64,000 nucleotides of DNA from the NCBI GenBank assembly GCA_017463155.1, contig JAFTPT010000020.1, positions 107,448 to 171,447 on the forward strand. Direction: 5' to 3'. The notes beneath the pieces are model-generated. The model was given only the letters and a program-made list of their open reading frames with translations, was not told where the DNA came from and searched no databases. How positions within the stretch are numbered: the stretch's first letter is position 1; each line of letters starts with the position of its first letter. The position numbers were made by a program, and so were the translations under genes. Positions 1 to 64,000 of the stretch are shown here, piece after piece. Source of the DNA: Blautia sp. (GTDB taxonomy: Bacteria > Bacillota > Clostridia > Lachnospirales > Lachnospiraceae).

Positions 1-551
1 GTGTTTTTTCCCAGTTTTTCCACAAGGCACCGGCGCGTCATCTGTCCAAGGACCGGGATCCCGGAACTCATCGCACGGACGAAATCATCCGTGACAGGAC
101 GGTCCACCGTGACGATATATTCTTTTTCATGATATTCCGAAGCCTTCATCATCCGGTTTACGAGCTCTCCCTGGTTGGTCATGAGGAGAAGGCCTTCCGA
201 ATCCTTGTCAAGCCGGCCGGCCGGGTAGATGCGCTCCGGCCAGGCGAGATAATCCGTCACGGTCTGCTCGTCTCTCTGCCGCCTGGTACTGCAGACGATG
301 CCTCTTGGCTTATAAAAAAGCAGCAGGATCCCGGAGGCTTTTCCGGAGACCTTTTTTCCGTCACAGACGATCTCGTCATCCGGAAGCACCCGGTCGCCCG
401 GGACAGCCTGCCGCCCGTTGATCGATACACGGCCCTCCGCGATCAGCCTGTCGGCCTCCCGGCGGGAGCAGATCCCCGCCTCGCTCAGATATTTGTTGAT
501 GCGGCATCCGCCGCCGTTTTCCGGAACCCTGGTAAGCAAACGCAGTTCCAT
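1..551 (-). CDS. RluF/RsuA-family 23S rRNA pseudouridine synthase (3' end outside window)
   Basis: This gene runs off the left edge; about 183 N-terminal residues are visible. An S4-like RNA-binding segment comes first (KYLSEAGICSRREADRLIAE, residues ~19-38), followed by the catalytic signature GRLDKDSEGLLLMTN, whose Asp is the expected nucleophile. The later HEKEYIVTVDRPVTDDF stretch resembles RluF more than RluB. The protein should convert a uridine of 23S rRNA to pseudouridine in the cytoplasm. The ATG at 551 is preceded by AGGGAAAGG, and a promoter lies at 581-609. The family is clear; the RluF versus RluB/RsuA assignment is tentative because the C-terminus is missing. Confidence 0.85.
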   Translation of the reverse strand, partial: MELRLLTRVPENGGGCRINKYLSEAGICSRREADRLIAEGRVSINGRQAVPGDRVLPDDEIVCDGKKVSGKASGILLLFYKPRGIVCSTRRQRDEQTVTDYLAWPERIYPAGRLDKDSEGLLLMTNQGELVNRMMKASEYHEKEYIVTVDRPVTDDFVRAMSSGIPVLGQMTRRCLVEKLGKN

Positions 552-580
552 CCTTTCCCTTCGATAGAATGATATGTACC

Positions 581-609
581 ATTATATATGCTTTTTTTCG
601 TTTGGGCAA
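581..609 (-). promoter_or_regulatory. Promoter of the pseudouridine synthase gene
   Basis: Read on the minus strand, TTGCCC is followed after 17 nt by a perfect TATAAT, about 30 nt upstream of the ATG at 551. Confidence 0.6.
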
Positions 610-671
610 GCAGTGATGGCCAAAACGCGGAGTTCCTTCCCGTAAACACGAAGTGCACGGCAAAAAGTGGG

Positions 672-700
672 TTGTTTTTTGGAGCCGACTATTGTATTAT
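672..700 (+). promoter_or_regulatory. Promoter of the polysaccharide deacetylase gene
   Basis: TTGTTT is separated by 17 nt from TATTAT, with the ribosome site and ATG about 25-40 nt further downstream. The -10 box is near consensus; the -35 box is weak. Confidence 0.45.
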
Positions 701-738
701 GTAGACTAGACAAGCATTTACAAGGAGGAAACTGTTCC

Positions 739-2097
739 ATGGATCAGAAGAAAAAGCGGACCAGTCCGCTTCTGGTGATCCTTTCGCTGCTCATCTGTAT
801 CGGATCCGCAGCCGCGGTCACATATACATCCTCGGAGCCTTCGCCTGCCGACAGCAATTCGTTTACGGATCTCTTGTCGCTGGTGATGCCGAAGGAACGC
901 ACATTGGCTTCCGCCGTCACGGATTCCGGTACGGCAGAAAAAGCCGCTTCCGCTGATGGTACGGCCGCTTCCGAGGCAGCCGCAACCGGGGAGGATGAAG
1001 TCATCATTCCCGAGGAAAACTTCCAGAGCGTCCTGCCGTCCATCGATCTTCCCGAGGAGGATCCTTCCTATCAGCGGCCGGTATCCGAATTTGCCGACCG
1101 GGGCACCTGGACCAAGACCAAAGGACGCTGGTATTTCATGGTGGACGGAGCCGCGATCACCGGATGGCTCTATGACAGCGACGGCAAGACCTATTACTTC
1201 GATCACGAGACCAATTACATGCTGAAGGACTGGCAGGAAATCGACGGTGTCCGCTACTTCTTTGACAAGGACGGCATCCTGCAGACCTTTAAAGCCACCT
1301 ATAATGACCAGATCTACTATTTCCATCCCGATGGTACCATCAACGAGGAACGCACTTCAAAAGAAGCCCTGCAGGCCGTAGATGATATTTTTGCGCAGAA
1401 GGCCGCCGAGGCCGCTTCTGCCGAAGCGGAAAACTCCGCCGATGCCTCAGAGGTTCTCACGGAAGAAGAAATTGCCAAGGCCGCTGCAGGAAGCAGCGGC
1501 CTTGTTGCTTTAACCTTTGACGACGGTCCTGGTTCTTTTACGGGACGTCTGCTCGACTGCCTCGAAAAATACAATGTCAAAGCAACCTTCTTTATGGTAG
1601 GCCGGGAGATCGAATCCTTCCCCGAAGAGGTTGCGCGCATGGAAAAGCTTGGCTGTGAGCTCGGCAATCATTCCTACGATCACACGGATCTCACGACTCT
1701 GAACGCCGACCAGATCCGGAAGCAGATCGAGAAGACCGATTCACTGATCTCCTCCGCGGCCGGTCATCCAGCCACGCTGATCCGCCCGCCTTACGGGAAC
1801 ATTAACAAGACCGTACGCAAAACGCTCGGCGTCCCCATGATCCTATGGTCGATCGACACACTGGACTGGGAATCCCAGGACCCGAAACAGATCGTTCCTC
1901 TCGCGCTCTCCGAGGTCACGGACGGATCGATCATACTGATGCATGACATCTTCAGTACCTCTGTGGATGCGGTCGAAAAGCTGATCCCGAAGCTGATCAA
2001 AAAAGGCTACAAGCTGGTCACCGTGTCGGAGCTGGCCGCAGCGCGCGGCGTCACACTGGAAGCCGGAACCGCATATGGTTCCTTCTATCCTGAATGA
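739..2097 (+). CDS. Secreted polysaccharide deacetylase (NodB/PgdA type) with cell-wall-binding repeats
   Basis: The 452-residue protein starts at the ATG at 739, directly after AAGGAGG at 722-728; the upstream in-frame extension lacks a ribosome site. A hydrophobic signal anchor follows a basic N-terminus. An acidic/Ala-rich linker leads to aromatic glucan/choline-binding-like repeats (WYFMVDG, TYYFDHE, RYFFDKDG, IYYFHPDG; residues ~120-210). The C-terminal half is a NodB domain with TFDDGPG (catalytic Asp and metal Asp), metal-binding HSYDH and RPPYGN. It probably N- or O-deacetylates peptidoglycan or another wall glycan outside the cell, a modification that often confers lysozyme resistance. 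It stands alone between its promoter and a terminator. Confidence 0.9.
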   Translation: MDQKKKRTSPLLVILSLLICIGSAAAVTYTSSEPSPADSNSFTDLLSLVMPKERTLASAVTDSGTAEKAASADGTAASEAAATGEDEVIIPEENFQSVLPSIDLPEEDPSYQRPVSEFADRGTWTKTKGRWYFMVDGAAITGWLYDSDGKTYYFDHETNYMLKDWQEIDGVRYFFDKDGILQTFKATYNDQIYYFHPDGTINEERTSKEALQAVDDIFAQKAAEAASAEAENSADASEVLTEEEIAKAAAGSSGLVALTFDDGPGSFTGRLLDCLEKYNVKATFFMVGREIESFPEEVARMEKLGCELGNHSYDHTDLTTLNADQIRKQIEKTDSLISSAAGHPATLIRPPYGNINKTVRKTLGVPMILWSIDTLDWESQDPKQIVPLALSEVTDGSIILMHDIFSTSVDAVEKLIPKLIKKGYKLVTVSELAAARGVTLEAGTAYGSFYPE

Positions 2098-2116
2098 ATC
2101 TTCTATTGTAAAAGAA

Positions 2117-2157
2117 CGGAGGCTGATGCAATCATGCATCAGCCTCCGACTGTTTTT
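2117..2157 (+). terminator. Bidirectional terminator after the deacetylase gene
   Basis: A 14-bp perfect inverted repeat (CGGAGGCTGATGCA at 2117-2130 with its complement at 2135-2148) has a 4-nt loop and is followed by a T-run at 2153-2157. It separates convergent genes and has a weaker T-run on the other strand. Confidence 0.85.
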
Positions 2158-2165
2158 GTAACTGA

Positions 2166-3098
2166 TCAGCTCAGCAGATCCTGGTAGATATACCCTGTCT
2201 GCCCTTCATAATCGATCTGGACCCACTGGCCTTCCTGGCCGGTCTTCTTGACCTTGGTACCTTCGGAATAGCCTCCGATGATCTCGGAATCCCCGTCAGC
2301 GGCCGCACGAACGTTGGCGTCTGTGTTGACTGTCAGGGTCTCTCCCTCTTCTTCGGCCGGCTTCTCGGCCGTATCAGACGCGGAAGCCGTCGCTGTCGTA
2401 TCTTCCTCGCCCAGGTTCTTTAAGAACTCCGCCAGCTCAGGATCGGTCTCCTGCGCTTTTTCGTTCTCATTCCGGACCTTGGTCGTCAGAGCCTGTACAT
2501 CGGCATCCTTCTTGAGGTTCTCGGTGTACGAAGAAATACTTGCATTGCCGGCCGCTCCGCCGTCGATCTTGAGGGCCCCGTCCGCATCAGTCACCACATA
2601 GAACTGGCTGAGAGCCGGTACCGGTGTGGAGATACCCTTGCAGATATAGTTGAAGCACGCGTATACGACGTAGCTTGTATCTTCAAGTCCTTCCTTGGAA
2701 TAGACGTTTTCCACCTCGTATCTGTCGATGTAGTCCTTGGCATTGGTTACCTTAGCCTCATCCGCGGCGGAAAGATTGATCTCGATCTCCTTCAGCGCAT
2801 CGATATCCTTGTCTCCAAGTGCTTTGTAATAGCTTTCGATCAGTTCCTTCACATCCGCATCCGCCTCGACGAGAGGATTCTCGATCTTGCCTTCTGCCTC
2901 GGTATCCGCGGAACTGTCCGTTGTCTCAGGTGTTTCCTGTTCAGCCTGCTCAGGTGCCGAATCGGTGGTATCGGATGAACGTCCTCTGCCTGCGCAGGCA
3001 CGGATACCAAAAAACAACACCAGCACGACGAGCAGAATGGCTCCGCCAAGCATAAAATAGCGGAGATTATCGGACAACCACTCCCTGAAATCATCCAT
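2166..3098 (-). CDS. Membrane-anchored protein with C-terminal bacterial SH3 domain
   Basis: This 310-residue protein has a single transmembrane segment (residues ~14-32: FMLGGAILLVVLVLFFGIR), then a Glu/Asp/Thr-rich linker. A central NTF2/lumazine-like region of about 110 residues (VKELIESYYKALGDKDID) follows, and a C-terminal SH3b domain (NVRAAADGDSEIIGGYSEGT to GYIYQDLL). SH3b domains commonly bind peptidoglycan, so an extracytoplasmic wall-associated role is inferred. The ATG at 3098 has AAGGAGGGG 8 nt upstream. It sits immediately downstream of the tRNA-Arg terminator. No enzymatic residues were recognised. Confidence 0.75.
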   Translation of the reverse strand: MDDFREWLSDNLRYFMLGGAILLVVLVLFFGIRACAGRGRSSDTTDSAPEQAEQETPETTDSSADTEAEGKIENPLVEADADVKELIESYYKALGDKDIDALKEIEINLSAADEAKVTNAKDYIDRYEVENVYSKEGLEDTSYVVYACFNYICKGISTPVPALSQFYVVTDADGALKIDGGAAGNASISSYTENLKKDADVQALTTKVRNENEKAQETDPELAEFLKNLGEEDTTATASASDTAEKPAEEEGETLTVNTDANVRAAADGDSEIIGGYSEGTKVKKTGQEGQWVQIDYEGQTGYIYQDLLS

Positions 3099-3115
3099 AT
3101 TCCACCCCTCCTTAT

Positions 3116-3146
3116 AAAAAGTGCCGAGAGTCCCCTACTCCCGGCA
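3116..3146 (-). terminator. Terminator of the tRNA-Arg gene
   Basis: On the minus strand TGCCGGGAG pairs with CTCTCGGCA (one G-U pair), followed by C and a U5 run. It begins 2 nt after the tRNA discriminator base. Confidence 0.85.
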
Positions 3147-3148
3147 AA

Positions 3149-3220
3149 CACACCTGAAGGGAATCGAACCCCCGCACATGGTACCGGAAACCACTGCTCT
3201 ATCCACTGAGCTACAGGTGC
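3149..3220 (-). tRNA. tRNA-Arg, anticodon CCG
   Basis: A 72-nt cloverleaf can be drawn by hand: acceptor GCACCTG/CAGGTGT, D-arm GCTC...GAGC, anticodon arm GTGGT-TTCCGGT-ACCAT with CCG at positions 34-36, and T-arm with TTCGATT. It should read the CGG arginine codon. The discriminator is G and no CCA is encoded, so CCA would be added enzymatically. It is a single-gene unit with its own promoter and terminator. Confidence 0.95.
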
Positions 3221-3256
3221 GTATAAAACACAGGTAAACCTGTTACCTTCGCATAC

Positions 3257-3285
3257 AATATAGCACACTTTTGTGCTATTGTAAA
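3257..3285 (-). promoter_or_regulatory. Promoter of tRNA-Arg with a palindrome in the spacer
   Basis: TTTACA, 17 nt, TATATT on the minus strand, about 37 nt before the mature tRNA. The spacer holds a 7-bp inverted repeat, TAGCACA-AAAG-TGTGCTA (3261-3278), overlapping the first two bases of the -10 box. Confidence 0.7.
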
Positions 3286-3311
3286 GTTTTTTCGGGTTAA
3301 TTCAGATTATT

Positions 3312-3375
3312 TGATGTATGCAGTATAAGCTCCTGCCAGCGCGTGGCAGCAGCTCATTACTGCATATATCATACA
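3312..3375 (-). other. Imperfect long hairpin after the nhaC-type gene
   Basis: Nested inverted repeats can be paired: GCAGTA (3320-3325) with TACTGC (3358-3363), AGCT with AGCT, and CTGCCA (3333-3338) with TGGCAG (3344-3349). It lies 50 nt beyond the stop of the antiporter gene and may end its transcript, but there is no clear U-run. The remaining bases between 3221 and 3425 show only the tRNA promoter. Confidence 0.4.
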
Positions 3376-3425
3376 TGAACTCCGGTTCTTATCTGTAAAG
3401 TCTGTTTTCCCGAAGGGCGTACCAT

Positions 3426-5051
3426 TTACGCCGTCTGCTTAAGATCCGAGAATTTTGCCTTGATCAGGAAGACCACCAGCAGCATCAGGATGATCGAGAC
3501 CGGCAGGCAGATCACCACATTTCTTACAAATCCCGCGATCAGGTAGGAAACAAAGGACACGGCCGCCGCGACGATCGCGTACGGGAGCTGTGTCGATACA
3601 TGATTCACATGATCGCATTGGGCGCCGGCCGACGCCATGATCGTGGTGTCCGAGATCGGTGAGCAATGGTCGCCGCACACGGCGCCGGCCATGCAGGCCG
3701 AGATCGCGATGATCATAAGGCTTGTATCCGTCGCGGAAAATGCTTCGACAACGATCGGGATCAGGATACCGAAGGTACCCCAGGAGGTGCCTGTCGCGAA
3801 CGAAAGGAAGCACGCGATCAGGAAGATGATGGCCGGCAGGAAGTTCATCAGGCTGCCGGCGGAAGCCTTGATCCCGTTGGCAACGAATTCCGCCGCGCCA
3901 AGGCTGTCGGTCATGGCCTTCAGCGTCCAGGCAAAGGTCAGGATCAGGATGGCGGGCACCATAGCCTTGAATCCGTCCGGAATACAAGCCATGCACTTTT
4001 TGAAGGAAAGGACTCTCCTGCACATGTACAGGATGACCGTAATGATCAGGCCGAAAAAACTTCCGATCGCAAGTCCGACGGAAGCGTCACTGTTTGAGAA
4101 AGCCGTGATAAAGCTTTCTCCGGAGAAGAAACCGCCGGTGTAGATCATGCCGATGACACAGCAGATCACGAGGCTCAGGATCGGGATCAGCAGATCGATG
4201 ACCTTTCCGCTCGGATTTCCCTCGCCCTCCGGCTCCGCGTTGAGATACGGGCGGGCGTCGGTGGTATAGATATCTCCTTTGAGGGCGTTGCTCTCATGCA
4301 CGCCCATCGGGCCGAATTCGACCTTAAGGATGACCATGGACACCATCATGATGATCGTGAGGATCGCGTAATAATTCCACGGGATCGCCTTGACAAACAG
4401 GGACAGTCCTTCTTCTCCCTTGACAAAGCCGCTGACGGCGGCCGCCCAGGATGAGATCGGTGCAATGATGCAGACCGGAGCCGCGGTCGCGTCGATCAGG
4501 TAGGCCAGCTTTGCGCGGGATACATTGTGTTTGTCGGTGATGGGACGCATGACGCTTCCGACCGTCAGGCAGTTGAAATAGTCGTCGATGAAGATCAGGA
4601 CGCCGAGCAGGATCGTGGAAAGTTCCGCGCCCACACGGGTCTTGATGTGCTTACCGGCCCATCGCCCGAAGGCGGCCGAGCCCCCGGCCCGGTTCATCAG
4701 GCAGACCATGGAGCCGAGGATCACGAGGAACACCAGGATGCCTACGTTGTAGGAATCGGACAGAACGCTGATGATGCCTCCGTTAAAGATATGCAGTACC
4801 GTCCCTTCAAAGCTGAAATTCGAATAGAACAGCGCGCCGACCAGGATCCCGATGAACAGGGAGCTGTATACCTCCTTCGTGATCAGTGCCAGAACGATGG
4901 CTACGATCGGCGGGATCAAAGCCCAGAAGGTGGCGTACATCTTCGGGGTATACGCTTCCTCCTCTTCCGCCATGACAAGCACAGAGCATGCCAGGGCAAG
5001 AAACAGCGTGACCGGAATGGTGAATCTCCATTTATTCATGAGTCTCCGCAT
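3426..5051 (-). CDS. NhaC-family Na+/H+ (or amino-acid-linked) antiporter
   Basis: This 541-residue integral membrane protein has around 12 hydrophobic segments and conserved NhaC-family stretches, including IFIDDYFNCLTVGSVMRPI, DATAAPVCIIAPISSW and the late GDHCSPISDTTIMASAGA. The family exchanges Na+ for H+ and includes malate/lactate and Met/Lys exchangers, so the substrate cannot be fixed here. The ATG at 5051 has AAGGAGGAG 8 nt upstream; a second in-frame Met 12 nt later is a weaker alternative. A good promoter lies at 5097-5125, so it is probably monocistronic. Confidence 0.88.
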   Translation of the reverse strand: MRRLMNKWRFTIPVTLFLALACSVLVMAEEEEAYTPKMYATFWALIPPIVAIVLALITKEVYSSLFIGILVGALFYSNFSFEGTVLHIFNGGIISVLSDSYNVGILVFLVILGSMVCLMNRAGGSAAFGRWAGKHIKTRVGAELSTILLGVLIFIDDYFNCLTVGSVMRPITDKHNVSRAKLAYLIDATAAPVCIIAPISSWAAAVSGFVKGEEGLSLFVKAIPWNYYAILTIIMMVSMVILKVEFGPMGVHESNALKGDIYTTDARPYLNAEPEGEGNPSGKVIDLLIPILSLVICCVIGMIYTGGFFSGESFITAFSNSDASVGLAIGSFFGLIITVILYMCRRVLSFKKCMACIPDGFKAMVPAILILTFAWTLKAMTDSLGAAEFVANGIKASAGSLMNFLPAIIFLIACFLSFATGTSWGTFGILIPIVVEAFSATDTSLMIIAISACMAGAVCGDHCSPISDTTIMASAGAQCDHVNHVSTQLPYAIVAAAVSFVSYLIAGFVRNVVICLPVSIILMLLVVFLIKAKFSDLKQTA

Positions 5052-5096
5052 TCTATCTCCTCCTTCTGCGAGATTGCTTTGTTCCTTTATTACTTT

Positions 5097-5125
5097 AATG
5101 TAGCAGATTTTCAGGAAAATAGCAA
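5097..5125 (-). promoter_or_regulatory. Promoter of the NhaC-type antiporter gene
   Basis: TTGCTA, 17 nt, TACATT on the minus strand, with a TGC extension just before the -10 box. It lies just beyond the end of the upstream membrane-module gene. Confidence 0.65.
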
Positions 5126-5153
5126 CACTTTTATCGCCGGAGGCAGTGATTAC

Positions 5154-5960
5154 TCAAAGAACCCGGTAAACATAATGCTGCATGGTCTCCGCGGTCCTTT
5201 GAAGACCCGCCTCGTCAAGATACGAACAGACGGCGGAGGTCTTTACAGGCGCGATATAGTGGATCTTCAGATCCGAAAGGGCTTTTTGGAAGCGTTCCTG
5301 ATCCACGGAAAAATCCTCATAATAAAACACCTGCCAGATGGCATTGTCAGGGTCCTCATGGCGGCGCACAAACGTCTCCTCGTCGCATTTTTCGAGCTGG
5401 GTCAGCCTTTTCTTGGACAGGATGCTACGCACCGTCGGATCATAGACACGGTAGGTCGTCATGAGCTCCGCCCCGTACAGGACCCTGGGAACCCGGTGTC
5501 CTCCTTCGTGGAAAGCCGCGTTGAGCTCGATCAGCTCACTTCGCACGAAAGCCGCGTTCTCCGCCGGATGGTAATCCGGCGCGTCCGCGGAAAGGAAAAC
5601 CGGTTTTCCGATCAGGCAGATGAGAGCGACGGCCGCCGCAGCCCCGGCCACCTTCAGGATGCCTTTCAGCCTGAAGATCAGCTGCGTACAGGCATAGGCG
5701 ATCGTGATGTAAAAGACCAGCATCCAGAAAAACCTGGGATAGCGGTTCCGCATCCCCTGGGTCCGGACAAAAAGGCCGGTCAGGAGCGGATTGAACACCG
5801 TAAGGGCCAGCGCCAGCAGAGGAAGTAAAAGAAACATCTTCCGCCTCTTCTCCGAAAACAGAAGGATGTAAAGAAGCGCGGCCGCGTACAGGATCCATAT
5901 GTAATTCCCTCCTGCGTATGTGAGGAAGGCGTCTCTGATAAACAGAACATGCTCCGGCAT
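5154..5960 (-). CDS. Membrane module B, C-terminal-half protein (DUF6077-like)
   Basis: This 268-residue protein has four or five N-terminal transmembrane segments and a soluble C-terminal region of about 130 residues. The start at 5960 is chosen over an upstream Met (5993) because GAGGAG lies 6 nt before it. It is a paralogue of the 7091-7873 product: shared order is membrane block, FNPL/FPPT turn, RFFW/RIYW segment, ATYRVY-like element, a VP-containing strand and a terminal YRVL/FRL. It follows the 6036-7094 protein as the second half of a repeated two-gene unit. DUF6077 is named from memory of the overall look; function is unknown, perhaps polymer or glycan export. Confidence 0.6.
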   Translation of the reverse strand: MPEHVLFIRDAFLTYAGGNYIWILYAAALLYILLFSEKRRKMFLLLPLLALALTVFNPLLTGLFVRTQGMRNRYPRFFWMLVFYITIAYACTQLIFRLKGILKVAGAAAAVALICLIGKPVFLSADAPDYHPAENAAFVRSELIELNAAFHEGGHRVPRVLYGAELMTTYRVYDPTVRSILSKKRLTQLEKCDEETFVRRHEDPDNAIWQVFYYEDFSVDQERFQKALSDLKIHYIAPVKTSAVCSYLDEAGLQRTAETMQHYVYRVL

Positions 5961-6035
5961 TGTTTTCTCCTCATCAATGTCCCGCCCGGTCATTCGGACA
6001 GGATCGTAAAAATCTGATCGATGGAAGGCCGCTCC

Positions 6036-7094
6036 CTACAGGAATCTGTGAAGCAGAAGCCATACCATGGAAGGTACCAGAACGAGAAAACCGCGCAGGA
6101 CTCTCCGGGCAAGGCGGTCCCCTTCATTGCTTTGTTCTTTTAAAAGGGACGGTACCAGAAAAGCGGCCGTCATCACCGGCACCACATAGATGGCGCTGTT
6201 GCTGAAGCAGACGCCGCACACACCGGTCAGAAAAAGGCCCGTATAGCCCCACGTCTTCTCCCCTTCCACGATCGCCGCCGCAAACACAAAGATGGCTGCG
6301 GTACACAGGTATGCCGTGATGGATTTTCCTTCGTAGGTCCGGTAGGCGAAATAATGCGATACACCCGCGATGATGCTGAAGGAAAACCAGAGCGAAAGTA
6401 AAGAGAGAAGGACAAAAACGAAGCTTTTGCGATCGTCGTCCCCGAACAGCAGGCGCCCTCCCTTCAGAAGGAAAAGCCCGAAGACGGTCGAAAAGACCAT
6501 GGTCATCGAGAAAACCTCCTGCAGGGCCGGATGAAGGCCCAGGAGCTGGAACAGCACGGCGCTGTTGTTCACATAGGTATTCAGAAGATAATAATGCTGC
6601 GGCGCATCGAGAAGGACGCCCGTATAGGGATCCATCCGTTCTATGGTATTGGAATAGACGCTGGACGTGGGAAGCCCCAGATAATAGCCGGCGTCCAGGT
6701 CCGACACATGCTCGATATTAAAGCCGAGAACGACCGCGATGACGAGCAGAAGCAGCAGGACCAAAAGCAGCCACGGGGAAGTCCTGAGCTTCCCACAAAA
6801 AGCGCCGAATGCCTCCGCGATCTCCTTTCGCCGGAAGAACGCGCCGATCAGCATCGCCGCCAGGCATACACCGGCCCAGGAAAGCGACAGGATCTTAAGA
6901 GATGAACCGATCATCTTCAGGGGCAGCGCCACGAGCTGGAATCCCGAAAAATAAAGCCCAAATCCCAGAAGAACCATATTCAGAAGAGAATTTCCGTGTA
7001 TCTTTCTGCCCGGCAGTGAACCGAACAGGCAAAATACAACGAGATAGCCCGCCGCCAGTAAAAACCCGGCCGCATAGCCGATCATGCCAGTCAT
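6036..7094 (-). CDS. Membrane module B, N-terminal-half polytopic protein (DUF6077-like)
   Basis: This 352-residue protein has 8-10 predicted membrane spans. After the fourth or fifth span comes SDLDAGYYLGLPTSSV plus RMDPYTG, matching DADDSFFVGMAAGEV plus HIDPYTG in the 7880-8926 protein. The acidic loop followed by a DPYTG motif resembles the first extracellular loop of GT-C membrane glycosyltransferases, but that is inference. It ends abruptly after a hydrophobic segment (VWLLLHRFL), and the C-terminal half is supplied by the next gene. The start at 7094 (AAAGGAG, 7 nt) overlaps the previous stop by 4 nt. Confidence 0.6.
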   Translation of the reverse strand: MTGMIGYAAGFLLAAGYLVVFCLFGSLPGRKIHGNSLLNMVLLGFGLYFSGFQLVALPLKMIGSSLKILSLSWAGVCLAAMLIGAFFRRKEIAEAFGAFCGKLRTSPWLLLVLLLLLVIAVVLGFNIEHVSDLDAGYYLGLPTSSVYSNTIERMDPYTGVLLDAPQHYYLLNTYVNNSAVLFQLLGLHPALQEVFSMTMVFSTVFGLFLLKGGRLLFGDDDRKSFVFVLLSLLSLWFSFSIIAGVSHYFAYRTYEGKSITAYLCTAAIFVFAAAIVEGEKTWGYTGLFLTGVCGVCFSNSAIYVVPVMTAAFLVPSLLKEQSNEGDRLARRVLRGFLVLVPSMVWLLLHRFL

Positions 7095-7873
7095 TCTTTT
7101 TCTCCTTTGTCTGCGAGGCGGAAAACACCGTAGTGGTTCACCGTCGTGATCATCTGATAGCCGCTCTGTTCCATCACGGGCTGGCTCTCCTCATCCCGGA
7201 GGGGGACGACCAGATAGCTGCAGCCTTCGGAAATGCCGATCGTGGCCAGGCGGCTGTAATCCCGCTCTCCGTCTTCCATCAGCGCATAGAGTTCCTTTCG
7301 CTCCGCGGAACCTGCGCTTCGCCCCTTCCGGCCGTAGGGCATATACCAGGCAGGCTCATAGACCCTGATATACGTGGCGATCTGGTCGTTGGAGGCGACC
7401 TTGACCTCTTTTCCTTCGCTGTCCTGCCGGATTGCCTCACAGATCACGGCGACCTCGTCCGGTACCTTCTGCCGGTTATGCAGTGTTTCGTAGTTGCCGG
7501 TCTCCCACTGGCTCGTCCCGCCCAGGGCAAAAAGAACAGCGCAGGCCGCTGTCAGCAGAAGTTTCAGCCAGAATGCTCCGGCCTTTGAACACAGATACGC
7601 AGCCGCCGCCGCGATCAGGATCATGGCCGGGAAGATCCAGTAGATGCGGAAGTAGAAATAGGGACCGATCGCGGTCTGGATCAGTTTGGCCGTCGGCGGA
7701 AAAAAGCACACGAATCCAACCACCGCCGTAAACAGCAGCAGGTCCCGGATCACCCTGTTCTCTTTGATCACAAACAGTAGAACGACCATCGACAGAAGCA
7801 ACAGGTACGGATACCAGCTGTCACCCCAGTACTCCGCCCATTTGGCGACGGCCTTCAAAAAAGCCTGTTTCAT
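7091..7873 (-). CDS. Membrane module A, C-terminal-half protein (DUF6077-like)
   Basis: This 260-residue protein has about five membrane segments, then a soluble domain containing the segments NDQIATYIRVYEPAWYMPYG and YSRLATIGISEGCSYLVVPL. It starts 6 nt after the stop of the 7880-8923 gene, behind AGGTGA, and overlaps the following gene by 4 nt, so the module is translated as a unit. Its paralogue is the 5154-5960 product. Neither half shows internal frameshift debris, so the split looks like normal gene organisation. No catalytic motif was recognised. Confidence 0.6.
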   Translation of the reverse strand: MKQAFLKAVAKWAEYWGDSWYPYLLLLSMVVLLFVIKENRVIRDLLLFTAVVGFVCFFPPTAKLIQTAIGPYFYFRIYWIFPAMILIAAAAAYLCSKAGAFWLKLLLTAACAVLFALGGTSQWETGNYETLHNRQKVPDEVAVICEAIRQDSEGKEVKVASNDQIATYIRVYEPAWYMPYGRKGRSAGSAERKELYALMEDGERDYSRLATIGISEGCSYLVVPLRDEESQPVMEQSGYQMITTVNHYGVFRLADKGEKE

Positions 7874-7879
7874 AGCAGT

Positions 7880-8923
7880 TCACCTGACAACATACAAGAT
7901 TCCGACAGCCATTGCCGGAAGGACGCAGATCCCCCACGTGATAAGCCGTTTAATGCTTCTGTACCGCACAAGATCCAGGAGTCCGAAGCATCCCAGGATC
8001 AACGGCGCGATCATTACGCCGAGCGACGAGCAAAGGCAGGCGCCCATGACGGCCATGAGCAGATAGTACCACGGATAGGCAGGCTCTTTTTCGAGCATGA
8101 CGGTAAGGCCCAGATAGATCAGCACGGGCACTAGGATCGCCGCCAGCACGGCTTTTCCCTGCCAGAGACGGATCATCATCAGATTCAGCGCGTTTTTCTG
8201 CGTATAGCCCGAGAACCAGCCCATAACGGCCAATAACAGAAGAAAGATGCCCTGCGCCTCTCTCTTTCCCGGGAACAGCCTCTTTCCCAGCATATAAAGA
8301 AACAGATACGCAGCCGGCAGCAGTACCACGGGATAAAAGGTATGTGCCAGCACCGCCGGATGCATGCCGGCCGACAGCACACTGTTCATCGCGAGAAGCG
8401 TCGGATACTGCGCGTACACGTAGCGCTTCGGCAAAGTCTTGTAGGCAAGCCCTGTGTAGGGATCGATGTGAAAAACAGTATCTGTCTCAACCTCCCCTGC
8501 CGCCATGCCCACAAAAAAGCTGTCATCCGCGTCCACATTGCCGTAGTGAAAGACGATCACGACCTGAACAAGGATCAGGACGATCGCGGCCGCAAGGAAC
8601 AGGTTCTCTTTTGTAAGAAAGCTCTTCGTATGATGCGAAAGACCGGCCGCACCGCCGGATTTTTTAAGGTCCAGGATAAAGGTGCGGATCCCCCACAAAG
8701 CCACGGCCAGCATGATCCCTCCATAGATCCAGGAAAGGATATGCAAGGGGCCCTGCACAGCCGTAAACAAAAGCGTCAGCAGCCATGCAAGCGCATAGGA
8801 AAACAAAAGTCCTGCAAGCAGGCTGTCGCCAAACCGGTATTCTTTTTTTGCCGACAGTCCCCTCCCTGCCAGAACAGGGACGGCCAGCAGCCAGAAAAGC
8901 GCAAGCGCGCTCCGAATAACCAT
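7880..8923 (-). CDS. Membrane module A, N-terminal-half polytopic protein (DUF6077-like)
   Basis: This 347-residue hydrophobic protein has around nine spans. The start is the ATG at 8923 with AAGGAG 9 nt upstream; a TTG one codon earlier is also open. Key motif: DADDSFFVGMAAGEV in a loop after the early spans, then IDPYTG, shared with the 6036-7094 paralogue. It ends in a hydrophobic segment (MAVGILYVVR) where the next gene takes over. It follows the DUF362 gene by 27 nt and probably belongs to the same transcript. Function unknown; a membrane glycosyltransferase or polymer handler is a guess. Confidence 0.6.
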   Translation of the reverse strand: MVIRSALALFWLLAVPVLAGRGLSAKKEYRFGDSLLAGLLFSYALAWLLTLLFTAVQGPLHILSWIYGGIMLAVALWGIRTFILDLKKSGGAAGLSHHTKSFLTKENLFLAAAIVLILVQVVIVFHYGNVDADDSFFVGMAAGEVETDTVFHIDPYTGLAYKTLPKRYVYAQYPTLLAMNSVLSAGMHPAVLAHTFYPVVLLPAAYLFLYMLGKRLFPGKREAQGIFLLLLAVMGWFSGYTQKNALNLMMIRLWQGKAVLAAILVPVLIYLGLTVMLEKEPAYPWYYLLMAVMGACLCSSLGVMIAPLILGCFGLLDLVRYRSIKRLITWGICVLPAMAVGILYVVR

Positions 8924-8950
8924 CAAAGGCTTCTCCTTCAGGTATTTGTA

Positions 8951-10051
8951 TTAATCGTTTCGGTTTATATACTCTTTCAGGAATTCATAGATCTGCTGCT
9001 CCGTCGGCGGACAGCCCTCCACATGGTGCCGGAACAGACGTGTACAGTGACCGACGCCAAGCTGTCCTTCCTTTCCGCGGAAGCCCTGCCCGATGCAGAT
9101 CTTTTCGTTCAGGCGGTCCAGCAGTCCTTCCTGCCGCAGCATGTCAAGCGCAGGCAGCAGGTACCCGTAACAGGCGCTGCAGGATTCCACCTCTTCCACC
9201 TTGTCCTGCACCTCCACGACCTTCCGGGACAGCGGGATCTCGGAAGGCATCTTTTGTCCGATCACGCGGATGTCCGCCTTGTGAAGATCCGCGCATCCGA
9301 CACCCAGGCCTTCGGCGAGCGTTATATACGGAACTTCGGCCGTCTCATAGTGCATCAGATGACAGACATAGCTGTCGATCAGTACCGGGTCCCGGCCGGC
9401 CAGAATGCGGTTCATCACCACCGGATTTCCTCCGTCCTCAAAATCCAGATCGCCGCAGATGTTATCGACGACGATAAAATCCTGACGGATCGCGGTATTC
9501 AGGTGCGCGATGGGCTTGTGAAGCCCCATGGAATGAAAGCGTCTTTTTTCGCTGTTGGGGATCAGCCCCTTCATGTTCTTGAGCGCGCAGGTCACCCTGG
9601 TCTGGCAGTGTCCCTTGAGCACCGGAACGTTGATCAGAAAATCGATGTCCTGCACCTTCCGGCAGATGGACAGCTCCATGCCGGCGCAGTCCGTGCGTAT
9701 GCCTTTTTCCTTCTGCATATCATAGAACGGAACATCGTACCGTTCCGCCAGTCGGTCATAGCCGCATACGCGTACGGATGACGCAGTCTTTTCACCCACC
9801 CAGGAGCTTTCCAGCATACAGATCTTTGTAAAGCCGTTCTCCTGCAGGTATTCGATGATGCCGGCCACCACCTCCGGATGGGTCGTAGCGCCGTTCGACG
9901 CCGGCGAGGCGGAGACGAGGTTCGGCTTGATGCCGATCCGGGTCTTTCTGTCCCCGATCAGCTCCGAAAGCCCGCACGCCGAAAGCAGCTCCTTTGTCAT
10001 CGAAAGGTATTCGGTTCCGCAGATAATATTGATCTGATTTTTATTCATCAT
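8951..10051 (-). CDS. DUF362 domain protein
   Basis: This 366-residue protein has the typical DUF362 opening: IGIKPNLV, then THPEVVAGIIEYLQENGF and the mid-protein LINVPVLKGHCQTRVTCALKNMKGL. Many relatives carry a ferredoxin tail; here only a short Cys pair (SCSACYG, near residue 290) is seen and no full 4Fe-4S motif. DUF362 function is not firmly established; some members are linked to iron-sulfur or cell-wall contexts. It leads the operon that continues into the paired membrane modules. The start at 10051 has only a weak AGAGG ribosome site; the promoter is at 10096-10125. Confidence 0.75.
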   Translation of the reverse strand: MMNKNQINIICGTEYLSMTKELLSACGLSELIGDRKTRIGIKPNLVSASPASNGATTHPEVVAGIIEYLQENGFTKICMLESSWVGEKTASSVRVCGYDRLAERYDVPFYDMQKEKGIRTDCAGMELSICRKVQDIDFLINVPVLKGHCQTRVTCALKNMKGLIPNSEKRRFHSMGLHKPIAHLNTAIRQDFIVVDNICGDLDFEDGGNPVVMNRILAGRDPVLIDSYVCHLMHYETAEVPYITLAEGLGVGCADLHKADIRVIGQKMPSEIPLSRKVVEVQDKVEEVESCSACYGYLLPALDMLRQEGLLDRLNEKICIGQGFRGKEGQLGVGHCTRLFRHHVEGCPPTEQQIYEFLKEYINRND

Positions 10052-10095
10052 AAACAGCAGCCTCTGTAAGAGAATTTGTTTTGCATACCGCTCCT

Positions 10096-10125
10096 ATTCT
10101 ACCATAAAAGCACATATTTCCTCAA
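10096..10125 (-). promoter_or_regulatory. Promoter of the DUF362/membrane-module operon
   Basis: TTGAGG, 18 nt, TAGAAT on the minus strand, with TGG directly before the -10 box (extended -10). Confidence 0.55.
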
Positions 10126-10154
10126 CCATTACTTCAGAAGGGTCCCTTCCCCGA

Positions 10155-10183
10155 GAGAAGAAAAAAGAGCCGAATCGGCTCTT
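10155..10183 (-). terminator. Minus-strand terminator-like hairpin in the divergent intergenic region
   Basis: AAGAGCCGA/TCGGCTCTT (10165-10183) is a 9-bp inverted repeat with one loop base as written. Its minus-strand RNA continues into U6-CUUCU. It lies upstream of both flanking genes, so it would end a short minus-strand RNA starting inside the hydrolase leader. It coincides with the TAA at 10182-10184 of a minus-strand open frame. Confidence 0.5.
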
Positions 10184-10258
10184 ATTCCGGAAAGTGTTTT
10201 GTCAGGCGCGGACGCCAAGAATGGAAAGCATGACACAAAAAGACTCCATTTGCAAGCA

Positions 10259-10288
10259 TTGACATGGGATAGCCGGACAGGATAAAAT
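10259..10288 (+). promoter_or_regulatory. Promoter of the alpha/beta hydrolase gene
   Basis: A perfect TTGACA (10259-10264), 18 nt, then TAAAAT (10283-10288), placing the start of transcription near 10295 and giving a leader of about 60 nt. Confidence 0.7.
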
Positions 10289-10315
10289 GATCCTGCAGAT
10301 TGATTCTTTGACGAG

Positions 10316-10349
10316 TGCTCCTTGAAGGGCGTTCGTGAAGAAAGGAGCA
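10316..10349 (+). promoter_or_regulatory. Hairpin sequestering the ribosome-binding site of the hydrolase gene
   Basis: TGCTCCTT (10316-10323) is complementary to AAGGAGCA (10342-10349), which contains the Shine-Dalgarno sequence of the ATG at 10354. The loop is 18 nt. Such pairing would occlude the ribosome site, suggesting translational control. Confidence 0.5.
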
Positions 10350-10353
10350 TGAC

Positions 10354-11277
10354 ATGAAGATCAAAAAGAAGATCGTAATCCCGGCCGTCCTTTCGGCAGG
10401 CTCTGTCGCCGCAGCCGGCGGTCTCAGCGCTTACCTGGCCTCCTTCGTCGCCCATGGAAAAAGGCAGACCCTCGAAGAAGCCTGTGAATGGCAGAAAAGC
10501 CAGTACGACCTCTCCTTCTATGAGGATCTCGGTAAGTCCGACTACACCGTCGACAGCTACGACGGATACACCCTGCACGTACAGCTTTGCAGGAACCCGG
10601 CCGGCGGCCGCAAATATGTGATCATCTCCCACGGCTACACGGATAACCGGTACGGCGCAGTCAAATACATGCGCACCTATCTGGAAGCCGGTTATCACTG
10701 CATCATCTACGATCTCCGCGGCCATGGTCTCAACGAGCCCGACTACTGCACCTACTCGGTCCGGGAAGCCCAGGATCTGTACACGCTGATCCAGGATACC
10801 CGTGCACGGTACGGACTGGATATCCTCCTCGGTCTTCACGGGGAATCCCTGGGCGGAGCCACCACCTGCGCGGTTCTCAAATATGAGCAGAACCTTGCCT
10901 TTGCGGTCTCCGACTGCGGCTTTGCCGATATCTCCAACGTGCTGAAGGTGGCCATGAAACGGATGCATGTGCCTGGCTTCATGCTCTACCCAACGAGCGG
11001 GATGTCCAGACTTCTATACGGCTTTACCTACCGCGAAATGCAGCCCGTCAAGGCCATCGAAGGAAACAGGGTCCCTGTTCTTTTCCTCCATGGTGAGGAA
11101 GACCATTTTATCGTGCCGGACAACAGCCGGCGGCTGCAGGAAAAAACAGCCGGATACAGCGAGCTGCATCTGATCCCCGGGGCCGGACATGCCAAGTCCG
11201 TGCTGACGGAACCGCAGCTGTACGATACGTATGTAAAGAATTTTCTTTCGCGTGTCGAGAACGGAACCCTTGCATAG
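10354..11277 (+). CDS. Membrane-anchored or secreted alpha/beta hydrolase
   Basis: This 307-residue protein has a basic start followed by a hydrophobic Ala/Gly-rich segment (residues ~7-30), a signal anchor or signal peptide. The alpha/beta hydrolase core shows the oxyanion-region HGYTDNRYG, the nucleophile elbow GESLGG (Ser near residue 167), a late HGEEDHFIV (acid Asp) and GAGHAKS (catalytic His). The triad is therefore complete. Similar Firmicute proteins are annotated as lysophospholipase-like esterases; the substrate is unknown. It is monocistronic with a strong promoter and an occluded ribosome site. Confidence 0.88.
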   Translation: MKIKKKIVIPAVLSAGSVAAAGGLSAYLASFVAHGKRQTLEEACEWQKSQYDLSFYEDLGKSDYTVDSYDGYTLHVQLCRNPAGGRKYVIISHGYTDNRYGAVKYMRTYLEAGYHCIIYDLRGHGLNEPDYCTYSVREAQDLYTLIQDTRARYGLDILLGLHGESLGGATTCAVLKYEQNLAFAVSDCGFADISNVLKVAMKRMHVPGFMLYPTSGMSRLLYGFTYREMQPVKAIEGNRVPVLFLHGEEDHFIVPDNSRRLQEKTAGYSELHLIPGAGHAKSVLTEPQLYDTYVKNFLSRVENGTLA

Positions 11278-11281
11278 GCAC

Positions 11282-11303
11282 AGTACGGAATACTATCCTA
11301 TGA
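11282..11303 (+). repeat. 22-nt dispersed motif, copy 1
   Basis: This 22-nt sequence matches 41070-41091 with only two mismatches, in the same orientation. Both copies sit just after a plus-strand gene and just before a terminator hairpin in a convergent intergenic gap. It contains the short palindrome AGTAC-GGA-ATACT. Confidence 0.5.
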
Positions 11304-11307
11304 AACG

Positions 11308-11372
11308 AAAAAAGCACCCGCTTTGTCTGCTCTCCTTCTTTCGAAGACAGGACAGTCTGGCTGGTGCTTTTT
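11308..11372. terminator. Bidirectional terminator between convergent genes
   Basis: AAAAAAGCACC (11308-11318) pairs with GGTGCTTTTT (11363-11372) across a loop that contains further self-complementary sequence. A-run and T-run flanks suit termination in both directions. Confidence 0.6.
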
Positions 11373-11391
11373 CTTTCAGATCCATTTTTCT

Positions 11392-11883
11392 TTATTCAGC
11401 CGCCTCTTCCTCCATCGGCTGCGGGTCGGATACAACGACCTTGTGGTCATACCATTTTCCCTTGGTTCCGATCAGGGCAAGGTCAAATTCCTCGTCGAGA
11501 GCCGGAACCGGAACATCAAACCCATAGACCTCTTCGGTCATCCCGTCACTGTAGGTGACCGGGTCCGTAGTCGGCTCAAGGAGTTCGGCGCCTTCCTTTT
11601 TGGCGTCCTCCGCCAGGCCGCAGAACAGGTTTACGATACTCTTGGATACCAGGGTGATATGGAGAGTCATCTCTCCGTCCTTCACCGTCAGGATCCCGCG
11701 GCCGTCGCACGTTTCATTGACATGGAACATCGAGCTGTCAGTCTCGAACACGGCCGAGTAGGTTCCGTCCTCAAGGACCGTCCCGGTGGTTTCCTCAGCT
11801 TTTTTTTCCTCCGCCATTACCGGCAGGCAGAAAAGAAAAGCCGCAAGCAAAGCCGCCATGGCGGCTGTCATGATCTTCTTCAT
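11392..11883 (-). CDS. Small secreted protein of the CbiK operon (iron-transport-associated-domain-like)
   Basis: The 163-residue form starts at the ATG at 11883, preceded by GGAGGG 9 nt upstream; an upstream in-frame extension lacks a ribosome site. It opens with a signal peptide (MKKIMTAAMAALLAAFLF... cleavage near VMA-EE). The mature part has GTYSAVFETDS, LTVKDGEMTLHI and a late FDVPVPALDEEFD...KWYDHKVVV, a pattern I associate with beta-sandwich proteins encoded next to metal and B12 uptake genes. It lies downstream of the CbiK gene, separated by an attenuator-like hairpin, and is presumably under the same cobalamin riboswitch. Ligand unknown. Confidence 0.6.
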   Translation of the reverse strand: MKKIMTAAMAALLAAFLFCLPVMAEEKKAEETTGTVLEDGTYSAVFETDSSMFHVNETCDGRGILTVKDGEMTLHITLVSKSIVNLFCGLAEDAKKEGAELLEPTTDPVTYSDGMTEEVYGFDVPVPALDEEFDLALIGTKGKWYDHKVVVSDPQPMEEEAAE

Positions 11884-11905
11884 TCTTTCGTTCCCTCCGA
11901 TCTTT

Positions 11906-11945
11906 AAAAGGAGCCGGCAGCATGCTTTTGGCTGCCGCCGGCTCC
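11906..11945 (-). terminator. Intercistronic attenuator between cbiK-like and downstream gene
   Basis: GGAGCCGGC (11910-11918) pairs with GCCGGCTCC (11937-11945), with an inner GC/GC stem. On the minus strand it is followed by UUUU. It probably reduces expression of the downstream secreted protein relative to the chelatase. Confidence 0.6.
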
Positions 11946-11985
11946 GGATCATCTCATGCAAAGCAGCAAGATGATATCATTGTTC

Positions 11986-13197
11986 TTATTCTGCGCTCAG
12001 GGAGTCGATAGCGGCCTGGGTATGAGCAACATACAGATCCTCGACAGCCGGGATACGGCCAAGGCCTTCGATCTGTGTGGTCACTTCAAGACCGGCTGCA
12101 GTGAACATGCTCAGCCAGGAATCCTCATCCTCACCGGCCATATCGTTGTTGGCGTGATCACCGGCAACGACCATCAGCGGGCGAAGGATAACCTTCTGGA
12201 ATCCGGCTTCCTGAACAGCTGCGATCACGTTGTCGCAGGCGGTCTCTTCCGGCTCGCCCTCGACGGTGCCGATAAAGACGTTCTTGTAACCAAGCTCGTT
12301 CATCTGGGTCTGCATCTGGTTGTAGGTTACGTTAGCGGTATGGGAAGTGCCGTGGCCCATGAATACGAATGCGACGGAATCATCCGCGGCTGCATCGGTG
12401 GTCTCATAGCCGGCGATCTCAAGAGCAGATGCGACAACAGCTTCTGCGACAGCCTTCTTGTCATCGTTGATGACGGTTGCGTCTTCACCGACCTCACCAA
12501 GGAGCGGCTCTGCGACAACAACGTTTTCAAAGTTGTCCGCATACTCTTCGAGAGTTGCGCACATTTCATCGTACTCGGCGCCATGCATCAGATGGGTCGG
12601 CTGCACGATCAGATTCTTGACGCCGTTGGCAACAGCGCGGTCAAGAGCCTGGGTCATGTTGTCGATGACTTCGCCGTCTCTGGCCTGTACATGGTTGATG
12701 ATGATCTGAGCAGTGAAGGCTCTGCGTACGGCATAGTCCGGGAAAGCAGCTTCCAGCGCATCCTCGATGCCCTTGATATCGGTAGCACGGCTCTCATTGA
12801 AAGAGGTACCGAAGCTCACGACCAGCAGCTCGTTCTCGCCGATCTCGTCGCCGTTGCGGGGATCATCCTCGGAAGCATCGCCGGTATCTCTTCCGAAATA
12901 ATCCGGATCAGCGTCTTCGCCTTCGACCAGTTCCTTCTGCTCGTCGGTCAGAGCATCCCAGCCGGCCTTGGCGGCTTCGATCTGTGCATCGGTCTCGTCG
13001 GTGCGTTCCTGTACATAGATCGCATCGATCAGTGCGGCTACTTCGTCAGCGGCTGCCTGGTCATCACCGGCTGCCTCTTCGGTAACTTCTTCGGTTGCTT
13101 CTTCTGCTTCCTCAGCGAAGGTGCAGACATTGCCCATGGCCAGAAGGGTCGTCATGGTAAGTCCAAGTGCGAGTGCTTTTACTACTCTGTTCTTCAT
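11986..13197 (-). CDS. cbiK: Secreted CbiK-like sirohydrochlorin cobaltochelatase
   Basis: This 403-residue protein has a signal peptide (cleavage near TFA-EE), an acidic linker, and a helical segment of about 45 residues (VAALIDAIYVQERTDETDA, DALTDEQKELV) typical of Firmicute surface proteins. The CbiK domain follows (residues ~120-400): LLVVSFGTSFNESR at its start, the metal-binding region FMGHGTSHTANVTY, and LRPLMVVAGDHANNDMAG near the end. CbiK inserts cobalt into sirohydrochlorin in the anaerobic B12 pathway, normally in the cytoplasm. Export suggests cobalt binding or delivery, as proposed for periplasmic CbiKP of Desulfovibrio. It is controlled by the upstream cobalamin riboswitch. Confidence 0.85.
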   Translation of the reverse strand: MKNRVVKALALGLTMTTLLAMGNVCTFAEEAEEATEEVTEEAAGDDQAAADEVAALIDAIYVQERTDETDAQIEAAKAGWDALTDEQKELVEGEDADPDYFGRDTGDASEDDPRNGDEIGENELLVVSFGTSFNESRATDIKGIEDALEAAFPDYAVRRAFTAQIIINHVQARDGEVIDNMTQALDRAVANGVKNLIVQPTHLMHGAEYDEMCATLEEYADNFENVVVAEPLLGEVGEDATVINDDKKAVAEAVVASALEIAGYETTDAAADDSVAFVFMGHGTSHTANVTYNQMQTQMNELGYKNVFIGTVEGEPEETACDNVIAAVQEAGFQKVILRPLMVVAGDHANNDMAGEDEDSWLSMFTAAGLEVTTQIEGLGRIPAVEDLYVAHTQAAIDSLSAE

Positions 13198-13289
13198 GTT
13201 ACATCCTCCTAAAAAAAATAGATCTATACCAGGGCCTCATGGCCTTAAGTATCCGTAAGCCCTAAGAGAAAGAGATCATGATGTGAAAC

Positions 13290-13340
13290 AAAAAACGCCG
13301 CTTTGCAAGGCAAAGAGACGTCAGACTTCCGTAATCGGCG
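13290..13340 (-). terminator. Expression-platform terminator of the cbiK cobalamin riboswitch
   Basis: On the minus strand CGCCG and CGGCG enclose an inner CTTTGC-CTT-GCAAAG stem, followed directly by U6. It lies between the aptamer and the cbiK start and fits B12-dependent premature termination. Confidence 0.75.
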
Positions 13341-13387
13341 GCACGATCAGTTTCTCGTGATCTGGGGGGCTCTCCCCTGTACCAATC

Positions 13388-13553
13388 CATCAGGCAGGTT
13401 TCCTGGCTCGCAGATCGATGCGGCATATGCGCCTTCCCGGTTTCCCAGTGACATTCATGCAAATGCTGCTCCCTGCATACAGTGACGAGTTCGCGCAGGC
13501 CTTACACCTGCTTCCCTATTATCCCGCGGAACGATTCCGCAGGCACCTGATGC
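13388..13553 (-). ncRNA. Cobalamin riboswitch (aptamer) upstream of the cbiK operon
   Basis: The minus strand carries the conserved cobalamin aptamer blocks: an AATAGGGAAGCAGGTG-like core, the CACTG box, and the 3' GCGAGCCAGGAAACCTGCC box (B12-box-like). A 7-bp closing helix pairs CATCAGG with CCTGATG at the two ends. With the terminator at 13290-13340 it should shut off the secreted chelatase operon when adenosylcobalamin or a related corrinoid is abundant. Confidence 0.92.
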
Positions 13554-13563
13554 ACAAGTATGA

Positions 13564-13632
13564 AATTAGGATGTTCACCCGCAGGGATCGTTCCGGATCC
13601 GGCCGGAAAAACACTGCGGAAACATCCTAATT
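13564..13632 (-). other. Stable 69-nt hairpin at the 5' end of the cbiK leader
   Basis: A perfect 12-bp stem (AATTAGGATGTT at 13564-13575 with AACATCCTAATT at 13621-13632) encloses further pairs (GCAG/CTGC, TTCCGG/CCGGAA). It begins at the predicted transcription start and precedes the riboswitch. There is no U-run, so a 5'-end stabiliser is more likely than a terminator, although it could also insulate from his-operon read-through. Confidence 0.5.
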
Positions 13633-13661
13633 ATCTTATCATATCAATGAACGGATTGCAA
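13633..13661 (-). promoter_or_regulatory. Promoter of the riboswitch-cbiK operon
   Basis: TTGCAA, 17 nt, TAAGAT on the minus strand with a TGA extension before the -10. The inverted repeat GAACGG-ATTGCAA-CCGTTC (13650-13668) surrounds the -35 box and could be an operator or part of the his terminator. Confidence 0.6.
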
Positions 13662-13687
13662 CCGTTCTGTCATATTTCTATCCTTTT

Positions 13688-14941
13688 TTATCGCCGGGCA
13701 AGCTCGTCCGTGATCTCCTCCCAGGTCACGCCCTTCTCTACCATCAGTACCATCACATGGTACAGGAAATCGGAGATCTCATACTTGATCTCCTCCTTGT
13801 CCGGATTCTTGGCGGCGATGACGATCTCGGTACACTCCTCCCCGACCTTTTTGAGGATCTTGTCGATCCCCTTGTCAAAGAGATAGTTCGTGTAGGAGCC
13901 TTCCCGGGGATTGGCCTTCCGGTCCAGGATCACCTCGTACACGTCCTGCAGCACATGGGCGGTGTTCGTGTCGTGATATTCCTTCCGGAGGATCGGCCGG
14001 TAAAAGCAGCTCTTGTTCCCCGTGTGGCAGGCGGCCCCGATCTGGTCCACCTTTGCCAGGATCGTATCATTGTCGCAGTCGAGCCAGAGCTCCTTGACAT
14101 ACTGAAAATGCCCGGAGGTCAGTCCCTTGACCCACTGCTCCTTCCGGCTGCGGCTGTAATACGTCATCCGCCCCGTCCGGATCGTAGTCTCAAAGGCTTC
14201 CTTGTCCATGTAGGCCAGCATCAGCACCTCATCGGTCTTATAATCCTGCACGATCGCGGGGATCAGTCCCTTCTCATCGGTCTTCAGTTCGTCCCACGTA
14301 AAGGCGCTCACGATCTCCTCGATGGCGATGCCGGATTCCTTGCATGTATCCTTAAAGGCCATAAGATTTCTGTCAGGCGCATTTACAAAAGCACCCGTAA
14401 GGCCCGCGCATTTTTCCTCGGAAAGAAGGGATAACAGCATCTGCTCATCCGTCGTGTCCGTTTCCATGATCACGGTGTCACAGACCTCCTGGGTCAGCAG
14501 CTCGGGCCTGTCCGCAGGAAGAAGCAGCGCCGATCCGTAGGTCCGGATCTTTTCGCCGCAGGCAGAAAGTATTTCAGCGCCGGAGACGGCCGCGATGACC
14601 TTGTCCTTTCCGAATCTTCTGGACGCCTCCTCGAGAAGCACTGCCTGCTTTTCTTTTACGATATCCACGGCGACACAGGCGCAGCCGGCATACAGGAGCT
14701 TTTTGACATCCTCGAGCCTTTTGACGTGGCCGCGTCCCATGACCGGGATCTCGGCCGCCGCGCAGATCTCCTTGATCAAAAGGATCGCCGCGTCGCAGGA
14801 AGCATCGTCCGCCGCGTCATTGACGACCAGCAGCTCATCGGCCCCGTTCTCCCGGTACTGCTGTGCCAGCCGGATAACCGACGCATTGTCCGTACCGGCC
14901 GCACCGTCTACATGGATGCATGGGATCATTCGTCTGTTCAT
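13688..14941 (-). CDS. hisI: HisIE with an N-terminal degenerate HisA/HisF-like domain
   Basis: This 417-residue protein starts at the ATG at 14941 (AAAGGAG, 5 nt). Residues ~1-205 look like a HisF/HisA TIM barrel ([38 protein letters not shown]), but the catalytic Asp expected in IPCLDV is His, so this part is probably not a working cyclase. HisI follows ([33 protein letters not shown]) and then HisE ([12 protein letters not shown]). It hydrolyses phosphoribosyl-ATP and opens phosphoribosyl-AMP in histidine synthesis. It is the last gene of the his operon, 16 nt after hisB. Confidence 0.9.
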
Positions 14942-14957
14942 GACTGCTCCTTTCCCG

Positions 14958-15545
14958 TCAGAGGCTTCCCTTGGTGGAAAGCACGCCGCTGATCCGTTCA
15001 TCGGTCCTGACCGCCATATCGAGGGCTTTTGCAAAGCTCTTGAACATGGCTTCCGCCATATGATGGCTGTTGCCTCCGTCCAGGATCTTCAGGTGCAGGT
15101 TCATGGCGGCGCTGTAGGAAACCGCGTAGAAGAACTCCCGAACCATCTCCGTGTGCATGCTTCCGATCATCTCGGTGCCGAACTCCGCCTGGTAACGGAA
15201 GTAGGGCCTGCCGCAAAGATCGAGCGCACAAAGGCACAGCACCTCGTCCATGGGCAGGATGCAGCTGCCGTAGCGGCAGATCCCGGCCTTGTCTCCCAGG
15301 GCTTCCCGGATGGCACTTCCCAGGACAATGCCGGTATCCTCGATCGTATGATGATCGTCAACCTGAAGATCTCCCTTTACCTGTACGGTCAGGTCGAACA
15401 GGCCATGGCGGGCAAATCCCTCCAGCATATGGTCAAAAAAGCCGATCCCCGTACTGATATCGCTTTTTCCCTGCCCGTCCAGGCAGATCGATACCAGGAT
15501 GTCCGTCTCTTTTGTTTTCCGGCTCAGGGTCGCTTCCCTTTTCAT
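14958..15545 (-). CDS. hisB: Imidazoleglycerol-phosphate dehydratase
   Basis: This 195-residue monofunctional HisB has the two metal-binding repeats [10 protein letters not shown] (residues ~63-72) and [10 protein letters not shown] (~158-167), plus GIGFFDHML near the N-terminus. It makes imidazole-acetol phosphate in histidine biosynthesis. Length is normal for the Gram-positive form without the phosphatase domain. Its start overlaps the end of hisD by 4 nt, indicating translational coupling. Confidence 0.97.
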
Positions 15546-16843
15546 GAATCTTCCTCCTCAAAACGAACCGCGATCGAATTGGCATGCGCTGTCAGCTGCT
15601 CCGCCGTGGCAAAACGGATGATGTCCTTGTGAATATCCCGGAGTGCCTCGCGGGAATAATAGACGATGCTGGATTTTTTGATAAAATCATCGACCGACAG
15701 CGGTGAGAAGAACTTGGCCGTGCCGTTGGTCGGCAGTACATGGTTCGGACCGGCAAAATAATCGCCAAGCGGTTCCGAACTGTTCTCCCCGATAAAGATC
15801 GCACCTGCATTGTGCACCTTCAGCATGACCTCGAAGGGATTCCTGGTCACGATCTCCATGTGCTCGGATGCGATGGCGTCCGCCGCCTCGATCGCCTCAT
15901 CCATCGTTTCCGCCAGAAGGATATACCCGAACTGATCAAGGGATTTCTGTATGATCTCACGGCGGGACAGCTTTTCGGTAAAGGCACGGATCTCCTTGTC
16001 CACCTGCTCCGCGAGGGAACGGCTGGTCGTCACGAGGATGGCGGATGCCAGCTCGTCATGCTCTGCCTGCGAAAGCAGGTCTGCCGCCACATACCGCGGA
16101 TTGGCGGTCTCATCGGCCAGCACCAGGATCTCGCTGGGGCCGGCGATGGAATCGATGCTCACATGGCCGTAGACGGCCTTTTTGGCCAGGGCGACAAAAA
16201 TGTTCCCGGGTCCGACGATCTTGTCGACCTTGCGGATACTCTGTGTGCCGTAGGCGAAAGCCGCGATGGCCTGGGATCCGCCTACCTTGTAGACTTCGTC
16301 CGCACCGGCCTCCTTCGCCGCGACGAGCGTCGTCGGGTTGACCTTCCCGTCGGCACCGGGCGGCGTCGTCATGATGATCTCCGGCACGCCGGCCACCTTG
16401 GCCGGAACGATATTCATAAGGACGGAAGAAGGATAGACGGCCTTACCGCCCGGTACATAGACACCGACCCGGCGAAGCGGCGTCACCTTCTGCCCCAGCA
16501 TGGTTCCTTTGTCCGTGTGGGTAAACCAGCTGTTCTGCAGTTGTTTTTCGTGAAAAGCCCGGATATTGACAAGGGCTTTGCGGATGACATCGATCAGGTC
16601 CGGATCGACCGCCTCATAGGCTTCCTTTATCTCCTCATCGGTGACTCGGATCGTTTCCTTAGTGATCACGGCCTTGTCAAAGCGCTCCGTGTACGCAAAA
16701 AGGGCTTCGTCGCCTCGCTCCCTGACGTCCGCAAGGATGTCCTTCACGACCGTCTCATACTCGGAATACTGGCTCGGGCTCCTCTTCAGGAGATTCTCGA
16801 GAATGCCCTTTGTGGATTCTTTGGTTAATGTCACAATATTCAT
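15542..16843 (-). CDS. hisD: Histidinol dehydrogenase
   Basis: This 433-residue cytoplasmic NAD+- and zinc-dependent enzyme oxidises L-histidinol to L-histidine. Landmarks include PGGKAVYPSSVLMNIVPAKVAGV, IAGPSEILVLAD, the metal-region SQAEHDE and the late GPNHVLPTNGTAKF. It follows hisG by 11 nt and overlaps hisB. The usual hisC between hisD and hisB is absent here. Confidence 0.97.
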   Translation of the reverse strand: MNIVTLTKESTKGILENLLKRSPSQYSEYETVVKDILADVRERGDEALFAYTERFDKAVITKETIRVTDEEIKEAYEAVDPDLIDVIRKALVNIRAFHEKQLQNSWFTHTDKGTMLGQKVTPLRRVGVYVPGGKAVYPSSVLMNIVPAKVAGVPEIIMTTPPGADGKVNPTTLVAAKEAGADEVYKVGGSQAIAAFAYGTQSIRKVDKIVGPGNIFVALAKKAVYGHVSIDSIAGPSEILVLADETANPRYVAADLLSQAEHDELASAILVTTSRSLAEQVDKEIRAFTEKLSRREIIQKSLDQFGYILLAETMDEAIEAADAIASEHMEIVTRNPFEVMLKVHNAGAIFIGENSSEPLGDYFAGPNHVLPTNGTAKFFSPLSVDDFIKKSSIVYYSREALRDIHKDIIRFATAEQLTAHANSIAVRFEEEDS

Positions 16844-16854
16844 GTACGACTCCT

Positions 16855-17490
16855 TTACAGTACGGCTTTCAGTTCGTTGATCAGACGGCGGATCCTCTCA
16901 TCCTCCATCTTCATGCTGACCTGGTTGACCACCATCCGCGCGGAAAGCGGACACACCTCCTCCAGGACCTCAAGGCCGTTCTCGCGCAGTGTGCTGCCGG
17001 TCTCAACGATATCACAGATCACATCCGAAAGGCCGACGATGGGCGCCAGCTCGATGGAACCGTTCAGCTTGATGATATCCGCGGTCTGGTGCCTGCGGTT
17101 AAAGAAATAGTCCTTGGCGATGTTCGGATATTTGGTAGCCACCCGGATCTGCCCATGCCCGTTCAGCAGCTCCCTTGCCTCCGGCGGTCCGCAGATGCAC
17201 ATCCGGCAGAGCCCGAAGCCCAGGTCCATGACCTCGTAGAGCTTCCGCCCTTCCTCGAGAATGGTATCCTTTCCGACGATGCCGATATCCGCGGCCCCGT
17301 ATTCCACATAGGTGGGGACATCCGGGCCTTTGGCCAGGAAAAAGCGAAGCTTCAGTTCCTCGTTTACGAAGATCAGGCGCCTCGTGCCCTTGTCCTTCAT
17401 CTCCTCACAGGTGATGCCGGTCTTCTCCAGGAGCTCCATCGTTTTCGACGCAAGCCGGCCCTTGGTAAGCGCAAATGTCAGATATCTCAT
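16855..17490 (-). CDS. hisG: ATP phosphoribosyltransferase, short form
   Basis: At 211 residues this is the short HisG, which lacks the C-terminal regulatory domain and needs HisZ. Motifs are LTFALTKGRLA at the N-terminus, ADIGIVGKDTI and the PRPP loop DIVETGSTLRENGL (residues ~163-176). It catalyses the first step of histidine synthesis. It overlaps hisZ by 4 nt, fitting an obligate HisG-HisZ complex. Confidence 0.97.
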   Translation of the reverse strand: MRYLTFALTKGRLASKTMELLEKTGITCEEMKDKGTRRLIFVNEELKLRFFLAKGPDVPTYVEYGAADIGIVGKDTILEEGRKLYEVMDLGFGLCRMCICGPPEARELLNGHGQIRVATKYPNIAKDYFFNRRHQTADIIKLNGSIELAPIVGLSDVICDIVETGSTLRENGLEVLEEVCPLSARMVVNQVSMKMEDERIRRLINELKAVL

Positions 17491-18608
17491 GCCTTCGCCT
17501 CCTCTTCCCGGAGCAGCCGGACCGCACGCCCTTCCTTTCGGAGGGCGGTCGCCTCCCTGACTGCTTTCTCCCGTGTTTCGGCGGTAAAGCGGATGACCCG
17601 GATCTCTTCATCCTCACAAAGCCTTATATGCTGGCTCTGCAGGGCCAGAAGAAGGCTGTCGATGACGATCGCGAAGCCGGTGGCCGGCGAAGGCTTTCCG
17701 AAATGCTTCATCAGTTCGTCATACCGTCCGCCCTTGATGATGGGTTCGCCGGTCCCGTAGGTGAAGGCCTGAAAGATGATGCCCGTATAATACTGGTATT
17801 TGCTCAGCATTCCGAAATCATAGCTGATGTATTTTTCATACCCGTAGAGCTTCAGGATCTCGTTGATCTCCGACAGCCGCTTAACGCTTCTTAGTGCTTC
17901 CGGATTCTTTGTGAGCTCCCCCGCCCTTACAAGGATATCGGCCGATCCGAAAAGCTGCGGCAGGGCCGCGAACGCTTCCTTCTGCTCCGCGGAAAGATCC
18001 TCGTCCTTCAAAAGCTCCAGAACGCCGAATTCGTTCTTCTGGGAGATCAGCTCCCGGAGCCGGAGTTCCGTCTCCCGGGAGAGGCCTGCCTCCCGGATCA
18101 GGGCCTTGAAGAATTCAACCTGTCCTACACTCACCTGGAATTCCGTGAGACCCGAAGAAAGCAGGCACTCGACGGTCAGCGCCAGCAGATCCGCGTCAGC
18201 CTCGGCCGAAGCATCCCCGATGAACTCCGCGCCGGCCTGGGTCGTCTCCTTTAAGCGACCCCGGAGGCTGGAGCTGTTGATAAAGGTATTCCCGGTATAG
18301 CAAAGCCGGACCGGCACATTAGCCGGATCCATGTACGTGGCACAGGCTCTCGCCATGGAAGGCGTAAAATCCGGGCGGAGCACCAGCGTGTCCCCCTCCC
18401 GGTCAAAAAACTTATATAACTCTCTTGAAGGGATCGTTCCGACCGCGCTGCTGAACACTTCAAAGTATTCAAACGTCGGCGTCTCAATCTCCTCGCAGCC
18501 GTACCGCCGGAATACGCTCCTGATCCGGTCCTGCAGTGCCAGCTTTTCGCGGCAGGAGGATCCGTAGATGTCCTGTACTCCTTCGGGCGTGTGAAATATC
18601 CTCTGCAT
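17487..18608 (-). CDS. hisZ: ATP phosphoribosyltransferase regulatory subunit
   Basis: This 373-residue class II aminoacyl-tRNA-synthetase-like protein resembles HisS (TPEGVQDIYG near the start, TLVLRPDFTPSMAR, CYTGNTFIN) but lacks the full HisRS anticodon domain and is too short to charge tRNA. Next to short-form hisG, it is the HisZ subunit that allows histidine feedback. It is the first gene of the operon, with the promoter at 18665-18693 and no visible attenuator or T-box in the 55-nt leader. Confidence 0.93.
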   Translation of the reverse strand: MQRIFHTPEGVQDIYGSSCREKLALQDRIRSVFRRYGCEEIETPTFEYFEVFSSAVGTIPSRELYKFFDREGDTLVLRPDFTPSMARACATYMDPANVPVRLCYTGNTFINSSSLRGRLKETTQAGAEFIGDASAEADADLLALTVECLLSSGLTEFQVSVGQVEFFKALIREAGLSRETELRLRELISQKNEFGVLELLKDEDLSAEQKEAFAALPQLFGSADILVRAGELTKNPEALRSVKRLSEINEILKLYGYEKYISYDFGMLSKYQYYTGIIFQAFTYGTGEPIIKGGRYDELMKHFGKPSPATGFAIVIDSLLLALQSQHIRLCEDEEIRVIRFTAETREKAVREATALRKEGRAVRLLREEEAKA

Positions 18609-18664
18609 TATTTATGATCCTTTGCTTTAGTTCGCTACCATGCTACTATGTTAAATCACACTCG

Positions 18665-18693
18665 ATTATATCCAATCCGCGCGCGCATGTCAA
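18665..18693 (-). promoter_or_regulatory. Consensus promoter of the his operon
   Basis: TTGACA, exactly 17 nt, TATAAT on the minus strand: a perfect housekeeping promoter. The -35 box overlaps the stop codon region of recU. Confidence 0.85.
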
Positions 18694-19223
18694 TCCCGTA
18701 TTTCCAGGTCATGCTGAAGGCCCTCCAGGTACGGGACCAGGATCCCGCTCCTGTGCGGAAGATAAAACGATCCGTCCAGTTCTTCCCTCCGAAAGCTTTT
18801 CCGTCCGCCCTCCTCCATCCGTTTCCAGAAGACCTTCAGTTCATCGAACCGAAGGTAGTAGAACAGATTGACAGCTGTAAAGAACAGCAGAAAAAATGCG
18901 GTACCTCCCTGTTTTTCAAAATCCTCCATGAACTGCACCTGATGCGGGTGGATGTTCGCCAGAGGAAACACGTCCGTACTGCATTCCTTTGCGTCAAAGC
19001 ATACCGGGATTCCCTGTACGGCACCGATGTAATCAACGGTGCTGCGCTGGTCAAAGTAAGCCAGCGTGATGTGCCGGCTTTCCTTGTCCATGCGTACAGG
19101 CGTGATCGGGGTCGGCACCTTCTGGATCAGCGCCAGCCCCTTTTCCCTGTAGATCTCATTTGTTCGGTTGACCAGCTCCTCCAGGGTCGAGCCCCGGAGT
19201 CCCCGGCTGTTCCATGTGGCCAT
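18690..19223 (-). CDS. recU: Holliday junction resolvase RecU
   Basis: This 177-residue RecU-family endonuclease resolves four-way DNA junctions during recombination and chromosome segregation. Family features are RGLRGSTLEELVNRTN, the KVPTPI segment, STVDYIGAVQGIPVCFDAKE with catalytic Asp/Glu/Lys, and FPLANIHPHQ. The ATG at 19223 has AAAGGAGG 11 nt upstream. It follows lepB closely, and its 3' end holds the his promoter. Confidence 0.93.
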   Translation of the reverse strand: MATWNSRGLRGSTLEELVNRTNEIYREKGLALIQKVPTPITPVRMDKESRHITLAYFDQRSTVDYIGAVQGIPVCFDAKECSTDVFPLANIHPHQVQFMEDFEKQGGTAFFLLFFTAVNLFYYLRFDELKVFWKRMEEGGRKSFRREELDGSFYLPHRSGILVPYLEGLQHDLEIRD

Positions 19224-19241
19224 GTGCGGTCACGCCTCCTT

Positions 19242-19847
19242 TCAGGAGTTCCACAGAAGCGACGGCGGCAGCGGCCAGTAGCGGAACAAGGCTTTTCCGA
19301 CGATCTGGTCAAAGCGCACGTAGGTATTCTCCCAGAATCTGGAATCCTTGGAGTTGTTCCGGTTATCTCCAAGCATGAAATAGCAGTCCTCCGGTACCTC
19401 GTAGGGTCCGAAGCTGCCCCGCGGCTCACCGTTCACAAAGGAATCGTCCAGCGGTTCCTCGGCGCCGTCGATGTAGACCTTTCCGTCGACGATCTCTACG
19501 GTCTCTCCGGGGAGGCCGATGATCCTCTTGATAAACAGCTGTTTTTCGTCGTCCGGATAATGGAAGATCACGATATCAAACCGTTCCGGGTCTCTCATTT
19601 TGGTGGTGATCAGGCGTTTTCCGAAGAATTCCACGTTCAGTCCGTAGGAAAGCCGGAGGCCGAAGATCCTGTCCCCGGTCATGATGGTCTGTTCCATGGA
19701 CGCGGAAGGGATGCGCGCATTGATCAGCACGATCCCGTCGATCAGAAATACCGCGATCACGACGAAAACGATCATTTTTACGTATTCCATGACCACCTCT
19801 TTTGGCGATTGCTTTTTTTCTTCTAACTGGTTGTTGTTGTCAGACAT
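19242..19847 (-). CDS. lepB: Signal peptidase I
   Basis: This 201-residue type I signal peptidase has one N-terminal transmembrane segment (residues ~22-42), the nucleophile motif PSASMEQTI, the general-base Lys in LFIKRIIGLPGE and the conserved GDNRNNSKDSR box. It cleaves signal peptides from exported proteins on the outer face of the membrane. Its start overlaps the preceding pseudouridine synthase gene by 8 nt. Confidence 0.96.
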   Translation of the reverse strand: MSDNNNQLEEKKQSPKEVVMEYVKMIVFVVIAVFLIDGIVLINARIPSASMEQTIMTGDRIFGLRLSYGLNVEFFGKRLITTKMRDPERFDIVIFHYPDDEKQLFIKRIIGLPGETVEIVDGKVYIDGAEEPLDDSFVNGEPRGSFGPYEVPEDCYFMLGDNRNNSKDSRFWENTYVRFDQIVGKALFRYWPLPPSLLWNS

Positions 19848-20856
19848 TCGAATGATCCCCCTGGTTGTGCAAGTTTGCCGGCATCAGTTTTTGTTCCGTA
19901 AGGACGCGCGAAAAAGCATCGGGCAGCGGTGCGTACACCTCCATGCCGGAAAGACTTGAAAGTCTTCCGCAGTCCTCCGGAAACACGAGTCTGTACGCGT
20001 GCAGAAGCTGGAAACGAACGCCCGTCCTTACGGCCAGCGCGTGGCTTTCGGGATCCCTGTTGTACTTGGGATCGCCAAAAAGCGGATGACCGTCATGGGC
20101 AAGCTGGGCGCGGATCTGGTGGGATTTCCCGGTCAGAAGCCGGACCTCCAGAAGCGTCCTCTTCCCATTGTCCGCAATCGGACGGTACGCAGTCTCGATC
20201 AGGACGTCTCCCTCCTGCGGCGCGTCGTGTATCTCTACTTTATTACATTTTTCGTCTTTATGCAAATATCCTTTTCGATCCTGTGGTTCCTTGATGATCC
20301 CTTCTGCGAGGCACAGGTAATACTTCTGTACCGTCCGGTCGCGGAACAGCACGGAAAGCTCCTGCAGGCCGGGCAGCGTTTTGCCGGCAGCCACGATCCC
20401 GCTCGTGTTCCGGTCCAGGCGGTTGCATACGCCCGGACGGAAGGTCCGGAGGTCTTCCTCCGTAAGGGCTCCCGTTCTCAGAAGGTAAGCGGTGATCTGA
20501 TCGGTAAGCGCCGGTCTGCCGGATGCGTCCGGCTGGGACAGAACGCCTGCCGGTTTATTTATAAGGAGCATGTCCTCGTCCTCATAAAGGACCTCAAGGC
20601 TCTCTTTACAGGCCGGAACGGAAATGCTCTTCACATCTTCCGAAAACAGGGCAAAGGTCTCGTCCTTCAAAAAGAACTGCACGACGTCCCCCTCGGCAAG
20701 CATCTCATTTCCGGCCGCCTTTTTGCGGTTCAGCGTGATGTTCTTTTTGCGGAGCATTTTATACAGAAAGCCTTTGGGCGCTTTGCGAAGCTGTCTCGCC
20801 AGATATTTGTCAAGCCTCTGGCCCGCTTCACTACGCCCGATGGTTAATTCCTTCAT
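19840..20856 (-). CDS. RluA-family pseudouridine synthase
   Basis: This 338-residue protein starts best at the ATG at 20856; a TTG six codons earlier would overlap the previous gene. It has an S4-like N-terminus (RLDKYLARQLRKAPKGF), INKPAGVLSQPD, the catalytic NRLDRNTSGIV (Asp nucleophile) and LLTGKSHQIRAQL. It should modify uridines of 23S rRNA or tRNA. RluC/RluD-type is likely; the exact target is not determinable. Confidence 0.92.
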   Translation of the reverse strand: MKELTIGRSEAGQRLDKYLARQLRKAPKGFLYKMLRKKNITLNRKKAAGNEMLAEGDVVQFFLKDETFALFSEDVKSISVPACKESLEVLYEDEDMLLINKPAGVLSQPDASGRPALTDQITAYLLRTGALTEEDLRTFRPGVCNRLDRNTSGIVAAGKTLPGLQELSVLFRDRTVQKYYLCLAEGIIKEPQDRKGYLHKDEKCNKVEIHDAPQEGDVLIETAYRPIADNGKRTLLEVRLLTGKSHQIRAQLAHDGHPLFGDPKYNRDPESHALAVRTGVRFQLLHAYRLVFPEDCGRLSSLSGMEVYAPLPDAFSRVLTEQKLMPANLHNQGDHSNV

Positions 20857-20864
20857 AGCTGTAC

Positions 20865-21491
20865 CTACAGGCAAAGAGCCAGCCAGGTGTGCAGGATCAG
20901 CTCTTCCCTGGAAAGATCCGGATATTTCTCATCCGGTGTGAATTTGATGCCCTCCCGGAGCGAATCCTTGTGGGCGTTCATCGAATCGAGCCGTTCCAGA
21001 TACATACGTTTTTCGGTCTGGATCTTCACATCGACCTTGTAGCCGTTCTCATGCAGCAGCTTCTGTGCATTCGCGGCCATATAGCCGCTGTCGATCTTCG
21101 GATCCGAGGAAAAGGCAACGACCTGGTTCCCGCAGATGGCCACGGCATCGATCATGGCGCTCTTTTCATAGAAGGTCATGTACATCTCATAGCCCATCGT
21201 CAGATCGCCGGCATGGCTCTTTATTTCCCGATACAGGCCCTCGTCCATGGGCTTTCTCATCAGGACCATGATCAGGCTCACCAGGGATTTGCACCCGGGG
21301 AGCGCGCCGACCACGGCCAGGATCGTCCACATGTTGTTCCGTGTCCCGTAGTAGATCCACGGGATCACAAGCGCCAGGACCGGCAGCACGAACAGGGCGG
21401 CCGTGATCAGAAGCCGGCGCTTTTTTTCCTGCCGGAAATACCCGAAGGAGCCCTTGGATGCTCTCCGCCGGCTCGTAGTCTCACTGCTCAT
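20865..21491 (-). CDS. Conserved membrane protein, function unknown
   Basis: This 208-residue protein starts at the ATG at 21491 (AGGAGG, 6 nt), overlapping the YgiQ-type stop as ATGA; a longer open frame upstream has no ribosome site. Features: a basic Ser/Arg-rich N-terminus, two adjacent membrane spans (residues ~25-70), then a soluble domain with MDEGLYREIKSHAGDL, IDAVAICGNQVVAFSS and HENGYKVDVKI. I do not recognise a named family. Tight coupling between ygiQ and rluA genes suggests a house-keeping context. Confidence 0.6.
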   Translation of the reverse strand: MSSETTSRRRASKGSFGYFRQEKKRRLLITAALFVLPVLALVIPWIYYGTRNNMWTILAVVGALPGCKSLVSLIMVLMRKPMDEGLYREIKSHAGDLTMGYEMYMTFYEKSAMIDAVAICGNQVVAFSSDPKIDSGYMAANAQKLLHENGYKVDVKIQTEKRMYLERLDSMNAHKDSLREGIKFTPDEKYPDLSREELILHTWLALCL

Positions 21492-23380
21492 GCTTTTCCT
21501 CCTGTCGGTCGTTTTTTGTGCAGGTTCCGGATGGTCTTCTTTTTTGGAACCGCAGGGCTGTGCCCTCCCGGTCTGCTTGCCTTGTCCGGGCGGAGCAGGC
21601 ATTTGGGCCCGAATCCGACCAGATCCATCCTGTGCGTTTTTTGGAGGCCCTCCATCACAAGCGCACGGTTCGCGGGAAGCCTGTACTGCAGCATCGCCCG
21701 CTGGATCGCTTTTTCATGCGGATCCTTTGGAACATAGACCGGCTTCATCGACCTTGGATCCAGCCCCGTATAGTACATACAGGTGGACAACGTCGACGGC
21801 GTCGGATAAAAATCCTGCACCTGCTCGGGCATAAAGCCCAGATCCCGGATATACTCCGCCAGCCGTACGGCATCCTTGACGGTCGAGCCGGGGTGGGATG
21901 ATATAAAGTACGGCACAGCGTACTGCTGTTTACCGATCTTCTTGTTGATTCGGTCAAATTCCTTTACAAAGCCCTCGTAGACGCGGTGCGGCGGTTTGCC
22001 CATGCAGGCAAGCACCTGGTCCGACACATGCTCCGGTGCTACCCGCAGCTGACCGCTTACATGGTACCTGCAGAGCTCTTCCAGAAAAGTCCTGTCCCGG
22101 TCCGCCATCACGTAGTCAAAACGTACGCCGGAACGGACAAAAACCTTTTTGACCTTCGGGAGCGAGCGGATCCTGCGAAGAAGCTCCACATAGTCGCTGT
22201 GGTCCACCTGCAGGTTCGGACAAGGCTCCGGCCACAGACACTGCCTGTTGCTGCAGACGCCGCGCTTCAGCTGCTTCTGACACGACGGGATCCGGAAATC
22301 GGCCGTGGGGCCGCCCACGTCGTGGATATAGCCCTTGAAATCCGGCTCCTTCGTCATACGTTCTGCTTCCCTTACCAGGGAATCGTGGCTCCGCACCTGC
22401 AGGATCCGACCCTGGTGAAAGGTCAGGGCACAAAAACTGCAGCCGCCGAAGCAGCCCCGGCTGCTCGTGAGGCTGAAACGGACCTCCGACAGAGCGGGAA
22501 TACCGCCGGCTTTTTCGTAATCCGGATGTGCCAGTCCCGTGTAAGGCAGATCGTACACATCGTCCATCTCCTGCATGGCAAGCGGCGGAGCCGGCGGATT
22601 CTGGACGACAAATCCCCGGGATCCGTAATCCTCCACGAGTGTTTTCGCGGTAACGGAGTCCGTATTTTGATACTGTAAAAGAAAGCTTTTGGCATAGGCT
22701 TTTTTGTCGGAGGAAGCATGCTCATAATCCGGAAGAAGGATGGCGTCATCGGGCCAGTTCTTCTGCCTGGTCTTATACACCGTTCCCGGAATGTAGGTCA
22801 GTTCCCCGACCGGCAGCCCACCATCAAGTGCTTCCGCGATCGCGAGGATCGAGCGTTCTCCCATTCCGTAGGAGATCAGGTCCGCGCCGCTGTCCAGCAA
22901 AACACTCCTCCGGACTTTGTCGTCCCAGTAATCATAATGGGACAGCCGGCGCAGGCTGGCTTCAATGCCGCCGATGATCACCGGTACGTCCTTGTAGGTC
23001 CTGCGGATCAGGTTTCCGTAGACGGTGACGGCTCTGTCCGGTCTGTGACCCATCTCGCCGCCCGGCGAATAGCTGTCCGTTTTCCGGTGTTTTCGTGAAA
23101 CCGTGTAGTGGTTCACCATGGAGTCCATGTTGCCCGCCGTCACCAGAAAAGCCAGGCGCGGCCTGCCGAAAACGCAGACGCTCTCATCCTTTTTCCAGTC
23201 CGGCTGGGCGATGATCCCGACGCGGTATCCGTAGTGTGAAAGCAGACGGCTGATGATGGCCGCGCCGAAGGAGGAATGATCCACATAGGCGTCGCCGGTC
23301 ACATAGACGAAATCCACCTGGTCCCATCCCCGTGCAAGCATATCCTCCCGGTTTACCGGCAAAAAATCTTCTCTGTTCAT
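21488..23380 (-). CDS. YgiQ-family radical SAM protein
   Basis: This 630-residue protein has the radical SAM cluster motif SRGCFGGCSFCALTFHQG (CxxxCxxC) near residue ~310, preceded by a cobalamin-binding-like N-terminal domain with VIIGGIEASLRR. The C-terminal part carries conserved GYIHDVGGPTADFR and CPNLQVDH. YgiQ proteins are widespread in anaerobes and their reaction is unknown. It overlaps its neighbours by 4 nt on both sides. Confidence 0.93.
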   Translation of the reverse strand: MNREDFLPVNREDMLARGWDQVDFVYVTGDAYVDHSSFGAAIISRLLSHYGYRVGIIAQPDWKKDESVCVFGRPRLAFLVTAGNMDSMVNHYTVSRKHRKTDSYSPGGEMGHRPDRAVTVYGNLIRRTYKDVPVIIGGIEASLRRLSHYDYWDDKVRRSVLLDSGADLISYGMGERSILAIAEALDGGLPVGELTYIPGTVYKTRQKNWPDDAILLPDYEHASSDKKAYAKSFLLQYQNTDSVTAKTLVEDYGSRGFVVQNPPAPPLAMQEMDDVYDLPYTGLAHPDYEKAGGIPALSEVRFSLTSSRGCFGGCSFCALTFHQGRILQVRSHDSLVREAERMTKEPDFKGYIHDVGGPTADFRIPSCQKQLKRGVCSNRQCLWPEPCPNLQVDHSDYVELLRRIRSLPKVKKVFVRSGVRFDYVMADRDRTFLEELCRYHVSGQLRVAPEHVSDQVLACMGKPPHRVYEGFVKEFDRINKKIGKQQYAVPYFISSHPGSTVKDAVRLAEYIRDLGFMPEQVQDFYPTPSTLSTCMYYTGLDPRSMKPVYVPKDPHEKAIQRAMLQYRLPANRALVMEGLQKTHRMDLVGFGPKCLLRPDKASRPGGHSPAVPKKKTIRNLHKKRPTGGKA

Positions 23381-24180
23381 CGGATCGCCTGTGCCCGGTA
23401 GCCCTCGGCAATGATATCAAGCTGCCTGTGGAACCGCTCCAGCTGCCGCAGGTCTTTTGTCTTGAACACCCGCAGGAATTCGTCCTGGATCTTCATGACC
23501 TCGCGTTTGTTGGAGATCTTGTACAGGTTCTCGATGCAGAGCAGGATATCCCGGACAATGTTGGACTGAAGTGTTGAACTGTTCTGCGCGTCGATGATCT
23601 CACTTCGCACCAGGGACATCTCCCGGTCAAGGGCGATGATCGCGTCCGCGGAACGGATCAGACGGTCCGCCACGTGCGCCGGCATGTCACCCTTGTATTT
23701 GTACTGCAGCGAGTGCTCGACGGTGGCCCAGAAATTCATGGCCATGGTGCGGATCTGGATCTCCGCCTGCAGCTTTTTGGGTCCGTCCGTCGTCTCTACG
23801 GTATAGTAGATGATGAGATGATAGCTGCGGTAGCCGCTCTGCTTGATATGCCTAAGATAATCCTTCTCGCTCTTTACGGTCATATCGGAACGCTTTTTGA
23901 TGAGAGCCGCGACCTTTCCGATATCCTCTTCAAACTGGCAGATGATCCGGACACCGGCGATGTCTTCGACCTCTTCCTCCATCCGCTCGATGGGGATATG
24001 CTTCCGCTGCATTTTTTCGAGAATGCTGGAAACGCTCTTGACCCGTCCTGTCACGGACTCGATCGGCGAATAGAGGTCCTTCTGTCTGTGTTCCTCGATC
24101 AGATGTTCAAATTTGACGATCAGCTCCTGTACCGCCAGCTCATACGGGCAAAGCATGTTCCGCCATAACTGTATTTCCAT
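23377..24180 (-). CDS. Small alarmone synthetase (RelQ-like (p)ppGpp synthase)
   Basis: This 267-residue protein is a single-domain GTP pyrophosphokinase. Synthase motifs are SVTGRVKSVSSILEKM, the catalytic EDIAGVRIICQF, SGYRSYHLI and EIQIRTMAMNFWATVEH. It lacks the HD hydrolase and TGS domains of long Rel proteins. It would make (p)ppGpp in the cytoplasm under stress. It ends in a long coiled-coil-like helix. Confidence 0.9.
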   Translation of the reverse strand: MEIQLWRNMLCPYELAVQELIVKFEHLIEEHRQKDLYSPIESVTGRVKSVSSILEKMQRKHIPIERMEEEVEDIAGVRIICQFEEDIGKVAALIKKRSDMTVKSEKDYLRHIKQSGYRSYHLIIYYTVETTDGPKKLQAEIQIRTMAMNFWATVEHSLQYKYKGDMPAHVADRLIRSADAIIALDREMSLVRSEIIDAQNSSTLQSNIVRDILLCIENLYKISNKREVMKIQDEFLRVFKTKDLRQLERFHRQLDIIAEGYRAQAIR

Positions 24181-24237
24181 AGTGTTCTCCTGTTCCAGTT
24201 GCTGTGCCTTTTCCTGTGCGTGGTTCTTGCTGGAACG

Positions 24238-25695
24238 TTATTCCGTGATGGATGCGAGAACTTCCTTCAGGTACTCCCATCCTTTTCGTGTGCTTTCGAT
24301 ATCCAGATGCTCCTCGGCTGTATGGATATCCAGGATATCAGGTCCCAAGGATACGCAGTCGAGATCCTCGATCCTTTCATAGAAGAGGCCGCATTCCAGG
24401 CCGGCATGGATCGCTTTGACCGTCATCTCCTGCCCGTACATGCGTCTGTAAACGTCGACCATCTTATCCCGGAGATAGGAATCTGCTTTGTATTCCCATG
24501 CCGGATAATCTCCGGAAACGACCGCTTCGCCGCCGAGGAACTCCGTCAGATAGCAGATCTTGTCCGACAGGGCGATCTTGGCAGAGCCTTTGGAGCTCCG
24601 CACGCTTGTGACGAGACTCAGTTCTTCCTCCGTAAGCTTCAGTACGCCGGGATTGGCGCTGGTCTCGACCAGGTCTTCGATCGTCCCGCTCATCTTCTGC
24701 ACACTCCACGGAATGTTCATGAGCAGGAAGATGATCTTTTGCTGACTGCCGGGCTGCAGTGCTTTTGCAGCTGCTTCCTTTTCTCCGAAGGAGGCCCGGA
24801 TATTGATCGCTCCGTCGGTTCCTTCGTATTCGCTGCGGATATCTTTTTCGAGTCCGGAGAGGATCTCCTGTGCCTTTTCTTTGGATTCTTCGGCAATGAT
24901 CATCTCCGCCGTGCAGGCGTTCGTGATCACGTTGTCTTTGCTGCCCCCTGAGAGGGCTGTCAAGGCAAACTCGCATTCCGTGCCAAGCGCATAGAGTACA
25001 CGTCCCATCAGGACATTCGCGTTGGCGCGGTTTTTGTCGATCTCGGAGCCGGAGTGGCCTCCGACCAGTCCGTCGATGGTCAGCGTCATCCGAATGCCTT
25101 CCGCCTCCGCCCATTTGACGCTCAGGCGGCTTTCCACGCACCGTCCTCCGGCGCAGGATACCCACAGGACACCGTCCTCCTCGGAATCGAGATTGATCAG
25201 GCGTTTTCCGTTCAGCTGTTTGCAGTCAAAGCCATCCGCGCCAAGCAGGCCGATCTCTTCATCCACGGTGATCAGTACCTCGAGCGCAGGAGCCTTGAGA
25301 TCCGGATCCTCCAGAAGTGCCAGGCCGAAGGCGACAGCGATGCCGTCATCTCCGCCCAGGGTCGTTCCGTTGGCCCAGACATAGCCGTCCTTTATGACCA
25401 GCTCCAGGGGATCCTTCGTGAAATCATGATCGATCTCCGGTCTTTTTTCGCAGACCATGTCCATATGGCCCTGCAGGATCACGGTCGGGACGTTCTCATA
25501 GCCCGGTGCCGCGGGTTTACGGATCAGCACGTTGTTCATCTCATCCTGAATATAGGACAGTCCTTTTTCCTTTGCAAAGGAAACCAGGTAATCGCTGATG
25601 GCCTTGGTGTTGCCCGAACCCCGCGGGATACGGCTGATCTCCTCAAAATAATAAAATACACGTTTTGGTTCAAGTTCTTCCAGAACTCTTGGCAT
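24238..25695 (-). CDS. pepD: Aminoacyl-histidine dipeptidase (PepD, M20 family)
   Basis: This 485-residue cytosolic dizinc dipeptidase has metal ligands in QGHMDMVCE, TLGGDDGIAVA (bridging Asp) and TVDEEIGLLGA (catalytic Glu pair), plus LVGGHSGSEID in the lid domain. It hydrolyses Xaa-His and other dipeptides. The ATG at 25695 has GAGGAG 8 nt upstream. Immediately upstream lies the 0.9-kb repeat nest, which may contain its promoter. Confidence 0.93.
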   Translation of the reverse strand: MPRVLEELEPKRVFYYFEEISRIPRGSGNTKAISDYLVSFAKEKGLSYIQDEMNNVLIRKPAAPGYENVPTVILQGHMDMVCEKRPEIDHDFTKDPLELVIKDGYVWANGTTLGGDDGIAVAFGLALLEDPDLKAPALEVLITVDEEIGLLGADGFDCKQLNGKRLINLDSEEDGVLWVSCAGGRCVESRLSVKWAEAEGIRMTLTIDGLVGGHSGSEIDKNRANANVLMGRVLYALGTECEFALTALSGGSKDNVITNACTAEMIIAEESKEKAQEILSGLEKDIRSEYEGTDGAINIRASFGEKEAAAKALQPGSQQKIIFLLMNIPWSVQKMSGTIEDLVETSANPGVLKLTEEELSLVTSVRSSKGSAKIALSDKICYLTEFLGGEAVVSGDYPAWEYKADSYLRDKMVDVYRRMYGQEMTVKAIHAGLECGLFYERIEDLDCVSLGPDILDIHTAEEHLDIESTRKGWEYLKEVLASITE

Positions 25696-25771
25696 GGTTT
25701 ATTCTCCTCTCGTTCGAGTGTGTGTTCTCTGTATGTATCGTTCATCCTGTGCAGCGTTGAAGATAATATAT

Positions 25772-26007
25772 GGCTCGCTTGGATGCGATCCGGGGAGGTG
25801 CAGGAATATGCGGCTGTACGGGACACGCTTGTCTCCTGGGAATCGCTGCGCCGCTTATGATCAGGCGCTCCGGCCAAGCCAGCTTCGCTAAACGGCGGCC
25901 TCCGCGCCTGAAGCTATGCTCGCGATTCCGGGCGTCGACTGCAAAGTGTCCCTTGACAGCCGTCATATTCTGCACTTCTCCCCGGTATCGCATCCTTCAC
26001 TCGCCGG
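25772..26007 (+). repeat. Left arm of an imperfect inverted repeat
   Basis: About 235 bp that reappear inverted at 26366-26633. By eye, identity is roughly three quarters with a few indels. The best block is CTTGTCTCCTGGGAATCGCT, extended by GCGCCGCTTA, near 25828-25857; others are AAGCTATGCTC and GTCGACTGC. Confidence 0.75.
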
Positions 26008-26033
26008 AAGCGTATTCCCAGTGCCACATAATA

Positions 26034-26168
26034 GACTTGGACGAAACATCTACAAGTGAACGCAGATCCACCTCTGACAGGCAGGGGCTTTCGCATGATT
26101 ACCCAAAACGCAGCACAGCGATTACTTGCTCGATATAGCCCTGGCCGACAGCTGATCTCCTCTCGGCG
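26034..26168 (+). repeat. Direct repeat unit 1
   Basis: About 135 bp with strongly conserved ends (GACTTGGACGAAAC at the start; TATAGCCCTGGCCGACAGCT and CTCTCGGCG at the end) and a divergent middle of about 30 bp. It is repeated in the same orientation at 26237-26369. No protein-coding signature was found in it. Confidence 0.75.
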
Positions 26169-26236
26169 CGCGAAGCGCTATCTTTACCGTAGCACAGCCC
26201 GTCTCTGTCTCCCGGCGAACTGATGAAAGTACGTGG

Positions 26237-26369
26237 GACTTGGACGAAACAGCTGCGGGTGAACGCAGATCTGTCTCTGACAGGCAAGGGCTTTCGAGGG
26301 CGGTCTAAGCGTTACACGGCATCAACTTGCTCGGTATAGCCCTGGCCGACAGCTGATCACCTCTCGGCG
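26237..26369 (+). repeat. Direct repeat unit 2
   Basis: Second copy of the 26034-26168 unit, with the same conserved ends and a different central block. It adjoins the right inverted arm. The 68-bp spacer before it (26169-26236) is unrelated except for a short CGGCGAA-like element. Confidence 0.75.
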
Positions 26370-26633
26370 AGTGCAGAATGCCGTATCGAGGAGATAATCA
26401 GTATATGCTGGCTGCGTAAGGCCGCTTCGCAGTCGACGTCGGGGATCGTGAGCATAGCTTTGCATGCGTAAGCCGCCTTGGAACTCAATGCTTTCCACAT
26501 TCAAAAACACAAGAACCTGTTCCAAGGCTTGGCTGGAGCATGTAATAATAAGCGGCGCAGCGATCCCAAGGAGACAAGCGTGGCCTGAACAGCCACATAT
26601 ACTGCTTTCTCCTCATCGGCATTCAAATGAGCC
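26366..26633 (-). repeat. Right arm of the imperfect inverted repeat
   Basis: This is the inverted partner of 25772-26007. It contains an extra insert of about 40 bp (near 26478-26522) whose ends GGAAC and GTTCC are themselves complementary. The whole 25.7-26.64 kb gap holds no credible gene. Confidence 0.75.
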
Positions 26634-26641
26634 CTTACCTC

Positions 26642-26688
26642 AAAAAAGAGACATCTACGTCAGCCGATGGACTGTCACAGATGTCTCT
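26642..26688 (-). terminator. Terminator of the coiled-coil gene
   Basis: AGAGACATCT (26647-26656) and AGATGTCTCT (26679-26688) form a 10-bp stem, and the minus-strand RNA continues with U6. Confidence 0.85.
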
Positions 26689-26709
26689 GATTCTGTTCAG
26701 GGATTTCGT

Positions 26710-27351
26710 TCATTCCTCATCCAGATCATCCAAAAGCGCTTCATCCTCCGGATCTAATTCTTCGGAAGCCGGCATGCTCTGATAAGAATTGGAAATAGCG
26801 GCTGCCTGTGCCGTCTGCGGCGCAAGCTCCTGCCGGTTCTGGTTGACCACATCCAGGCAGCTCTGCAGGGCATCGATAAAGCCTCTGTACTTGCCGCCGG
26901 CATCTTCCAGTGTCTCGCTCAGGATGTTCCCCATGTTGGCCATCATATCGTCCGTATAGGTGATCGCGCTCAGGCGGATGCCGTTCGCGTCCTGGGTAGC
27001 GGAATCAAGAATATCCTGTGCCTCACGGTTTGCCGCGTTGACGGTCTCATTGGCCTGGGCATAGGCTCTCTGCATGATCTCATGCTGCGTAACCAGTTCC
27101 TGTGCCTTCGCCTGTGCATCCGCGATGATGGCGTCCGCCTTCTGCTGGGCATCCTCAAGGATCGCGTCCTTGTTGCTGATGATCTTCTGGTAGCGCTTGA
27201 TCTCATCCGGTGTCTTGAGTCGAAGCTCCCGAAGCAGGTCGGAGATCTCCTCCTTGTCCACTACGATCTTGCGCGTAGAAAGAGGCTGGAATTTACAGCT
27301 CTCCACATACTCTTCGATCTCTTCAATGATCTGTTCGATTCTGCTGCTCAT
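26710..27351 (-). CDS. DivIVA-like coiled-coil protein
   Basis: This 213-residue protein is mostly helical. The central region (residues ~55-120) is rich in Ala/Gln heptads (AQQKADAIIADAQAKAQELV, ANETVNAANREAQDIL), like DivIVA or V-ATPase subunit H/E stalk proteins, which is how such Lachnospiraceae genes are often labelled. The C-terminus is acidic. A role in cell division or polar organisation is inferred only from this architecture. The start at 27351 has AAGGAG; it follows coaD by 25 nt. Confidence 0.65.
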   Translation of the reverse strand: MSSRIEQIIEEIEEYVESCKFQPLSTRKIVVDKEEISDLLRELRLKTPDEIKRYQKIISNKDAILEDAQQKADAIIADAQAKAQELVTQHEIMQRAYAQANETVNAANREAQDILDSATQDANGIRLSAITYTDDMMANMGNILSETLEDAGGKYRGFIDALQSCLDVVNQNRQELAPQTAQAAAISNSYQSMPASEELDPEDEALLDDLDEE

Positions 27352-27376
27352 GTTACAACTCTCCTTACTTTCTTAT

Positions 27377-27856
27377 TCAACCCTTCATCTTGTTCCGCAC
27401 GGCCTCGATGATCTCGGGCGGTGCGAATTTACTAATGTCTCCCCCAAAGGACGCGACTTCCTTCATGATCGTGGAACTCAGGTAGGCATACTGAAGACTG
27501 GTTGTCATAAATACGGTATCAACATCCGGTGCCAGCACCCTGTTGGTCTGTGCCATCTGAAGCTCATACTCAAAATCCGTGACGGCCCGGAGGCCTCTCA
27601 CAATGACCTGCGCATGGTTTTCCCTGGCAAAATTGACCGACAGTCCTTCAAAAGGCTGAACCACGACATTCGGGATATCCTTTGTCGCCTTTTCTAGTAT
27701 ATTAACACGTTCTTCTACAGAAAACAACGGACTTTTTGCAGAATTATGTAAAACTCCAACGATAATCCGGTCAAAAGACACACTGGCTCTTCGAATGACA
27801 TCAAGATGACCATATGTGGCAGGATCAAAGCTGCCCGGGTAAACGGCAATGACCAT
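27377..27856 (-). CDS. coaD: Phosphopantetheine adenylyltransferase
   Basis: This 159-residue nucleotidyltransferase has the [13 protein letters not shown] motif (TxGH-type, catalytic His), [13 protein letters not shown] and the late YLSSTIMKE. It transfers AMP to 4'-phosphopantetheine in coenzyme A synthesis. It lies 13 nt after rsmD, a common pairing in Firmicutes. Confidence 0.97.
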
Positions 27857-27869
27857 GGGCTCATTATCC

Positions 27870-28424
27870 TCACTTTCTCTTCATAACGAAGATATGCTTG
27901 TTTGTCTTGTAGGTCTTGGTCCGGACCAGCTCGTAACCGGCATCGCCGAGCCACGAAAAATCCGTGTGCAGATCGGCTTCGATGATCACCGTGGTCTCTT
28001 CATCAAGAAGAGAGCTTCCGTAGAGAAGCTCCAGCACTTTCGGCTCCAGTCCCTTATGGTAGGGAGGGTCCATAAATATAAACGTAAAGGGTGCATGGCC
28101 CTGCAGGGACGAGATTGCCCTTTGCACCTCAAGTCCAAGCACCTGTGCGTCAGCGTCCAGCCTTGTAAAGGCAAGGTTCTCGCGGATCACGCTTACGGCC
28201 TTCGGATCATTGTCCACGAACACGCAGCAGGCCGCGCCGCGGCTCAGAGCCTCGATCCCGATCCCGCCGCTCCCGGCGAACAGGTCAAGGAAAGAGGATC
28301 CGGGAATGTCCGGCTGCAGGATGTTAAACAATGTTTCCTTGATGCGGTCCGTCGTCGGTCTTGTACCGAGGCCCGGGACCGTCTTCAGATTCAGACGTCT
28401 GGCTTTGCCGGCGATCACTCTCAT
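27870..28424 (-). CDS. rsmD: 16S rRNA (guanine-966-N2)-methyltransferase RsmD
   Basis: This 184-residue SAM-dependent methyltransferase shows [10 protein letters not shown] at the N-terminus, the SAM loop [17 protein letters not shown] and the catalytic DPPYHKG (D/NPPY). It methylates 16S rRNA in the 30S subunit. Its start overlaps mgsA by 4 nt. Confidence 0.95.
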
Positions 28425-28816
28425 TTCAGGTTCAGTCTCCAGTCAAGGTCTCCTCTTGCCAGTCCGAGGATCAGAAGCTCCGCCGTGGCGATATTGGTCG
28501 CGCAGGGAATGTTATACTGGTCGCATCTTTTGACGATGCTCATGATATCGGGCTCCTTGGGATCGATCATCACCGGATTGTAGAACAGGATCACCATATC
28601 CAGATCCTGCCGTTCCACCATCTCCATGAACTGCTTGTCTCCGCCGATACTGCCTGCCAGAAATTTATGAACATGAAGACTGGTGGCCTCCTCGATCCGG
28701 CGTCCGGTCGTGCCGGTCGCGTAGACCTCGTGCTTTGAGAGGATATTTTTATATGCGATGCAAAAATCTTCGATCAGAACTTTTTTACTGTTGTGTGCGA
28801 TTATACCCAGATTCAT
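28421..28816 (-). CDS. mgsA: Methylglyoxal synthase
   Basis: This 131-residue enzyme converts dihydroxyacetone phosphate to methylglyoxal. Features are IAHNSKK, ATGTTGRRIEE (phosphate binding), AGSIGGDKQF and DMVILFYNP, with the catalytic Asp region. Length is typical. It is the first gene of the mgsA-rsmD-coaD-coiled-coil operon. Confidence 0.95.
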   Translation of the reverse strand: MNLGIIAHNSKKVLIEDFCIAYKNILSKHEVYATGTTGRRIEEATSLHVHKFLAGSIGGDKQFMEMVERQDLDMVILFYNPVMIDPKEPDIMSIVKRCDQYNIPCATNIATAELLILGLARGDLDWRLNLK

Positions 28817-28865
28817 TGTTCACCTCTCCTTCTCGTTTTTTAGAAATTCTTTCATAATTATGTCC

Positions 28866-28894
28866 ATTATAACAAATGACGAAAAGAGATGCAA
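28866..28894 (-). promoter_or_regulatory. Promoter of the mgsA operon
   Basis: TTGCAT, 17 nt, TATAAT on the minus strand with a TGT extension before the -10 box. Confidence 0.75.
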
Positions 28895-28966
28895 TTAAAA
28901 CTGTAAAAATCGTCAAAATTCATAGCTTGTTAAAAACTCGCCATGAATCTTTCCGATGCAGGCAAT

Positions 28967-29009
28967 GACAAAAACGCACTGCATTCCTGCAGTGCGTCCG
29001 TGCAAACCT
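28967..29009 (-). terminator. Terminator of the ABC importer operon; 43-bp direct repeat, copy 1
   Basis: CGCACTGCA-GGAA-TGCAGTGCG plus U5 on the minus strand is a strong intrinsic terminator. The 43 bases 28967-29009 are identical to 35786-35828, in the same orientation, including unpaired flanks. The last base is part of the stop codon of the M14-type gene. Confidence 0.9.
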
Positions 29010-29977
29010 CAGTCCGTTTTCATTCCGCGTTTTAATCCGTAAGCGACCAGCGGGAATCCCTTCCGCACTGCCAGTCCACGGGTATAATAGAACACGATGC
29101 CGTCATCTTCCGCAAAGAACGTCTTCAGAGGATTTCCGTAGAAATCCTCCATATAACCCAGAACCTGTCCTTTTTTTACCTCGTCTCCTGCTTCTATACA
29201 GGCATACCAGAGAGCCTGCTCATCCGATACCAGATACACCGTATCTGTACTGATCGTATGTGAAACATCCTGCATGACCTTTTCTTTTTCCGGGAATACA
29301 TACACGCCCAGATGATCAAGAAGAAGGCGGATATCCGTCATATCTGCCTGAATCCATTCTTCATAACACAGATCGCTATGGCCCCTTTCCAAAAGAATGC
29401 CCGGTACATCAAAAAAGTTCGCAGCATAGCTGAATTCACCTGTAGTCGCGGAGGACTCGATGAGGAAGGGGATCGTAGTGGCTTTTGCCGCCTCCAGAGA
29501 TTCTGCAGTGACCTTCGGTGCTTTCGGATAGAAAAGGCACGGGGTCAGAGGCTCCGCCACACCTCCGCTGTGAAGATCCAACACGAAATCCAGCTGAGGG
29601 AAGATCTCGCGCACAAAATAATCTGCTATGCATTCGGTGACCGTTCCCCCCTGTTTTCCAGGATAATCCGCATTCAGATTTCCGTTGTCTTCCGGAACCC
29701 GGCCGCCGGTTCTGGACCAGAAGCCGCTTACATTAACACAATGGATAAACAGGATTCGTCCGCTCACCTTCTCAGGATCGATCTCCTTCGCGATCCTGAT
29801 CACAGCCGGTACTCCCGGGTATTCTCCACTGTGAATACTGGCCGTTATGAGGACCGTTTTACCACGACGGCTGCCGTTTACGATCGTAGCCGGTATCCTG
29901 TAGCCTTCGACTCCCGGTTCGATCGTCACCTGCCGGCTGCTTCCCTCCGGAATCTCATATCCACATATTTTCCACAT
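29009..29977 (-). CDS. Succinylglutamate desuccinylase/aspartoacylase-type (M14) zinc deacylase
   Basis: This 322-residue protein has the family zinc motif SIHSGEYPG (HxxE, residues ~48-51), a later zinc His in LDLHSGG, GNLNADYPGKQGG and a C-terminal biotinyl-like beta region. Relatives remove acyl groups from N-acylamino acids. It is the last gene of the cobalamin-riboswitch ABC operon, so it may process an imported ligand, for instance an acylated or opine-like metal chelator; that role is inference. The gene ends directly at a terminator. Confidence 0.8.
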   Translation of the reverse strand: MWKICGYEIPEGSSRQVTIEPGVEGYRIPATIVNGSRRGKTVLITASIHSGEYPGVPAVIRIAKEIDPEKVSGRILFIHCVNVSGFWSRTGGRVPEDNGNLNADYPGKQGGTVTECIADYFVREIFPQLDFVLDLHSGGVAEPLTPCLFYPKAPKVTAESLEAAKATTIPFLIESSATTGEFSYAANFFDVPGILLERGHSDLCYEEWIQADMTDIRLLLDHLGVYVFPEKEKVMQDVSHTISTDTVYLVSDEQALWYACIEAGDEVKKGQVLGYMEDFYGNPLKTFFAEDDGIVFYYTRGLAVRKGFPLVAYGLKRGMKTD

Positions 29978-30025
29978 AGGTTATTCTCCTTACCTTTACG
30001 GTTGTCAAATCATCTAACATGTATT

Positions 30026-30988
30026 TTATGAAAATCTGTGGCACGCGATCTCGTGCCCGGGTTCGATTTCCTTCAAGGCCGGGATCTCTTTTTCACATCG
30101 TTCCTGGCAATATTCACAACGATTGCGGAATGGGCAGCCGCTTGGCGCGTTCAGAGGGCTCGGTGCTTCCGAATCGATGCTTTCGATCGGTACGGAAAAA
30201 TCCATATCGATGGAAAAGATCGAATCCTTAAGCGCCTGTGTGTACGGATGCATCGTATCATGACCGAGCTGCCTGCTGGGAACGATCTCTACAACATGGC
30301 CGAGATACATGACCATTGTCCTGTGGGACATGGAACGGACCAGGGCAATGTCATGGCAGATGCAGACAATCGATATGTTCTTTTCCTTCTGCAGGCGGAT
30401 CAGAAGATCTACCACCGTTTTCTGTACGGAAACATCCAGCGCGGATGTGGCTTCGTCACAGATCAGGATCTCCGGATCGAGTGCCAGTGCTCTGGCAATT
30501 CCCACCCTCTGCCGCTGACCGCCGCTCATGCTGTGCGGATACCGGTCGGCAAAATCCGGATTCAGTTCCACCATTTCAAGGAGCCTTCTGGCGTGCTGGT
30601 CCTTTTCCCGCCGTGAGATCAGCCCGTAATTCAGGAGTGGTTCACAGAGAATATCGCGCACCTTCATTCTGGGCGAAAAGGCATCTGCCGGATCCTGAAA
30701 GACCATCTGGATATGGCGGCGGTTTTTGCGTTTTTCCTCTCCCTTCAGATGCGAAATGTTTTTCCCGTGAAAAAGGATCTCCCCATCCGTCGGAGAATCA
30801 AGCTGCGCGATCATGCGAACCAGCGTGCTTTTGCCGCAGCCGGATTCCCCTGCGATCCCAAGCGTTTCACCCCTGTACAGCTTCAGATTGATATCCTGGT
30901 TTGCATAGAGGCTCCTGCCTCCGGATGCAGGAAAGATCCTGGATACATGATTCGCTTCCAGTACGATTTCTTTTTCACGCACGTCCAC
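30026..30988 (-). CDS. Nickel/oligopeptide-type ABC transporter ATPase (NikE/OppF-like)
   Basis: This 320-residue ATPase has Walker A GESGCGKST, signature MSGGQRQRVGIARAL and Walker B ILICDEATSALD, plus the C-terminal oligopeptide-transporter extension with Cys-rich GCPFRNRCEYCQERC typical of Opp/Dpp ATPases, where such Cys residues can bind an Fe-S cluster. It powers the importer encoded upstream together with the 31046-31831 subunit. Confidence 0.92.
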   Translation of the reverse strand: MDVREKEIVLEANHVSRIFPASGGRSLYANQDINLKLYRGETLGIAGESGCGKSTLVRMIAQLDSPTDGEILFHGKNISHLKGEEKRKNRRHIQMVFQDPADAFSPRMKVRDILCEPLLNYGLISRREKDQHARRLLEMVELNPDFADRYPHSMSGGQRQRVGIARALALDPEILICDEATSALDVSVQKTVVDLLIRLQKEKNISIVCICHDIALVRSMSHRTMVMYLGHVVEIVPSRQLGHDTMHPYTQALKDSIFSIDMDFSVPIESIDSEAPSPLNAPSGCPFRNRCEYCQERCEKEIPALKEIEPGHEIACHRFS

Positions 30989-31045
30989 GGTGCCACCTCC
31001 AAAAAATCCGTCTCAGAAAGACATTTTTGCATTCGTCAGATTTCA

Positions 31046-31831
31046 TCATTCCACATACAGCTCGCCATCCATCACGGGTATCGCTTGCAAAAGCTTCTTT
31101 GTATACTCGCAGGACGGTTCTTGCAGGATCTGTTCTCTTCCACCCTCTTCCACGACACGGCCGTTCTGCATGACAAGGATGCGGTGGGACATGTATGCAG
31201 CCACTCCCAGATTATGGGTCACAATAATGACTGAAGTGTCAAACTCATGATTCAGTTCGACCATCTGACGGACGATCTGTGCCTGTGTGGTGACATCCAG
31301 CGCGGAAGTCGGTTCATCCGCCAGAAGCAGCTTTGGCTGAAATGTCATGGCCATGGCGATTCCGACACGCTGCCGCATACCTCCGGACAGCTGGAAGGGA
31401 TAGCTCCTCATGATGTTCTCTCCATCCGGCAGACGCATGGCTTCCAGCATCCGGACTGCTTTCTGGTGGGCTTCCTTCCTGCTGATCTTCTCATGCAGTA
31501 GAATGTATTCTTCAAACTGCGAGCCGATCCTACGTATCGGGTTGATCATGGCTCCTGAATCCTGGAAGATCATACAGATATCCGTTCCCCGGATCTCATT
31601 CATCTGTTTTTCCGAATAACCCAGAAGCGATCTGCCTTCGAACAGAATATCTCCCTCTGCAACACTTCCCTCCTGGGGCAGCAGTCCCAGGATCGCACGG
31701 ATCACAGTGGTCTTACCGCTTCCGCTTTCGCCCACAAGACTGATGATCTCTCCCTTGTCCATATGCAGGTTGAAATCGATCAGGGTAGGCACGTTATTAT
31801 ATTCCACTGTAATGTGATTAACATCCAGCAT
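31046..31831 (-). CDS. Nickel/oligopeptide-type ABC transporter ATPase (NikD/OppD-like)
   Basis: This 261-residue ATPase starts at the ATG at 31831 with GGAGG 7 nt upstream; an upstream in-frame Met lacks this. It has Walker A GESGSGKTT, signature LSGGMRQRVGIAMAM and Walker B LLLADEPTSALD. It lacks the Cys-rich C-terminal extension of its partner, as is usual for short NikD-type subunits. Confidence 0.92.
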   Translation of the reverse strand: MLDVNHITVEYNNVPTLIDFNLHMDKGEIISLVGESGSGKTTVIRAILGLLPQEGSVAEGDILFEGRSLLGYSEKQMNEIRGTDICMIFQDSGAMINPIRRIGSQFEEYILLHEKISRKEAHQKAVRMLEAMRLPDGENIMRSYPFQLSGGMRQRVGIAMAMTFQPKLLLADEPTSALDVTTQAQIVRQMVELNHEFDTSVIIVTHNLGVAAYMSHRILVMQNGRVVEEGGREQILQEPSCEYTKKLLQAIPVMDGELYVE

Positions 31832-31915
31832 GCGAAAACCTCCTGCACCTGTAAGCACGGCACAAAGGAAGAAAAAGCAGGTTTCCTCCTCTGTGCCGCT
31901 TCAATTCCGGGCCTG

Positions 31916-34339
31916 TTATTCCGCCGGAGTAATGTCCTTGGTCACCCAGTAGAAATCAGATGTATAGCTGTGCACACCAGACACTTCGGGACCTGCGCAA
32001 ATATTGAAGCTGTATGCGCCATACCCAAGATTGGCCGCGTCATTCAGGATGATCTGCTGAAGCTGTGTAAAGATCTCTTTACGCTTTGCAGTGTCGAACT
32101 CGCCGTTCAACTGATCATACAGCGCATTGTATTCATCATTGTGATAATTTCCGTAGTTGTAGTCTGTAGAATCGTTGTCCCAGTACCAATGCTTCAGATA
32201 ATTGGCAGGGTCACCGGTGGGTGTTGTGACTTCGTTGTTATAGATCAAGTCAAAGCCCTGCGTTGTACGCGAATCCCCACTGCTTTCCGGAATGGAGAAG
32301 GAGCATTTCAGGCCGATTTCTTCCAGCTGTGCGGCCTGTGCCTGACCGATCACGTCCTGCTGACGGCTGTTGCTGCCGATATAGACGATCTCGATGTTCT
32401 CGCCGTCAAGCTCACGATAGCCGTCTCCATCCGTATCGACGATGCCTGCATCGTCCAGAAGAGCGATCGCAGCATCTTTGTCATAGCTGAACGGATTCTC
32501 AAGCGTATCAAAGCCATAATCATAATTGTAGGGCAGCGGCGCGTTGTTGCACCAGATGTAGGAACCCATCACGGAAACATTGCAGATCGTTTCTCCGTCG
32601 ATCGCCATCACAACCGCCTGTCGGAGTGTATCATTTCCAAGGACTCCATCCATGTTGATCCAGCAATTTCCCATACGGGAACCGGCTGTCACATCGATCA
32701 GGAAGCTGTCATCAGCCTCAAGCATAGCGCGATCCATCGCAGTGATGTTGATCGCGACATCCGCGGAGCCGTCCAGCAGAGCCATTGCTCTTGCAGAGCC
32801 TTCACCCTGCTTCATAATGTTGACCGTTTCAAAGGGGACATCTCCGTCCCAGTAGTTTTCATTTCTGGCCATCTGGATATCATGATCCGGATCATTGGAC
32901 ACGAATACATACGGTCCGGTGCAGATGGGGCCTTCATTGGCGATGTCCCGGCCTTCGGAACCCGCCACATCGATGATGCCCATCCATGGATAAGCCAGCA
33001 CGCCCGCCATATCCACCGTCGGCTCGTTCGTCACAATCGTGACGGTTCCTGCTTCATCATCTGCCTGTATGTCTGAGTAGGTCATATACGCGTGCGGATT
33101 GCCGGCTCCGCCGTTCTCAGGATCCTGGATCTCATAAAGCCTTTCAATGGATTCGACCACCTTTGAGGCTGTCATTTTTTCGCCATTGGAGAAGGTTACA
33201 TTGTCCTTCAGCGTGATCGTCCAGGAAAGGCTGTCGTCTGAAACGGACCAGTCGCTTGCAAGCCACGGTTCGATGGTTCCGTCATCCGCGTAACGTGTGA
33301 GCGTCTCGAGTGCTCCCCAACGCATGACAAACCAGCTGTCCCAGTCATTCGCAGGATCCAATGTCGCACTGGTCAGTTCTGTTGACACATTGAGCTGGGT
33401 CTTTTCTGCCGCCGAGGCTGACGGAACCACAGCAAGGCATCCGATCAGTGCCACGGCACAGGCTGTCGCAATTCTCTTTCGATTCATTTTTTTCGTACTC
33501 CTTTTTTTCTTCGTCCTGGATTTAGGGTCGATAATATCTCTCACGCTGTCGCCCCACAGATTAAAGACGACGACAACGAAAAAGACCGCTGCGCCGGGAC
33601 AGAAAAGCATCCACGGACAAGTCAGTATGTAGGTACGTCCTTCGCTCAGCATGTATCCCCATTCCGGGGTGGGCGGCTGAACACCAAAGCCCAGAAACGA
33701 GAGGCTGGCCAGGGACAGCATCATGGTTCCGATATCCGTGACTGCCAGAACCAGCATCGTCGGCAGCGCATTTGGAAGCATATATTTGTACAGGATATAC
33801 CGATGTCGTGAACCGGTCACCTGTGCAGCCGCAATGTAATCCCGGTTCTTGATCTTCAGAACGGTGCTTCGGGCCATTCTTGCATATTTGGTCCAGCTGA
33901 CAGCCGTGATCGCAATGATCGAGTTTATGAGGCTGGGCCCCAGTATTCCGGCGATCGCCATGGCCAGGATCAGTTCCGGAAAAGAGATCATGATGTCTGA
34001 GATGCGCATGATCACCGCATCGACTTTTCCGCCGAAATAGCCAGCCACCAGTCCCAGAAAACCACCCAGGACCAAAATGACGGCGACCAGGATCAACGCA
34101 CCGGAAACCGATGTCCGGGTCCCATAAAGAACTCTGGAAAAAATATCTCTTCCCAAAGCGTCCGTTCCGAAAAGGTGATCCGCACCGGGAGGCTTCAGTG
34201 CATCCTGCAGTGGTGCATTCAACGGATCATGCGTAGCAAGGACCGGTGCGAGTATTGCGATCAACAAAACAACCAGCACCAGTGCGGTATACACTCCGAA
34301 TGATATATTTTTCTTAAACAATTCTTTAAGCTTTTTCAT
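31916..34339 (-). CDS. Fused NikC-type permease and NikA-type substrate-binding lipoprotein
   Basis: One open frame of 807 residues. Residues 1-~275 are a complete NikC/DppC permease (FGTDALGRDIFSRVLYG, and the ATPase-coupling loop YIAAAQVTGSRHRYILYKY). From residue 285 a complete solute-binding protein begins: MNRKRIATACAVALIGCLAV is a lipoprotein signal with lipobox LIGC, then a NikA/SBP_bac_5 domain (YADDGTIEPWLASDWSVSDD, VTFSNGEKM, NENYWDGD). The internal ATG at 33487 has AAGGAG 10 nt upstream, so the binding protein may also be made alone. NikA-like features and the B12 riboswitch suggest cobalt, nickel-chelate or corrinoid-related uptake. Confidence 0.85.
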   Translation of the reverse strand: MKKLKELFKKNISFGVYTALVLVVLLIAILAPVLATHDPLNAPLQDALKPPGADHLFGTDALGRDIFSRVLYGTRTSVSGALILVAVILVLGGFLGLVAGYFGGKVDAVIMRISDIMISFPELILAMAIAGILGPSLINSIIAITAVSWTKYARMARSTVLKIKNRDYIAAAQVTGSRHRYILYKYMLPNALPTMLVLAVTDIGTMMLSLASLSFLGFGVQPPTPEWGYMLSEGRTYILTCPWMLFCPGAAVFFVVVVFNLWGDSVRDIIDPKSRTKKKRSTKKMNRKRIATACAVALIGCLAVVPSASAAEKTQLNVSTELTSATLDPANDWDSWFVMRWGALETLTRYADDGTIEPWLASDWSVSDDSLSWTITLKDNVTFSNGEKMTASKVVESIERLYEIQDPENGGAGNPHAYMTYSDIQADDEAGTVTIVTNEPTVDMAGVLAYPWMGIIDVAGSEGRDIANEGPICTGPYVFVSNDPDHDIQMARNENYWDGDVPFETVNIMKQGEGSARAMALLDGSADVAINITAMDRAMLEADDSFLIDVTAGSRMGNCWINMDGVLGNDTLRQAVVMAIDGETICNVSVMGSYIWCNNAPLPYNYDYGFDTLENPFSYDKDAAIALLDDAGIVDTDGDGYRELDGENIEIVYIGSNSRQQDVIGQAQAAQLEEIGLKCSFSIPESSGDSRTTQGFDLIYNNEVTTPTGDPANYLKHWYWDNDSTDYNYGNYHNDEYNALYDQLNGEFDTAKRKEIFTQLQQIILNDAANLGYGAYSFNICAGPEVSGVHSYTSDFYWVTKDITPAE
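33487..33503 (-). promoter_or_regulatory. Internal ribosome site and start codon for the binding protein
   Basis: On the minus strand AAGGAG (33503-33498) lies 10 nt before an in-frame ATG at 33487, where a lipoprotein signal peptide begins. No stop codon separates it from the permease, so two products, a fusion and a free lipoprotein of 523 residues, could arise. Confidence 0.6.
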
Positions 34340-34340
34340 A

Positions 34341-35279
34341 TTATCCAGCCTCCCTGATCCTGGGATCTACATAGCTGTATGAAATATCAACAACAAGGTT
34401 GACGACCATATAGATCAGCGCGATCCAGAGCACAAATCCCTGAATCAGAGGGTAATCCCTGGTTTTTACAGCATTGACGGCCAGAATCCCCATCCCCGGA
34501 TAAGAAAAGATCAGTTCCACCACCGATGCGCCTCCAAGGAGGGAACCGAAGGAAAGACCCAGCATCGTGATCAGCGGAAGCACTGCGTTCGGAAGTATAT
34601 GCTTCCATAAGACCGAATTGAATTTCATCCCTCTTGCCCTTGCTCCGATCACGTAGTCCGACTGAAGCTCATCCAAAACCGCTGTCCGCACCTGCCGTGT
34701 ATATTTGGAGGCCATCGCGATCGTGAGCGTAACGGCCGGAAGAAGCATCTGTTCAAAGCCAAGAGTGCTGCTGCTCACCTTGACAAGCCTGAGTTTGAGG
34801 GCAAAGACATACATCAGGATCAGCCCTACCAGGAAGCCCGGAAGCGAGATGCCCCCAAATGACAGAAAACGAATGATATAATCCGTTATTCCGTTTTGCT
34901 TCACGGCCGAATAGATCCCAAGCGGTATGGATATTACAAGCATCATCGCCAGCGACAGAAGCGCCAGCTTAAGTGTGGCCGGAAGCTTTTCGATTAAAAG
35001 CTTCAGCACCGGCTGATTCTTAGAATATGATTCTCCGAAATCACCGTGCAGGCACTTTCCTACCCAGACGCCATACTGGACAAGAAAGGGCTTATCGAGT
35101 CCCATGCTTTTTCTTGTATTCTCCAGCATTTCTTCCGTGGGCGTAACACCTGCCGCTTCATACATGGCTGTAGCCGGATCGCCGGGAGCCAGATAGGTAA
35201 GAAAAAAAGTCAGAAAACTGATACCGATCAGCACGATCACCATCTGCAGGAGCCTCTTGACTATATATTTTCCCTTCAT
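34341..35279 (-). CDS. Nickel/oligopeptide-type ABC transporter permease (NikB/DppB-like)
   Basis: This 312-residue permease has six membrane segments, an N-terminal MVIVLIGISFLTFFLTYLAPGDP typical of DppB/NikB, and the coupling loop SDYVIGARARGMKFNSVLWKHILPNA. It pairs with the NikC-type half of the next gene, which starts 1 nt after its stop codon. It is the first large gene after the riboswitch; GAGGAG lies just before its ATG. Confidence 0.93.
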   Translation of the reverse strand: MKGKYIVKRLLQMVIVLIGISFLTFFLTYLAPGDPATAMYEAAGVTPTEEMLENTRKSMGLDKPFLVQYGVWVGKCLHGDFGESYSKNQPVLKLLIEKLPATLKLALLSLAMMLVISIPLGIYSAVKQNGITDYIIRFLSFGGISLPGFLVGLILMYVFALKLRLVKVSSSTLGFEQMLLPAVTLTIAMASKYTRQVRTAVLDELQSDYVIGARARGMKFNSVLWKHILPNAVLPLITMLGLSFGSLLGGASVVELIFSYPGMGILAVNAVKTRDYPLIQGFVLWIALIYMVVNLVVDISYSYVDPRIREAG

Positions 35280-35280
35280 G

Positions 35281-35340
35281 TTATCTCTCCTCGGAAACTT
35301 TTCTTTTATCAGGAATCTTCTTTCTGTCCAGGATCTTCAC
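35281..35340 (-). CDS. Possible 19-residue leader peptide before the importer operon
   Basis: A GTG at 35340 begins a 19-codon frame (VKILDRKKIPDKRKVSEER) ending in TAA one base before the permease ATG. AGGAGG lies 10 nt upstream of the GTG. It lies downstream of the riboswitch terminator. The peptide is very basic. Close fit to the following start suggests translational coupling, but chance cannot be excluded at this size. Confidence 0.3.
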   Translation of the reverse strand: MKILDRKKIPDKRKVSEER

Positions 35341-35372
35341 AAGCACATCTCCTCCTATCCTTTTATATGCAC

Positions 35373-35410
35373 AATAATAAAGGCCGTGGCACAATGAAAG
35401 TGCCACAGCC
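35373..35410 (-). terminator. Expression-platform terminator of the second cobalamin riboswitch
   Basis: GGCTGTGGCAC pairs with GTGCCACGGCC across a 7-nt loop on the minus strand, followed by UUUAUUAUU. It sits between the aptamer and the first permease gene. Confidence 0.8.
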
Positions 35411-35518
35411 GTATTTCTGTGGAAAAAGTGCGTACATAAATTAGAGAACAAGGCTCATAGATACCCCGATCCCTTTTTATGTATTCTCCTGGCAGTGACC
35501 CGCTGCCGGACACACTCC

Positions 35519-35706
35519 TCAGAATTCAGCAGGTCTCCTGGCTTATGCCTTTGTCTCATGACAAATGCTGTCTGCCTTCTCAGCAATCAAATGCCAATGG
35601 CTTTCAGACAACACACTCAGGCAAATTACAGTGGCGGCACCGCCCATGATTTTCACATGGTTCCCTTTTCACATTTCTGTCGAAGGCAGAAACGCACTGA
35701 ATCTGA
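35519..35706 (-). ncRNA. Cobalamin riboswitch (aptamer) of the ABC importer operon
   Basis: The minus strand shows AAAAGGGAACCATGTGAAAA, the core GGCGGTGCCGCCACTGTAA and the 3' box AAGCCAGGAGACCTGCT. The ends pair as TCAGATTCAG with CTGAATTCTGA. The following terminator implies repression of the importer when cobalamin is plentiful. This is the second such element in the window. Confidence 0.92.
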
Positions 35707-35719
35707 TTCAATTGTAAAA

Positions 35720-35748
35720 AGTATACCACATTAAACAATACTCGTCAA
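35720..35748 (-). promoter_or_regulatory. Promoter of the riboswitch-importer operon
   Basis: TTGACG, 17 nt, TATACT with TGG before the -10, about 7 nt upstream of the aptamer's closing helix. Confidence 0.75.
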
Positions 35749-35785
35749 CGAAAGATTCCGGCTAAAGAAATGCGGAATATACGCA

Positions 35786-35828
35786 GACAAAAACGCACTG
35801 CATTCCTGCAGTGCGTCCGTGCAAACCT
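35786..35828 (-). terminator. Terminator after the DUF6465-type gene; 43-bp direct repeat, copy 2
   Basis: Identical to 28967-29009 over 43 bases. It forms the same CGCACTGCA/TGCAGTGCG stem with a U5 tail and ends the transcript from 36326. Confidence 0.9.
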
Positions 35829-35864
35829 ATGAATGATCCAAAAGAACCGATAAACCGGCTTTGA

Positions 35865-36326
35865 TCAGAGCTTGATGAATCCGGTGACATCGCCGTTGAT
35901 GACATAGTGCGCGCCATCATCCTCAGGCTTGATATAGACCTTCAGATCCTTGATGTCGGCTTCCTTCTTGCCCATCTCGTCTGTCCAGATCTTCTTGACA
36001 GATGCGACAACGTCCTTTGCGTAGACTTCCTTGCCCCAGTACTGTACATAGACTTCGGTCGTAGCAGCAGCTTCCTTCTTGGCGGCAGCCTTCTTGACAG
36101 CCGGCTTCTTGGCAGCGGCCTTCTTTGCGGTAGCAGCCGTCTTGGCAGCGGCTTCCTTTACGACCTCGGCAGCCTTCTCGGTAGCAGCCTTTGCGGTCTT
36201 GCTGACAGTCTTCTTTTCTGCGGTTTTATCGGCAGCCTTTTTTTCTTCAGAAGCGACGGAAGGAGTTGCTGTAGTCTTGGTTGCTGCTTCTGTTTCAACG
36301 TTCTTTGTAGCTGCTTTTCTAGCCAT
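35865..36326 (-). CDS. Lys/Ala-rich histone-like protein with C-terminal DUF6465-type domain
   Basis: This 153-residue protein has an N-terminal ~95 residues of Lys/Ala/Thr repeats ([15 protein letters not shown] type), like histone H1 tails, followed by a compact domain: [51 protein letters not shown] associate this tail with DUF6465, found in Lachnospiraceae. DNA or RNA binding through the basic tail is inferred; the domain's role is unknown. RBS AAAGGAGG precedes the ATG, and a promoter lies at 36378-36406. Confidence 0.75.
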
Positions 36327-36377
36327 TTAAAATTGCCTCCTTTAATTTGGAAAACATAATAATTTTATTACGTTGAA

Positions 36378-36406
36378 AGGATACTCCTTCTTTTGAGAAA
36401 TTGCAA
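36378..36406 (-). promoter_or_regulatory. Promoter of the Lys/Ala-rich protein gene
   Basis: TTGCAA, 17 nt, TATCCT on the minus strand, about 50 nt before the start codon in an A/T-rich leader. Confidence 0.5.
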
Positions 36407-36477
36407 CAATTTAATTTATTTTTGTCATTTTGACATATAAAAGCCAAAAACTGAAACCTGTTTTGACAGTTTTGCCA

Positions 36478-38532
36478 TTATATTCCAAGGTTTTCCAGCT
36501 GTTCCTTCACAAATAATTGAAGTGTTTCCGCCAGATTCCGGTTCTGGGGCAGGGTCAGGTCCGGGTCGAGCTGCAGCACCTCCGCCGCCGCTTCGGACGC
36601 CTCCTTAAGGACCTTTGAATCCTGAAAAATATCGCCGATCCGGAACTGCATATCGCCGCTCTGACGTATGCCGAACAGATCTCCGGGACCCCGGAGCTTC
36701 AGATCCTCGCCCGCTATGTAAAAGCCGTCATTGGAATGGTTCAGGATATCCAGCCGCTTCCGGGTCTCCTCGTCATCATTCCCCTGAATGAAAATACAGT
36801 AGGACTGGTGTTCTCCCCGTCCGACTCTCCCGCGCAGCTGATGGAGCTGTGCAAGACCGAACCGCTCGGCGTTTTCCACCATCATGACGGTCGCGTTCGG
36901 GACATTCACCCCGACCTCCACGACGGTCGTGGAGACCAGGACCTGAATCTCTCCGGAAGCGAATTCATCCATGATCCGGTTCTTTTCCTTTGGTTTCATC
37001 TTTCCGTGAAGCATTTCCACACGGATATCCCCGGGAAGCTCTTCCCGGAGCTGATGCGTATAATCGGTCACGTTCTCCGCATCCAGCTCGTCGGACTCTT
37101 CCACCATCGGGCAGATCACATAGGCCTGCCTTCCCTCGCGTACCTGCTTTTCGATAAAGCGATACGCCTTCGGCCGGTAGGAGGTGTCTACGACTGCATT
37201 CTTGATCGGCAGGCGCGAGGCCGGCAGTTCATCCACGATGGAGATATCGAGATCCCCGTAGAGAATGATCGCGAGAGTCCGCGGGATCGGCGTCGCACTC
37301 ATGACCAGCACATGCGGCAGACGTCCTCTCGATGACAGTTCCTCTCTCTGCCGGACGCCGAACCTGTGCTGTTCATCGGTGATCACAAGTCCCAGGTCAT
37401 GATAGGCGACCTTCTCCTGGATCAGGGCATGGGTCCCGATGATCATGGCGGCGCTTCCGTCCGCGATGCGTGCATACGCTTCTCTTTTCTCTTTGGCCGT
37501 CATGGAGCCGGTCAGAAGCACGACCCCGTGTTTCGTGAGGGAATTCTTTGCAAGAAGGTCCTGCATGGACTCATAATGCTGTCTTGCCAGCACCTCGGTC
37601 GGCACCATCAGCGCGGACTGGCGGCCGTTCTCCGCTGCAAGGATCATCGCGAGAAAGGCAAGGATCGTCTTGCCGCTTCCGACGTCGCCCTGCACAAGCC
37701 TGGACATGGTGAATCTTCCGCAAAGATCCTGCTCGATCTCATGCCATACGTTCGTCTGTGCGTTCGTCAGCTTGTAGGGAAGATTCTCGATCACGTCCTC
37801 CGTGACCCAGGAAGCCTTCATGGGAAATTCGTTTCTCTTTTCGATGGTTCCGGCCTTCAGCTTCTGGACGGCCAGAACAAAGAGAAAGAATTCGTCAAAG
37901 ACAAGCCTGCGTCTTGCGATAAAGAGTTCTTCCCGGTTCTTCGGAAAATGGATCGTCTGCAGCGCGTAATTGATGTCGCAGAGATCGTTTTTCTGCCTGA
38001 CCTTATCCGGCAGGAAATCCGCGCTTAAGTCCGTCTCCTCCATAGCCTGGCGGACCATGCGTACCACGGTCTTGTTAGAAAGTCCCGCGGTCAGATGATA
38101 GACCGGCTGCAGGCTTTCCTCCACCTCCTGATAGGCGGCCGGTGTAAAGACCTGGGGATGCTCCATCTGAAGCCTTTTGTCATGCCTCGTTACCTTGCCC
38201 CGGAAGACAAAGAGCATGCCTTTTTTGAGCGTACCCCTGAGATACGGCGCATTGAACCAGATCAGCTGGATCCTCCCTGTCGGATCCGCCGCCGTCACGC
38301 CGATCACCTGCCGGCGGCTGGTACGGTTGACATAGAGGCTGGTGGCGATCTGTGCCCGGATGGTGCAGACCATTCCCTCCTTCACGTCGCTTACGGGGAC
38401 GGGCTTCTCATAGATGTCGTACGTCCGCGGGTAATCGTGCAGGAGTTCCTCCACGGTCGTGATGCCTGCCTTGTTGAAAAGCTTTTCGGTTTTTTCTCCC
38501 ACGCCCTTCAGGTCGCGGATATTTCTCTTCAT
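36478..38532 (-). CDS. recG: ATP-dependent DNA helicase RecG
   Basis: This 684-residue helicase starts at the ATG at 38532 (MKRNIRDLKGVGEKTEKL); an upstream extension overlaps a hairpin. It has the wedge/OB domain, Walker A GDVGSGKTILA, DEQH box in ITDEQHRFGVRQR, and motif VI QLRGRVGRGEHQSY. It remodels stalled replication forks and Holliday junctions. It is downstream of fakA and asp23, a frequent Firmicute arrangement. Confidence 0.97.
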   Translation of the reverse strand: MKRNIRDLKGVGEKTEKLFNKAGITTVEELLHDYPRTYDIYEKPVPVSDVKEGMVCTIRAQIATSLYVNRTSRRQVIGVTAADPTGRIQLIWFNAPYLRGTLKKGMLFVFRGKVTRHDKRLQMEHPQVFTPAAYQEVEESLQPVYHLTAGLSNKTVVRMVRQAMEETDLSADFLPDKVRQKNDLCDINYALQTIHFPKNREELFIARRRLVFDEFFLFVLAVQKLKAGTIEKRNEFPMKASWVTEDVIENLPYKLTNAQTNVWHEIEQDLCGRFTMSRLVQGDVGSGKTILAFLAMILAAENGRQSALMVPTEVLARQHYESMQDLLAKNSLTKHGVVLLTGSMTAKEKREAYARIADGSAAMIIGTHALIQEKVAYHDLGLVITDEQHRFGVRQREELSSRGRLPHVLVMSATPIPRTLAIILYGDLDISIVDELPASRLPIKNAVVDTSYRPKAYRFIEKQVREGRQAYVICPMVEESDELDAENVTDYTHQLREELPGDIRVEMLHGKMKPKEKNRIMDEFASGEIQVLVSTTVVEVGVNVPNATVMMVENAERFGLAQLHQLRGRVGRGEHQSYCIFIQGNDDEETRKRLDILNHSNDGFYIAGEDLKLRGPGDLFGIRQSGDMQFRIGDIFQDSKVLKEASEAAAEVLQLDPDLTLPQNRNLAETLQLFVKEQLENLGI

Positions 38533-38546
38533 ACCACTCACCGGAA

Positions 38547-38576
38547 AGATGCCGTACAGGCTCCTGCACGGCATCT
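38547..38576 (-). terminator. Hairpin between fakA and recG
   Basis: AGATGCCGT pairs with ACGGCATCT around a 12-nt loop; on the minus strand only UUU follows. It may partially attenuate recG. Confidence 0.4.
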
Positions 38577-38588
38577 CATTATTCGACT

Positions 38589-40259
38589 TTATTCAACAGA
38601 TACGATATAGTAATACACCGGCTGTCCGCCGTAATTCAGCTCGATCTCACAGTCCGGATAGGCTTCCTCGACCATGTCCCGGAGCGCGTTCGCTTCGTCC
38701 TCGCCGATCTCCTTGCCGTAGTACAGGCTGATGACCTCGCTGTCCTCATCGATCATTGCCTTGATGGTCTTCTTTGCGACCTCATTGACATTGCATCCGA
38801 CAGCCAGAATGCCGTGGTCGCCGATCCCCATCATATCTCCCTCGTGAATATCCTTCTCATTAAGGCGGGTATCCCTGACCGCGTAGGTCACCTGGCCGGT
38901 CTTTACAGCTCCATAGGCCTCCGTCATCCCCTTCAGGTTTTCCTCACCGGAAAGCTCCGGCTGGTAGGCGATCAGGGCGGAGATCCCCTGCGGGACCGTC
39001 TGCGTCGGAACAACGATGATCTCCTTGTCCTCCGTCATGTCCCTGGCCTGGTTGGCCGCCATGATGATGTTCTTGTTGTTCGGCATGACATAGATCGTTC
39101 TGGCCGGAACCTTCTCGATCGCGTTCAGCATATCCTGGGTGCTGGGATTCATGGTCTGACCGCCCTCGATCAGATAGTCCACGCCCAGTTCCTTGAAGAT
39201 CTCACTCAGGCCGTCCCCGGAGGAGACGACAATAAAGCCGGCGTCTTTCTGCGGCTGTTTCTTTTTATCCTCGGCTGCCTGTTCTCTGGCCAGGCGCTCC
39301 GCGTCCTTAAAAAGCTTCTCCTGATGCTCGATGCGCATATTATCGACCTTGATGCGGGAAAGAGCGCCGAAGGTCAGACCTTTTTCGAACACCTGTCCCG
39401 GATGGTTGGTATGTACATGGAGCTTGACGATCTCGTCATCCGCCACGAGCACGATGGAATCGCCGATGGAGTTGAGGAACTGCTTGAATTCCATCTCCTC
39501 GTCATCGGTCAGCGGACGGTTCAGCAGGATGATGCACTCCGTGCAGTAGCCGAACTTGATGTCCGCCTCCGCCTGCGGCGTCTCTTTGTTGATCCTGGGT
39601 GCGGCAGCCGGCCGCTCAAACTGGGTATAATCGATCTCCTTGCCGGAGAATCCGTCGAGTGCACCGCGGTAGACCTCAACAAGGCCCTGTCCGCCGGAAT
39701 CCACGACGCCGGCCTCCTTTAAGACCGCGAGCATGTCAGGCGTTCTCGCCAGCATCTCCTCGGCGCAGGCAAGGATCTCCTCAAAGAAGGTCTTCAAGTC
39801 CTCCGTATCCTCACAGATCTCCAGGGCCCTGTCCGAAGCTGCCTTGGCCACCGTGAGGATCGTCCCCTCCTTCGGCTTCATGACTGCCTTGTAAGCGGTC
39901 TCCACGCCCTTTTCCATGGCTGCGGCCAGGTCACAGGCGTCCAGCTCCTCTTTCTCACGTACCGCCCGGGTAAAGCCGCGCAGCAGCTGGGACAGGATCA
40001 CGCCCGAATTCCCCCTTGCTCCTCGAAGGGAGCCGGATGAAATGGCTTTACAGAGATCCTGCATGCCGGGATTTTCAAGAACGCTCACCTCGGAAGCCGC
40101 CGACATGATCGTCATGGTCATGTTGGTACCCGTATCGCCGTCCGGCACCGGGAAAACGTTCAGTTCATTTATCCATTCTTTTTTTGCCTCCAGATTCTTG
40201 GCACCCGCCAGGAACATCCGTGAGACAACAGATGCGTTTATCGTTCTGGTGTTCAACAC
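38589..40259 (-). CDS. fakA: Fatty-acid kinase catalytic subunit FakA (Dak2/YloV)
   Basis: This 556-residue protein has an N-terminal DAK2 kinase domain with NVFPVPDGDTGTNMTMT and SLRGARGNSGVILSQLLRG, a central linker domain and a C-terminal DegV-like region (GYCTECIILL onward). FakA phosphorylates fatty acids delivered by FakB (DegV) proteins for phospholipid synthesis. It follows asp23 by 15 nt. Confidence 0.93.
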   Translation of the reverse strand: MLNTRTINASVVSRMFLAGAKNLEAKKEWINELNVFPVPDGDTGTNMTMTIMSAASEVSVLENPGMQDLCKAISSGSLRGARGNSGVILSQLLRGFTRAVREKEELDACDLAAAMEKGVETAYKAVMKPKEGTILTVAKAASDRALEICEDTEDLKTFFEEILACAEEMLARTPDMLAVLKEAGVVDSGGQGLVEVYRGALDGFSGKEIDYTQFERPAAAPRINKETPQAEADIKFGYCTECIILLNRPLTDDEEMEFKQFLNSIGDSIVLVADDEIVKLHVHTNHPGQVFEKGLTFGALSRIKVDNMRIEHQEKLFKDAERLAREQAAEDKKKQPQKDAGFIVVSSGDGLSEIFKELGVDYLIEGGQTMNPSTQDMLNAIEKVPARTIYVMPNNKNIIMAANQARDMTEDKEIIVVPTQTVPQGISALIAYQPELSGEENLKGMTEAYGAVKTGQVTYAVRDTRLNEKDIHEGDMMGIGDHGILAVGCNVNEVAKKTIKAMIDEDSEVISLYYGKEIGEDEANALRDMVEEAYPDCEIELNYGGQPVYYYIVSVE

Positions 40260-40274
40260 TATGTCCTCCTCTGC

Positions 40275-40637
40275 TCAATCGATCGCGCGGACGCCTTCAA
40301 CAAAAATGTTGATCTTTTCGATCTCAAGACCCGTAAATTCTTCGACGTTGTATTTGACGTTGCTGATCAGATTGTCAGCGATCGTAGCGATATTCAGCCC
40401 GTACGCAACGATGACATGGAAATCCAGGCATATCTTGTTGTCGTCCGTGATGCGCACGCTGATCCCATGCTTCAGGTTATCTCCACGGCTGAGCAGCTTG
40501 ACGAGACCGTCCTTCATGCTGACGGCCGCCATGCCGACAATGCCGAAGCATTCCACGGCCACGCTTCCTGCATAAGTGGCGATCACATCGGTGTCGATGA
40601 CGATGCGTCCCAGTCCGGAGTCAATACATCCTTTCAT
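40275..40637 (-). CDS. Asp23/Gls24-family envelope stress protein
   Basis: This 120-residue Asp23 family protein has IVIDTDVIATYAGSVAVECFGIVGM near the N-terminus and the conserved FHVIVAYGLNIATIADNLISNVKYNVEEFTG near the end. The family is membrane-associated and linked to envelope homeostasis. The ATG at 40637 has AGGAGG. It is the first gene of the asp23-fakA-recG operon. Confidence 0.9.
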   Translation of the reverse strand: MKGCIDSGLGRIVIDTDVIATYAGSVAVECFGIVGMAAVSMKDGLVKLLSRGDNLKHGISVRITDDNKICLDFHVIVAYGLNIATIADNLISNVKYNVEEFTGLEIEKINIFVEGVRAID

Positions 40638-40702
40638 AGTTACCTCCTGTTATTGCGATCTATATAAGTCATAAATTATGTCCATTTTGCATACGCAAAA
40701 GT

Positions 40703-40708
40703 ATTATA
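40703..40708 (-). promoter_or_regulatory. -10 box of the asp23-fakA-recG operon
   Basis: A perfect TATAAT on the minus strand 66 nt before the start codon; no convincing -35 hexamer is seen. It is divergent from the rpmB promoter. Confidence 0.4.
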
Positions 40709-40751
40709 CCCTCTTTTCCTGAAAAAGAAAACATAATTTTTACTTTTTTGC

Positions 40752-40780
40752 TTGCAAAAGCATATTTCATCTGTTAAAAT
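40752..40780 (+). promoter_or_regulatory. Promoter of rpmB
   Basis: TTGCAA, 17 nt, TAAAAT with TGT before the -10 box (extended -10). Confidence 0.7.
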
Positions 40781-40817
40781 AGTGTCTGTTGAAAAAATGC
40801 GTCAAGGAGGTGCGGTC

Positions 40818-41006
40818 ATGGCAAGATGCGCTATTTGCGATAAAGGAGCTCATTTCGGAAACAACGTGAGTCATTCTCATAGAAGATCCAACAGAATGTG
40901 GAAATCCAACGTAAAGTCGGTCAGAGTCAAGGTCTCTGAGGGCGTTAACAAGAGAATGTATGTATGTACAGCCTGCTTGCGTTCCGGCAAAGTTGAGAGA
41001 GCATGA
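40818..41006 (+). CDS. rpmB: 50S ribosomal protein L28
   Basis: This 62-residue L28 has CAICDKG and CTACLRSGKVERA, two zinc-type Cys pairs (C+ form), and the basic SHSHRRSNRMWKSNVKSVRV core. The ATG at 40818 follows AAGGAGG; upstream in-frame codons lie inside the promoter. A single-gene transcript ends at 41022-41052. Confidence 0.97.
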   Translation: MARCAICDKGAHFGNNVSHSHRRSNRMWKSNVKSVRVKVSEGVNKRMYVCTACLRSGKVERA

Positions 41007-41021
41007 TCCTTTAAAAACAGC

Positions 41022-41052
41022 GGACATCGGTTATTCCGATGTCCATTTTTTT
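41022..41052 (+). terminator. Terminator of rpmB
   Basis: GGACATCGG-TTATT-CCGATGTCC followed by A and T7. Confidence 0.95.
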
Positions 41053-41069
41053 ATGCATCTCACGGGAAT

Positions 41070-41091
41070 AGTACGGAGTACTTTCCTATGA
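41070..41091 (+). repeat. 22-nt dispersed motif, copy 2
   Basis: Matches 11282-11303 at 20 of 22 positions; contains the palindrome AGTAC-GGA-GTACT. It lies between the rpmB terminator and the hairpin of the convergent gerW transcript. Confidence 0.5.
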
Positions 41092-41096
41092 TACAA

Positions 41097-41125
41097 CAAA
41101 GAGCCGCTTTCTTTGCGGCTCTTTG
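41097..41125 (-). terminator. Terminator of the gerW transcript
   Basis: CAAAGAGCCGC and GCGGCTCTTTG form an 11-bp stem with a 7-nt loop. On the minus strand the tail is only U-poor (UUGU), the stem itself ending in CUUUG. Confidence 0.6.
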
Positions 41126-41134
41126 TGTTTCCCT

Positions 41135-41542
41135 TCAGATCTCCTCTTCGACGGATGCGTCGACCGAATCCTCCAGGTCGATCTCGTCCTCACCGGAATT
41201 ACCTCCGGGCGCGAATTTGTTCACGATATCCGGCACCATGTCAAGCACCTTGCCGAGGCTGTTCTGGTTCTTGATATTGACAAGCTTTGAAGTGCCGGTC
41301 TTTGTATTCAGCACCAGCAGCGCGCACGGGGACATCTTGCCGCCGATCCCACCGCCGCCGTTGTTCTTCTTGTCACCTTCGAAGGCGCCCGCGCCTACAC
41401 CGAAGGAAACATCCATCAGCGGAAGGATCGTCGTGTCGCCCATCCTGATCGCGTCGCCTACAACCGTCTTGGCCGATAAGAAGCCGTCCATTCCCTTGAA
41501 CAGGGAGTCAACCGTTGCCTTAAAGCTGTTGTCATTCTGCAT
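41135..41542 (-). CDS. gerW: GerW-family sporulation protein (YtfJ)
   Basis: This 135-residue protein shows the YtfJ/GerW pattern: VGDAIRMGDTTILPLMDVSFGVGAGA, a Gly-rich loop (KKNNGGGGIGGKMSPCALLVL) and an acidic C-terminus. GerW is needed for L-alanine germination in Bacillus spores. The ATG at 41542 is preferred because AGGAGG lies 9 nt upstream; an ATG two codons earlier is too close. It follows the DUF2953 gene, with which GerW is usually paired. Confidence 0.9.
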   Translation of the reverse strand: MQNDNSFKATVDSLFKGMDGFLSAKTVVGDAIRMGDTTILPLMDVSFGVGAGAFEGDKKNNGGGGIGGKMSPCALLVLNTKTGTSKLVNIKNQNSLGKVLDMVPDIVNKFAPGGNSGEDEIDLEDSVDASVEEEI

Positions 41543-42539
41543 TTGCATAGCCCTCCTTACGTTTGAAACGGCGGATCACGTTCCACACGCTTCTGTTGAT
41601 CAGAATTTTGATGGCGGCTCCCGCAAACGCGGCGCCGTAGATCCTTCCTTTGAGTTTCACTTCTCCCGCCAGCACATTTTCACAGGAAAAGTCCGGCGTC
41701 ACGGCGATCCTGTTCCGGTGGAACGGGATACTGATCCCGAGAAAAGCCAGCACCTTTCCGGTGATGGACGGGTCTTCACTTCCAAATAATACGTTCCCTT
41801 CGATCTTCGTGGGCATGATGTGGCGGATCAGGAACTTAACCTCCCGGATCAGCAGGGAAATGGCTTCCCGCGTCTTCGGGTGCAGCGCAAAATCCTTGTA
41901 CCATCCTGCCTTATGAAGGGTCTGCCGGCTCTTTTTCCGGACCTGCAGGTATTTATCCCGGAGCTTTCCCGGCAGCGCGAACAGCTTACGAAGGAGCTTT
42001 ATGACAGGGTTCTCTTTTTTGGCCCTGCTGTGCTTTGCTGCCGGCTCCGGATCTTCCGGGTCTGTTGCCTTTTCCGGGAGCGCCTGAAGCTGTTCTTCCG
42101 GCCCGGCGGCCTTCTGCTCTTCGACGACCGGCTCTATATCCTTACGTTCCTCGATGCTCAGGACTTCTGCAGGCGGCTCTTCTTCCGGCTTTCCGGATTC
42201 CGGAATCCCGGCAGATTCCCTGTCAGGTTCTTTCTTTTTCTTCACGGACGTCTTTTTACCCTTGCGGAGCAGTCTGTCCAGTGAGATCCCGAAAATCTTG
42301 ACCGACGTCGATACCTTGCCTTCCTTAAGCGCGAACGAAACCATAAGCGCCCGGAACAGCCATGTTACACAGCCTTGTGCTTCCGCCTCTTTAAACGAAG
42401 CCTCCCTGGCCTTGCTGGCACTGGCCCTGTACCTGACGGGACAGAACAGGATCAGAAGAAGGCAAAGAAGCAGGATGCCAAGCACGACCGCCAGAATGAT
42501 CAGAATGATCTTCAGGATCAACCATAATATATGCAGCAT
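41532..42539 (-). CDS. DUF2953 membrane protein
   Basis: This 335-residue protein has an N-terminal membrane span (residues ~5-32), a charged Glu/Lys/Pro-rich middle with SVKKKKEPDRESAGIPESGK, and a C-terminal DUF2953 region (KIEGNVLFGSEDPSITGKVL, PDFSCENVLAGEVKLKGRIYG). The family accompanies gerW/ytfJ in spore formers; its function is unknown. Its end overlaps the gerW start by 11 nt. Confidence 0.85.
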   Translation of the reverse strand: MLHILWLILKIILIILAVVLGILLLCLLLILFCPVRYRASASKAREASFKEAEAQGCVTWLFRALMVSFALKEGKVSTSVKIFGISLDRLLRKGKKTSVKKKKEPDRESAGIPESGKPEEEPPAEVLSIEERKDIEPVVEEQKAAGPEEQLQALPEKATDPEDPEPAAKHSRAKKENPVIKLLRKLFALPGKLRDKYLQVRKKSRQTLHKAGWYKDFALHPKTREAISLLIREVKFLIRHIMPTKIEGNVLFGSEDPSITGKVLAFLGISIPFHRNRIAVTPDFSCENVLAGEVKLKGRIYGAAFAGAAIKILINRSVWNVIRRFKRKEGYANAE

Positions 42540-42543
42540 GCCA

Positions 42544-42855
42544 TCACCTGTTCAATACATAATCCCGGATGCAGAAGCCTCCGGTCTCCTTATACACCTT
42601 CATCACCAGTTTACGGCACAGCTCAAGAGCCTCGTCCTTGTCGGATGCCATGCCGATGATCAGCGGACAGCGGTCATACGAATGCTTCGATACCAGATTC
42701 ATGGCCGGTACCAGATCCAGGATATTGTCCGGATTGGCCGGCAATGTCAGAAGATAGACACCCGGTACGAATTTGCCGTCATTCAGTTTTGTCTGGATCC
42801 TGGAAGCCTTCTTGACACCTGCTCCCACATAGTATTTCGGCAGCCACTTCAGCAT
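42544..42855 (-). CDS. Conserved small protein, function unknown
   Basis: The ATG at 42855 (GGAGGG, 6 nt) gives a 103-residue soluble protein and avoids overlap with the NUDIX gene. Visible features: GAGVKKASRIQTKLNDGKFV, LLTLPANPDNILDLVPA, DRCPLIIGMASDKDEALEL and a C-terminal TGGFCIRDYVL. No family recognised. Position directly before the DUF2953-gerW pair suggests the same transcript. Confidence 0.65.
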   Translation of the reverse strand: MLKWLPKYYVGAGVKKASRIQTKLNDGKFVPGVYLLTLPANPDNILDLVPAMNLVSKHSYDRCPLIIGMASDKDEALELCRKLVMKVYKETGGFCIRDYVLNR

Positions 42856-42896
42856 CCTGTGCCCTCCAAAGTGATCTTTCCCGGATCTCCGGATCG

Positions 42897-43346
42897 TCAA
42901 CGTTTCTGCTGATTCCACATACCGGAATTCCTGAGCTCCAGATACTCCTGGTATGCCTTCTCTACGATCTGTTTCTCGTTTGCAAAACGGAGCAGATGGT
43001 AGACCTCGTGGTATTTGTAATACCCGGAATCCACAAAATACTCCTCTCTCTGGGGTCTGCTATGATAATTATCCGCCGACATCAGGTACCAGTGCACTTC
43101 CTTGGTCACTACGTCCTCCGGCACCGTAAAATTGTACTGACTTTTGCCTATGTATTTGACGATCGTGGCCCGCACGCCGGATTCCTCCCTGACTTCACGG
43201 AGTGCGGTCTCTTCGTGTGTTTCTCCTTTTTCCACGGTGCCCTTGGGCAATACCCAGCCTTCATAACGGTTTCTGTAAGATTTGTATAATGCCAGTATCT
43301 TACCTCGATGAATTACCACACCGCCACAGCTCGTTGCTTCGATCAT
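42897..43346 (-). CDS. NUDIX hydrolase
   Basis: This 149-residue NUDIX protein starts at the ATG at 43346, with AGGAGG 7 nt upstream; longer open frames run into the PBP gene. The NUDIX box is GTVEKGETHEETALREVREESG (residues ~36-57), all key Glu residues present. It hydrolyses a nucleoside diphosphate linked to X; the substrate cannot be named. Promoter at 43388-43416. Confidence 0.92.
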   Translation of the reverse strand: MIEATSCGGVVIHRGKILALYKSYRNRYEGWVLPKGTVEKGETHEETALREVREESGVRATIVKYIGKSQYNFTVPEDVVTKEVHWYLMSADNYHSRPQREEYFVDSGYYKYHEVYHLLRFANEKQIVEKAYQEYLELRNSGMWNQQKR

Positions 43347-43387
43347 TGCAATTCCTCCTGTACTGCGTGTGTTCAAAAACTGAGTAT

Positions 43388-43416
43388 AGTATACCTCTTT
43401 TTTTATTCTCTGGCAA
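43388..43416 (-). promoter_or_regulatory. Promoter of the NUDIX gene
   Basis: TTGCCA, 17 nt, TATACT on the minus strand, placed between the PBP stop codon and the NUDIX start. Confidence 0.7.
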
Positions 43417-43422
43417 CCGATG

Positions 43423-44919
43423 TTAAAAATTATTATAATAACTCTCCAGTATCTCGGAGGCGATCGGTACGGCCGACTCACTGCCCGTGCCGCCGTTCTC
43501 CACGATAATGGCCATGGCGACCTCCTTCTCTCCCTGCCGGCCGTAGCCGATGAACCAGGAATGGCTGGACCCGTTCTCGTCAAATTCCGCGGAGCCGGTC
43601 TTGCCGTAGACCTGGTAGCTGCGTCCCGAAAGAGCCGAAGCCGTTCCGTTCTGGACTACGCCGAGCATCAGTTTTTCGAGAAGATTCGCCTCGTTCTCAC
43701 TGAAAAGGCGCTTATATTCGGTTGGAGTGGTGCTCCTCACCACTTCCCCCGACGCGCTGACGACCCGGTCAACGAGTGTCGGCTTCATGATCCTGCCGCC
43801 GTTCGCGACCGCGCAGGCCAGCAGACACATATGCGCGGGTGAGACCAGCGTGTTGCCCTGGCCGATCGCCGTCTGCATGGTCAAAGCCACCGGAGAGCGG
43901 GAATTCAGGCTGAAAATGCTGGTCTTATATGATTCAAACGGAAGCTTTTTATTAAAGAGAAGATCCTCCGCCGTGCTCCTGAGCGAGCCGGCCCCGAGGT
44001 TGAGACCGATATCCGCGAAGGAACAGTTGCAGGAATTCGCAAACGCACGGTAAAAATCCTCCTGCCCGTGCACGATGCTGTTGTAGCAGCGGATCGTGTG
44101 GCTGTCCTTGGTGATGGTTCCCTCGCAGATATAGTTGTATCCTTCGAAGGTCCCTTTCTGCCTGTAATAGTCGAGCGCCGTCACCAGCTTGAAGGTGGAT
44201 CCCGGGGGATACGCCCCGTTGGTAGCCCGGTTCAGAAGACTGCTGTCGTTCTCGTCGGCTACCAGGTACTGGTAGTTCTGGCGCATATAGTTCGGATCAA
44301 AGTCCGGCTTGCTCACCATCGCCAGGATCCGTCCCGTGGAGGGCTCCATCACGATCACGGCGCCGCGCCGGTCTCCCAGTGAATAGTAGGCACTCATCTG
44401 GAGCTGGGTGCTCAGGCTGGAGATTACGTCGTCCCCCTGGCTCTTGCCGCCGAACATCTGGTTTTTCATCTGGTCGATGAAGAATTCGTGGGATGTGAGC
44501 AGGCGGAAATTCGCCTCCGATTCGAGCCCGCTCTTTCCGTTGGAATCAAAGCCCACCACATGCGCGAAGATGTTGGAATAGGGATAGATCCGCTCCTCGG
44601 TCCCGTCCTCATAGACGTTGGTCCTTGCCAGCTCTTCCCCCTCCGTGGAGAGGATCCGGCCCCGCACGACACGGTCCGCGAAGGTATCCTGCCGCGTGTT
44701 GTAGGGGCTGCTGACGAATTCATCGCTGACGCGCACATGAAAATACACAAGATACGCGGCCAGACACAGGAAAATGAGCACAAAAAAGCCCGAAACCAGC
44801 GTATACTGCTTATTTCTGCTTCGGCGCAGCTTCGTATAGGTCTGCTCCTTCTTCTTCTTTTCCTCTTCGATTTCTTTTTGCAGCTTCTTTTCGTAGTTTT
44901 TCAATTTGGATCCCCTCAT
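43423..44919 (-). CDS. Penicillin-binding protein (transpeptidase, PbpA/FtsI-type)
   Basis: Up to 498 residues: a charged N-terminal cytoplasmic helix (KKLQKEIEEEKKKKEQ), one membrane span (residues ~42-62), a dimerisation domain and a transpeptidase with SxxK PPGSTFK, SxN in ANSCNCSF and KTG in VYGKTGSAEF. It cross-links peptidoglycan, with the SEDS glycosyltransferase encoded next to it. The frame overlaps the ftsW-type gene by 110 nt. The ATG at 44919 has AGGGAGG too close (0 nt); a TTG at 44904 with GAGGGG 7 nt away is a serious alternative. Confidence 0.9.
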   Translation of the reverse strand: MRGSKLKNYEKKLQKEIEEEKKKKEQTYTKLRRSRNKQYTLVSGFFVLIFLCLAAYLVYFHVRVSDEFVSSPYNTRQDTFADRVVRGRILSTEGEELARTNVYEDGTEERIYPYSNIFAHVVGFDSNGKSGLESEANFRLLTSHEFFIDQMKNQMFGGKSQGDDVISSLSTQLQMSAYYSLGDRRGAVIVMEPSTGRILAMVSKPDFDPNYMRQNYQYLVADENDSSLLNRATNGAYPPGSTFKLVTALDYYRQKGTFEGYNYICEGTITKDSHTIRCYNSIVHGQEDFYRAFANSCNCSFADIGLNLGAGSLRSTAEDLLFNKKLPFESYKTSIFSLNSRSPVALTMQTAIGQGNTLVSPAHMCLLACAVANGGRIMKPTLVDRVVSASGEVVRSTTPTEYKRLFSENEANLLEKLMLGVVQNGTASALSGRSYQVYGKTGSAEFDENGSSHSWFIGYGRQGEKEVAMAIIVENGGTGSESAVPIASEILESYYNNF

Positions 44920-46201
44920 CCTCCCTGCGGATATAGAGTCCCTGGATCACCGAAAGAACCAGGATCGTACTCATGCATGAGCTCCCGCCGTAGCTGACGA
45001 GCGGAAGCGTCACTCCGGTCAGAGGAATAAATTTGGTCACGCCTCCGACGGTGAGGAACACCTGGAAGGCGTATTCGCACCCGAGGCCGAGAGCCACCAG
45101 CTTGTAGAACGGGTTTTCCAGCTTCAGGGCTATGTTCACGATCATCAGGAAAAAGCTCATGCATACCAGGATCAGGCAGATCCCGAAGATGCTGCCAAGC
45201 TCCTCGCAGATGGCGCTGAAGATAAAATCCTTGGTCACAACGGGGATCTTTTCCGGAGATCCCTGCAAAAGGCCCATGCCGAACCATCCGCCGGTCCCGA
45301 TGGCAAACAGGGACTGGGCGATCTGGTAGCCTTCGTTCTCATAGACGGCCATCGGATCACGCCAGGCGACCACCCTCTGGCGCACATGCCCGAACATAAA
45401 ATAGGCGCCGACCGAGGCCGCCGCCCCGCCCAGAAGGCCGATGCCGAGAATGGACAGCCGTCTTGTAGCCACATACACCATCACCAGGTAGGTGACGAAG
45501 AAGATCAGCGCGCTTCCAAGATCCCTGGAGGCGACGAGGATCAGCACATGGGCGCCCGCCACCGCCGTAGCCTGGATGAGCTTTGCGATCGTCAGCTTTC
45601 CCGAAAGGAGGGACGCCGCAAAGAACACGAACGTGATCTTGATCACCTCGGAGGGCTGCATGCCGAACAGCGACAGCTTGGCCCCAAAGCTCGTCCTTGC
45701 CAGCACCAGGACCGCCAGCAGGACGACGATGCCCACGCCGGCGTACAGCCAGGTCAGCTTCCGGAAAAACCTTGTCTTCCGGATGATCACGGGTACGACC
45801 ATGGAAACCGCGGTAGAACCCGCCACGATCATCAGCTGCCTGGTGGCCGAAGTAAGATCGAGCCGGCACAGCATGATAAAGCCCACGCTCATCAGCATGC
45901 ACATGTTGTTCATCAGCAGATAGGACGCCTTCTTGTAGAAGATCCGGTACAGGATCTGCACCGCGGCAAAATACGCCATCATCTCCGCGTAGAAAAGAAG
46001 GATCCGTATGTCCCGTGTCTTCAGGTACAGGACCAGGAAGGCCGTGAAATCCATGAAGAAGATCAGGAGGATCTGCTTGAACAGGGATTCTCTTTTTTCG
46101 TATTCCTTCTGCTGTCTTACCAGGAAGAAACAGTAGAAGGTGTAGATGACCATCAATGTGAGGATCACATATTTGGACATCTCGACTATCACATTGATCA
46201 T
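44810..46201 (-). CDS. SEDS-family peptidoglycan polymerase (FtsW/RodA/SpoVE)
   Basis: This 463-residue polytopic protein has about ten membrane spans. Family landmarks are SRDLGSALIFFVTYLVMVYVA (catalytic Asp region), GYQIAQSLFAIGTGGWFGMG, PVVTKDFIFSAICEELG and the late PLTGVTLPLVSYGGSS. It polymerises glycan strands from lipid II together with the PBP. A long basic C-terminal tail (EKLRKEAAKRNRRGKEEEG) is encoded in the overlap with the PBP gene. Start 46201 follows the U32 gene stop. Confidence 0.93.
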   Translation of the reverse strand: MINVIVEMSKYVILTLMVIYTFYCFFLVRQQKEYEKRESLFKQILLIFFMDFTAFLVLYLKTRDIRILLFYAEMMAYFAAVQILYRIFYKKASYLLMNNMCMLMSVGFIMLCRLDLTSATRQLMIVAGSTAVSMVVPVIIRKTRFFRKLTWLYAGVGIVVLLAVLVLARTSFGAKLSLFGMQPSEVIKITFVFFAASLLSGKLTIAKLIQATAVAGAHVLILVASRDLGSALIFFVTYLVMVYVATRRLSILGIGLLGGAAASVGAYFMFGHVRQRVVAWRDPMAVYENEGYQIAQSLFAIGTGGWFGMGLLQGSPEKIPVVTKDFIFSAICEELGSIFGICLILVCMSFFLMIVNIALKLENPFYKLVALGLGCEYAFQVFLTVGGVTKFIPLTGVTLPLVSYGGSSCMSTILVLSVIQGLYIRREDEGIQIEKLRKEAAKRNRRGKEEEGADLYEAAPKQK

Positions 46202-46205
46202 AGAG

Positions 46206-48431
46206 TCACATTGCTCCCCTTCGGTAATGTCCTCGCGTCATGGACGGAAGCATAACCGCTTCCGCTCCGTGCAGGTAAGCCGCCGCGAACTGCCGGAAGA
46301 TCCGTACCGCTTCTTCGGGGCTTTCCAGGGTAAAGGAAAGCCGGCAGGACCGAAAGCCCATTGCCTTTATCTCTTCTGCTTCCGTCGGCAGTGCGTACGG
46401 CAGGCTGTTGTAGATAATCGTATAACAATCCTTCTGCCACGCTGTATTCTGCCCTTTCCAGGGCTCACACACGCAGGCAGCCGTAAACTCCTTCCCGTAG
46501 CGGTCCGCAAGGCTGGTCCGCGCGAAGGAATGGGTACAGCCATGCAGGTTTTTCTGCACACACTGGGCTGAAAGCATCAGGGGGATATAGCCGTAGACGG
46601 GCATTTCACTCCCGGAATTGTCCCTGGCCTTCAGTTCCTTCCGGTTCAGCTCGTAGGGTGCCGTGTTTCCCATCAGCCCCCTCTTCCGTAAAAAAGCCTC
46701 CGCTTCGTCATTCCAGGTGTAGAGAGAGCTGTCCGTGATGCACCTGCCGATCAGTCCCTCGCTTTCGAGCTGTCCGAGAGACTCCAGGTTGCGGACCAGA
46801 ATGCCCTCCATTCCGTCCGAGAGCCAGGTCCGTATCTTCGCGATCAGTTCTTCCGGGAGCGGTTCCCGGGTCACGTGGGGCAGCATCAGATAAGCCCCGA
46901 TCCCCCGTGAAAGAGCTTTGGAAAGAAATTCCTCCATCAGGTGCGGCGGCAGATAGATTCCGCCAAGGTCCGGCTCCTCGAGAAGACGCCCGGCCGTCCG
47001 GCCATCCTCACAGGAAACCGTCAGGCGAAGTCCGCTCTTCTTTTCCAGCGTCTCCTTCTCTTTGGGGAGGTGCTCTTCCGGGCCGGCCGGAGCCTTTGTG
47101 ACCGGATGATCCTCCGCCTCACGGTGATATGCATCCGTGATCTGCCTCTCAAGTGCTTCGAGCGCGCCTCTTCTCGCCTCATTCAGCTCGCCCATGGGGA
47201 CAAAGACCTGCCCCTCCATCTCAATGTCGAGGTTTTGCCAGGCAAAAGCTGTCCCGCCAAGCTTTTCCATCTGCCGGCGGACACGTTCTAGATCGAGCGG
47301 CTGTTTTTGCGCCGTCTGCACATCCTTTCCCCGGTAAAGGGCCGTCACGCCGTCCGCCGTATGTACCGTCATTTCAAGCGGCTTTCCGGCGGTCATCCGC
47401 AGGCGGCCGCAGACCTTACGTACCGGCTTTGTGACCGCTGTCTCCACCTCCTGCCGTTTGGCGTCATTCGTGAAAGCGAGCATGGACGGTCCGTTGTGCA
47501 TCTCATAATAGCCTGTACAGGAGCCTCCCCGGCTGAAAAGTCCCCGCACATAGGCAAGGTCCTCCGGCTCCACCCGGTATCCCTCCGGTCCCTTTTCCTC
47601 CAGAAGATCCAGGTATCTGCGGTACATGGCCGTCACTCCGGCCGTATATTCGGGCTGCTTCATGCGTCCTTCGATCTTCAGGGACACGGCGCCGGCATCG
47701 ATGATCTGCGGAAGCAGTTCCAGCGTATTCATGTCCTTCAGGCTCAGGGGACAAAAGTCCTCTTCCGGTGCTTCTTTATTCCGTCTGCGGGAGGAGGCTT
47801 TGTGCTTTTGTCCTGTGCCGCTCTCCTTGTAAGGCAGACGGCAGGGCTGCGCACAGCGCCCGCGGTTGCCGCTCCGGCCCCCGAGAACGCTGCTCATCAG
47901 ACACTGGCCGGAATAGCTGTAGCACAGGGCTCCGTGGACAAACACTTCGATCTCCAGGTCACTCATCTCATGCATCCGCCGGATCTCGTCAAGCGAAAGC
48001 TCCCTGGCCGCCACGATCCGCCTGACTCCGCAACTCTCCAGGAAACGCATGCCCCACGGGCCCGTCACCGTCATCTGGGTGCTGGCGTGAACGGGAAGAT
48101 CCGGAAACTCCCTCCGGATATAGGAAAGCGCGCCGAAGTCCTGCACCAGCACCGCGTCCAGGCCCTCCCTGTAAAAAGGAAGCAGATACGGATACAGTTC
48201 CTCCAGAAGCTCCTGGTTCTTAAAGAGCGTATTGACCGTCAGGTGCAGCCTTTTCCCGTGCAGATGCACAAGGTCGATCGCCCGGAGCAGCTCCTCCTGT
48301 GTAAAATTCTTTGCGTAAGCCCTCGCCCCGAAGGCGGAGCCACCCACGTAGACCGCGTCCGCTCCGGCACCCAGAGCCGCCTCCAGGCCCTCGAAGGATC
48401 CGGCCGGCGACAGCAGTTCAATCTTTCCCAT
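46206..48431 (-). CDS. U32-family peptidase (RlhA-like, with DUF3656 region)
   Basis: This 741-residue protein starts at the ATG at 48431 (AAAGGAG, 7 nt). The N-terminal U32 domain has ELLSPAGSFEGLEAALGAGADAVYVG, IEVFVHGALCYSYSGQCLMSS and the Cys-rich GNRGRCAQPCRLPY. C-terminal repeats follow. The related E. coli RlhA hydroxylates C2501 of 23S rRNA, so an RNA-modifying role is as likely as proteolysis. A terminator-like hairpin precedes it at 48442-48478. Confidence 0.9.
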   Translation of the reverse strand: MGKIELLSPAGSFEGLEAALGAGADAVYVGGSAFGARAYAKNFTQEELLRAIDLVHLHGKRLHLTVNTLFKNQELLEELYPYLLPFYREGLDAVLVQDFGALSYIRREFPDLPVHASTQMTVTGPWGMRFLESCGVRRIVAARELSLDEIRRMHEMSDLEIEVFVHGALCYSYSGQCLMSSVLGGRSGNRGRCAQPCRLPYKESGTGQKHKASSRRRNKEAPEEDFCPLSLKDMNTLELLPQIIDAGAVSLKIEGRMKQPEYTAGVTAMYRRYLDLLEEKGPEGYRVEPEDLAYVRGLFSRGGSCTGYYEMHNGPSMLAFTNDAKRQEVETAVTKPVRKVCGRLRMTAGKPLEMTVHTADGVTALYRGKDVQTAQKQPLDLERVRRQMEKLGGTAFAWQNLDIEMEGQVFVPMGELNEARRGALEALERQITDAYHREAEDHPVTKAPAGPEEHLPKEKETLEKKSGLRLTVSCEDGRTAGRLLEEPDLGGIYLPPHLMEEFLSKALSRGIGAYLMLPHVTREPLPEELIAKIRTWLSDGMEGILVRNLESLGQLESEGLIGRCITDSSLYTWNDEAEAFLRKRGLMGNTAPYELNRKELKARDNSGSEMPVYGYIPLMLSAQCVQKNLHGCTHSFARTSLADRYGKEFTAACVCEPWKGQNTAWQKDCYTIIYNSLPYALPTEAEEIKAMGFRSCRLSFTLESPEEAVRIFRQFAAAYLHGAEAVMLPSMTRGHYRRGAM

Positions 48432-48441
48432 ACGATTCTCC

Positions 48442-48478
48442 TTTGAAAAGAAAAAGAGAGGAGAATAACCTCCTCTCC
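48442..48478 (-). terminator. Terminator between zapA and the U32 gene
   Basis: GAGAGGAG pairs with CTCCTCTC around GTTATT; the minus strand continues UUUUUCUUUUC. It lies within the leader of the U32 gene and overlaps nothing coding. Confidence 0.75.
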
Positions 48479-48483
48479 GCATA

Positions 48484-48891
48484 TCATCTGATCAGATCGT
48501 CGATCTCCTTCTCGAGCTCGCGGATCTTGTCCTCCAGTTTGGCCTTTTCCTCCTGGAAGGACTGCTCCTGTTTGCGGGATTCATCCATTTTGAGCCGCAG
48601 GTCGATCAATTCGTGTTTGAGATCATACATCTCCTGATCCTTCTGCTGCAGGTCCTGTTCAAAGACCTCCGCCTGCTTTTTTGCCTTGAAATAATCGTCC
48701 GAGATATTCAGGCTGAGCAGCATGTGCTTTGTCTCCATCGGCTGACGGCTGTATCCCGGAAGCTCACTGAGCTCCGTTATCTTGTTGTTCATATATGCGG
48801 CGACCCGCTGCAGGTATTCCTCGGACTCATATCCGCCCAACGTAAAGATCTTGCCGCCAATGATCACCTGTGCTGTGTTCTTAACTGCCAT
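48484..48891 (-). CDS. zapA: Cell division protein ZapA
   Basis: This 135-residue protein starts at the ATG at 48891 (AGGAGG, 7 nt). The ZapA domain is visible as AQVIIGGKIFTLGGYESEEYLQRVAAYMN, followed by a long C-terminal coiled coil (residues ~75-135, charged heptads). ZapA bundles FtsZ filaments at the division site. It has its own consensus-like promoter just after ruvB. Confidence 0.88.
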   Translation of the reverse strand: MAVKNTAQVIIGGKIFTLGGYESEEYLQRVAAYMNNKITELSELPGYSRQPMETKHMLLSLNISDDYFKAKKQAEVFEQDLQQKDQEMYDLKHELIDLRLKMDESRKQEQSFQEEKAKLEDKIRELEKEIDDLIR

Positions 48892-48922
48892 GATACAGCC
48901 TCCTGTTTTGATTCTTGAAGAC

Positions 48923-48951
48923 ATTATACCTAAAAAACAATCTCTTGTAAA
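48923..48951 (-). promoter_or_regulatory. Promoter of zapA
   Basis: TTTACA, 17 nt, TATAAT on the minus strand, placed in the 70-nt gap after ruvB. Confidence 0.8.
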
Positions 48952-48963
48952 GGAAGTTTATGT

Positions 48964-49977
48964 CTACTCCTCCGCTTCCACGTCCGGAAGGTCATAGCCG
49001 AGATGGCGGAATGCCTTCGGCGTAGCCATCCTTCCCCGCGGCGTCCGGTTTAAAAACCCGTTCTGCAGAAGATAAGGCTCATACACGTCCTCCAGAGTAC
49101 CCGCATCCTCACCGATGGCCGCCGCCAGCGTCTCCACACCGGCCGGTCCGCCCTGGAAATTGAGGATCAACGTGCTCAGGATCCGCCGGTCCATCTTGTC
49201 AAGACCGTAGTGGTCCACCTCCAGAAGGTCCAGCGCAAACTTCGCCACCTCGTCGGTGATCCGCCCGTCATACTTGACCTGGGCAAAATCCCTGACTCTC
49301 TTAAGCAGGCGGTTGGCAAGCCTTGGCGTCCCGCGGGAACGCCTGGCGATCTCCGCCGCCCCCTTCTGGTCGATCTCAACCTCCAGCACGTCCGCGGATC
49401 GCAGCACGATGGTCAGAAGCTCCTTCTGGGTATAGAATTCCAGATGATGCATCACCCCGAAGCGGTCCCGGAGCGGTGCCGACAGAAGGCCGGCCCTGGT
49501 CGTCGCGCCCACCAGCGTAAACTTTGGAAGATCGAGGCGGATGGAACGGGCCGTGGCTCCTTTTCCGATCATGATATCGATGGCAAAGTCCTCCATGGCC
49601 GGATACAGGACCTCCTCCACCTGACGGTTCAGCCTGTGGATCTCGTCCACAAAAAGGATGTCGCCCTCCTGCAGGTTGTTGAGGATGGCCGCCATCTCGC
49701 CCGGCTTCTCGATCGCCGGGCCGCTGGTGACCTTCATGTTGACTCCCATCTCGTTGGCGATGATGCCTGACAGGGTGGTCTTCCCGAGGCCGGGCGGTCC
49801 GTAGAACAGCACATGGTCCAGCGCGTCATGCCGCTGTCTGGCTGCTTCTATGTAGACCTTGAGCGTCCTCTTGATCTTCTCCTGTCCGATATATTCGTCC
49901 AATGTCTGTGGACGGAGGCTTCCCTCCAGGGAATGATCCTCCTCCACGACATCGGTTGTGATGATCCTTTTCTCCAT
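48964..49977 (-). CDS. ruvB: Holliday junction branch-migration ATPase RuvB
   Basis: This 337-residue AAA+ motor has [12 protein letters not shown], Walker [13 protein letters not shown], Walker [11 protein letters not shown], the [14 protein letters not shown] sensor segment and a C-terminal winged helix ([13 protein letters not shown]). It drives branch migration with RuvA. It follows ruvA by 13 nt. Confidence 0.98.
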
Positions 49978-49990
49978 CTATGATCTCCTG

Positions 49991-50611
49991 TCAAAGATTC
50001 TTAAGTGCCGCCTTCAGAATGGATTCCACATCCACGGTCTCTTCCGCGGGCACCTTTTTCACCGCCTTCATAGCGTCCGTTCCGCTGTAGCCAAGAGCCA
50101 CCAGGGCTTCGACGGCCTCCGCGCGGTCTTTCTGCTCCCCGGTATCCGAAGGCATCTGTGCGGAAGTACTGCCTGCATCCCCGGCCATCCGGTTCTCGAT
50201 CACTTCCTGCAGGTCCAGCTTGTCCTTCAGCTCCAGGATCAGCTTCTGTGCAGTCTTTTTGCCGATCCCCGGGGCTTTGGAAATGGTCTTCACGTCGTCC
50301 GACAGGACCGCGAACCTGAGTTCATCGGCCGAAAGCCCCGAAAGAACGCCAAGGGCGCCTTTGGGTCCCACGCCGCTCACGCCCAGAAGGAGCCTGAACA
50401 TGTACAGGTCGTCCTTGGCAAAGAACCCGTACAGCTGCATGCCGTCCTCTTTGACGTGAAAATAGGTGTGGACCTTCAGCTCCTGCCCCATATGGATCTG
50501 CGCCAGCGCATTTCCGGTCATGAAGACCTCGAGCCCAAGGCCGGACGCGGTTTCGATCACTACCGTGCCTTCGGTCATATCCACGGCTGTTCCTTTGACA
50601 AATCTGATCAT
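49991..50611 (-). CDS. ruvA: Holliday junction DNA-binding protein RuvA
   Basis: This 206-residue protein has an OB-fold N-terminus (MIRFVKGTAVDMTEGTVVIE), the helix-hairpin-helix GVSGVGPKGALGVLSGL and APGIGKKTAQKLILEL motifs, and a C-terminal RuvB-binding UBA-like domain. It holds the four-way junction. It follows rnfB by only 21 nt with no terminator, so it may share the Rnf transcript. Confidence 0.97.
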   Translation of the reverse strand: MIRFVKGTAVDMTEGTVVIETASGLGLEVFMTGNALAQIHMGQELKVHTYFHVKEDGMQLYGFFAKDDLYMFRLLLGVSGVGPKGALGVLSGLSADELRFAVLSDDVKTISKAPGIGKKTAQKLILELKDKLDLQEVIENRMAGDAGSTSAQMPSDTGEQKDRAEAVEALVALGYSGTDAMKAVKKVPAEETVDVESILKAALKNL

Positions 50612-50632
50612 AAAAGCAACGACTCCTGTTAT

Positions 50633-51424
50633 TTACTGAATGATACCTCTCGGGCAGACTTCCTTGCAGGCACCGCAATGCGTACACTTTTCCGGGTCGA
50701 TATGCGCCAGGAAATCGGTGACCGTGATCGCGCCTGCCGGACAGTTTTTCTCGCACTTCTTACAGCCGATACAGCCGACGGTACAGTTTTCGGTCACGCC
50801 CTTGCCCTTGGCATGGGAGCTGCAGTGAACGACCGGTGTCTGGTCATAGGGGATCAGCTCGATCAGGTGGCGCGGACATTTGGCCACGCATTTGCCGCAG
50901 GCCTTGCAGGCGTCCTTGTCGACCACGGCCACACCGTTGTACATGTGGATCGCGTCAAAAGGACAGGCCTTCATGCAGCTGCCGAAACCGATACATCCGT
51001 AGCTGCAGCCCTTGGTGGCGCCGCCGGGCACAAAAGCCATCATCTCGCAGTCTTCCACGCCGGTGTACTCGAAGAGCTCTTTTGTACGCTCCTTTGTACC
51101 TGCGCAGCGCACGAAGGCGCGCATGCGGACGGTCTCCGTGACCTCCTGGCCCATGATCGCCGCAATGATCTTGCCCACGGGTTCGCCGCCGACCGGACAG
51201 CCGTTTACGGGCGCTTCGCCCTTGGCGATGGCCGCCGCCAGGCCGTCACAGCCCGGATAACCGCAGCCGCCGCAGTTGTTGCCCGGAAGAGCTTCACGGA
51301 CGGCTACTTCTTTTTCATCAACTTCTACTTCGAACTTTTTACCGGCCACGCCGAGGAAGATACCGATAAAAAGTCCCACTGCGGCGACCAGGACGGTCGC
51401 TGCGATGATCGCAGTCATATTCAT
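50633..51424 (-). CDS. rnfB: Rnf complex subunit RnfB
   Basis: This 263-residue iron-sulfur subunit has an N-terminal membrane anchor, the NNCGGCGYPGCDGLA cluster site and ferredoxin motifs CKACGKCVAKCP, CIGCKKCEKNCP and CTHCGACKEVCP. RnfB accepts electrons from reduced ferredoxin for the Na+/H+-translocating ferredoxin:NAD+ oxidoreductase. Confidence 0.97.
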   Translation of the reverse strand: MNMTAIIAATVLVAAVGLFIGIFLGVAGKKFEVEVDEKEVAVREALPGNNCGGCGYPGCDGLAAAIAKGEAPVNGCPVGGEPVGKIIAAIMGQEVTETVRMRAFVRCAGTKERTKELFEYTGVEDCEMMAFVPGGATKGCSYGCIGFGSCMKACPFDAIHMYNGVAVVDKDACKACGKCVAKCPRHLIELIPYDQTPVVHCSSHAKGKGVTENCTVGCIGCKKCEKNCPAGAITVTDFLAHIDPEKCTHCGACKEVCPRGIIQ

Positions 51425-51436
51425 GGTATCTCCTCC

Positions 51437-52012
51437 TTATTTGAGACCGGAAAACCCGAAGAACGCGATCGCCATGAGTCCCGCGGTCAGAAGCACGATC
51501 GGGAAGCCCTGGAACGCCTTCGGAATATCATTGTATTTGATCTTTTCACGGATGCCGGCCATAAGGATGATCGCGATGGTAAAACCGACAGCCGTCGCAA
51601 AGCCATTGACGGTTCCTTCAAGGATCCCGTAATTCTTCTGCACGTTGAGCAGTGCCACACCGAGGACCGCGCAGTTGGTGGTAATCAGGGGCAGGTAGAC
51701 GCCCAGCGCCTTGTACAGGGACGGGATCGACTTTTTGAGGAACATCTCCACGAACTGGACCAGTGCCGCGATGATCAGGATGAACACGATCGTCTGCAGG
51801 TAGGTCAGGTTCGTCGGGATCAGGATGAACTTGTAGATCACACTGGTCACAAAGGAGGACAGCGTGATGACAAAGATGACAGCACCGCCCATACCGGCCG
51901 CCGTATCGACGCTCTTGGAGACGCCGAGGAACGGACAGAGACCGAGGAACTGGCTCAGGACGACGTTATTGACAAGTGCAGAGGTCACAAGAATAAGTAC
52001 TAATTCTTTCAT
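51437..52012 (-). CDS. rnfA: Rnf complex subunit RnfA
   Basis: This 191-residue membrane protein has six spans and the family features NNVVLSQFLGLCPFLGVSK and TTNCAVLGVALLNVQ (Cys pair for the intramembrane 2Fe-2S site in RnfA/E). It is a paralogue of RnfE and overlaps the rnfE stop by 4 nt. Confidence 0.97.
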   Translation of the reverse strand: MKELVLILVTSALVNNVVLSQFLGLCPFLGVSKSVDTAAGMGGAVIFVITLSSFVTSVIYKFILIPTNLTYLQTIVFILIIAALVQFVEMFLKKSIPSLYKALGVYLPLITTNCAVLGVALLNVQKNYGILEGTVNGFATAVGFTIAIILMAGIREKIKYNDIPKAFQGFPIVLLTAGLMAIAFFGFSGLK

Positions 52013-52731
52013 TTGTCGTTCGCGCCTCCTTTCTGTTTACAGGCAATGTTTCCACAGGCCGCGCAGGAACCGCCGCAGTCCGGATTGCTGGGATCGATGC
52101 CCCTTCTGGCGGCACCGATACGGAGCTTGTTCTGGATCGCGGACAGGAACGCCAGCACAAAGAACGCGCCGGGCGCCAGCACGAAGATCGTGATGGGCTC
52201 ATAGCCGATCTTGCCGGAAGCCGCATCCGCCAGCGGAAGCACGGTAAATCCGAACAGCTTGCCGGATCCGATCAGTTCACGGACCATACCGATGATGGTG
52301 ATGCTCAGCGTAAAGCCGAGACCCATGCCGATACCGTCAAACAGTGATGCAACAGGCCCGTGCTTGGAAGCATACGCTTCGGCACGTCCCAGGATGATAC
52401 AGTTGACGACGATCAGCGGGATATAGATGCCGAGCGAGGCGTACAGGGCAGGAATAAAGCCCTGCAGCAGCAGCTGGACAACAGTCACGAAAGACGCGAC
52501 GACCACGATATAGGCGGGCATACGCACCCGGTCCGGAATAAAATTCCGAAGAAGAGAGATCATCAGGTTGGAGGCCGCCAGGATCACGGTCGTGGTCAGT
52601 CCCATTCCGATACCGTTGGAGGCGGATGTGGTGATGGCCAGCGTCGGACACATGCCCAGCATCAGCACGAAGGTCGGGTTTTCTTTGAGAATGCCGTTGA
52701 TCAGGCGTTCAGCAGGTGTATTCGGTTTCAT
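52009..52731 (-). CDS. rnfE: Rnf complex subunit RnfE
   Basis: This 240-residue paralogue of RnfA has NPTFVLMLGMCPTLAITTSA and IVVNCIILGRAEAYASK, with the paired Cys. The C-terminal tail is Cys-rich (NPDCGGSCAACGNIACKQ), which is longer than in many RnfE proteins and might bind metal. Two bases separate it from rnfG. Confidence 0.96.
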   Translation of the reverse strand: MKPNTPAERLINGILKENPTFVLMLGMCPTLAITTSASNGIGMGLTTTVILAASNLMISLLRNFIPDRVRMPAYIVVVASFVTVVQLLLQGFIPALYASLGIYIPLIVVNCIILGRAEAYASKHGPVASLFDGIGMGLGFTLSITIIGMVRELIGSGKLFGFTVLPLADAASGKIGYEPITIFVLAPGAFFVLAFLSAIQNKLRIGAARRGIDPSNPDCGGSCAACGNIACKQKGGANDK

Positions 52732-52733
52732 GC

Positions 52734-53345
52734 TTACTCTCCTCCTTTCTCGAGCTCATAACGATAGGCCTCGAGGCCCGCGTTCGTCCCGTTGGTCATG
52801 GCGTTGGATGTCACGGTCGCGCCGGAAAGAGCGTCGATCTCGTGAGGCTCGTCCGCGCCGTCCTTGACGTATTCGATCTTTTCGACATCCTTGCCCTTGA
52901 ACTGGTCTTTGAATTCATCCGTGTCAGCCCGCATGCCAAGGCCGGCCGTCTCGGAGATGGAAAGAATGGAGATGCCGTTCAGGACGCCTTCGTTGGTGAC
53001 GCCCATGGCGAACTGGATATCCCCGCCGTAGCCTTCCTGCGTGGTAACGTTGAGTGCGTAGCCGATCTGGTTGCCGGAGGCATCCAGGGCTTTCATGATC
53101 TCGTTGATGTTGGCAGCCGGATAACCCTGCTCATCCAGATAGGCTTCCAGCTCCAGATTCTCTTCCTCAAGGAGCGGCTCAAAGCTGTCCGCGTCCGCGT
53201 AGACGGCCTTGTAGGCTTCTTCCTTGGCCTTCTGCTCCTGGATCGCGATGGGCTCTTTGGTGATGCCCTGTACGACGCCGAGCGCCAGGCCGGCGACCAG
53301 TGTGATCACGGTGATCGCCAGGGTATCATGCAGGATCTTGTTCAT
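52734..53345 (-). CDS. rnfG: Rnf complex subunit RnfG
   Basis: This 203-residue subunit has an N-terminal membrane span and the covalent-FMN motif DALSGATVTSNAMTNG near the C-terminus (FMN on the Thr of SGATVT). It passes electrons outside the membrane in the Rnf complex. It overlaps rnfD by 4 nt. Confidence 0.96.
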   Translation of the reverse strand: MNKILHDTLAITVITLVAGLALGVVQGITKEPIAIQEQKAKEEAYKAVYADADSFEPLLEEENLELEAYLDEQGYPAANINEIMKALDASGNQIGYALNVTTQEGYGGDIQFAMGVTNEGVLNGISILSISETAGLGMRADTDEFKDQFKGKDVEKIEYVKDGADEPHEIDALSGATVTSNAMTNGTNAGLEAYRYELEKGGE

Positions 53346-54316
53346 GCTTTTTTGCCTCCTTTCCCGAAGGCGGTGGGAAGCGTAAACCGCTCGATCATGG
53401 GCACCAGCAGGTTGCCGATGATGATCGCGTAGGAAACGCCCTCCGCAGAAGAACCGATCAGACGGAAGATGCCCGTCAGGATCCCCAGGAACACGCCGAA
53501 GACGATCTGTCCGTTCGGCGTGATGGGGCTGGTCACATAGTCGGTCGCCATGAACCAGGCGCCGAGCATCAGGCCGCCGCCGAACAGCTGGCTGAATAAA
53601 AAGCCGCCGTCAAAGCCTTTTCCGGTCGCAAGCATGTAGATGATGGTAAAGACAGCAAAGCTGCCGATGTAGCACACCGGGATCCTCGGGGAGATCACCT
53701 TGAAGATCAGAAGGATCGCAGCGCCGATCAGAAGCGCCAGCGCGGAGGTCTCGCCGATGGTACCCTGCACGTTTCCGAGGAAAAGATTCAGGACCGGCAC
53801 CTCTCCGGTATAGCCGTGCGCTTTGAGAGCCGCCAGCGGGGTCGCGCCTGTCGTAGCGTCGATCACGCCCTTAAAGCCTTCGCCCACCGCAAAATTGGTC
53901 ATGCTGCCGGCAAAGGAGATCATCAGGAAGCACCTGGCTGCCAGCGCCGGATTCATGAAGTTCTGGCCAAGGCCGCCGAACAGCTGCTTGACCACGATGA
54001 TGGCGAACGCACTGCCCAGGATCGGCATCCAGAGCGGAATGCCGGAGGGCATATTGAGCGCGATCAGGAGGCCTGTCACGACGGCACTGAAGTCACGGAC
54101 CGTGTTGGGTTTCTTCATCAGTCTGTCATACAGCCACTCAAAGATCACGCAGGATACGACGGATACGAGCACCACAAGGAAAGCCCGCAGGCCGAAGTTC
54201 CAGATTCCGACGAGCGTAGCGGGCAGAAGCGCGATCGCAACCAGCTGCATCAGCCGCTCCGTCGTCATTTTATCCCTTACATGAGGGTTCGAAGATACCT
54301 GATATGTCTGTTCCAT
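53342..54316 (-). CDS. rnfD: Rnf complex subunit RnfD
   Basis: This 324-residue subunit has eight to nine spans and the FMN attachment motif DATTGATPLAAL (residues ~160-170). Others are GGLGQNFMNPALAAR and AWFMATDYVTSP. It is the main candidate for the ion channel together with RnfG. It overlaps rnfG. Confidence 0.97.
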   Translation of the reverse strand: MEQTYQVSSNPHVRDKMTTERLMQLVAIALLPATLVGIWNFGLRAFLVVLVSVVSCVIFEWLYDRLMKKPNTVRDFSAVVTGLLIALNMPSGIPLWMPILGSAFAIIVVKQLFGGLGQNFMNPALAARCFLMISFAGSMTNFAVGEGFKGVIDATTGATPLAALKAHGYTGEVPVLNLFLGNVQGTIGETSALALLIGAAILLIFKVISPRIPVCYIGSFAVFTIIYMLATGKGFDGGFLFSQLFGGGLMLGAWFMATDYVTSPITPNGQIVFGVFLGILTGIFRLIGSSAEGVSYAIIIGNLLVPMIERFTLPTAFGKGGKKA

Positions 54317-54334
54317 TTGTTCTCTCCTCCCTCC

Positions 54335-55651
54335 TTATTTCTTACGACGGCTGGCCAGGACCATCTTGCGCATCGATTTGATGCTCTGGGTCAGCGGGCG
54401 CTTGGCCGGACATACGTAGCTGCAGCAGCCGCATTCACAGCATTCCATACCGTCATACTTCTCGAACATGGCCTGGTCGCCGTGCTCGGCGAAGGTAGCC
54501 ACACGAGCGGGAAGGATGTGGGACGGACATGCGCCAACACACCGGCCGCAGTTGATGCAGGCCGTCGGGGTCGTCTGTGAGACCGGATCCTCCATGAAAG
54601 CCAGGAAGGACGACGTGGTCTTGACACAGGGTACATGTGTATTGTACATGGCGAAGCCCATCATGGGACCGCCGGCGATCAGTTTGGAGAAGCCTTCCTT
54701 CAGGCCTCCCTGGGACTCGATCAGTTCCTGCACGTCCGTGCCGGTAGGCGTCTCCACATTGTGCGGACGGGCCATGCCGTCGCCCGTGAGCGTGATCAGC
54801 TTGGTCATCAGGGGCCTGCCCTCCAGCACGGCCTCCTCGATGGCGATGACCGTGTCGACGTTGTCGACCACGCAGCCGACATCCGCGGGCAGCATGGTGG
54901 AATTGATCTCACGGCCGGTGACGGCCTTGATCAGGTTCCGCTCACCGCCCTGGGGGTACTTGGTCAGAAGCTCCTTGACCTCGATCCTCGGGAGATCCTT
55001 GACAAGCGCCTGCATCTTTGCGATACAATCGGGCTTGTTGTTTTCGATACAGATACAGCCGACCGCATTGTCAAAAAGCTTCAGGATCACCTGAAGACCC
55101 GCGACCAGCTTCTCGGGTTTTTCGAGCATTCGTTTATAGTCGGACGTCAGGTACGGTTCGCACTCCGCGCCGTTCAGCAGAACGTACTCGATCTTATCCG
55201 GCTCCTTCGGGGCCAGCTTGACATGCGTAGGAAATCCTGCGCCGCCCATGCCTACCACGCCGCCTGCCTGGATCCTTTCGAGGATCGTTTTCTTGTCGAG
55301 GCTCTCAAGGTCCGCTCCCTGGTACTCGACCTCGTTGTACTCACCGTCGTTCTCGATCACGATGGAGTTCACCATCGAACCGGTGGGCACCAGACGCATC
55401 TCGATTGCCTTTACCTTGCCCGAACATGAGGCATGGATCGGCGCGGATACAAATCCGCCGGCGTCTGCGATCTTCTGTCCCCGAAGCACCGTATCACCCT
55501 TGGCCACACAAGGTACTGCGGGCGCCCCGATATGCTGGGACAGAGGATAGACCATGTCTCCTGTGGGCATATATACCTCAACAGGAAGATCCTTGGTCAG
55601 TTCTTTTCCTTCGAAGGGGTGAAGCCCACCTTTAAAGGTCAAAAGAGCCAT
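54335..55651 (-). CDS. rnfC: Rnf complex subunit RnfC
   Basis: This 438-residue NAD-binding subunit has GGVVGMGGAGFPTHVKL (flavin/NAD loop), two 4Fe-4S motifs (CINCGRCVGACP, CECGCCSYVCP) and the N-terminal FKGGLHPFEGKELTKD. It is the first gene of rnfCDGEAB, which couples reduced ferredoxin oxidation to ion export in fermenting anaerobes. Confidence 0.97.
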   Translation of the reverse strand: MALLTFKGGLHPFEGKELTKDLPVEVYMPTGDMVYPLSQHIGAPAVPCVAKGDTVLRGQKIADAGGFVSAPIHASCSGKVKAIEMRLVPTGSMVNSIVIENDGEYNEVEYQGADLESLDKKTILERIQAGGVVGMGGAGFPTHVKLAPKEPDKIEYVLLNGAECEPYLTSDYKRMLEKPEKLVAGLQVILKLFDNAVGCICIENNKPDCIAKMQALVKDLPRIEVKELLTKYPQGGERNLIKAVTGREINSTMLPADVGCVVDNVDTVIAIEEAVLEGRPLMTKLITLTGDGMARPHNVETPTGTDVQELIESQGGLKEGFSKLIAGGPMMGFAMYNTHVPCVKTTSSFLAFMEDPVSQTTPTACINCGRCVGACPSHILPARVATFAEHGDQAMFEKYDGMECCECGCCSYVCPAKRPLTQSIKSMRKMVLASRRKK

Positions 55652-55704
55652 AACGCATTCCCTCCCTTACTATGATTGCACATGGATGCTAGTTTATCCT
55701 ATTT

Positions 55705-55710
55705 ATTATA
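55705..55710 (-). promoter_or_regulatory. -10 box of the rnf operon
   Basis: A perfect TATAAT on the minus strand about 55 nt before rnfC, in an A/T-rich gap. No good -35 hexamer is seen. Confidence 0.45.
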
Positions 55711-55896
55711 CAGCATCACGCTAAAAAAGAAAATTGTTTTTGTGTGGATTTATCTTACAGCTTTATGTCATTTTTTTAACAAATTCCATAATTTCGGAGA
55801 TTTGACACTTCTCCGAACTGCGTGCTATCATCGTCTTACGAACACGGAAGGTGTCTCCAACCCCGAATCCCAAGAACAGGCAGGTGGATCACGGTC

Positions 55897-57012
55897 ATGA
55901 CGATCAACGAAAAACAATTTACACAGGAAGAGCTTCCTTTTCTTTCATCAGCCGTATCGGTATGTGCGTATGCCGAATCCGGAGATACTGCCTCCGGGCT
56001 CGAAACACAGCTTATGCGTCCTGTTTTCTACGATATCGAAACGACGGGCCTCTCCGCCGCCCGCAGCCATGTATACCTGATCGGCGTTCTTTATTTTGAC
56101 GGTGTGCTGTGGCAGCTGAGGCAGTGGCTGGCCGGTAGCAAAGAGGAAGAGCCGGAGGTGCTTGGTGCCTTCTCTTCTCTCCTACATGAATTGTCCGTCC
56201 TTGCCATTACCGGGTCAGAGGCAGGCCGTTATGTCTGCATCGATTTTAACGGAACCACGTTTGACAGGCCCTTCCTGAAAAAGCGTTTCGCGGCCTGCTG
56301 TATGGCTGATCCATTGGAGGAATTACCTTTCCTGGATCTGTTCCGGCTATTCTCCCCGCTGAAAAAGCTCCTTTCCCTCTCCTCCTTCCGGCAGACCGAT
56401 CTGGAAGGCTGTATGATGCGTCTTCCACGTATGTACCCGGACGGCCGGGACTGCATCCGCGTGCTGCACTCCTACGAGAAGTCCCCGGCCGAAGGAAGCC
56501 TTCGCGTGCTTCTCGGCCATAATGAAGAGGATCTGTCGGGACTGCTCGCGGTGACCGCACTGTATCCGCTTCTCGAGCTCTGTAAAGGCCGGATCGGAGA
56601 AAAGCACGATAATAGCGTTTCCACCTGCTGGAAGCTTACAGATGCCAAGTCTGACGGGATATCCGTCGGGTTTACACTTACGTGCAGTCGGAATATCCCC
56701 GCCGCCATCCGGCTTGACGGCGACGAATGGTCCCTTCACAGTCTTACGGAGCCTTCGGTCCTCGTGTTTACGGTCCGTCTTGAAAGCGGACAGCTCCGGC
56801 AGTTTTATCCGAACTACAAGGAGTACGATTATCTTCCGGACGAAGACACTGCCGTTCCAAAGGCCATCAGTCGTTTTCTGGACAGGAGCCTCAAAAAGCC
56901 GTCAACCAGGGATACCTGCTATACCTGGTTCCCCTGCACGGAAGAATTCTTAGAACAGCCTCAGGAGCAGCTCACGTATCTTCGAAATGCGTTTCTGTAC
57001 TACCTTTCCTGA
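55897..57012 (+). CDS. YprB-like DEDD-type 3'-5' exonuclease
   Basis: This 371-residue protein starts at the ATG at 55897 (AGGTGG, 9 nt). The RNase-H-like exonuclease motifs are present: Exo I FYDIETTGLS, Exo II DFNGTTFDRPFL and Exo III GHNEEDLSGLL. Family name YprB-like is by pattern. It likely degrades or edits nucleic acid ends. The C-terminal 120 residues are of unknown type. It lies alone on the plus strand. Confidence 0.8.
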   Translation: MTINEKQFTQEELPFLSSAVSVCAYAESGDTASGLETQLMRPVFYDIETTGLSAARSHVYLIGVLYFDGVLWQLRQWLAGSKEEEPEVLGAFSSLLHELSVLAITGSEAGRYVCIDFNGTTFDRPFLKKRFAACCMADPLEELPFLDLFRLFSPLKKLLSLSSFRQTDLEGCMMRLPRMYPDGRDCIRVLHSYEKSPAEGSLRVLLGHNEEDLSGLLAVTALYPLLELCKGRIGEKHDNSVSTCWKLTDAKSDGISVGFTLTCSRNIPAAIRLDGDEWSLHSLTEPSVLVFTVRLESGQLRQFYPNYKEYDYLPDEDTAVPKAISRFLDRSLKKPSTRDTCYTWFPCTEEFLEQPQEQLTYLRNAFLYYLS

Positions 57013-57063
57013 TCAGAAGGCGCCTCCTTCCCTTCGCGCTTTTCACACGGCTTGTACAGCTCT

Positions 57064-57633
57064 TCAGAACCTGAACAGGATCCCTACGGCCGCAGAAATG
57101 GCGATAAAGACCACAGGACTCCATTTCAGCTTCCGCTGGGCGGCAAAGATCGCAGCGCCCAGGATGATTGCTTTCCAGATGAAAAGATCGCCAATGCTTC
57201 CGGATTCCTGCCATGCCGGAATATTGACCAGCGCGATTCTCGCGACATTCACGCCGGCCGCCGTGATCATGGCGATCGACGCAGGACGAAGCCCGTAGAA
57301 GGCTCCTTCCACATAGGGATTGTCACGGAACTTTTTTAAAAACCGCGCGATGATCAATGTGATGATCACCGAAGGCGCCGCCAGGGCCAGGGAGGCCAGG
57401 ATGCCTCCGGCGAGCCCTCCTGTCGTATAGCCGGCGTAGGTGGACATATTGATCCCGATCGGGCCGGGCGTAGATTCCGAGACCGCGATCATATTGGCAA
57501 TATCCGCGTGGGAAAACCAGCCTGTCTTGTCGGACATCTCATACAGGAACGGCAAGGTTGCCAGCCCTCCGCCGACGGAGAAAAGTCCCGTCTTAAAGAA
57601 CTCGAACATCAGCTGCAGGATCGTCGTGATCAT
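57064..57633 (-). CDS. Chromate transporter, second half-protein
   Basis: This 189-residue half-size ChrA-type protein has FKTGLFSVGGGLATLPFLYEM and ESTPGPIGINMSTYAGY, the duplicated ChrA motif, and about five or six spans. Short ChrA proteins work as pairs with antiparallel topology; the partner is the next gene upstream (4-nt overlap). Anion specificity (chromate or sulfate) is not proven. Confidence 0.92.
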   Translation of the reverse strand: MITTILQLMFEFFKTGLFSVGGGLATLPFLYEMSDKTGWFSHADIANMIAVSESTPGPIGINMSTYAGYTTGGLAGGILASLALAAPSVIITLIIARFLKKFRDNPYVEGAFYGLRPASIAMITAAGVNVARIALVNIPAWQESGSIGDLFIWKAIILGAAIFAAQRKLKWSPVVFIAISAAVGILFRF

Positions 57634-58208
57634 GACGGCTCACCTCCATCCGGCTTTCTCCGGCTGCGGACCGTCGAAGCGATGACCCCGATGATCCCGG
57701 CGCTGATGACCAGCACCGCGGCCGGGATCGCGACCGGCAGCTTCTTTGAAAAGACATTCAGGATAAAGACCGCCAGGTACAATCCGAGCGTAAAAGTATC
57801 GACAACAGACTTTTTCCACAGCCGCAGCACGGCCTGGATGATCAGGACGCAGACACAGACCCGGATTCCGGCAAAGGCATGCTGGATCACCTCAATCTCG
57901 GCGAAATTGGTCAGAAACGCGGCAATGATCAGAATGAGTGTGACCGGCCCCGTCAGAAACCCCGTCGTTGCCGCCAGTGCTCCCCGTACACCGTCGCGCT
58001 TTTCGCCGATAAACGTTGATACGTTCATTGCGATCACGCCGGGCGTGCACTGTCCGATCGAAAAATAATCCCGCAGCTCATCCATCGTTGTCCAATGTCT
58101 TTTGTCGACCAGCTCCCGTTCCAGGATCGGCAGCATGGCGTAACCGCCGCCAAAGGTGATCAGCCCGATCCTGAAAAACGTCCAGTATAATTCAAAAAAG
58201 CCACTCAT
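57630..58208 (-). CDS. Chromate transporter, first half-protein
   Basis: This 192-residue half-size ChrA-type protein has FFRIGLITFGGGYAMLPILERE and QCTPGVIAMNVSTFIG. It starts at 58208 and forms a two-gene unit with the 57064-57633 product. A terminator of the rpsA operon lies just upstream at 58230-58268. Confidence 0.92.
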   Translation of the reverse strand: MSGFFELYWTFFRIGLITFGGGYAMLPILERELVDKRHWTTMDELRDYFSIGQCTPGVIAMNVSTFIGEKRDGVRGALAATTGFLTGPVTLILIIAAFLTNFAEIEVIQHAFAGIRVCVCVLIIQAVLRLWKKSVVDTFTLGLYLAVFILNVFSKKLPVAIPAAVLVISAGIIGVIASTVRSRRKPDGGEPS

Positions 58209-58229
58209 ATCCTTACAATCCCTTTCGCG

Positions 58230-58268
58230 AAAAAAAGGCTGTGAAAATGGTATACCATTTTCACAGCC
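58230..58268 (-). terminator. Terminator of the rpsA transcript (32-bp perfect palindrome)
   Basis: 58237-58268 is a perfect 32-base palindrome (GGCTGTGAAAATGGTA and its complement, no loop bases). On the minus strand it is followed by U7. Confidence 0.9.
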
Positions 58269-58288
58269 TCCTCTTCATTCATTCCAAA

Positions 58289-59530
58289 TTATTCGGTAAC
58301 TTCCTCAGCTGCCTCAGCGACTTCTTCTGCAGCTTCCTCTGCAACCTCTGCGGCCTCCTCAGCGACCTCAGCAGCTTCCTCGGCAACCTCTTCCACTACT
58401 TCTTCGACGGCCTCTTCGGGAGCCTCTTCTGCCGGTTCCTCATCGGAATAGACCGGAGCTTCGGCAGCCGGAGCCTTCGGAGCCTCAAGAGCCTTCATGG
58501 AAAGGCTGATCTTCTTATCCTCACCGTTGAAATCAACGACCTTGGCCGTGATCTCCTGGCCGATGGAAAGAACGTCAGAGGGCTTCGCGACATGCTCTCT
58601 GGAGATCTGGGAAACATGAAGGAGTGCGTCCACGCCCGGTGCCAGCTCTACGAAAGCACCGAAATCGGTCATACGGGCAACACGTCCGTTCACGATATTG
58701 CCGACAGCGAACTTTTCAGCCGCGTCAAGCCACGGATTCTCATCCGGGAACTTCTTGGAAAGGGCGATCTTCTCACCGTTGATATCCTTGATCAGGACTC
58801 TGACTTCCTCGCCTACGTTGAAGACCTTGCGCGGGTTCTCAACTCTGCCCCAGGACATCTCGGAAATATGAAGAAGTCCGTCAGCGCCGCCCAGATCGAT
58901 GAATGCACCGAAATCGGTCACGTTCTTGACGATACCTTCGATCACATCACCAATGTTGATGCGCTCCATAAGGGCTTTCTGCTTTTCAGCCTTCTCGGCA
59001 AGAAGAAGCTGCTTACGGTTGCCGATGATGCGGCGTCTTCTGGGATTGAACTCGGTGATGACGAATTCGATCTCCTGGTTGGCGTACTTGGTGAGATCCT
59101 TCTCATAGGTATCGGAAACAAGGCTGGCCGGGATGAATACTCTGGTCTCTTCGACGTTGACGCAAAGTCCGCCGTCCAGGACCTGGGTAACCGGAGCCTT
59201 CAGAACCTCCTGGCTCTCGAAAGCTTCTTCCAGACGCTTGTTGCCCTTTTCTGCAGCAAGTCTCTTGTAGGTAAGGATGACCTGGCCTTCGCCGTCATTT
59301 ACCTTGAGTACCTTAGCTTCCATTTCATCCCCGGGATGCACGACATCTGCGAGGACTACGCTGGAATCATTGGTATACTCGTTCTTGGTGATGATTCCGT
59401 CCGCCTTATAGCCGATGTTGAGGATGATCTCATCATCCTTTACATCGATGACTGTTCCTTTGACGATCTCTCCGTTTCTGATGGTTTTTACGGAATCTTC
59501 CAGCATTTGCTCAAAACTCAGTTCTGACAT
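58289..59530 (-). CDS. rpsA: 30S ribosomal protein S1-like protein
   Basis: This 413-residue protein starts at the ATG at 59530 (GAGGAGG, 9 nt). Four S1 domains are visible (GEIVKGTVIDV, VLKAPVTQVLDGG, GDVIEGIVKNVTDFGAFIDL, GNIVNGRVARMTDFGAFVEL), then a 60-residue acidic Ala/Glu/Val repeat tail. It binds mRNA on the ribosome or acts as a related RNA-binding protein. Its start lies inside ispH (20-nt overlap), in a different frame, whereas many Clostridia fuse the two. Confidence 0.93.
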   Translation of the reverse strand: MSELSFEQMLEDSVKTIRNGEIVKGTVIDVKDDEIILNIGYKADGIITKNEYTNDSSVVLADVVHPGDEMEAKVLKVNDGEGQVILTYKRLAAEKGNKRLEEAFESQEVLKAPVTQVLDGGLCVNVEETRVFIPASLVSDTYEKDLTKYANQEIEFVITEFNPRRRRIIGNRKQLLLAEKAEKQKALMERINIGDVIEGIVKNVTDFGAFIDLGGADGLLHISEMSWGRVENPRKVFNVGEEVRVLIKDINGEKIALSKKFPDENPWLDAAEKFAVGNIVNGRVARMTDFGAFVELAPGVDALLHVSQISREHVAKPSDVLSIGQEITAKVVDFNGEDKKISLSMKALEAPKAPAAEAPVYSDEEPAEEAPEEAVEEVVEEVAEEAAEVAEEAAEVAEEAAEEVAEAAEEVTE

Positions 59531-60377
59531 GTTCTTGAACCTCCTCAATTATTTTCTTTGGGGTGGAAGCCCCTGCTGTAATACCTACAATACTACTGCA
59601 TTGGAACATTTCAGAATCCAAGTCTACAGGTGTTTGTATATAGTAAGTATTTCCACATTCTTTTTTACATATTTCGAACAGCTTCTGGGTATTCGAACTG
59701 TGCTTTCCGCCGATGACGAGCATCGTGTCGGATGAAGCGGCGATCGTGCGTGCTTCTCTCTGCCGCTCCTCAGTCGCGTTACAGATTGTGTTCAAAATAT
59801 TAAAAATGTTTAAAACATTATTATCATAACTCTTTTTTGTTAGAATTTCAACTAATTCTTTAAATTTATTATAATTAAATGTGGTCTGGGATACCACGCA
59901 GATATTTTTGCCTTCCGGAGGCACAAAATCCGCGGCTTCCTGCTCGTTTTTGATCACTGTATACGGACCCTCGCACCATCCGCAGATGCCCCGGATCTCC
60001 GGATGCTCCCGGTCTCCGATGATCAGGATGAAGGATCCCTTCCGGCTCTCTTTCTCCACGATCCGGTGGATCTTGAGCACAAAGGGGCAGGTCACGTCCA
60101 CGTAGGTAAGCCCCTGCTTTTTGATCTTCTCGTAGATCCCGCGTCCTACGCCGTGGGACCGGATGACGACCGTCCCTTCCGCAAGCGAAGAAAGCTCTTC
60201 CTCGCTGATCGGACAGACGCCCTTTTCCTCGAGATCCCGCACCACCTCTTCGTTGTGGATGATGGGACCCAGCGTGTAGATCGGACTTACGCCCTCCCGG
60301 ATCAGTTCATATACCTTGTCCACCGCCCGGGCTACGCCAAAGCAGAAGCCGGCCGTTTCAGCAGTCTTTATGATCAT
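59511..60377 (-). CDS. ispH: 4-hydroxy-3-methylbut-2-enyl diphosphate reductase
   Basis: This 288-residue Fe-S enzyme completes the MEP isoprenoid pathway. Cluster Cys sit in GFCFGV, VDVTCPFV and NTICNATEERQ; SHGVG and HPEIRGICGW are also conserved. A stretch around 59780-59880, coding KFKELVEILTKKSYDNNVL and IFNILN, is strikingly A/T-rich relative to the rest of the gene. It overlaps cmk by 4 nt. Confidence 0.95.
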   Translation of the reverse strand: MIIKTAETAGFCFGVARAVDKVYELIREGVSPIYTLGPIIHNEEVVRDLEEKGVCPISEEELSSLAEGTVVIRSHGVGRGIYEKIKKQGLTYVDVTCPFVLKIHRIVEKESRKGSFILIIGDREHPEIRGICGWCEGPYTVIKNEQEAADFVPPEGKNICVVSQTTFNYNKFKELVEILTKKSYDNNVLNIFNILNTICNATEERQREARTIAASSDTMLVIGGKHSSNTQKLFEICKKECGNTYYIQTPVDLDSEMFQCSSIVGITAGASTPKKIIEEVQEHVRTEF

Positions 60378-61033
60378 CTTCTTACCATATCCGTGATTAC
60401 TTTGGTGACCTCCTCGATCGTAAGATCCGAAGAATCGACGAGCACGGCGTCCGGCGCCTGCCGAAGCGGCGAAACCTCCCGGTTCATGTCTCTCTCATCG
60501 CGCTCGATGATGTCGGCACGGATCTCCTCAAAGACAGGAGAAAGTCCTTTTTCCTGCAGTTCCTTGAAGCGGCGTTCTGCACGAACGTCCACACTCGCGG
60601 TCAGATAGATCTTGATGTCGGCGTCCGGAAGGATCGTCGTCCCGATGTCCCGGCCGTCCATGACCACATCATACTGTGCAGCCAGGTTCCGCTGCAGATC
60701 CAGAAGATGCGCCCGTACCGCGGCATTGGCCGAGGTCACCGACGCCATCTCGCCGACGGCTTCATCCCGGAGACGGCTGTTCACGTTCTCCCCGTTCAGA
60801 AGCACGACCTGCTCTCCGTTTTCATATCGGATACTGATGTCGGCACCTGTACAGGTCTTTTCGATGGCACTGCTGTCCTCTGCGTCAACCTTTTGGTCCA
60901 GAAGGTAGATCGCCATGGCACGGTACATGGCGCCTGTATCCACATAGATGAACGAAAGCTCCTTTGCGACGCGCTTGGCGATGGTGCTCTTGCCGGCTCC
61001 GGCCGGCCCGTCGATTGCAATATTATATCCCAT
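60374..61033 (-). CDS. cmk: Cytidylate kinase
   Basis: This 219-residue kinase has IDGPAGAGKSTIAK (P-loop), DTGAMYRAM and MDGRDIGT. It phosphorylates CMP and dCMP. The cmk-ispH-rpsA order is classic for Clostridia. It follows the flavoprotein gene by 9 nt. Confidence 0.97.
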   Translation of the reverse strand: MGYNIAIDGPAGAGKSTIAKRVAKELSFIYVDTGAMYRAMAIYLLDQKVDAEDSSAIEKTCTGADISIRYENGEQVVLLNGENVNSRLRDEAVGEMASVTSANAAVRAHLLDLQRNLAAQYDVVMDGRDIGTTILPDADIKIYLTASVDVRAERRFKELQEKGLSPVFEEIRADIIERDERDMNREVSPLRQAPDAVLVDSSDLTIEEVTKVITDMVRR

Positions 61034-61042
61034 TGATCTTCC

Positions 61043-62311
61043 TCATTTCTGTAGTGACTGTGCGGCCAGATAAGCCGTCGACCAGGCGATCTGCAGGTTA
61101 AAGCCTCCCGTGACCGCATCCAGGTCAAGAACTTCGCCGATAAAATACAGCCCGTCGACCAGTTTCGATTCCATGGTACCGGGATTGATCTGTTTGACAC
61201 GGACGCCTCCCCGGGTGATAACGGCCTCCTTAAAATCGCCGGTCCCGATGATCGTAAACGGAAATGCCTTGATAAGCTCCGCAAATCCAAGCCGCTCCTC
61301 CCTCGTGATCTCGTGGATCTTTTTTTCGGGATCTATCCCGCCGAGGGACAGCATGACCGGCAAAAGCGACGCGGGAAATAGCGTTCCGATTACATTCTTA
61401 AACTGTTTGTTGGGCGATTCTCCGAATTCACGCAGGATCCTGGCGTCAAGCTGTTCTTTTGAAAGAGCCGGCTTCAGGTCCAGAAAGGCCTGCAGTGGCT
61501 TCTTTTTGAGCCTTGCACCGACCACGGCGCTCGCGGAAAGGATCATCGGTCCCGTGACTCCGTTGTGGGTGAACATCATCTCCCCGAAATCACTGTAGAT
61601 GGTCTTTTTGCCATCCAGGATCCTGAGGCCCGTGTTCCGCAGGGACAAGCCCTGCAGGCGCGGAATATACGGCTCTTCTGTCAGCAGCGGGACCAGGGAT
61701 GGCTCCGGTTCAACGATCCCGTGGCCTGTCTCTTCGGCAAAGCGGTATCCGTCCCCCGTCGAACCCGTCGTCTGGTATGACAGGCCGCCGGTGGCTACGA
61801 TCACCGCATCCCCGTACACCTTTCGGCCGGAGGACAATAAAAGGCCTCTGACATGAGGTTTGGAGCCATTTTCTTCGGCAGGTCCATCCACAGTTTCTTC
61901 GCACAGCAGTTCTTTGACCTCCTGCCTTAGATGGACCGAGGCGCCGGCCTTCTGAAGCTCTCTCTCCAGGGCCCGGATGATATCCGAAGAATGATCCGAG
62001 ACCGGAAATACACGGTTGCCCCGTTCGGTCTTGAGCCTTACGCCCGCTTCCTCAAAAAAAGCCATGACGTCCTGGCTGTTCCAGGTATAAAAGGCACTGT
62101 ACAAAAAGGAACGGTTGCTCATGACCGCGTTCAGGAGATCTTCCACCTCGCAGTTGTTCGTCAGGTTGCACCGCCCTTTTCCCGTAATGTAGAGCTTTTT
62201 GCCAAGCTTTTCATTCTTTTCAAACAGATGGACTTCATGCCCGGCCCTTGCCAGCAGCACACCGGCCATCATACCGGAAGCACCGCCTCCGATGATCAGG
62301 ATCTTTGCCAT
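61043..62311 (-). CDS. HI0933-family NAD(P)/FAD-dependent oxidoreductase
   Basis: This 422-residue flavoprotein starts with the dinucleotide fold ILIIGGGASGMMAGVLLA and has YITGKGRCNLTN, VIVATGGLSYQTTGSTGDGY and the C-terminal GEVLDLDAVTGGFNLQIAWS, all typical of the HI0933 (YhiN) family. The reaction is not established. It precedes cmk in the same direction. Confidence 0.92.
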   Translation of the reverse strand: MAKILIIGGGASGMMAGVLLARAGHEVHLFEKNEKLGKKLYITGKGRCNLTNNCEVEDLLNAVMSNRSFLYSAFYTWNSQDVMAFFEEAGVRLKTERGNRVFPVSDHSSDIIRALERELQKAGASVHLRQEVKELLCEETVDGPAEENGSKPHVRGLLLSSGRKVYGDAVIVATGGLSYQTTGSTGDGYRFAEETGHGIVEPEPSLVPLLTEEPYIPRLQGLSLRNTGLRILDGKKTIYSDFGEMMFTHNGVTGPMILSASAVVGARLKKKPLQAFLDLKPALSKEQLDARILREFGESPNKQFKNVIGTLFPASLLPVMLSLGGIDPEKKIHEITREERLGFAELIKAFPFTIIGTGDFKEAVITRGGVRVKQINPGTMESKLVDGLYFIGEVLDLDAVTGGFNLQIAWSTAYLAAQSLQK

Positions 62312-62332
62312 GTTCCTCCCCGGTTTTTCAGA

Positions 62333-62384
62333 AGAAAACAGGCCGCAGCATCATCAGCAGATGCCTGATCATGATGCTGCAGCC
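62333..62384 (-). terminator. Terminator after the OadA/PycB-type gene
   Basis: GGCTGCAGCATCAT pairs with ATGATGCTGCGGCC around a 15-nt loop; the minus strand continues UGUUUUCUUC. Confidence 0.75.
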
Positions 62385-62414
62385 TCGCTTCTGCATGTAT
62401 GTTCTTACTGATTC

Positions 62415-63827
62415 TTAAACCGGATATGCTCCGTTTTTCTTGTCAGCCTCGTTCTCGTCCACACCCGTCTGCTGTGCCTGACGATACTTGAAGAAGTCAG
62501 TCGCGACCTGCGGGAACAGTGCATAGGACAGGACATCCTCATCCTGCTGCTTGTACTGCGCCATCTCGCTCTCCAGCTTGTCAAGCTCGTTCTCGATCAG
62601 GTCCGCCGGACGGCAGGTGATGACTTCGGCATCGCCGATGCACTTCTTCTGGATCTCAGGATCGAACGGTTTGACGGTCGCGCCGTACTTACCGGTCAGC
62701 ACATCCTTGGTCTCCTTGGTGACCATCTTGTAGCGCTCGCCCATCAGGACGTTGAAGACAGCCTGGGTACCCACGATCTGGGAGGACGGGGTAACAAGCG
62801 GCGGCTCACCGAGGTCCTTACGCACACGCGGAACCTCTTCCAGCACCTCGTAGAATTTGTCTTCGGCGTGCTGCTCTTTCAGCTGGCTGGTCAGGTTGGA
62901 AAGCATTCCGCCCGGAACCTGGTACAGGAGCGTCTTGATGTTGACGCCCAGGTTCTTCGGGTTCAGAAGGCCGCTGTCCAGCGCCTCGTCACGCATCGGA
63001 CGGAAGTAATCCGCGATCTCCGCCAGAAGTTTCTGGTCAAAGCCGGTATCATAGGGCGTACCCTTGAAGGTCTCGACCATAACCTCGGTCGCCGGCTGGG
63101 AAGTACCCAGCGCGAAGGGAGACATGGCGCAGTCGATGATGTCGACGCCCGCCTCGACAGCCTTCAGATAGGTCATGGAAGCCACGCCGGAGGTGTAATG
63201 GGTATGAAGGTCGATCGGGATGCTGACGGTCTCCTTGAGGGCGGTCACCAGTTCGGTTGCCTTGTACGGAAGCAGAAGGCCTGCCATATCCTTGATACAG
63301 ATGGAATCCGCGCCCATCTCCTCGATGTGCTTTGCGGTCTCCTTCCAGTAATCCAATGTGTAGGCATCACCCAGTGTATAGGAAAGCGCAACCTGTGCGT
63401 GAGCCTTTTCCTTGTTGGCAGCCTTGACGCAGGTCTGCAGGTTGCGCAGATCGTTCAGGCAGTCAAAAATACGGATGATGTCAATGCCGTTCGCGACGGA
63501 CTTCTGTACAAAGTATTCTACCACGTCATCCGCGTAGGGACGATAGCCAAGAATGTTCTGGCCGCGGAAAAGCATCTGCAGCTTGGTGTTCTTCATGCCT
63601 TCGCGGATCTTGCGAAGTCTTTCCCAGGGATCTTCCTTCAGGAAACGGAGGGATGCATCGAATGTTGCACCGCCCCAGCACTCGACAGCATGATAGCCAA
63701 CCTTGTCCAGCTTGTCCAGGATCGGGAGCATCTGCTCGGTGCTCATACGGGTCGCGATCAGAGACTGGTGAGCGTCACGCAGGATCGTTTCCACGATTTT
63801 TACGGGTCTTTTCTCTATTTCTGCCAT
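62415..63827 (-). CDS. Oxaloacetate decarboxylase alpha / pyruvate carboxylase subunit B, without biotinyl domain
   Basis: This 470-residue carboxyltransferase has the opening ETILRDAHQSLIATRM, FRGQNILGYRPYADDVVE, IRIFDCLNDLRNL, ICIKDMAGLLLPYKA and the metal motif IDLHTHYTSG. The usual C-terminal biotinyl domain (MKM) is absent, so a separate biotin carrier is expected. Likely roles are oxaloacetate decarboxylation coupled to Na+ export or methylmalonyl-CoA/pyruvate transcarboxylation. GAGGAG lies 6 nt before the ATG. Confidence 0.92.
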   Translation of the reverse strand: MAEIEKRPVKIVETILRDAHQSLIATRMSTEQMLPILDKLDKVGYHAVECWGGATFDASLRFLKEDPWERLRKIREGMKNTKLQMLFRGQNILGYRPYADDVVEYFVQKSVANGIDIIRIFDCLNDLRNLQTCVKAANKEKAHAQVALSYTLGDAYTLDYWKETAKHIEEMGADSICIKDMAGLLLPYKATELVTALKETVSIPIDLHTHYTSGVASMTYLKAVEAGVDIIDCAMSPFALGTSQPATEVMVETFKGTPYDTGFDQKLLAEIADYFRPMRDEALDSGLLNPKNLGVNIKTLLYQVPGGMLSNLTSQLKEQHAEDKFYEVLEEVPRVRKDLGEPPLVTPSSQIVGTQAVFNVLMGERYKMVTKETKDVLTGKYGATVKPFDPEIQKKCIGDAEVITCRPADLIENELDKLESEMAQYKQQDEDVLSYALFPQVATDFFKYRQAQQTGVDENEADKKNGAYPV

Positions 63828-63840
63828 TTTTATCTCCTCA

Positions 63841-64000
63841 TTTATAAAAATAAAGTGCTTGTATTCCTCATCGCCGTTTGGCCATCATATGTTGTATGCG
63901 GCGCTTTTGATAAAGCGCGGCTGCTCCGCTTCTTCGAAGCTCTCGCATCCGCCACGGCAATTCGGAATTCGGATCGCTTGCTTCGCTGCGCGTTCCTGTA
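63841..64000. other. Gene-free right edge with small hairpins
   Basis: No coding signature is seen. GCGCTTT-TGAT-AAAGCGC and GCTTC-TTC-GAAGC hairpins occur within about 45 bases (63900-63945). The sequence has the G/C-rich, stem-dense look of the 25.7-26.6 kb repeats but I found no direct match. It is cut by the window end. Confidence 0.3.

Follow-up and report, generated by a model that had tools for sequence, protein, structure and literature searches.

The locus between positions 25765 and 26641 of the window (the whole stretch of 64,000 nucleotides of Blautia sp. DNA that was analysed) is probably a decayed and rearranged composite copy of a gene-less, non-autonomous family of DNA transposable elements with long imperfect hairpin ends. 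Two hairpins of this family were distinguished, ARM and D. In the window copy two inverted D remnants are enclosed by two outward-facing ARMs, and thus both of its outer ends are ARM ends. The first-pass annotation had offered structured RNA or a decayed mobile element; dispersed copies, paired end repeats and target duplications in one relative (G062) speak for the mobile element, and RNA is not supported as a general reading. The further proposal of repeated insertion or inversion of one family fits the dispersed copies and the rearranged composite copies.

The layout of repeats given by the first-pass annotation was recovered. The inverted arms of about 240 bp (25772-26007 and the reverse complement of 26366-26633) were identical in 183 of 228 columns, with an alignment score of 100 against 31 for the best of 500 mononucleotide shuffles. 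Between them lie the two direct repeats (26034-26175 and 26237-26376), whose alignment had 109 identical columns out of 132 and scored 129, the best shuffle reaching 24; blocks of 60 bp (87%) and 52 bp (90%) were kept, with about 30 divergent bp intervening. Direct repeat 2 and the right arm overlap by 11 bp. In addition, either arm forms an imperfect hairpin of its own, about 240-270 bp long, with energies of about -133 and -121 kcal/mol when folded as RNA. The features of the locus are the following.

25765-26011, minus strand: left ARM hairpin, short-apex (L) type, supported by fold, alignment and a match at 25735-26011 (E 1.1e-68) to an ARM profile whose construction included this copy
25826-25839, minus strand: motif CCAGGAGACAAGCG of the left ARM, opposite GCAGTCGACG in the ARM alignment
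25933-25942, minus strand: unpaired motif GCAGTCGACG of the left ARM, every position conserved in at least 20 of the 21 aligned copies
26034-26175, minus strand: direct repeat 1, inverted ARM-proximal linker and sequence like the 3' part of D, apical D core absent
26176-26236, no strand: spacer separating the direct repeats
26237-26376, minus strand: direct repeat 2, of the same make-up, with a match to the D profile
26366-26641, plus strand: right ARM hairpin, long-apex (R) type, facing outward, supported by fold, alignment and a match at 26345-26649 (E 2.9e-86) to an ARM profile that likewise contains this copy
26429-26438, plus strand: unpaired motif GCAGTCGACG of the right ARM, from the ARM alignment
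26568-26580, plus strand: motif AAGGAGACAAGCG of the right ARM, opposite GCAGTCGACG in the ARM alignment
25770-26138 and 26464-26757, plus strand, and 25742-25993, minus strand: open reading frames scanned against Pfam, without a match at E <= 0.001

Both direct repeats contain, in inverted form, the linker that normally precedes ARM, and they carry just the 3' part of the D hairpin. Direct repeat 1 had no match of its own to the D profile at E <= 0.001. For direct repeat 2, positions 26214-26309 corresponded to positions 127-223 of a D profile made from six other copies (E 6.6e-13); a match for this repeat was also obtained as C19:133662-133749. No end repeat was detected in the window copy within 5 mismatches.

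On one side of the locus an M20-peptidase-like gene (24238-25695, minus strand) starts, and on the other ends ORF 26710-27351 (minus strand), which belongs to no Pfam family. Upstream of the peptidase-like gene, about 70-76 bp separate its start from the outer end of the left ARM. The inverted repeat 26647-26688, which precedes a T run on the minus strand, lies just beyond the end of the right ARM and downstream of gene 26710-27351; it was not among the hits of the terminator scan. A terminator role for the locus was discarded, with one hit in 25600-26760 against 0.8 expected, and no sigma-70-like promoter hit was obtained in the locus. Elsewhere, the window contains two cobalamin riboswitches, at 13376-13565 and 35511-35716, both on the minus strand (Rfam RF00174, 108 and 100.5 bits), and a tRNA gene at 3149-3220, minus strand (Rfam RF00005, 59.5 bits).

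The genome-wide search for copies that had been suggested returned 70 matching pieces by blastn in the own genome (G000, 3.07 Mb in 55 contigs), window region included and several of them at contig ends. Profile mapping assigned 19 further ARM copies, plus fragments, besides the two of the window, and 13 full and 5 partial copies of the D hairpin besides those of the window. The facing motifs of ARM, GCAGTCGACG and AGGAGACAAGCG, are identical at every position in 20 or 21 of the 21 copies. The fullest copy, C27:15806-16518, is 713 bp long and consists of a TTCTAATTTAAnGTATTA-like terminal repeat, D, linker, ARM and the inverted terminal repeat. Both ends are also present in copies of 315, 518 and 570 bp, in which D is missing wholly or partly; C43:43800-44114 is an ARM alone, forming a near-perfect palindrome. 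When up to 3 mismatches were allowed, the 18-mer of the terminal repeat matched 27 times and a reversed control 3 times. Outward-facing pairs of ARMs occur in the window and in C38, and one direct pair is located in C24.

A short palindrome, AGACAGAGAACCGTCCCC, was also repeated in the own genome, with some 35 matching pieces, often as inverted pairs; it is located in some linkers and within some D copies (C34, C41, C54, C4). A Y1-type transposase gene, C43:49851-50177 (L107:5352-5678; PF01797, 47.1 bits), lies near such palindromes, e.g. C43:50350-50379. This gene and the AGACAGAGAACCGTCCCC palindromes are possibly a RAYT/REP pair.

The distribution of the family was studied at several levels. 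Blastn of the window region against 40 relatives gave no match at E <= 0.001 among the best 11 candidates per genome. A covariance model of D, built from 12 own copies, matched in 16 of 64 genomes of the same genus group, own included, with at least 176 matches in total, at least 47 of them in G048, where every candidate scored was a match; since the best 47 candidates per genome were scored, these counts are lower bounds. A model of the D core, from 41 hand-chosen copies of 12 genomes, was present in 3 of 391 genomes of the class (own, G443 and G191) when the best 12 candidates per genome were considered; all three belong to one family, and the core thereby extends to two other genera beyond the genus group. 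ARM was detected in the own genome only, both by exact motif pattern (1 of 64 genomes of the genus group) and by the class-wide model (1 of 391, best 6 candidates per genome). Its tie to the cross-species family therefore rests on its adjacency to D within shared ends. The outer stems of D were, by eye, unrelated in sequence between species, with complementarity kept. Placement of 60 copies of relatives, with crude ORF calls, was between ORFs for 51 and inside a predicted ORF for 2, the other 7 being at region edges and left unjudged. Among the 114 loci listed by a contig scan with a loose pattern, none matched either profile, ARM or D (best E 0.37).

Evidence of mobility was clearest in G062, whose elements consist entirely of a hairpin of 209 bp (208 bp in one copy). 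Exactly identical 5-bp flanks were found at the same boundary in 7 of 12 complete copies. Within their 9-nt flanks 10 of the 12 shared at least 5 bp, which was the case for 6 of 132 pairs of swapped flanks. On account of these exact 5-bp target duplications the D hairpins of G062 are considered mobile DNA. G060 has a distinct 18-bp end repeat, with 35 matches against none for the control, in copies of 265-266 bp and in deletion derivatives of 49 and 62 bp. No target duplication was found in the own and G060 copies, nor, with the anchors used, in those of G013 and G048. At two G048 loci, L414 and L430, the outer end GGGATTCCCCGGGAAG...GAACGG occurs, by eye, in tandem at a spacing of about 37 bp, perhaps as traces of repeated end use.

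Neighbouring D cores mostly converge. In the fetched regions around D matches, 19 converging, 2 direct and no diverging pairs were observed within 1.5 kb; in 44 G048 loci, some of them overlapping, there were 20 converging pairs and 1 direct pair within 3 kb. Both searches united, with 12 G048 pairs common to them, gave 27 converging, 3 direct and 0 diverging neighbours. Of 20 wider G048 regions, a pair was present in 12 and a single core in 8. These pairs and their cargo were observed in the D copies of relatives and form a context for the window copy.

The interiors of the G048 pairs are dissimilar to each other beyond the hairpin flanks. Of the 20 pairs, 7 contained ORFs with a length of 45 aa or more (8 ORFs). 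Five of these, from 4 pairs, were compared with Pfam: NUDIX, DUF6442 and HTH_3 were above the curated cut-off, a fourth ORF was SnoaL_2-like but below it (24.2 versus 27 bits) and the fifth had no match. A Pfam-supported gene is thus present in 3 of 20 pairs, one of these being below the cut-off. The G+C content of the cargo was lower than that of its surroundings in all 12 pairs measured of the 20 (mean 37.8% versus 47.9%), and was 38.6, 39.0 and 32.0% against 46.8, 46.8 and 49.1% in the three pairs with Pfam-supported genes; much of the other G048 cargo may be non-coding sequence, in which low G+C is common. One extra converging pair of D cores occurs in another genus (G191), with ORFs listed in its 1.2-kb interior. 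This pair (L359, 232-1598) includes a possible frame for a peptide of about 33 residues starting near 1110, which may resemble type I toxin peptides.

Covariance modelling of the copies, as had been advised, revealed strong covariation in the D core. Two-sided changes affected 16 of 20 pairs and 95.1% of 820 cells were paired, in a structure derived from the same alignment; the covariation score was 0.433, versus 0.150 when shuffled and up to 0.116 when slid. Several positions outside the predicted pairs were invariant in the 41 copies of 12 genomes. Such covariation and conserved internal loops would also be expected if the family were a multi-copy structured non-coding RNA, with hairpins working as RNA and dispersed by duplication, an explanation that we consider unlikely. 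Stems were predicted without G-U pairs in seven sets and the G.T and A.C deviations were then tallied, excluding three ARM rows (L110 and L121, cut by contig ends, and L115). One-sided deviations amounted to 83 G.T and 101 A.C cells (66 and 70 pairs), and their direction varied between genomes: 28:13 in ARM R, 7:2 in ARM L, 8:6 in own D, 2:21 in G013, 12:15 in G048, 8:9 in G060 and 18:35 in G062. The own ARM stems combined lean to G.T (35 versus 15), and among RNAalifold pairs, which admit G-U, the ratio was 40:3 in ARM, as RNA would predict; however, it was 11:22 in the D core by the same procedure, and a cruder count that ignores predicted pairs gave 25:29 for own ARM, 39:47 for relatives and 0:5 for own D. 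A small and weak control of 13 tRNAs had 74 Watson-Crick, 6 G.T, 1 A.C and 10 other combinations. In G013 (L284-L303) each of the 10 copies flanked by co-directional genes sits on the strand opposite to them, and its excess of A.C over G.T (21:2) corresponds to wobble pairs on the gene strand, as if a gene-strand transcript folded. The leanings of own ARM and G013, in opposite directions, mean that RNA may apply to those two sets. In the absence of a consistent excess of G-U over A-C, RNA is unsupported as a general reading, and the lack of a strand favoured across all sets fits a fold at the DNA level. Against RNA also stand the outer stems, unrelated between species by eye, the lack of a sigma-70-like promoter hit at the window locus and the search of the elements against Rfam, which matched no family. 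An HDV-like ribozyme or a group I/II intron was set aside by eye for the D core.

The same stems bear on a further explanation, that these are ordinary repeated intergenic palindromes, with no recognised function, maintained by template switching. Changes confined to single copies, summed over the seven sets, comprised 77 two-sided with pairing kept, 8 two-sided and unpaired, and 165 one-sided, and 15.6 two-sided changes would be expected if the sides were independent. This excess suits selection on the hairpin or arm-to-arm copying, and such copying alone could account for strong pairing in which G-U pairs are few; in yeast, template switching that homogenises the arms of inverted repeats has been published (PMC8604942). 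The invariant unpaired core positions, however, would be erased by arm copying, and neither the target duplications of G062 nor the lack of any diverging pair agrees with it, so that template switching on its own appears very improbable. An origin as giant REP/REPIN-like elements, whose single-stranded hairpins are moved by a Y1 (RAYT/IS200-type) transposase, is also improbable. It would account for the converging pairs and for the target duplication missing in four of the five genomes tested, and inverted doublets, a variable spacer and compensatory stems are features of REPINs (PMC3116915). The 5-bp target duplications of G062 oppose it. Moreover, among the 64 draft genomes Y1_Tnp was detected in 10 of 16 bearing D versus 30 of 48 lacking it, with no match in the copy-rich G013 and G062, and RVT_1 in 8 of 16 versus 28 of 48. 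Y1_Tnp was not associated with D over these genomes. Neither enzyme explains the family, and both a Y1 transposase and a reverse transcriptase were rejected as its mover.

The preferred reading, a non-autonomous family of DNA transposable elements, was also examined by searching for a moving enzyme and for known elements. By eye, in these draft assemblies, no transposase was recognised between two ends among the ORFs near lone own end repeats in four regions, nor between paired ends in 20 G060 regions. An IS256-type-transposase-like fragment was seen by eye in G060 (L380:2-529), about 2.5 kb from a 49-bp mini element. The first-pass annotation would have been refuted by copies aligning to a known transposon; in blastn against plasmids and/or phages, with the fullest own copy and two elements of relatives as queries, no match was obtained, and four patterns gave 0 hits in viral contigs. 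A literature search, judged by titles and the starts of abstracts, retrieved no publication describing this family.

According to this reading, a transposase acting in trans would recognise the ends and move the units. The palindromic stems would be held complementary at the DNA level, by selection on the folded hairpin, by one arm serving as template for the other, or by both, and the asymmetric unpaired core motifs would be under selection, the folded core being read by some factor, probably as folded DNA. Two converging D-type hairpins in relatives would bound units able to carry cargo. The window copy, with the 3' part of D only and its core missing, is presumably immobile.

The family fits as a variant of MITEs, for which a review describes end repeats, direct repeats and stem-loop transcripts (PMC10969869). 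As in MITEs, the elements are gene-less, dispersed and mostly intergenic, with terminal inverted repeats, a stable stem-loop and, in one relative, target duplication. No internal transposase was found (three window ORFs; interiors of paired ends by eye), and terminal inverted repeats are present in own (27 versus 3) and G060 (35 versus 0) copies but, within 5 mismatches, not in the window copy. Unlike in MITEs, the asymmetric hairpin cores outlast the turnover of stems and end repeats, and no parent insertion sequence was found. With REPINs, in which 93% of 430 doublets are reported to be inverted and compensatory stem changes to be common (PMC3116915), the family shares inverted doublets, a spacer of variable sequence and compensatory stems, although single cores also occur. 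It differs from them in its unit hairpin of about 200 bp, versus 20-40 bp for REP sequences (PMC3733652), in core spacings of up to 1.2 kb, in the genes carried by some units and in the target duplications of G062. Nor was the dependence on Y1 (RAYT) seen over the 64 draft genomes.

Mobile insertion cassettes (MICs) are transposase-less units with inverted ends and passenger genes. They are the nearest cargo-bearing kind, and passenger genes lie between inverted ends in some G048 pairs; the ends of the present family, however, are long structured hairpins, and no matching insertion sequence was found in the plasmid and phage comparisons. Integron attC sites are folded imperfect palindromes with drifting stems and constant unpaired bases, associated with small accessory genes, features that may have their like in this family. 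Unlike attC cassettes, its units have two converging hairpins and its copies are dispersed in the genomes examined. Integron attC was rejected as an identity; the own end repeat resembles RYYYAAC/GTTRRRY in part of the copies.

The family hints at a hairpin-ended gene-shuttling system, with converging pairs in relatives that sometimes enclose small genes. We tentatively propose, as a possibility more doubtful than probable, a gene-cassette system in which two converging imperfect hairpins of about 200 bp surround units of about 0.5-1.5 kb with one or two small AT-rich genes. Its ends would be recognised as folded DNA through their mismatched cores while the stems turn over freely; it would be confined, as far as sampling goes, to one bacterial family, and its mover would probably be neither a RAYT nor a reverse transcriptase. 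That such a system stands behind the mobile family of the window is plausible but unproved. If true, it would warn that covariation by itself is no proof of RNA, and would offer a test system for folded DNA ends that retain one core while the whole stem is replaced. Palindromic repeats of these bacteria that resemble RNA genes would in that case mark the ends of transferable cassettes, with the shape of the DNA as what is recognised.
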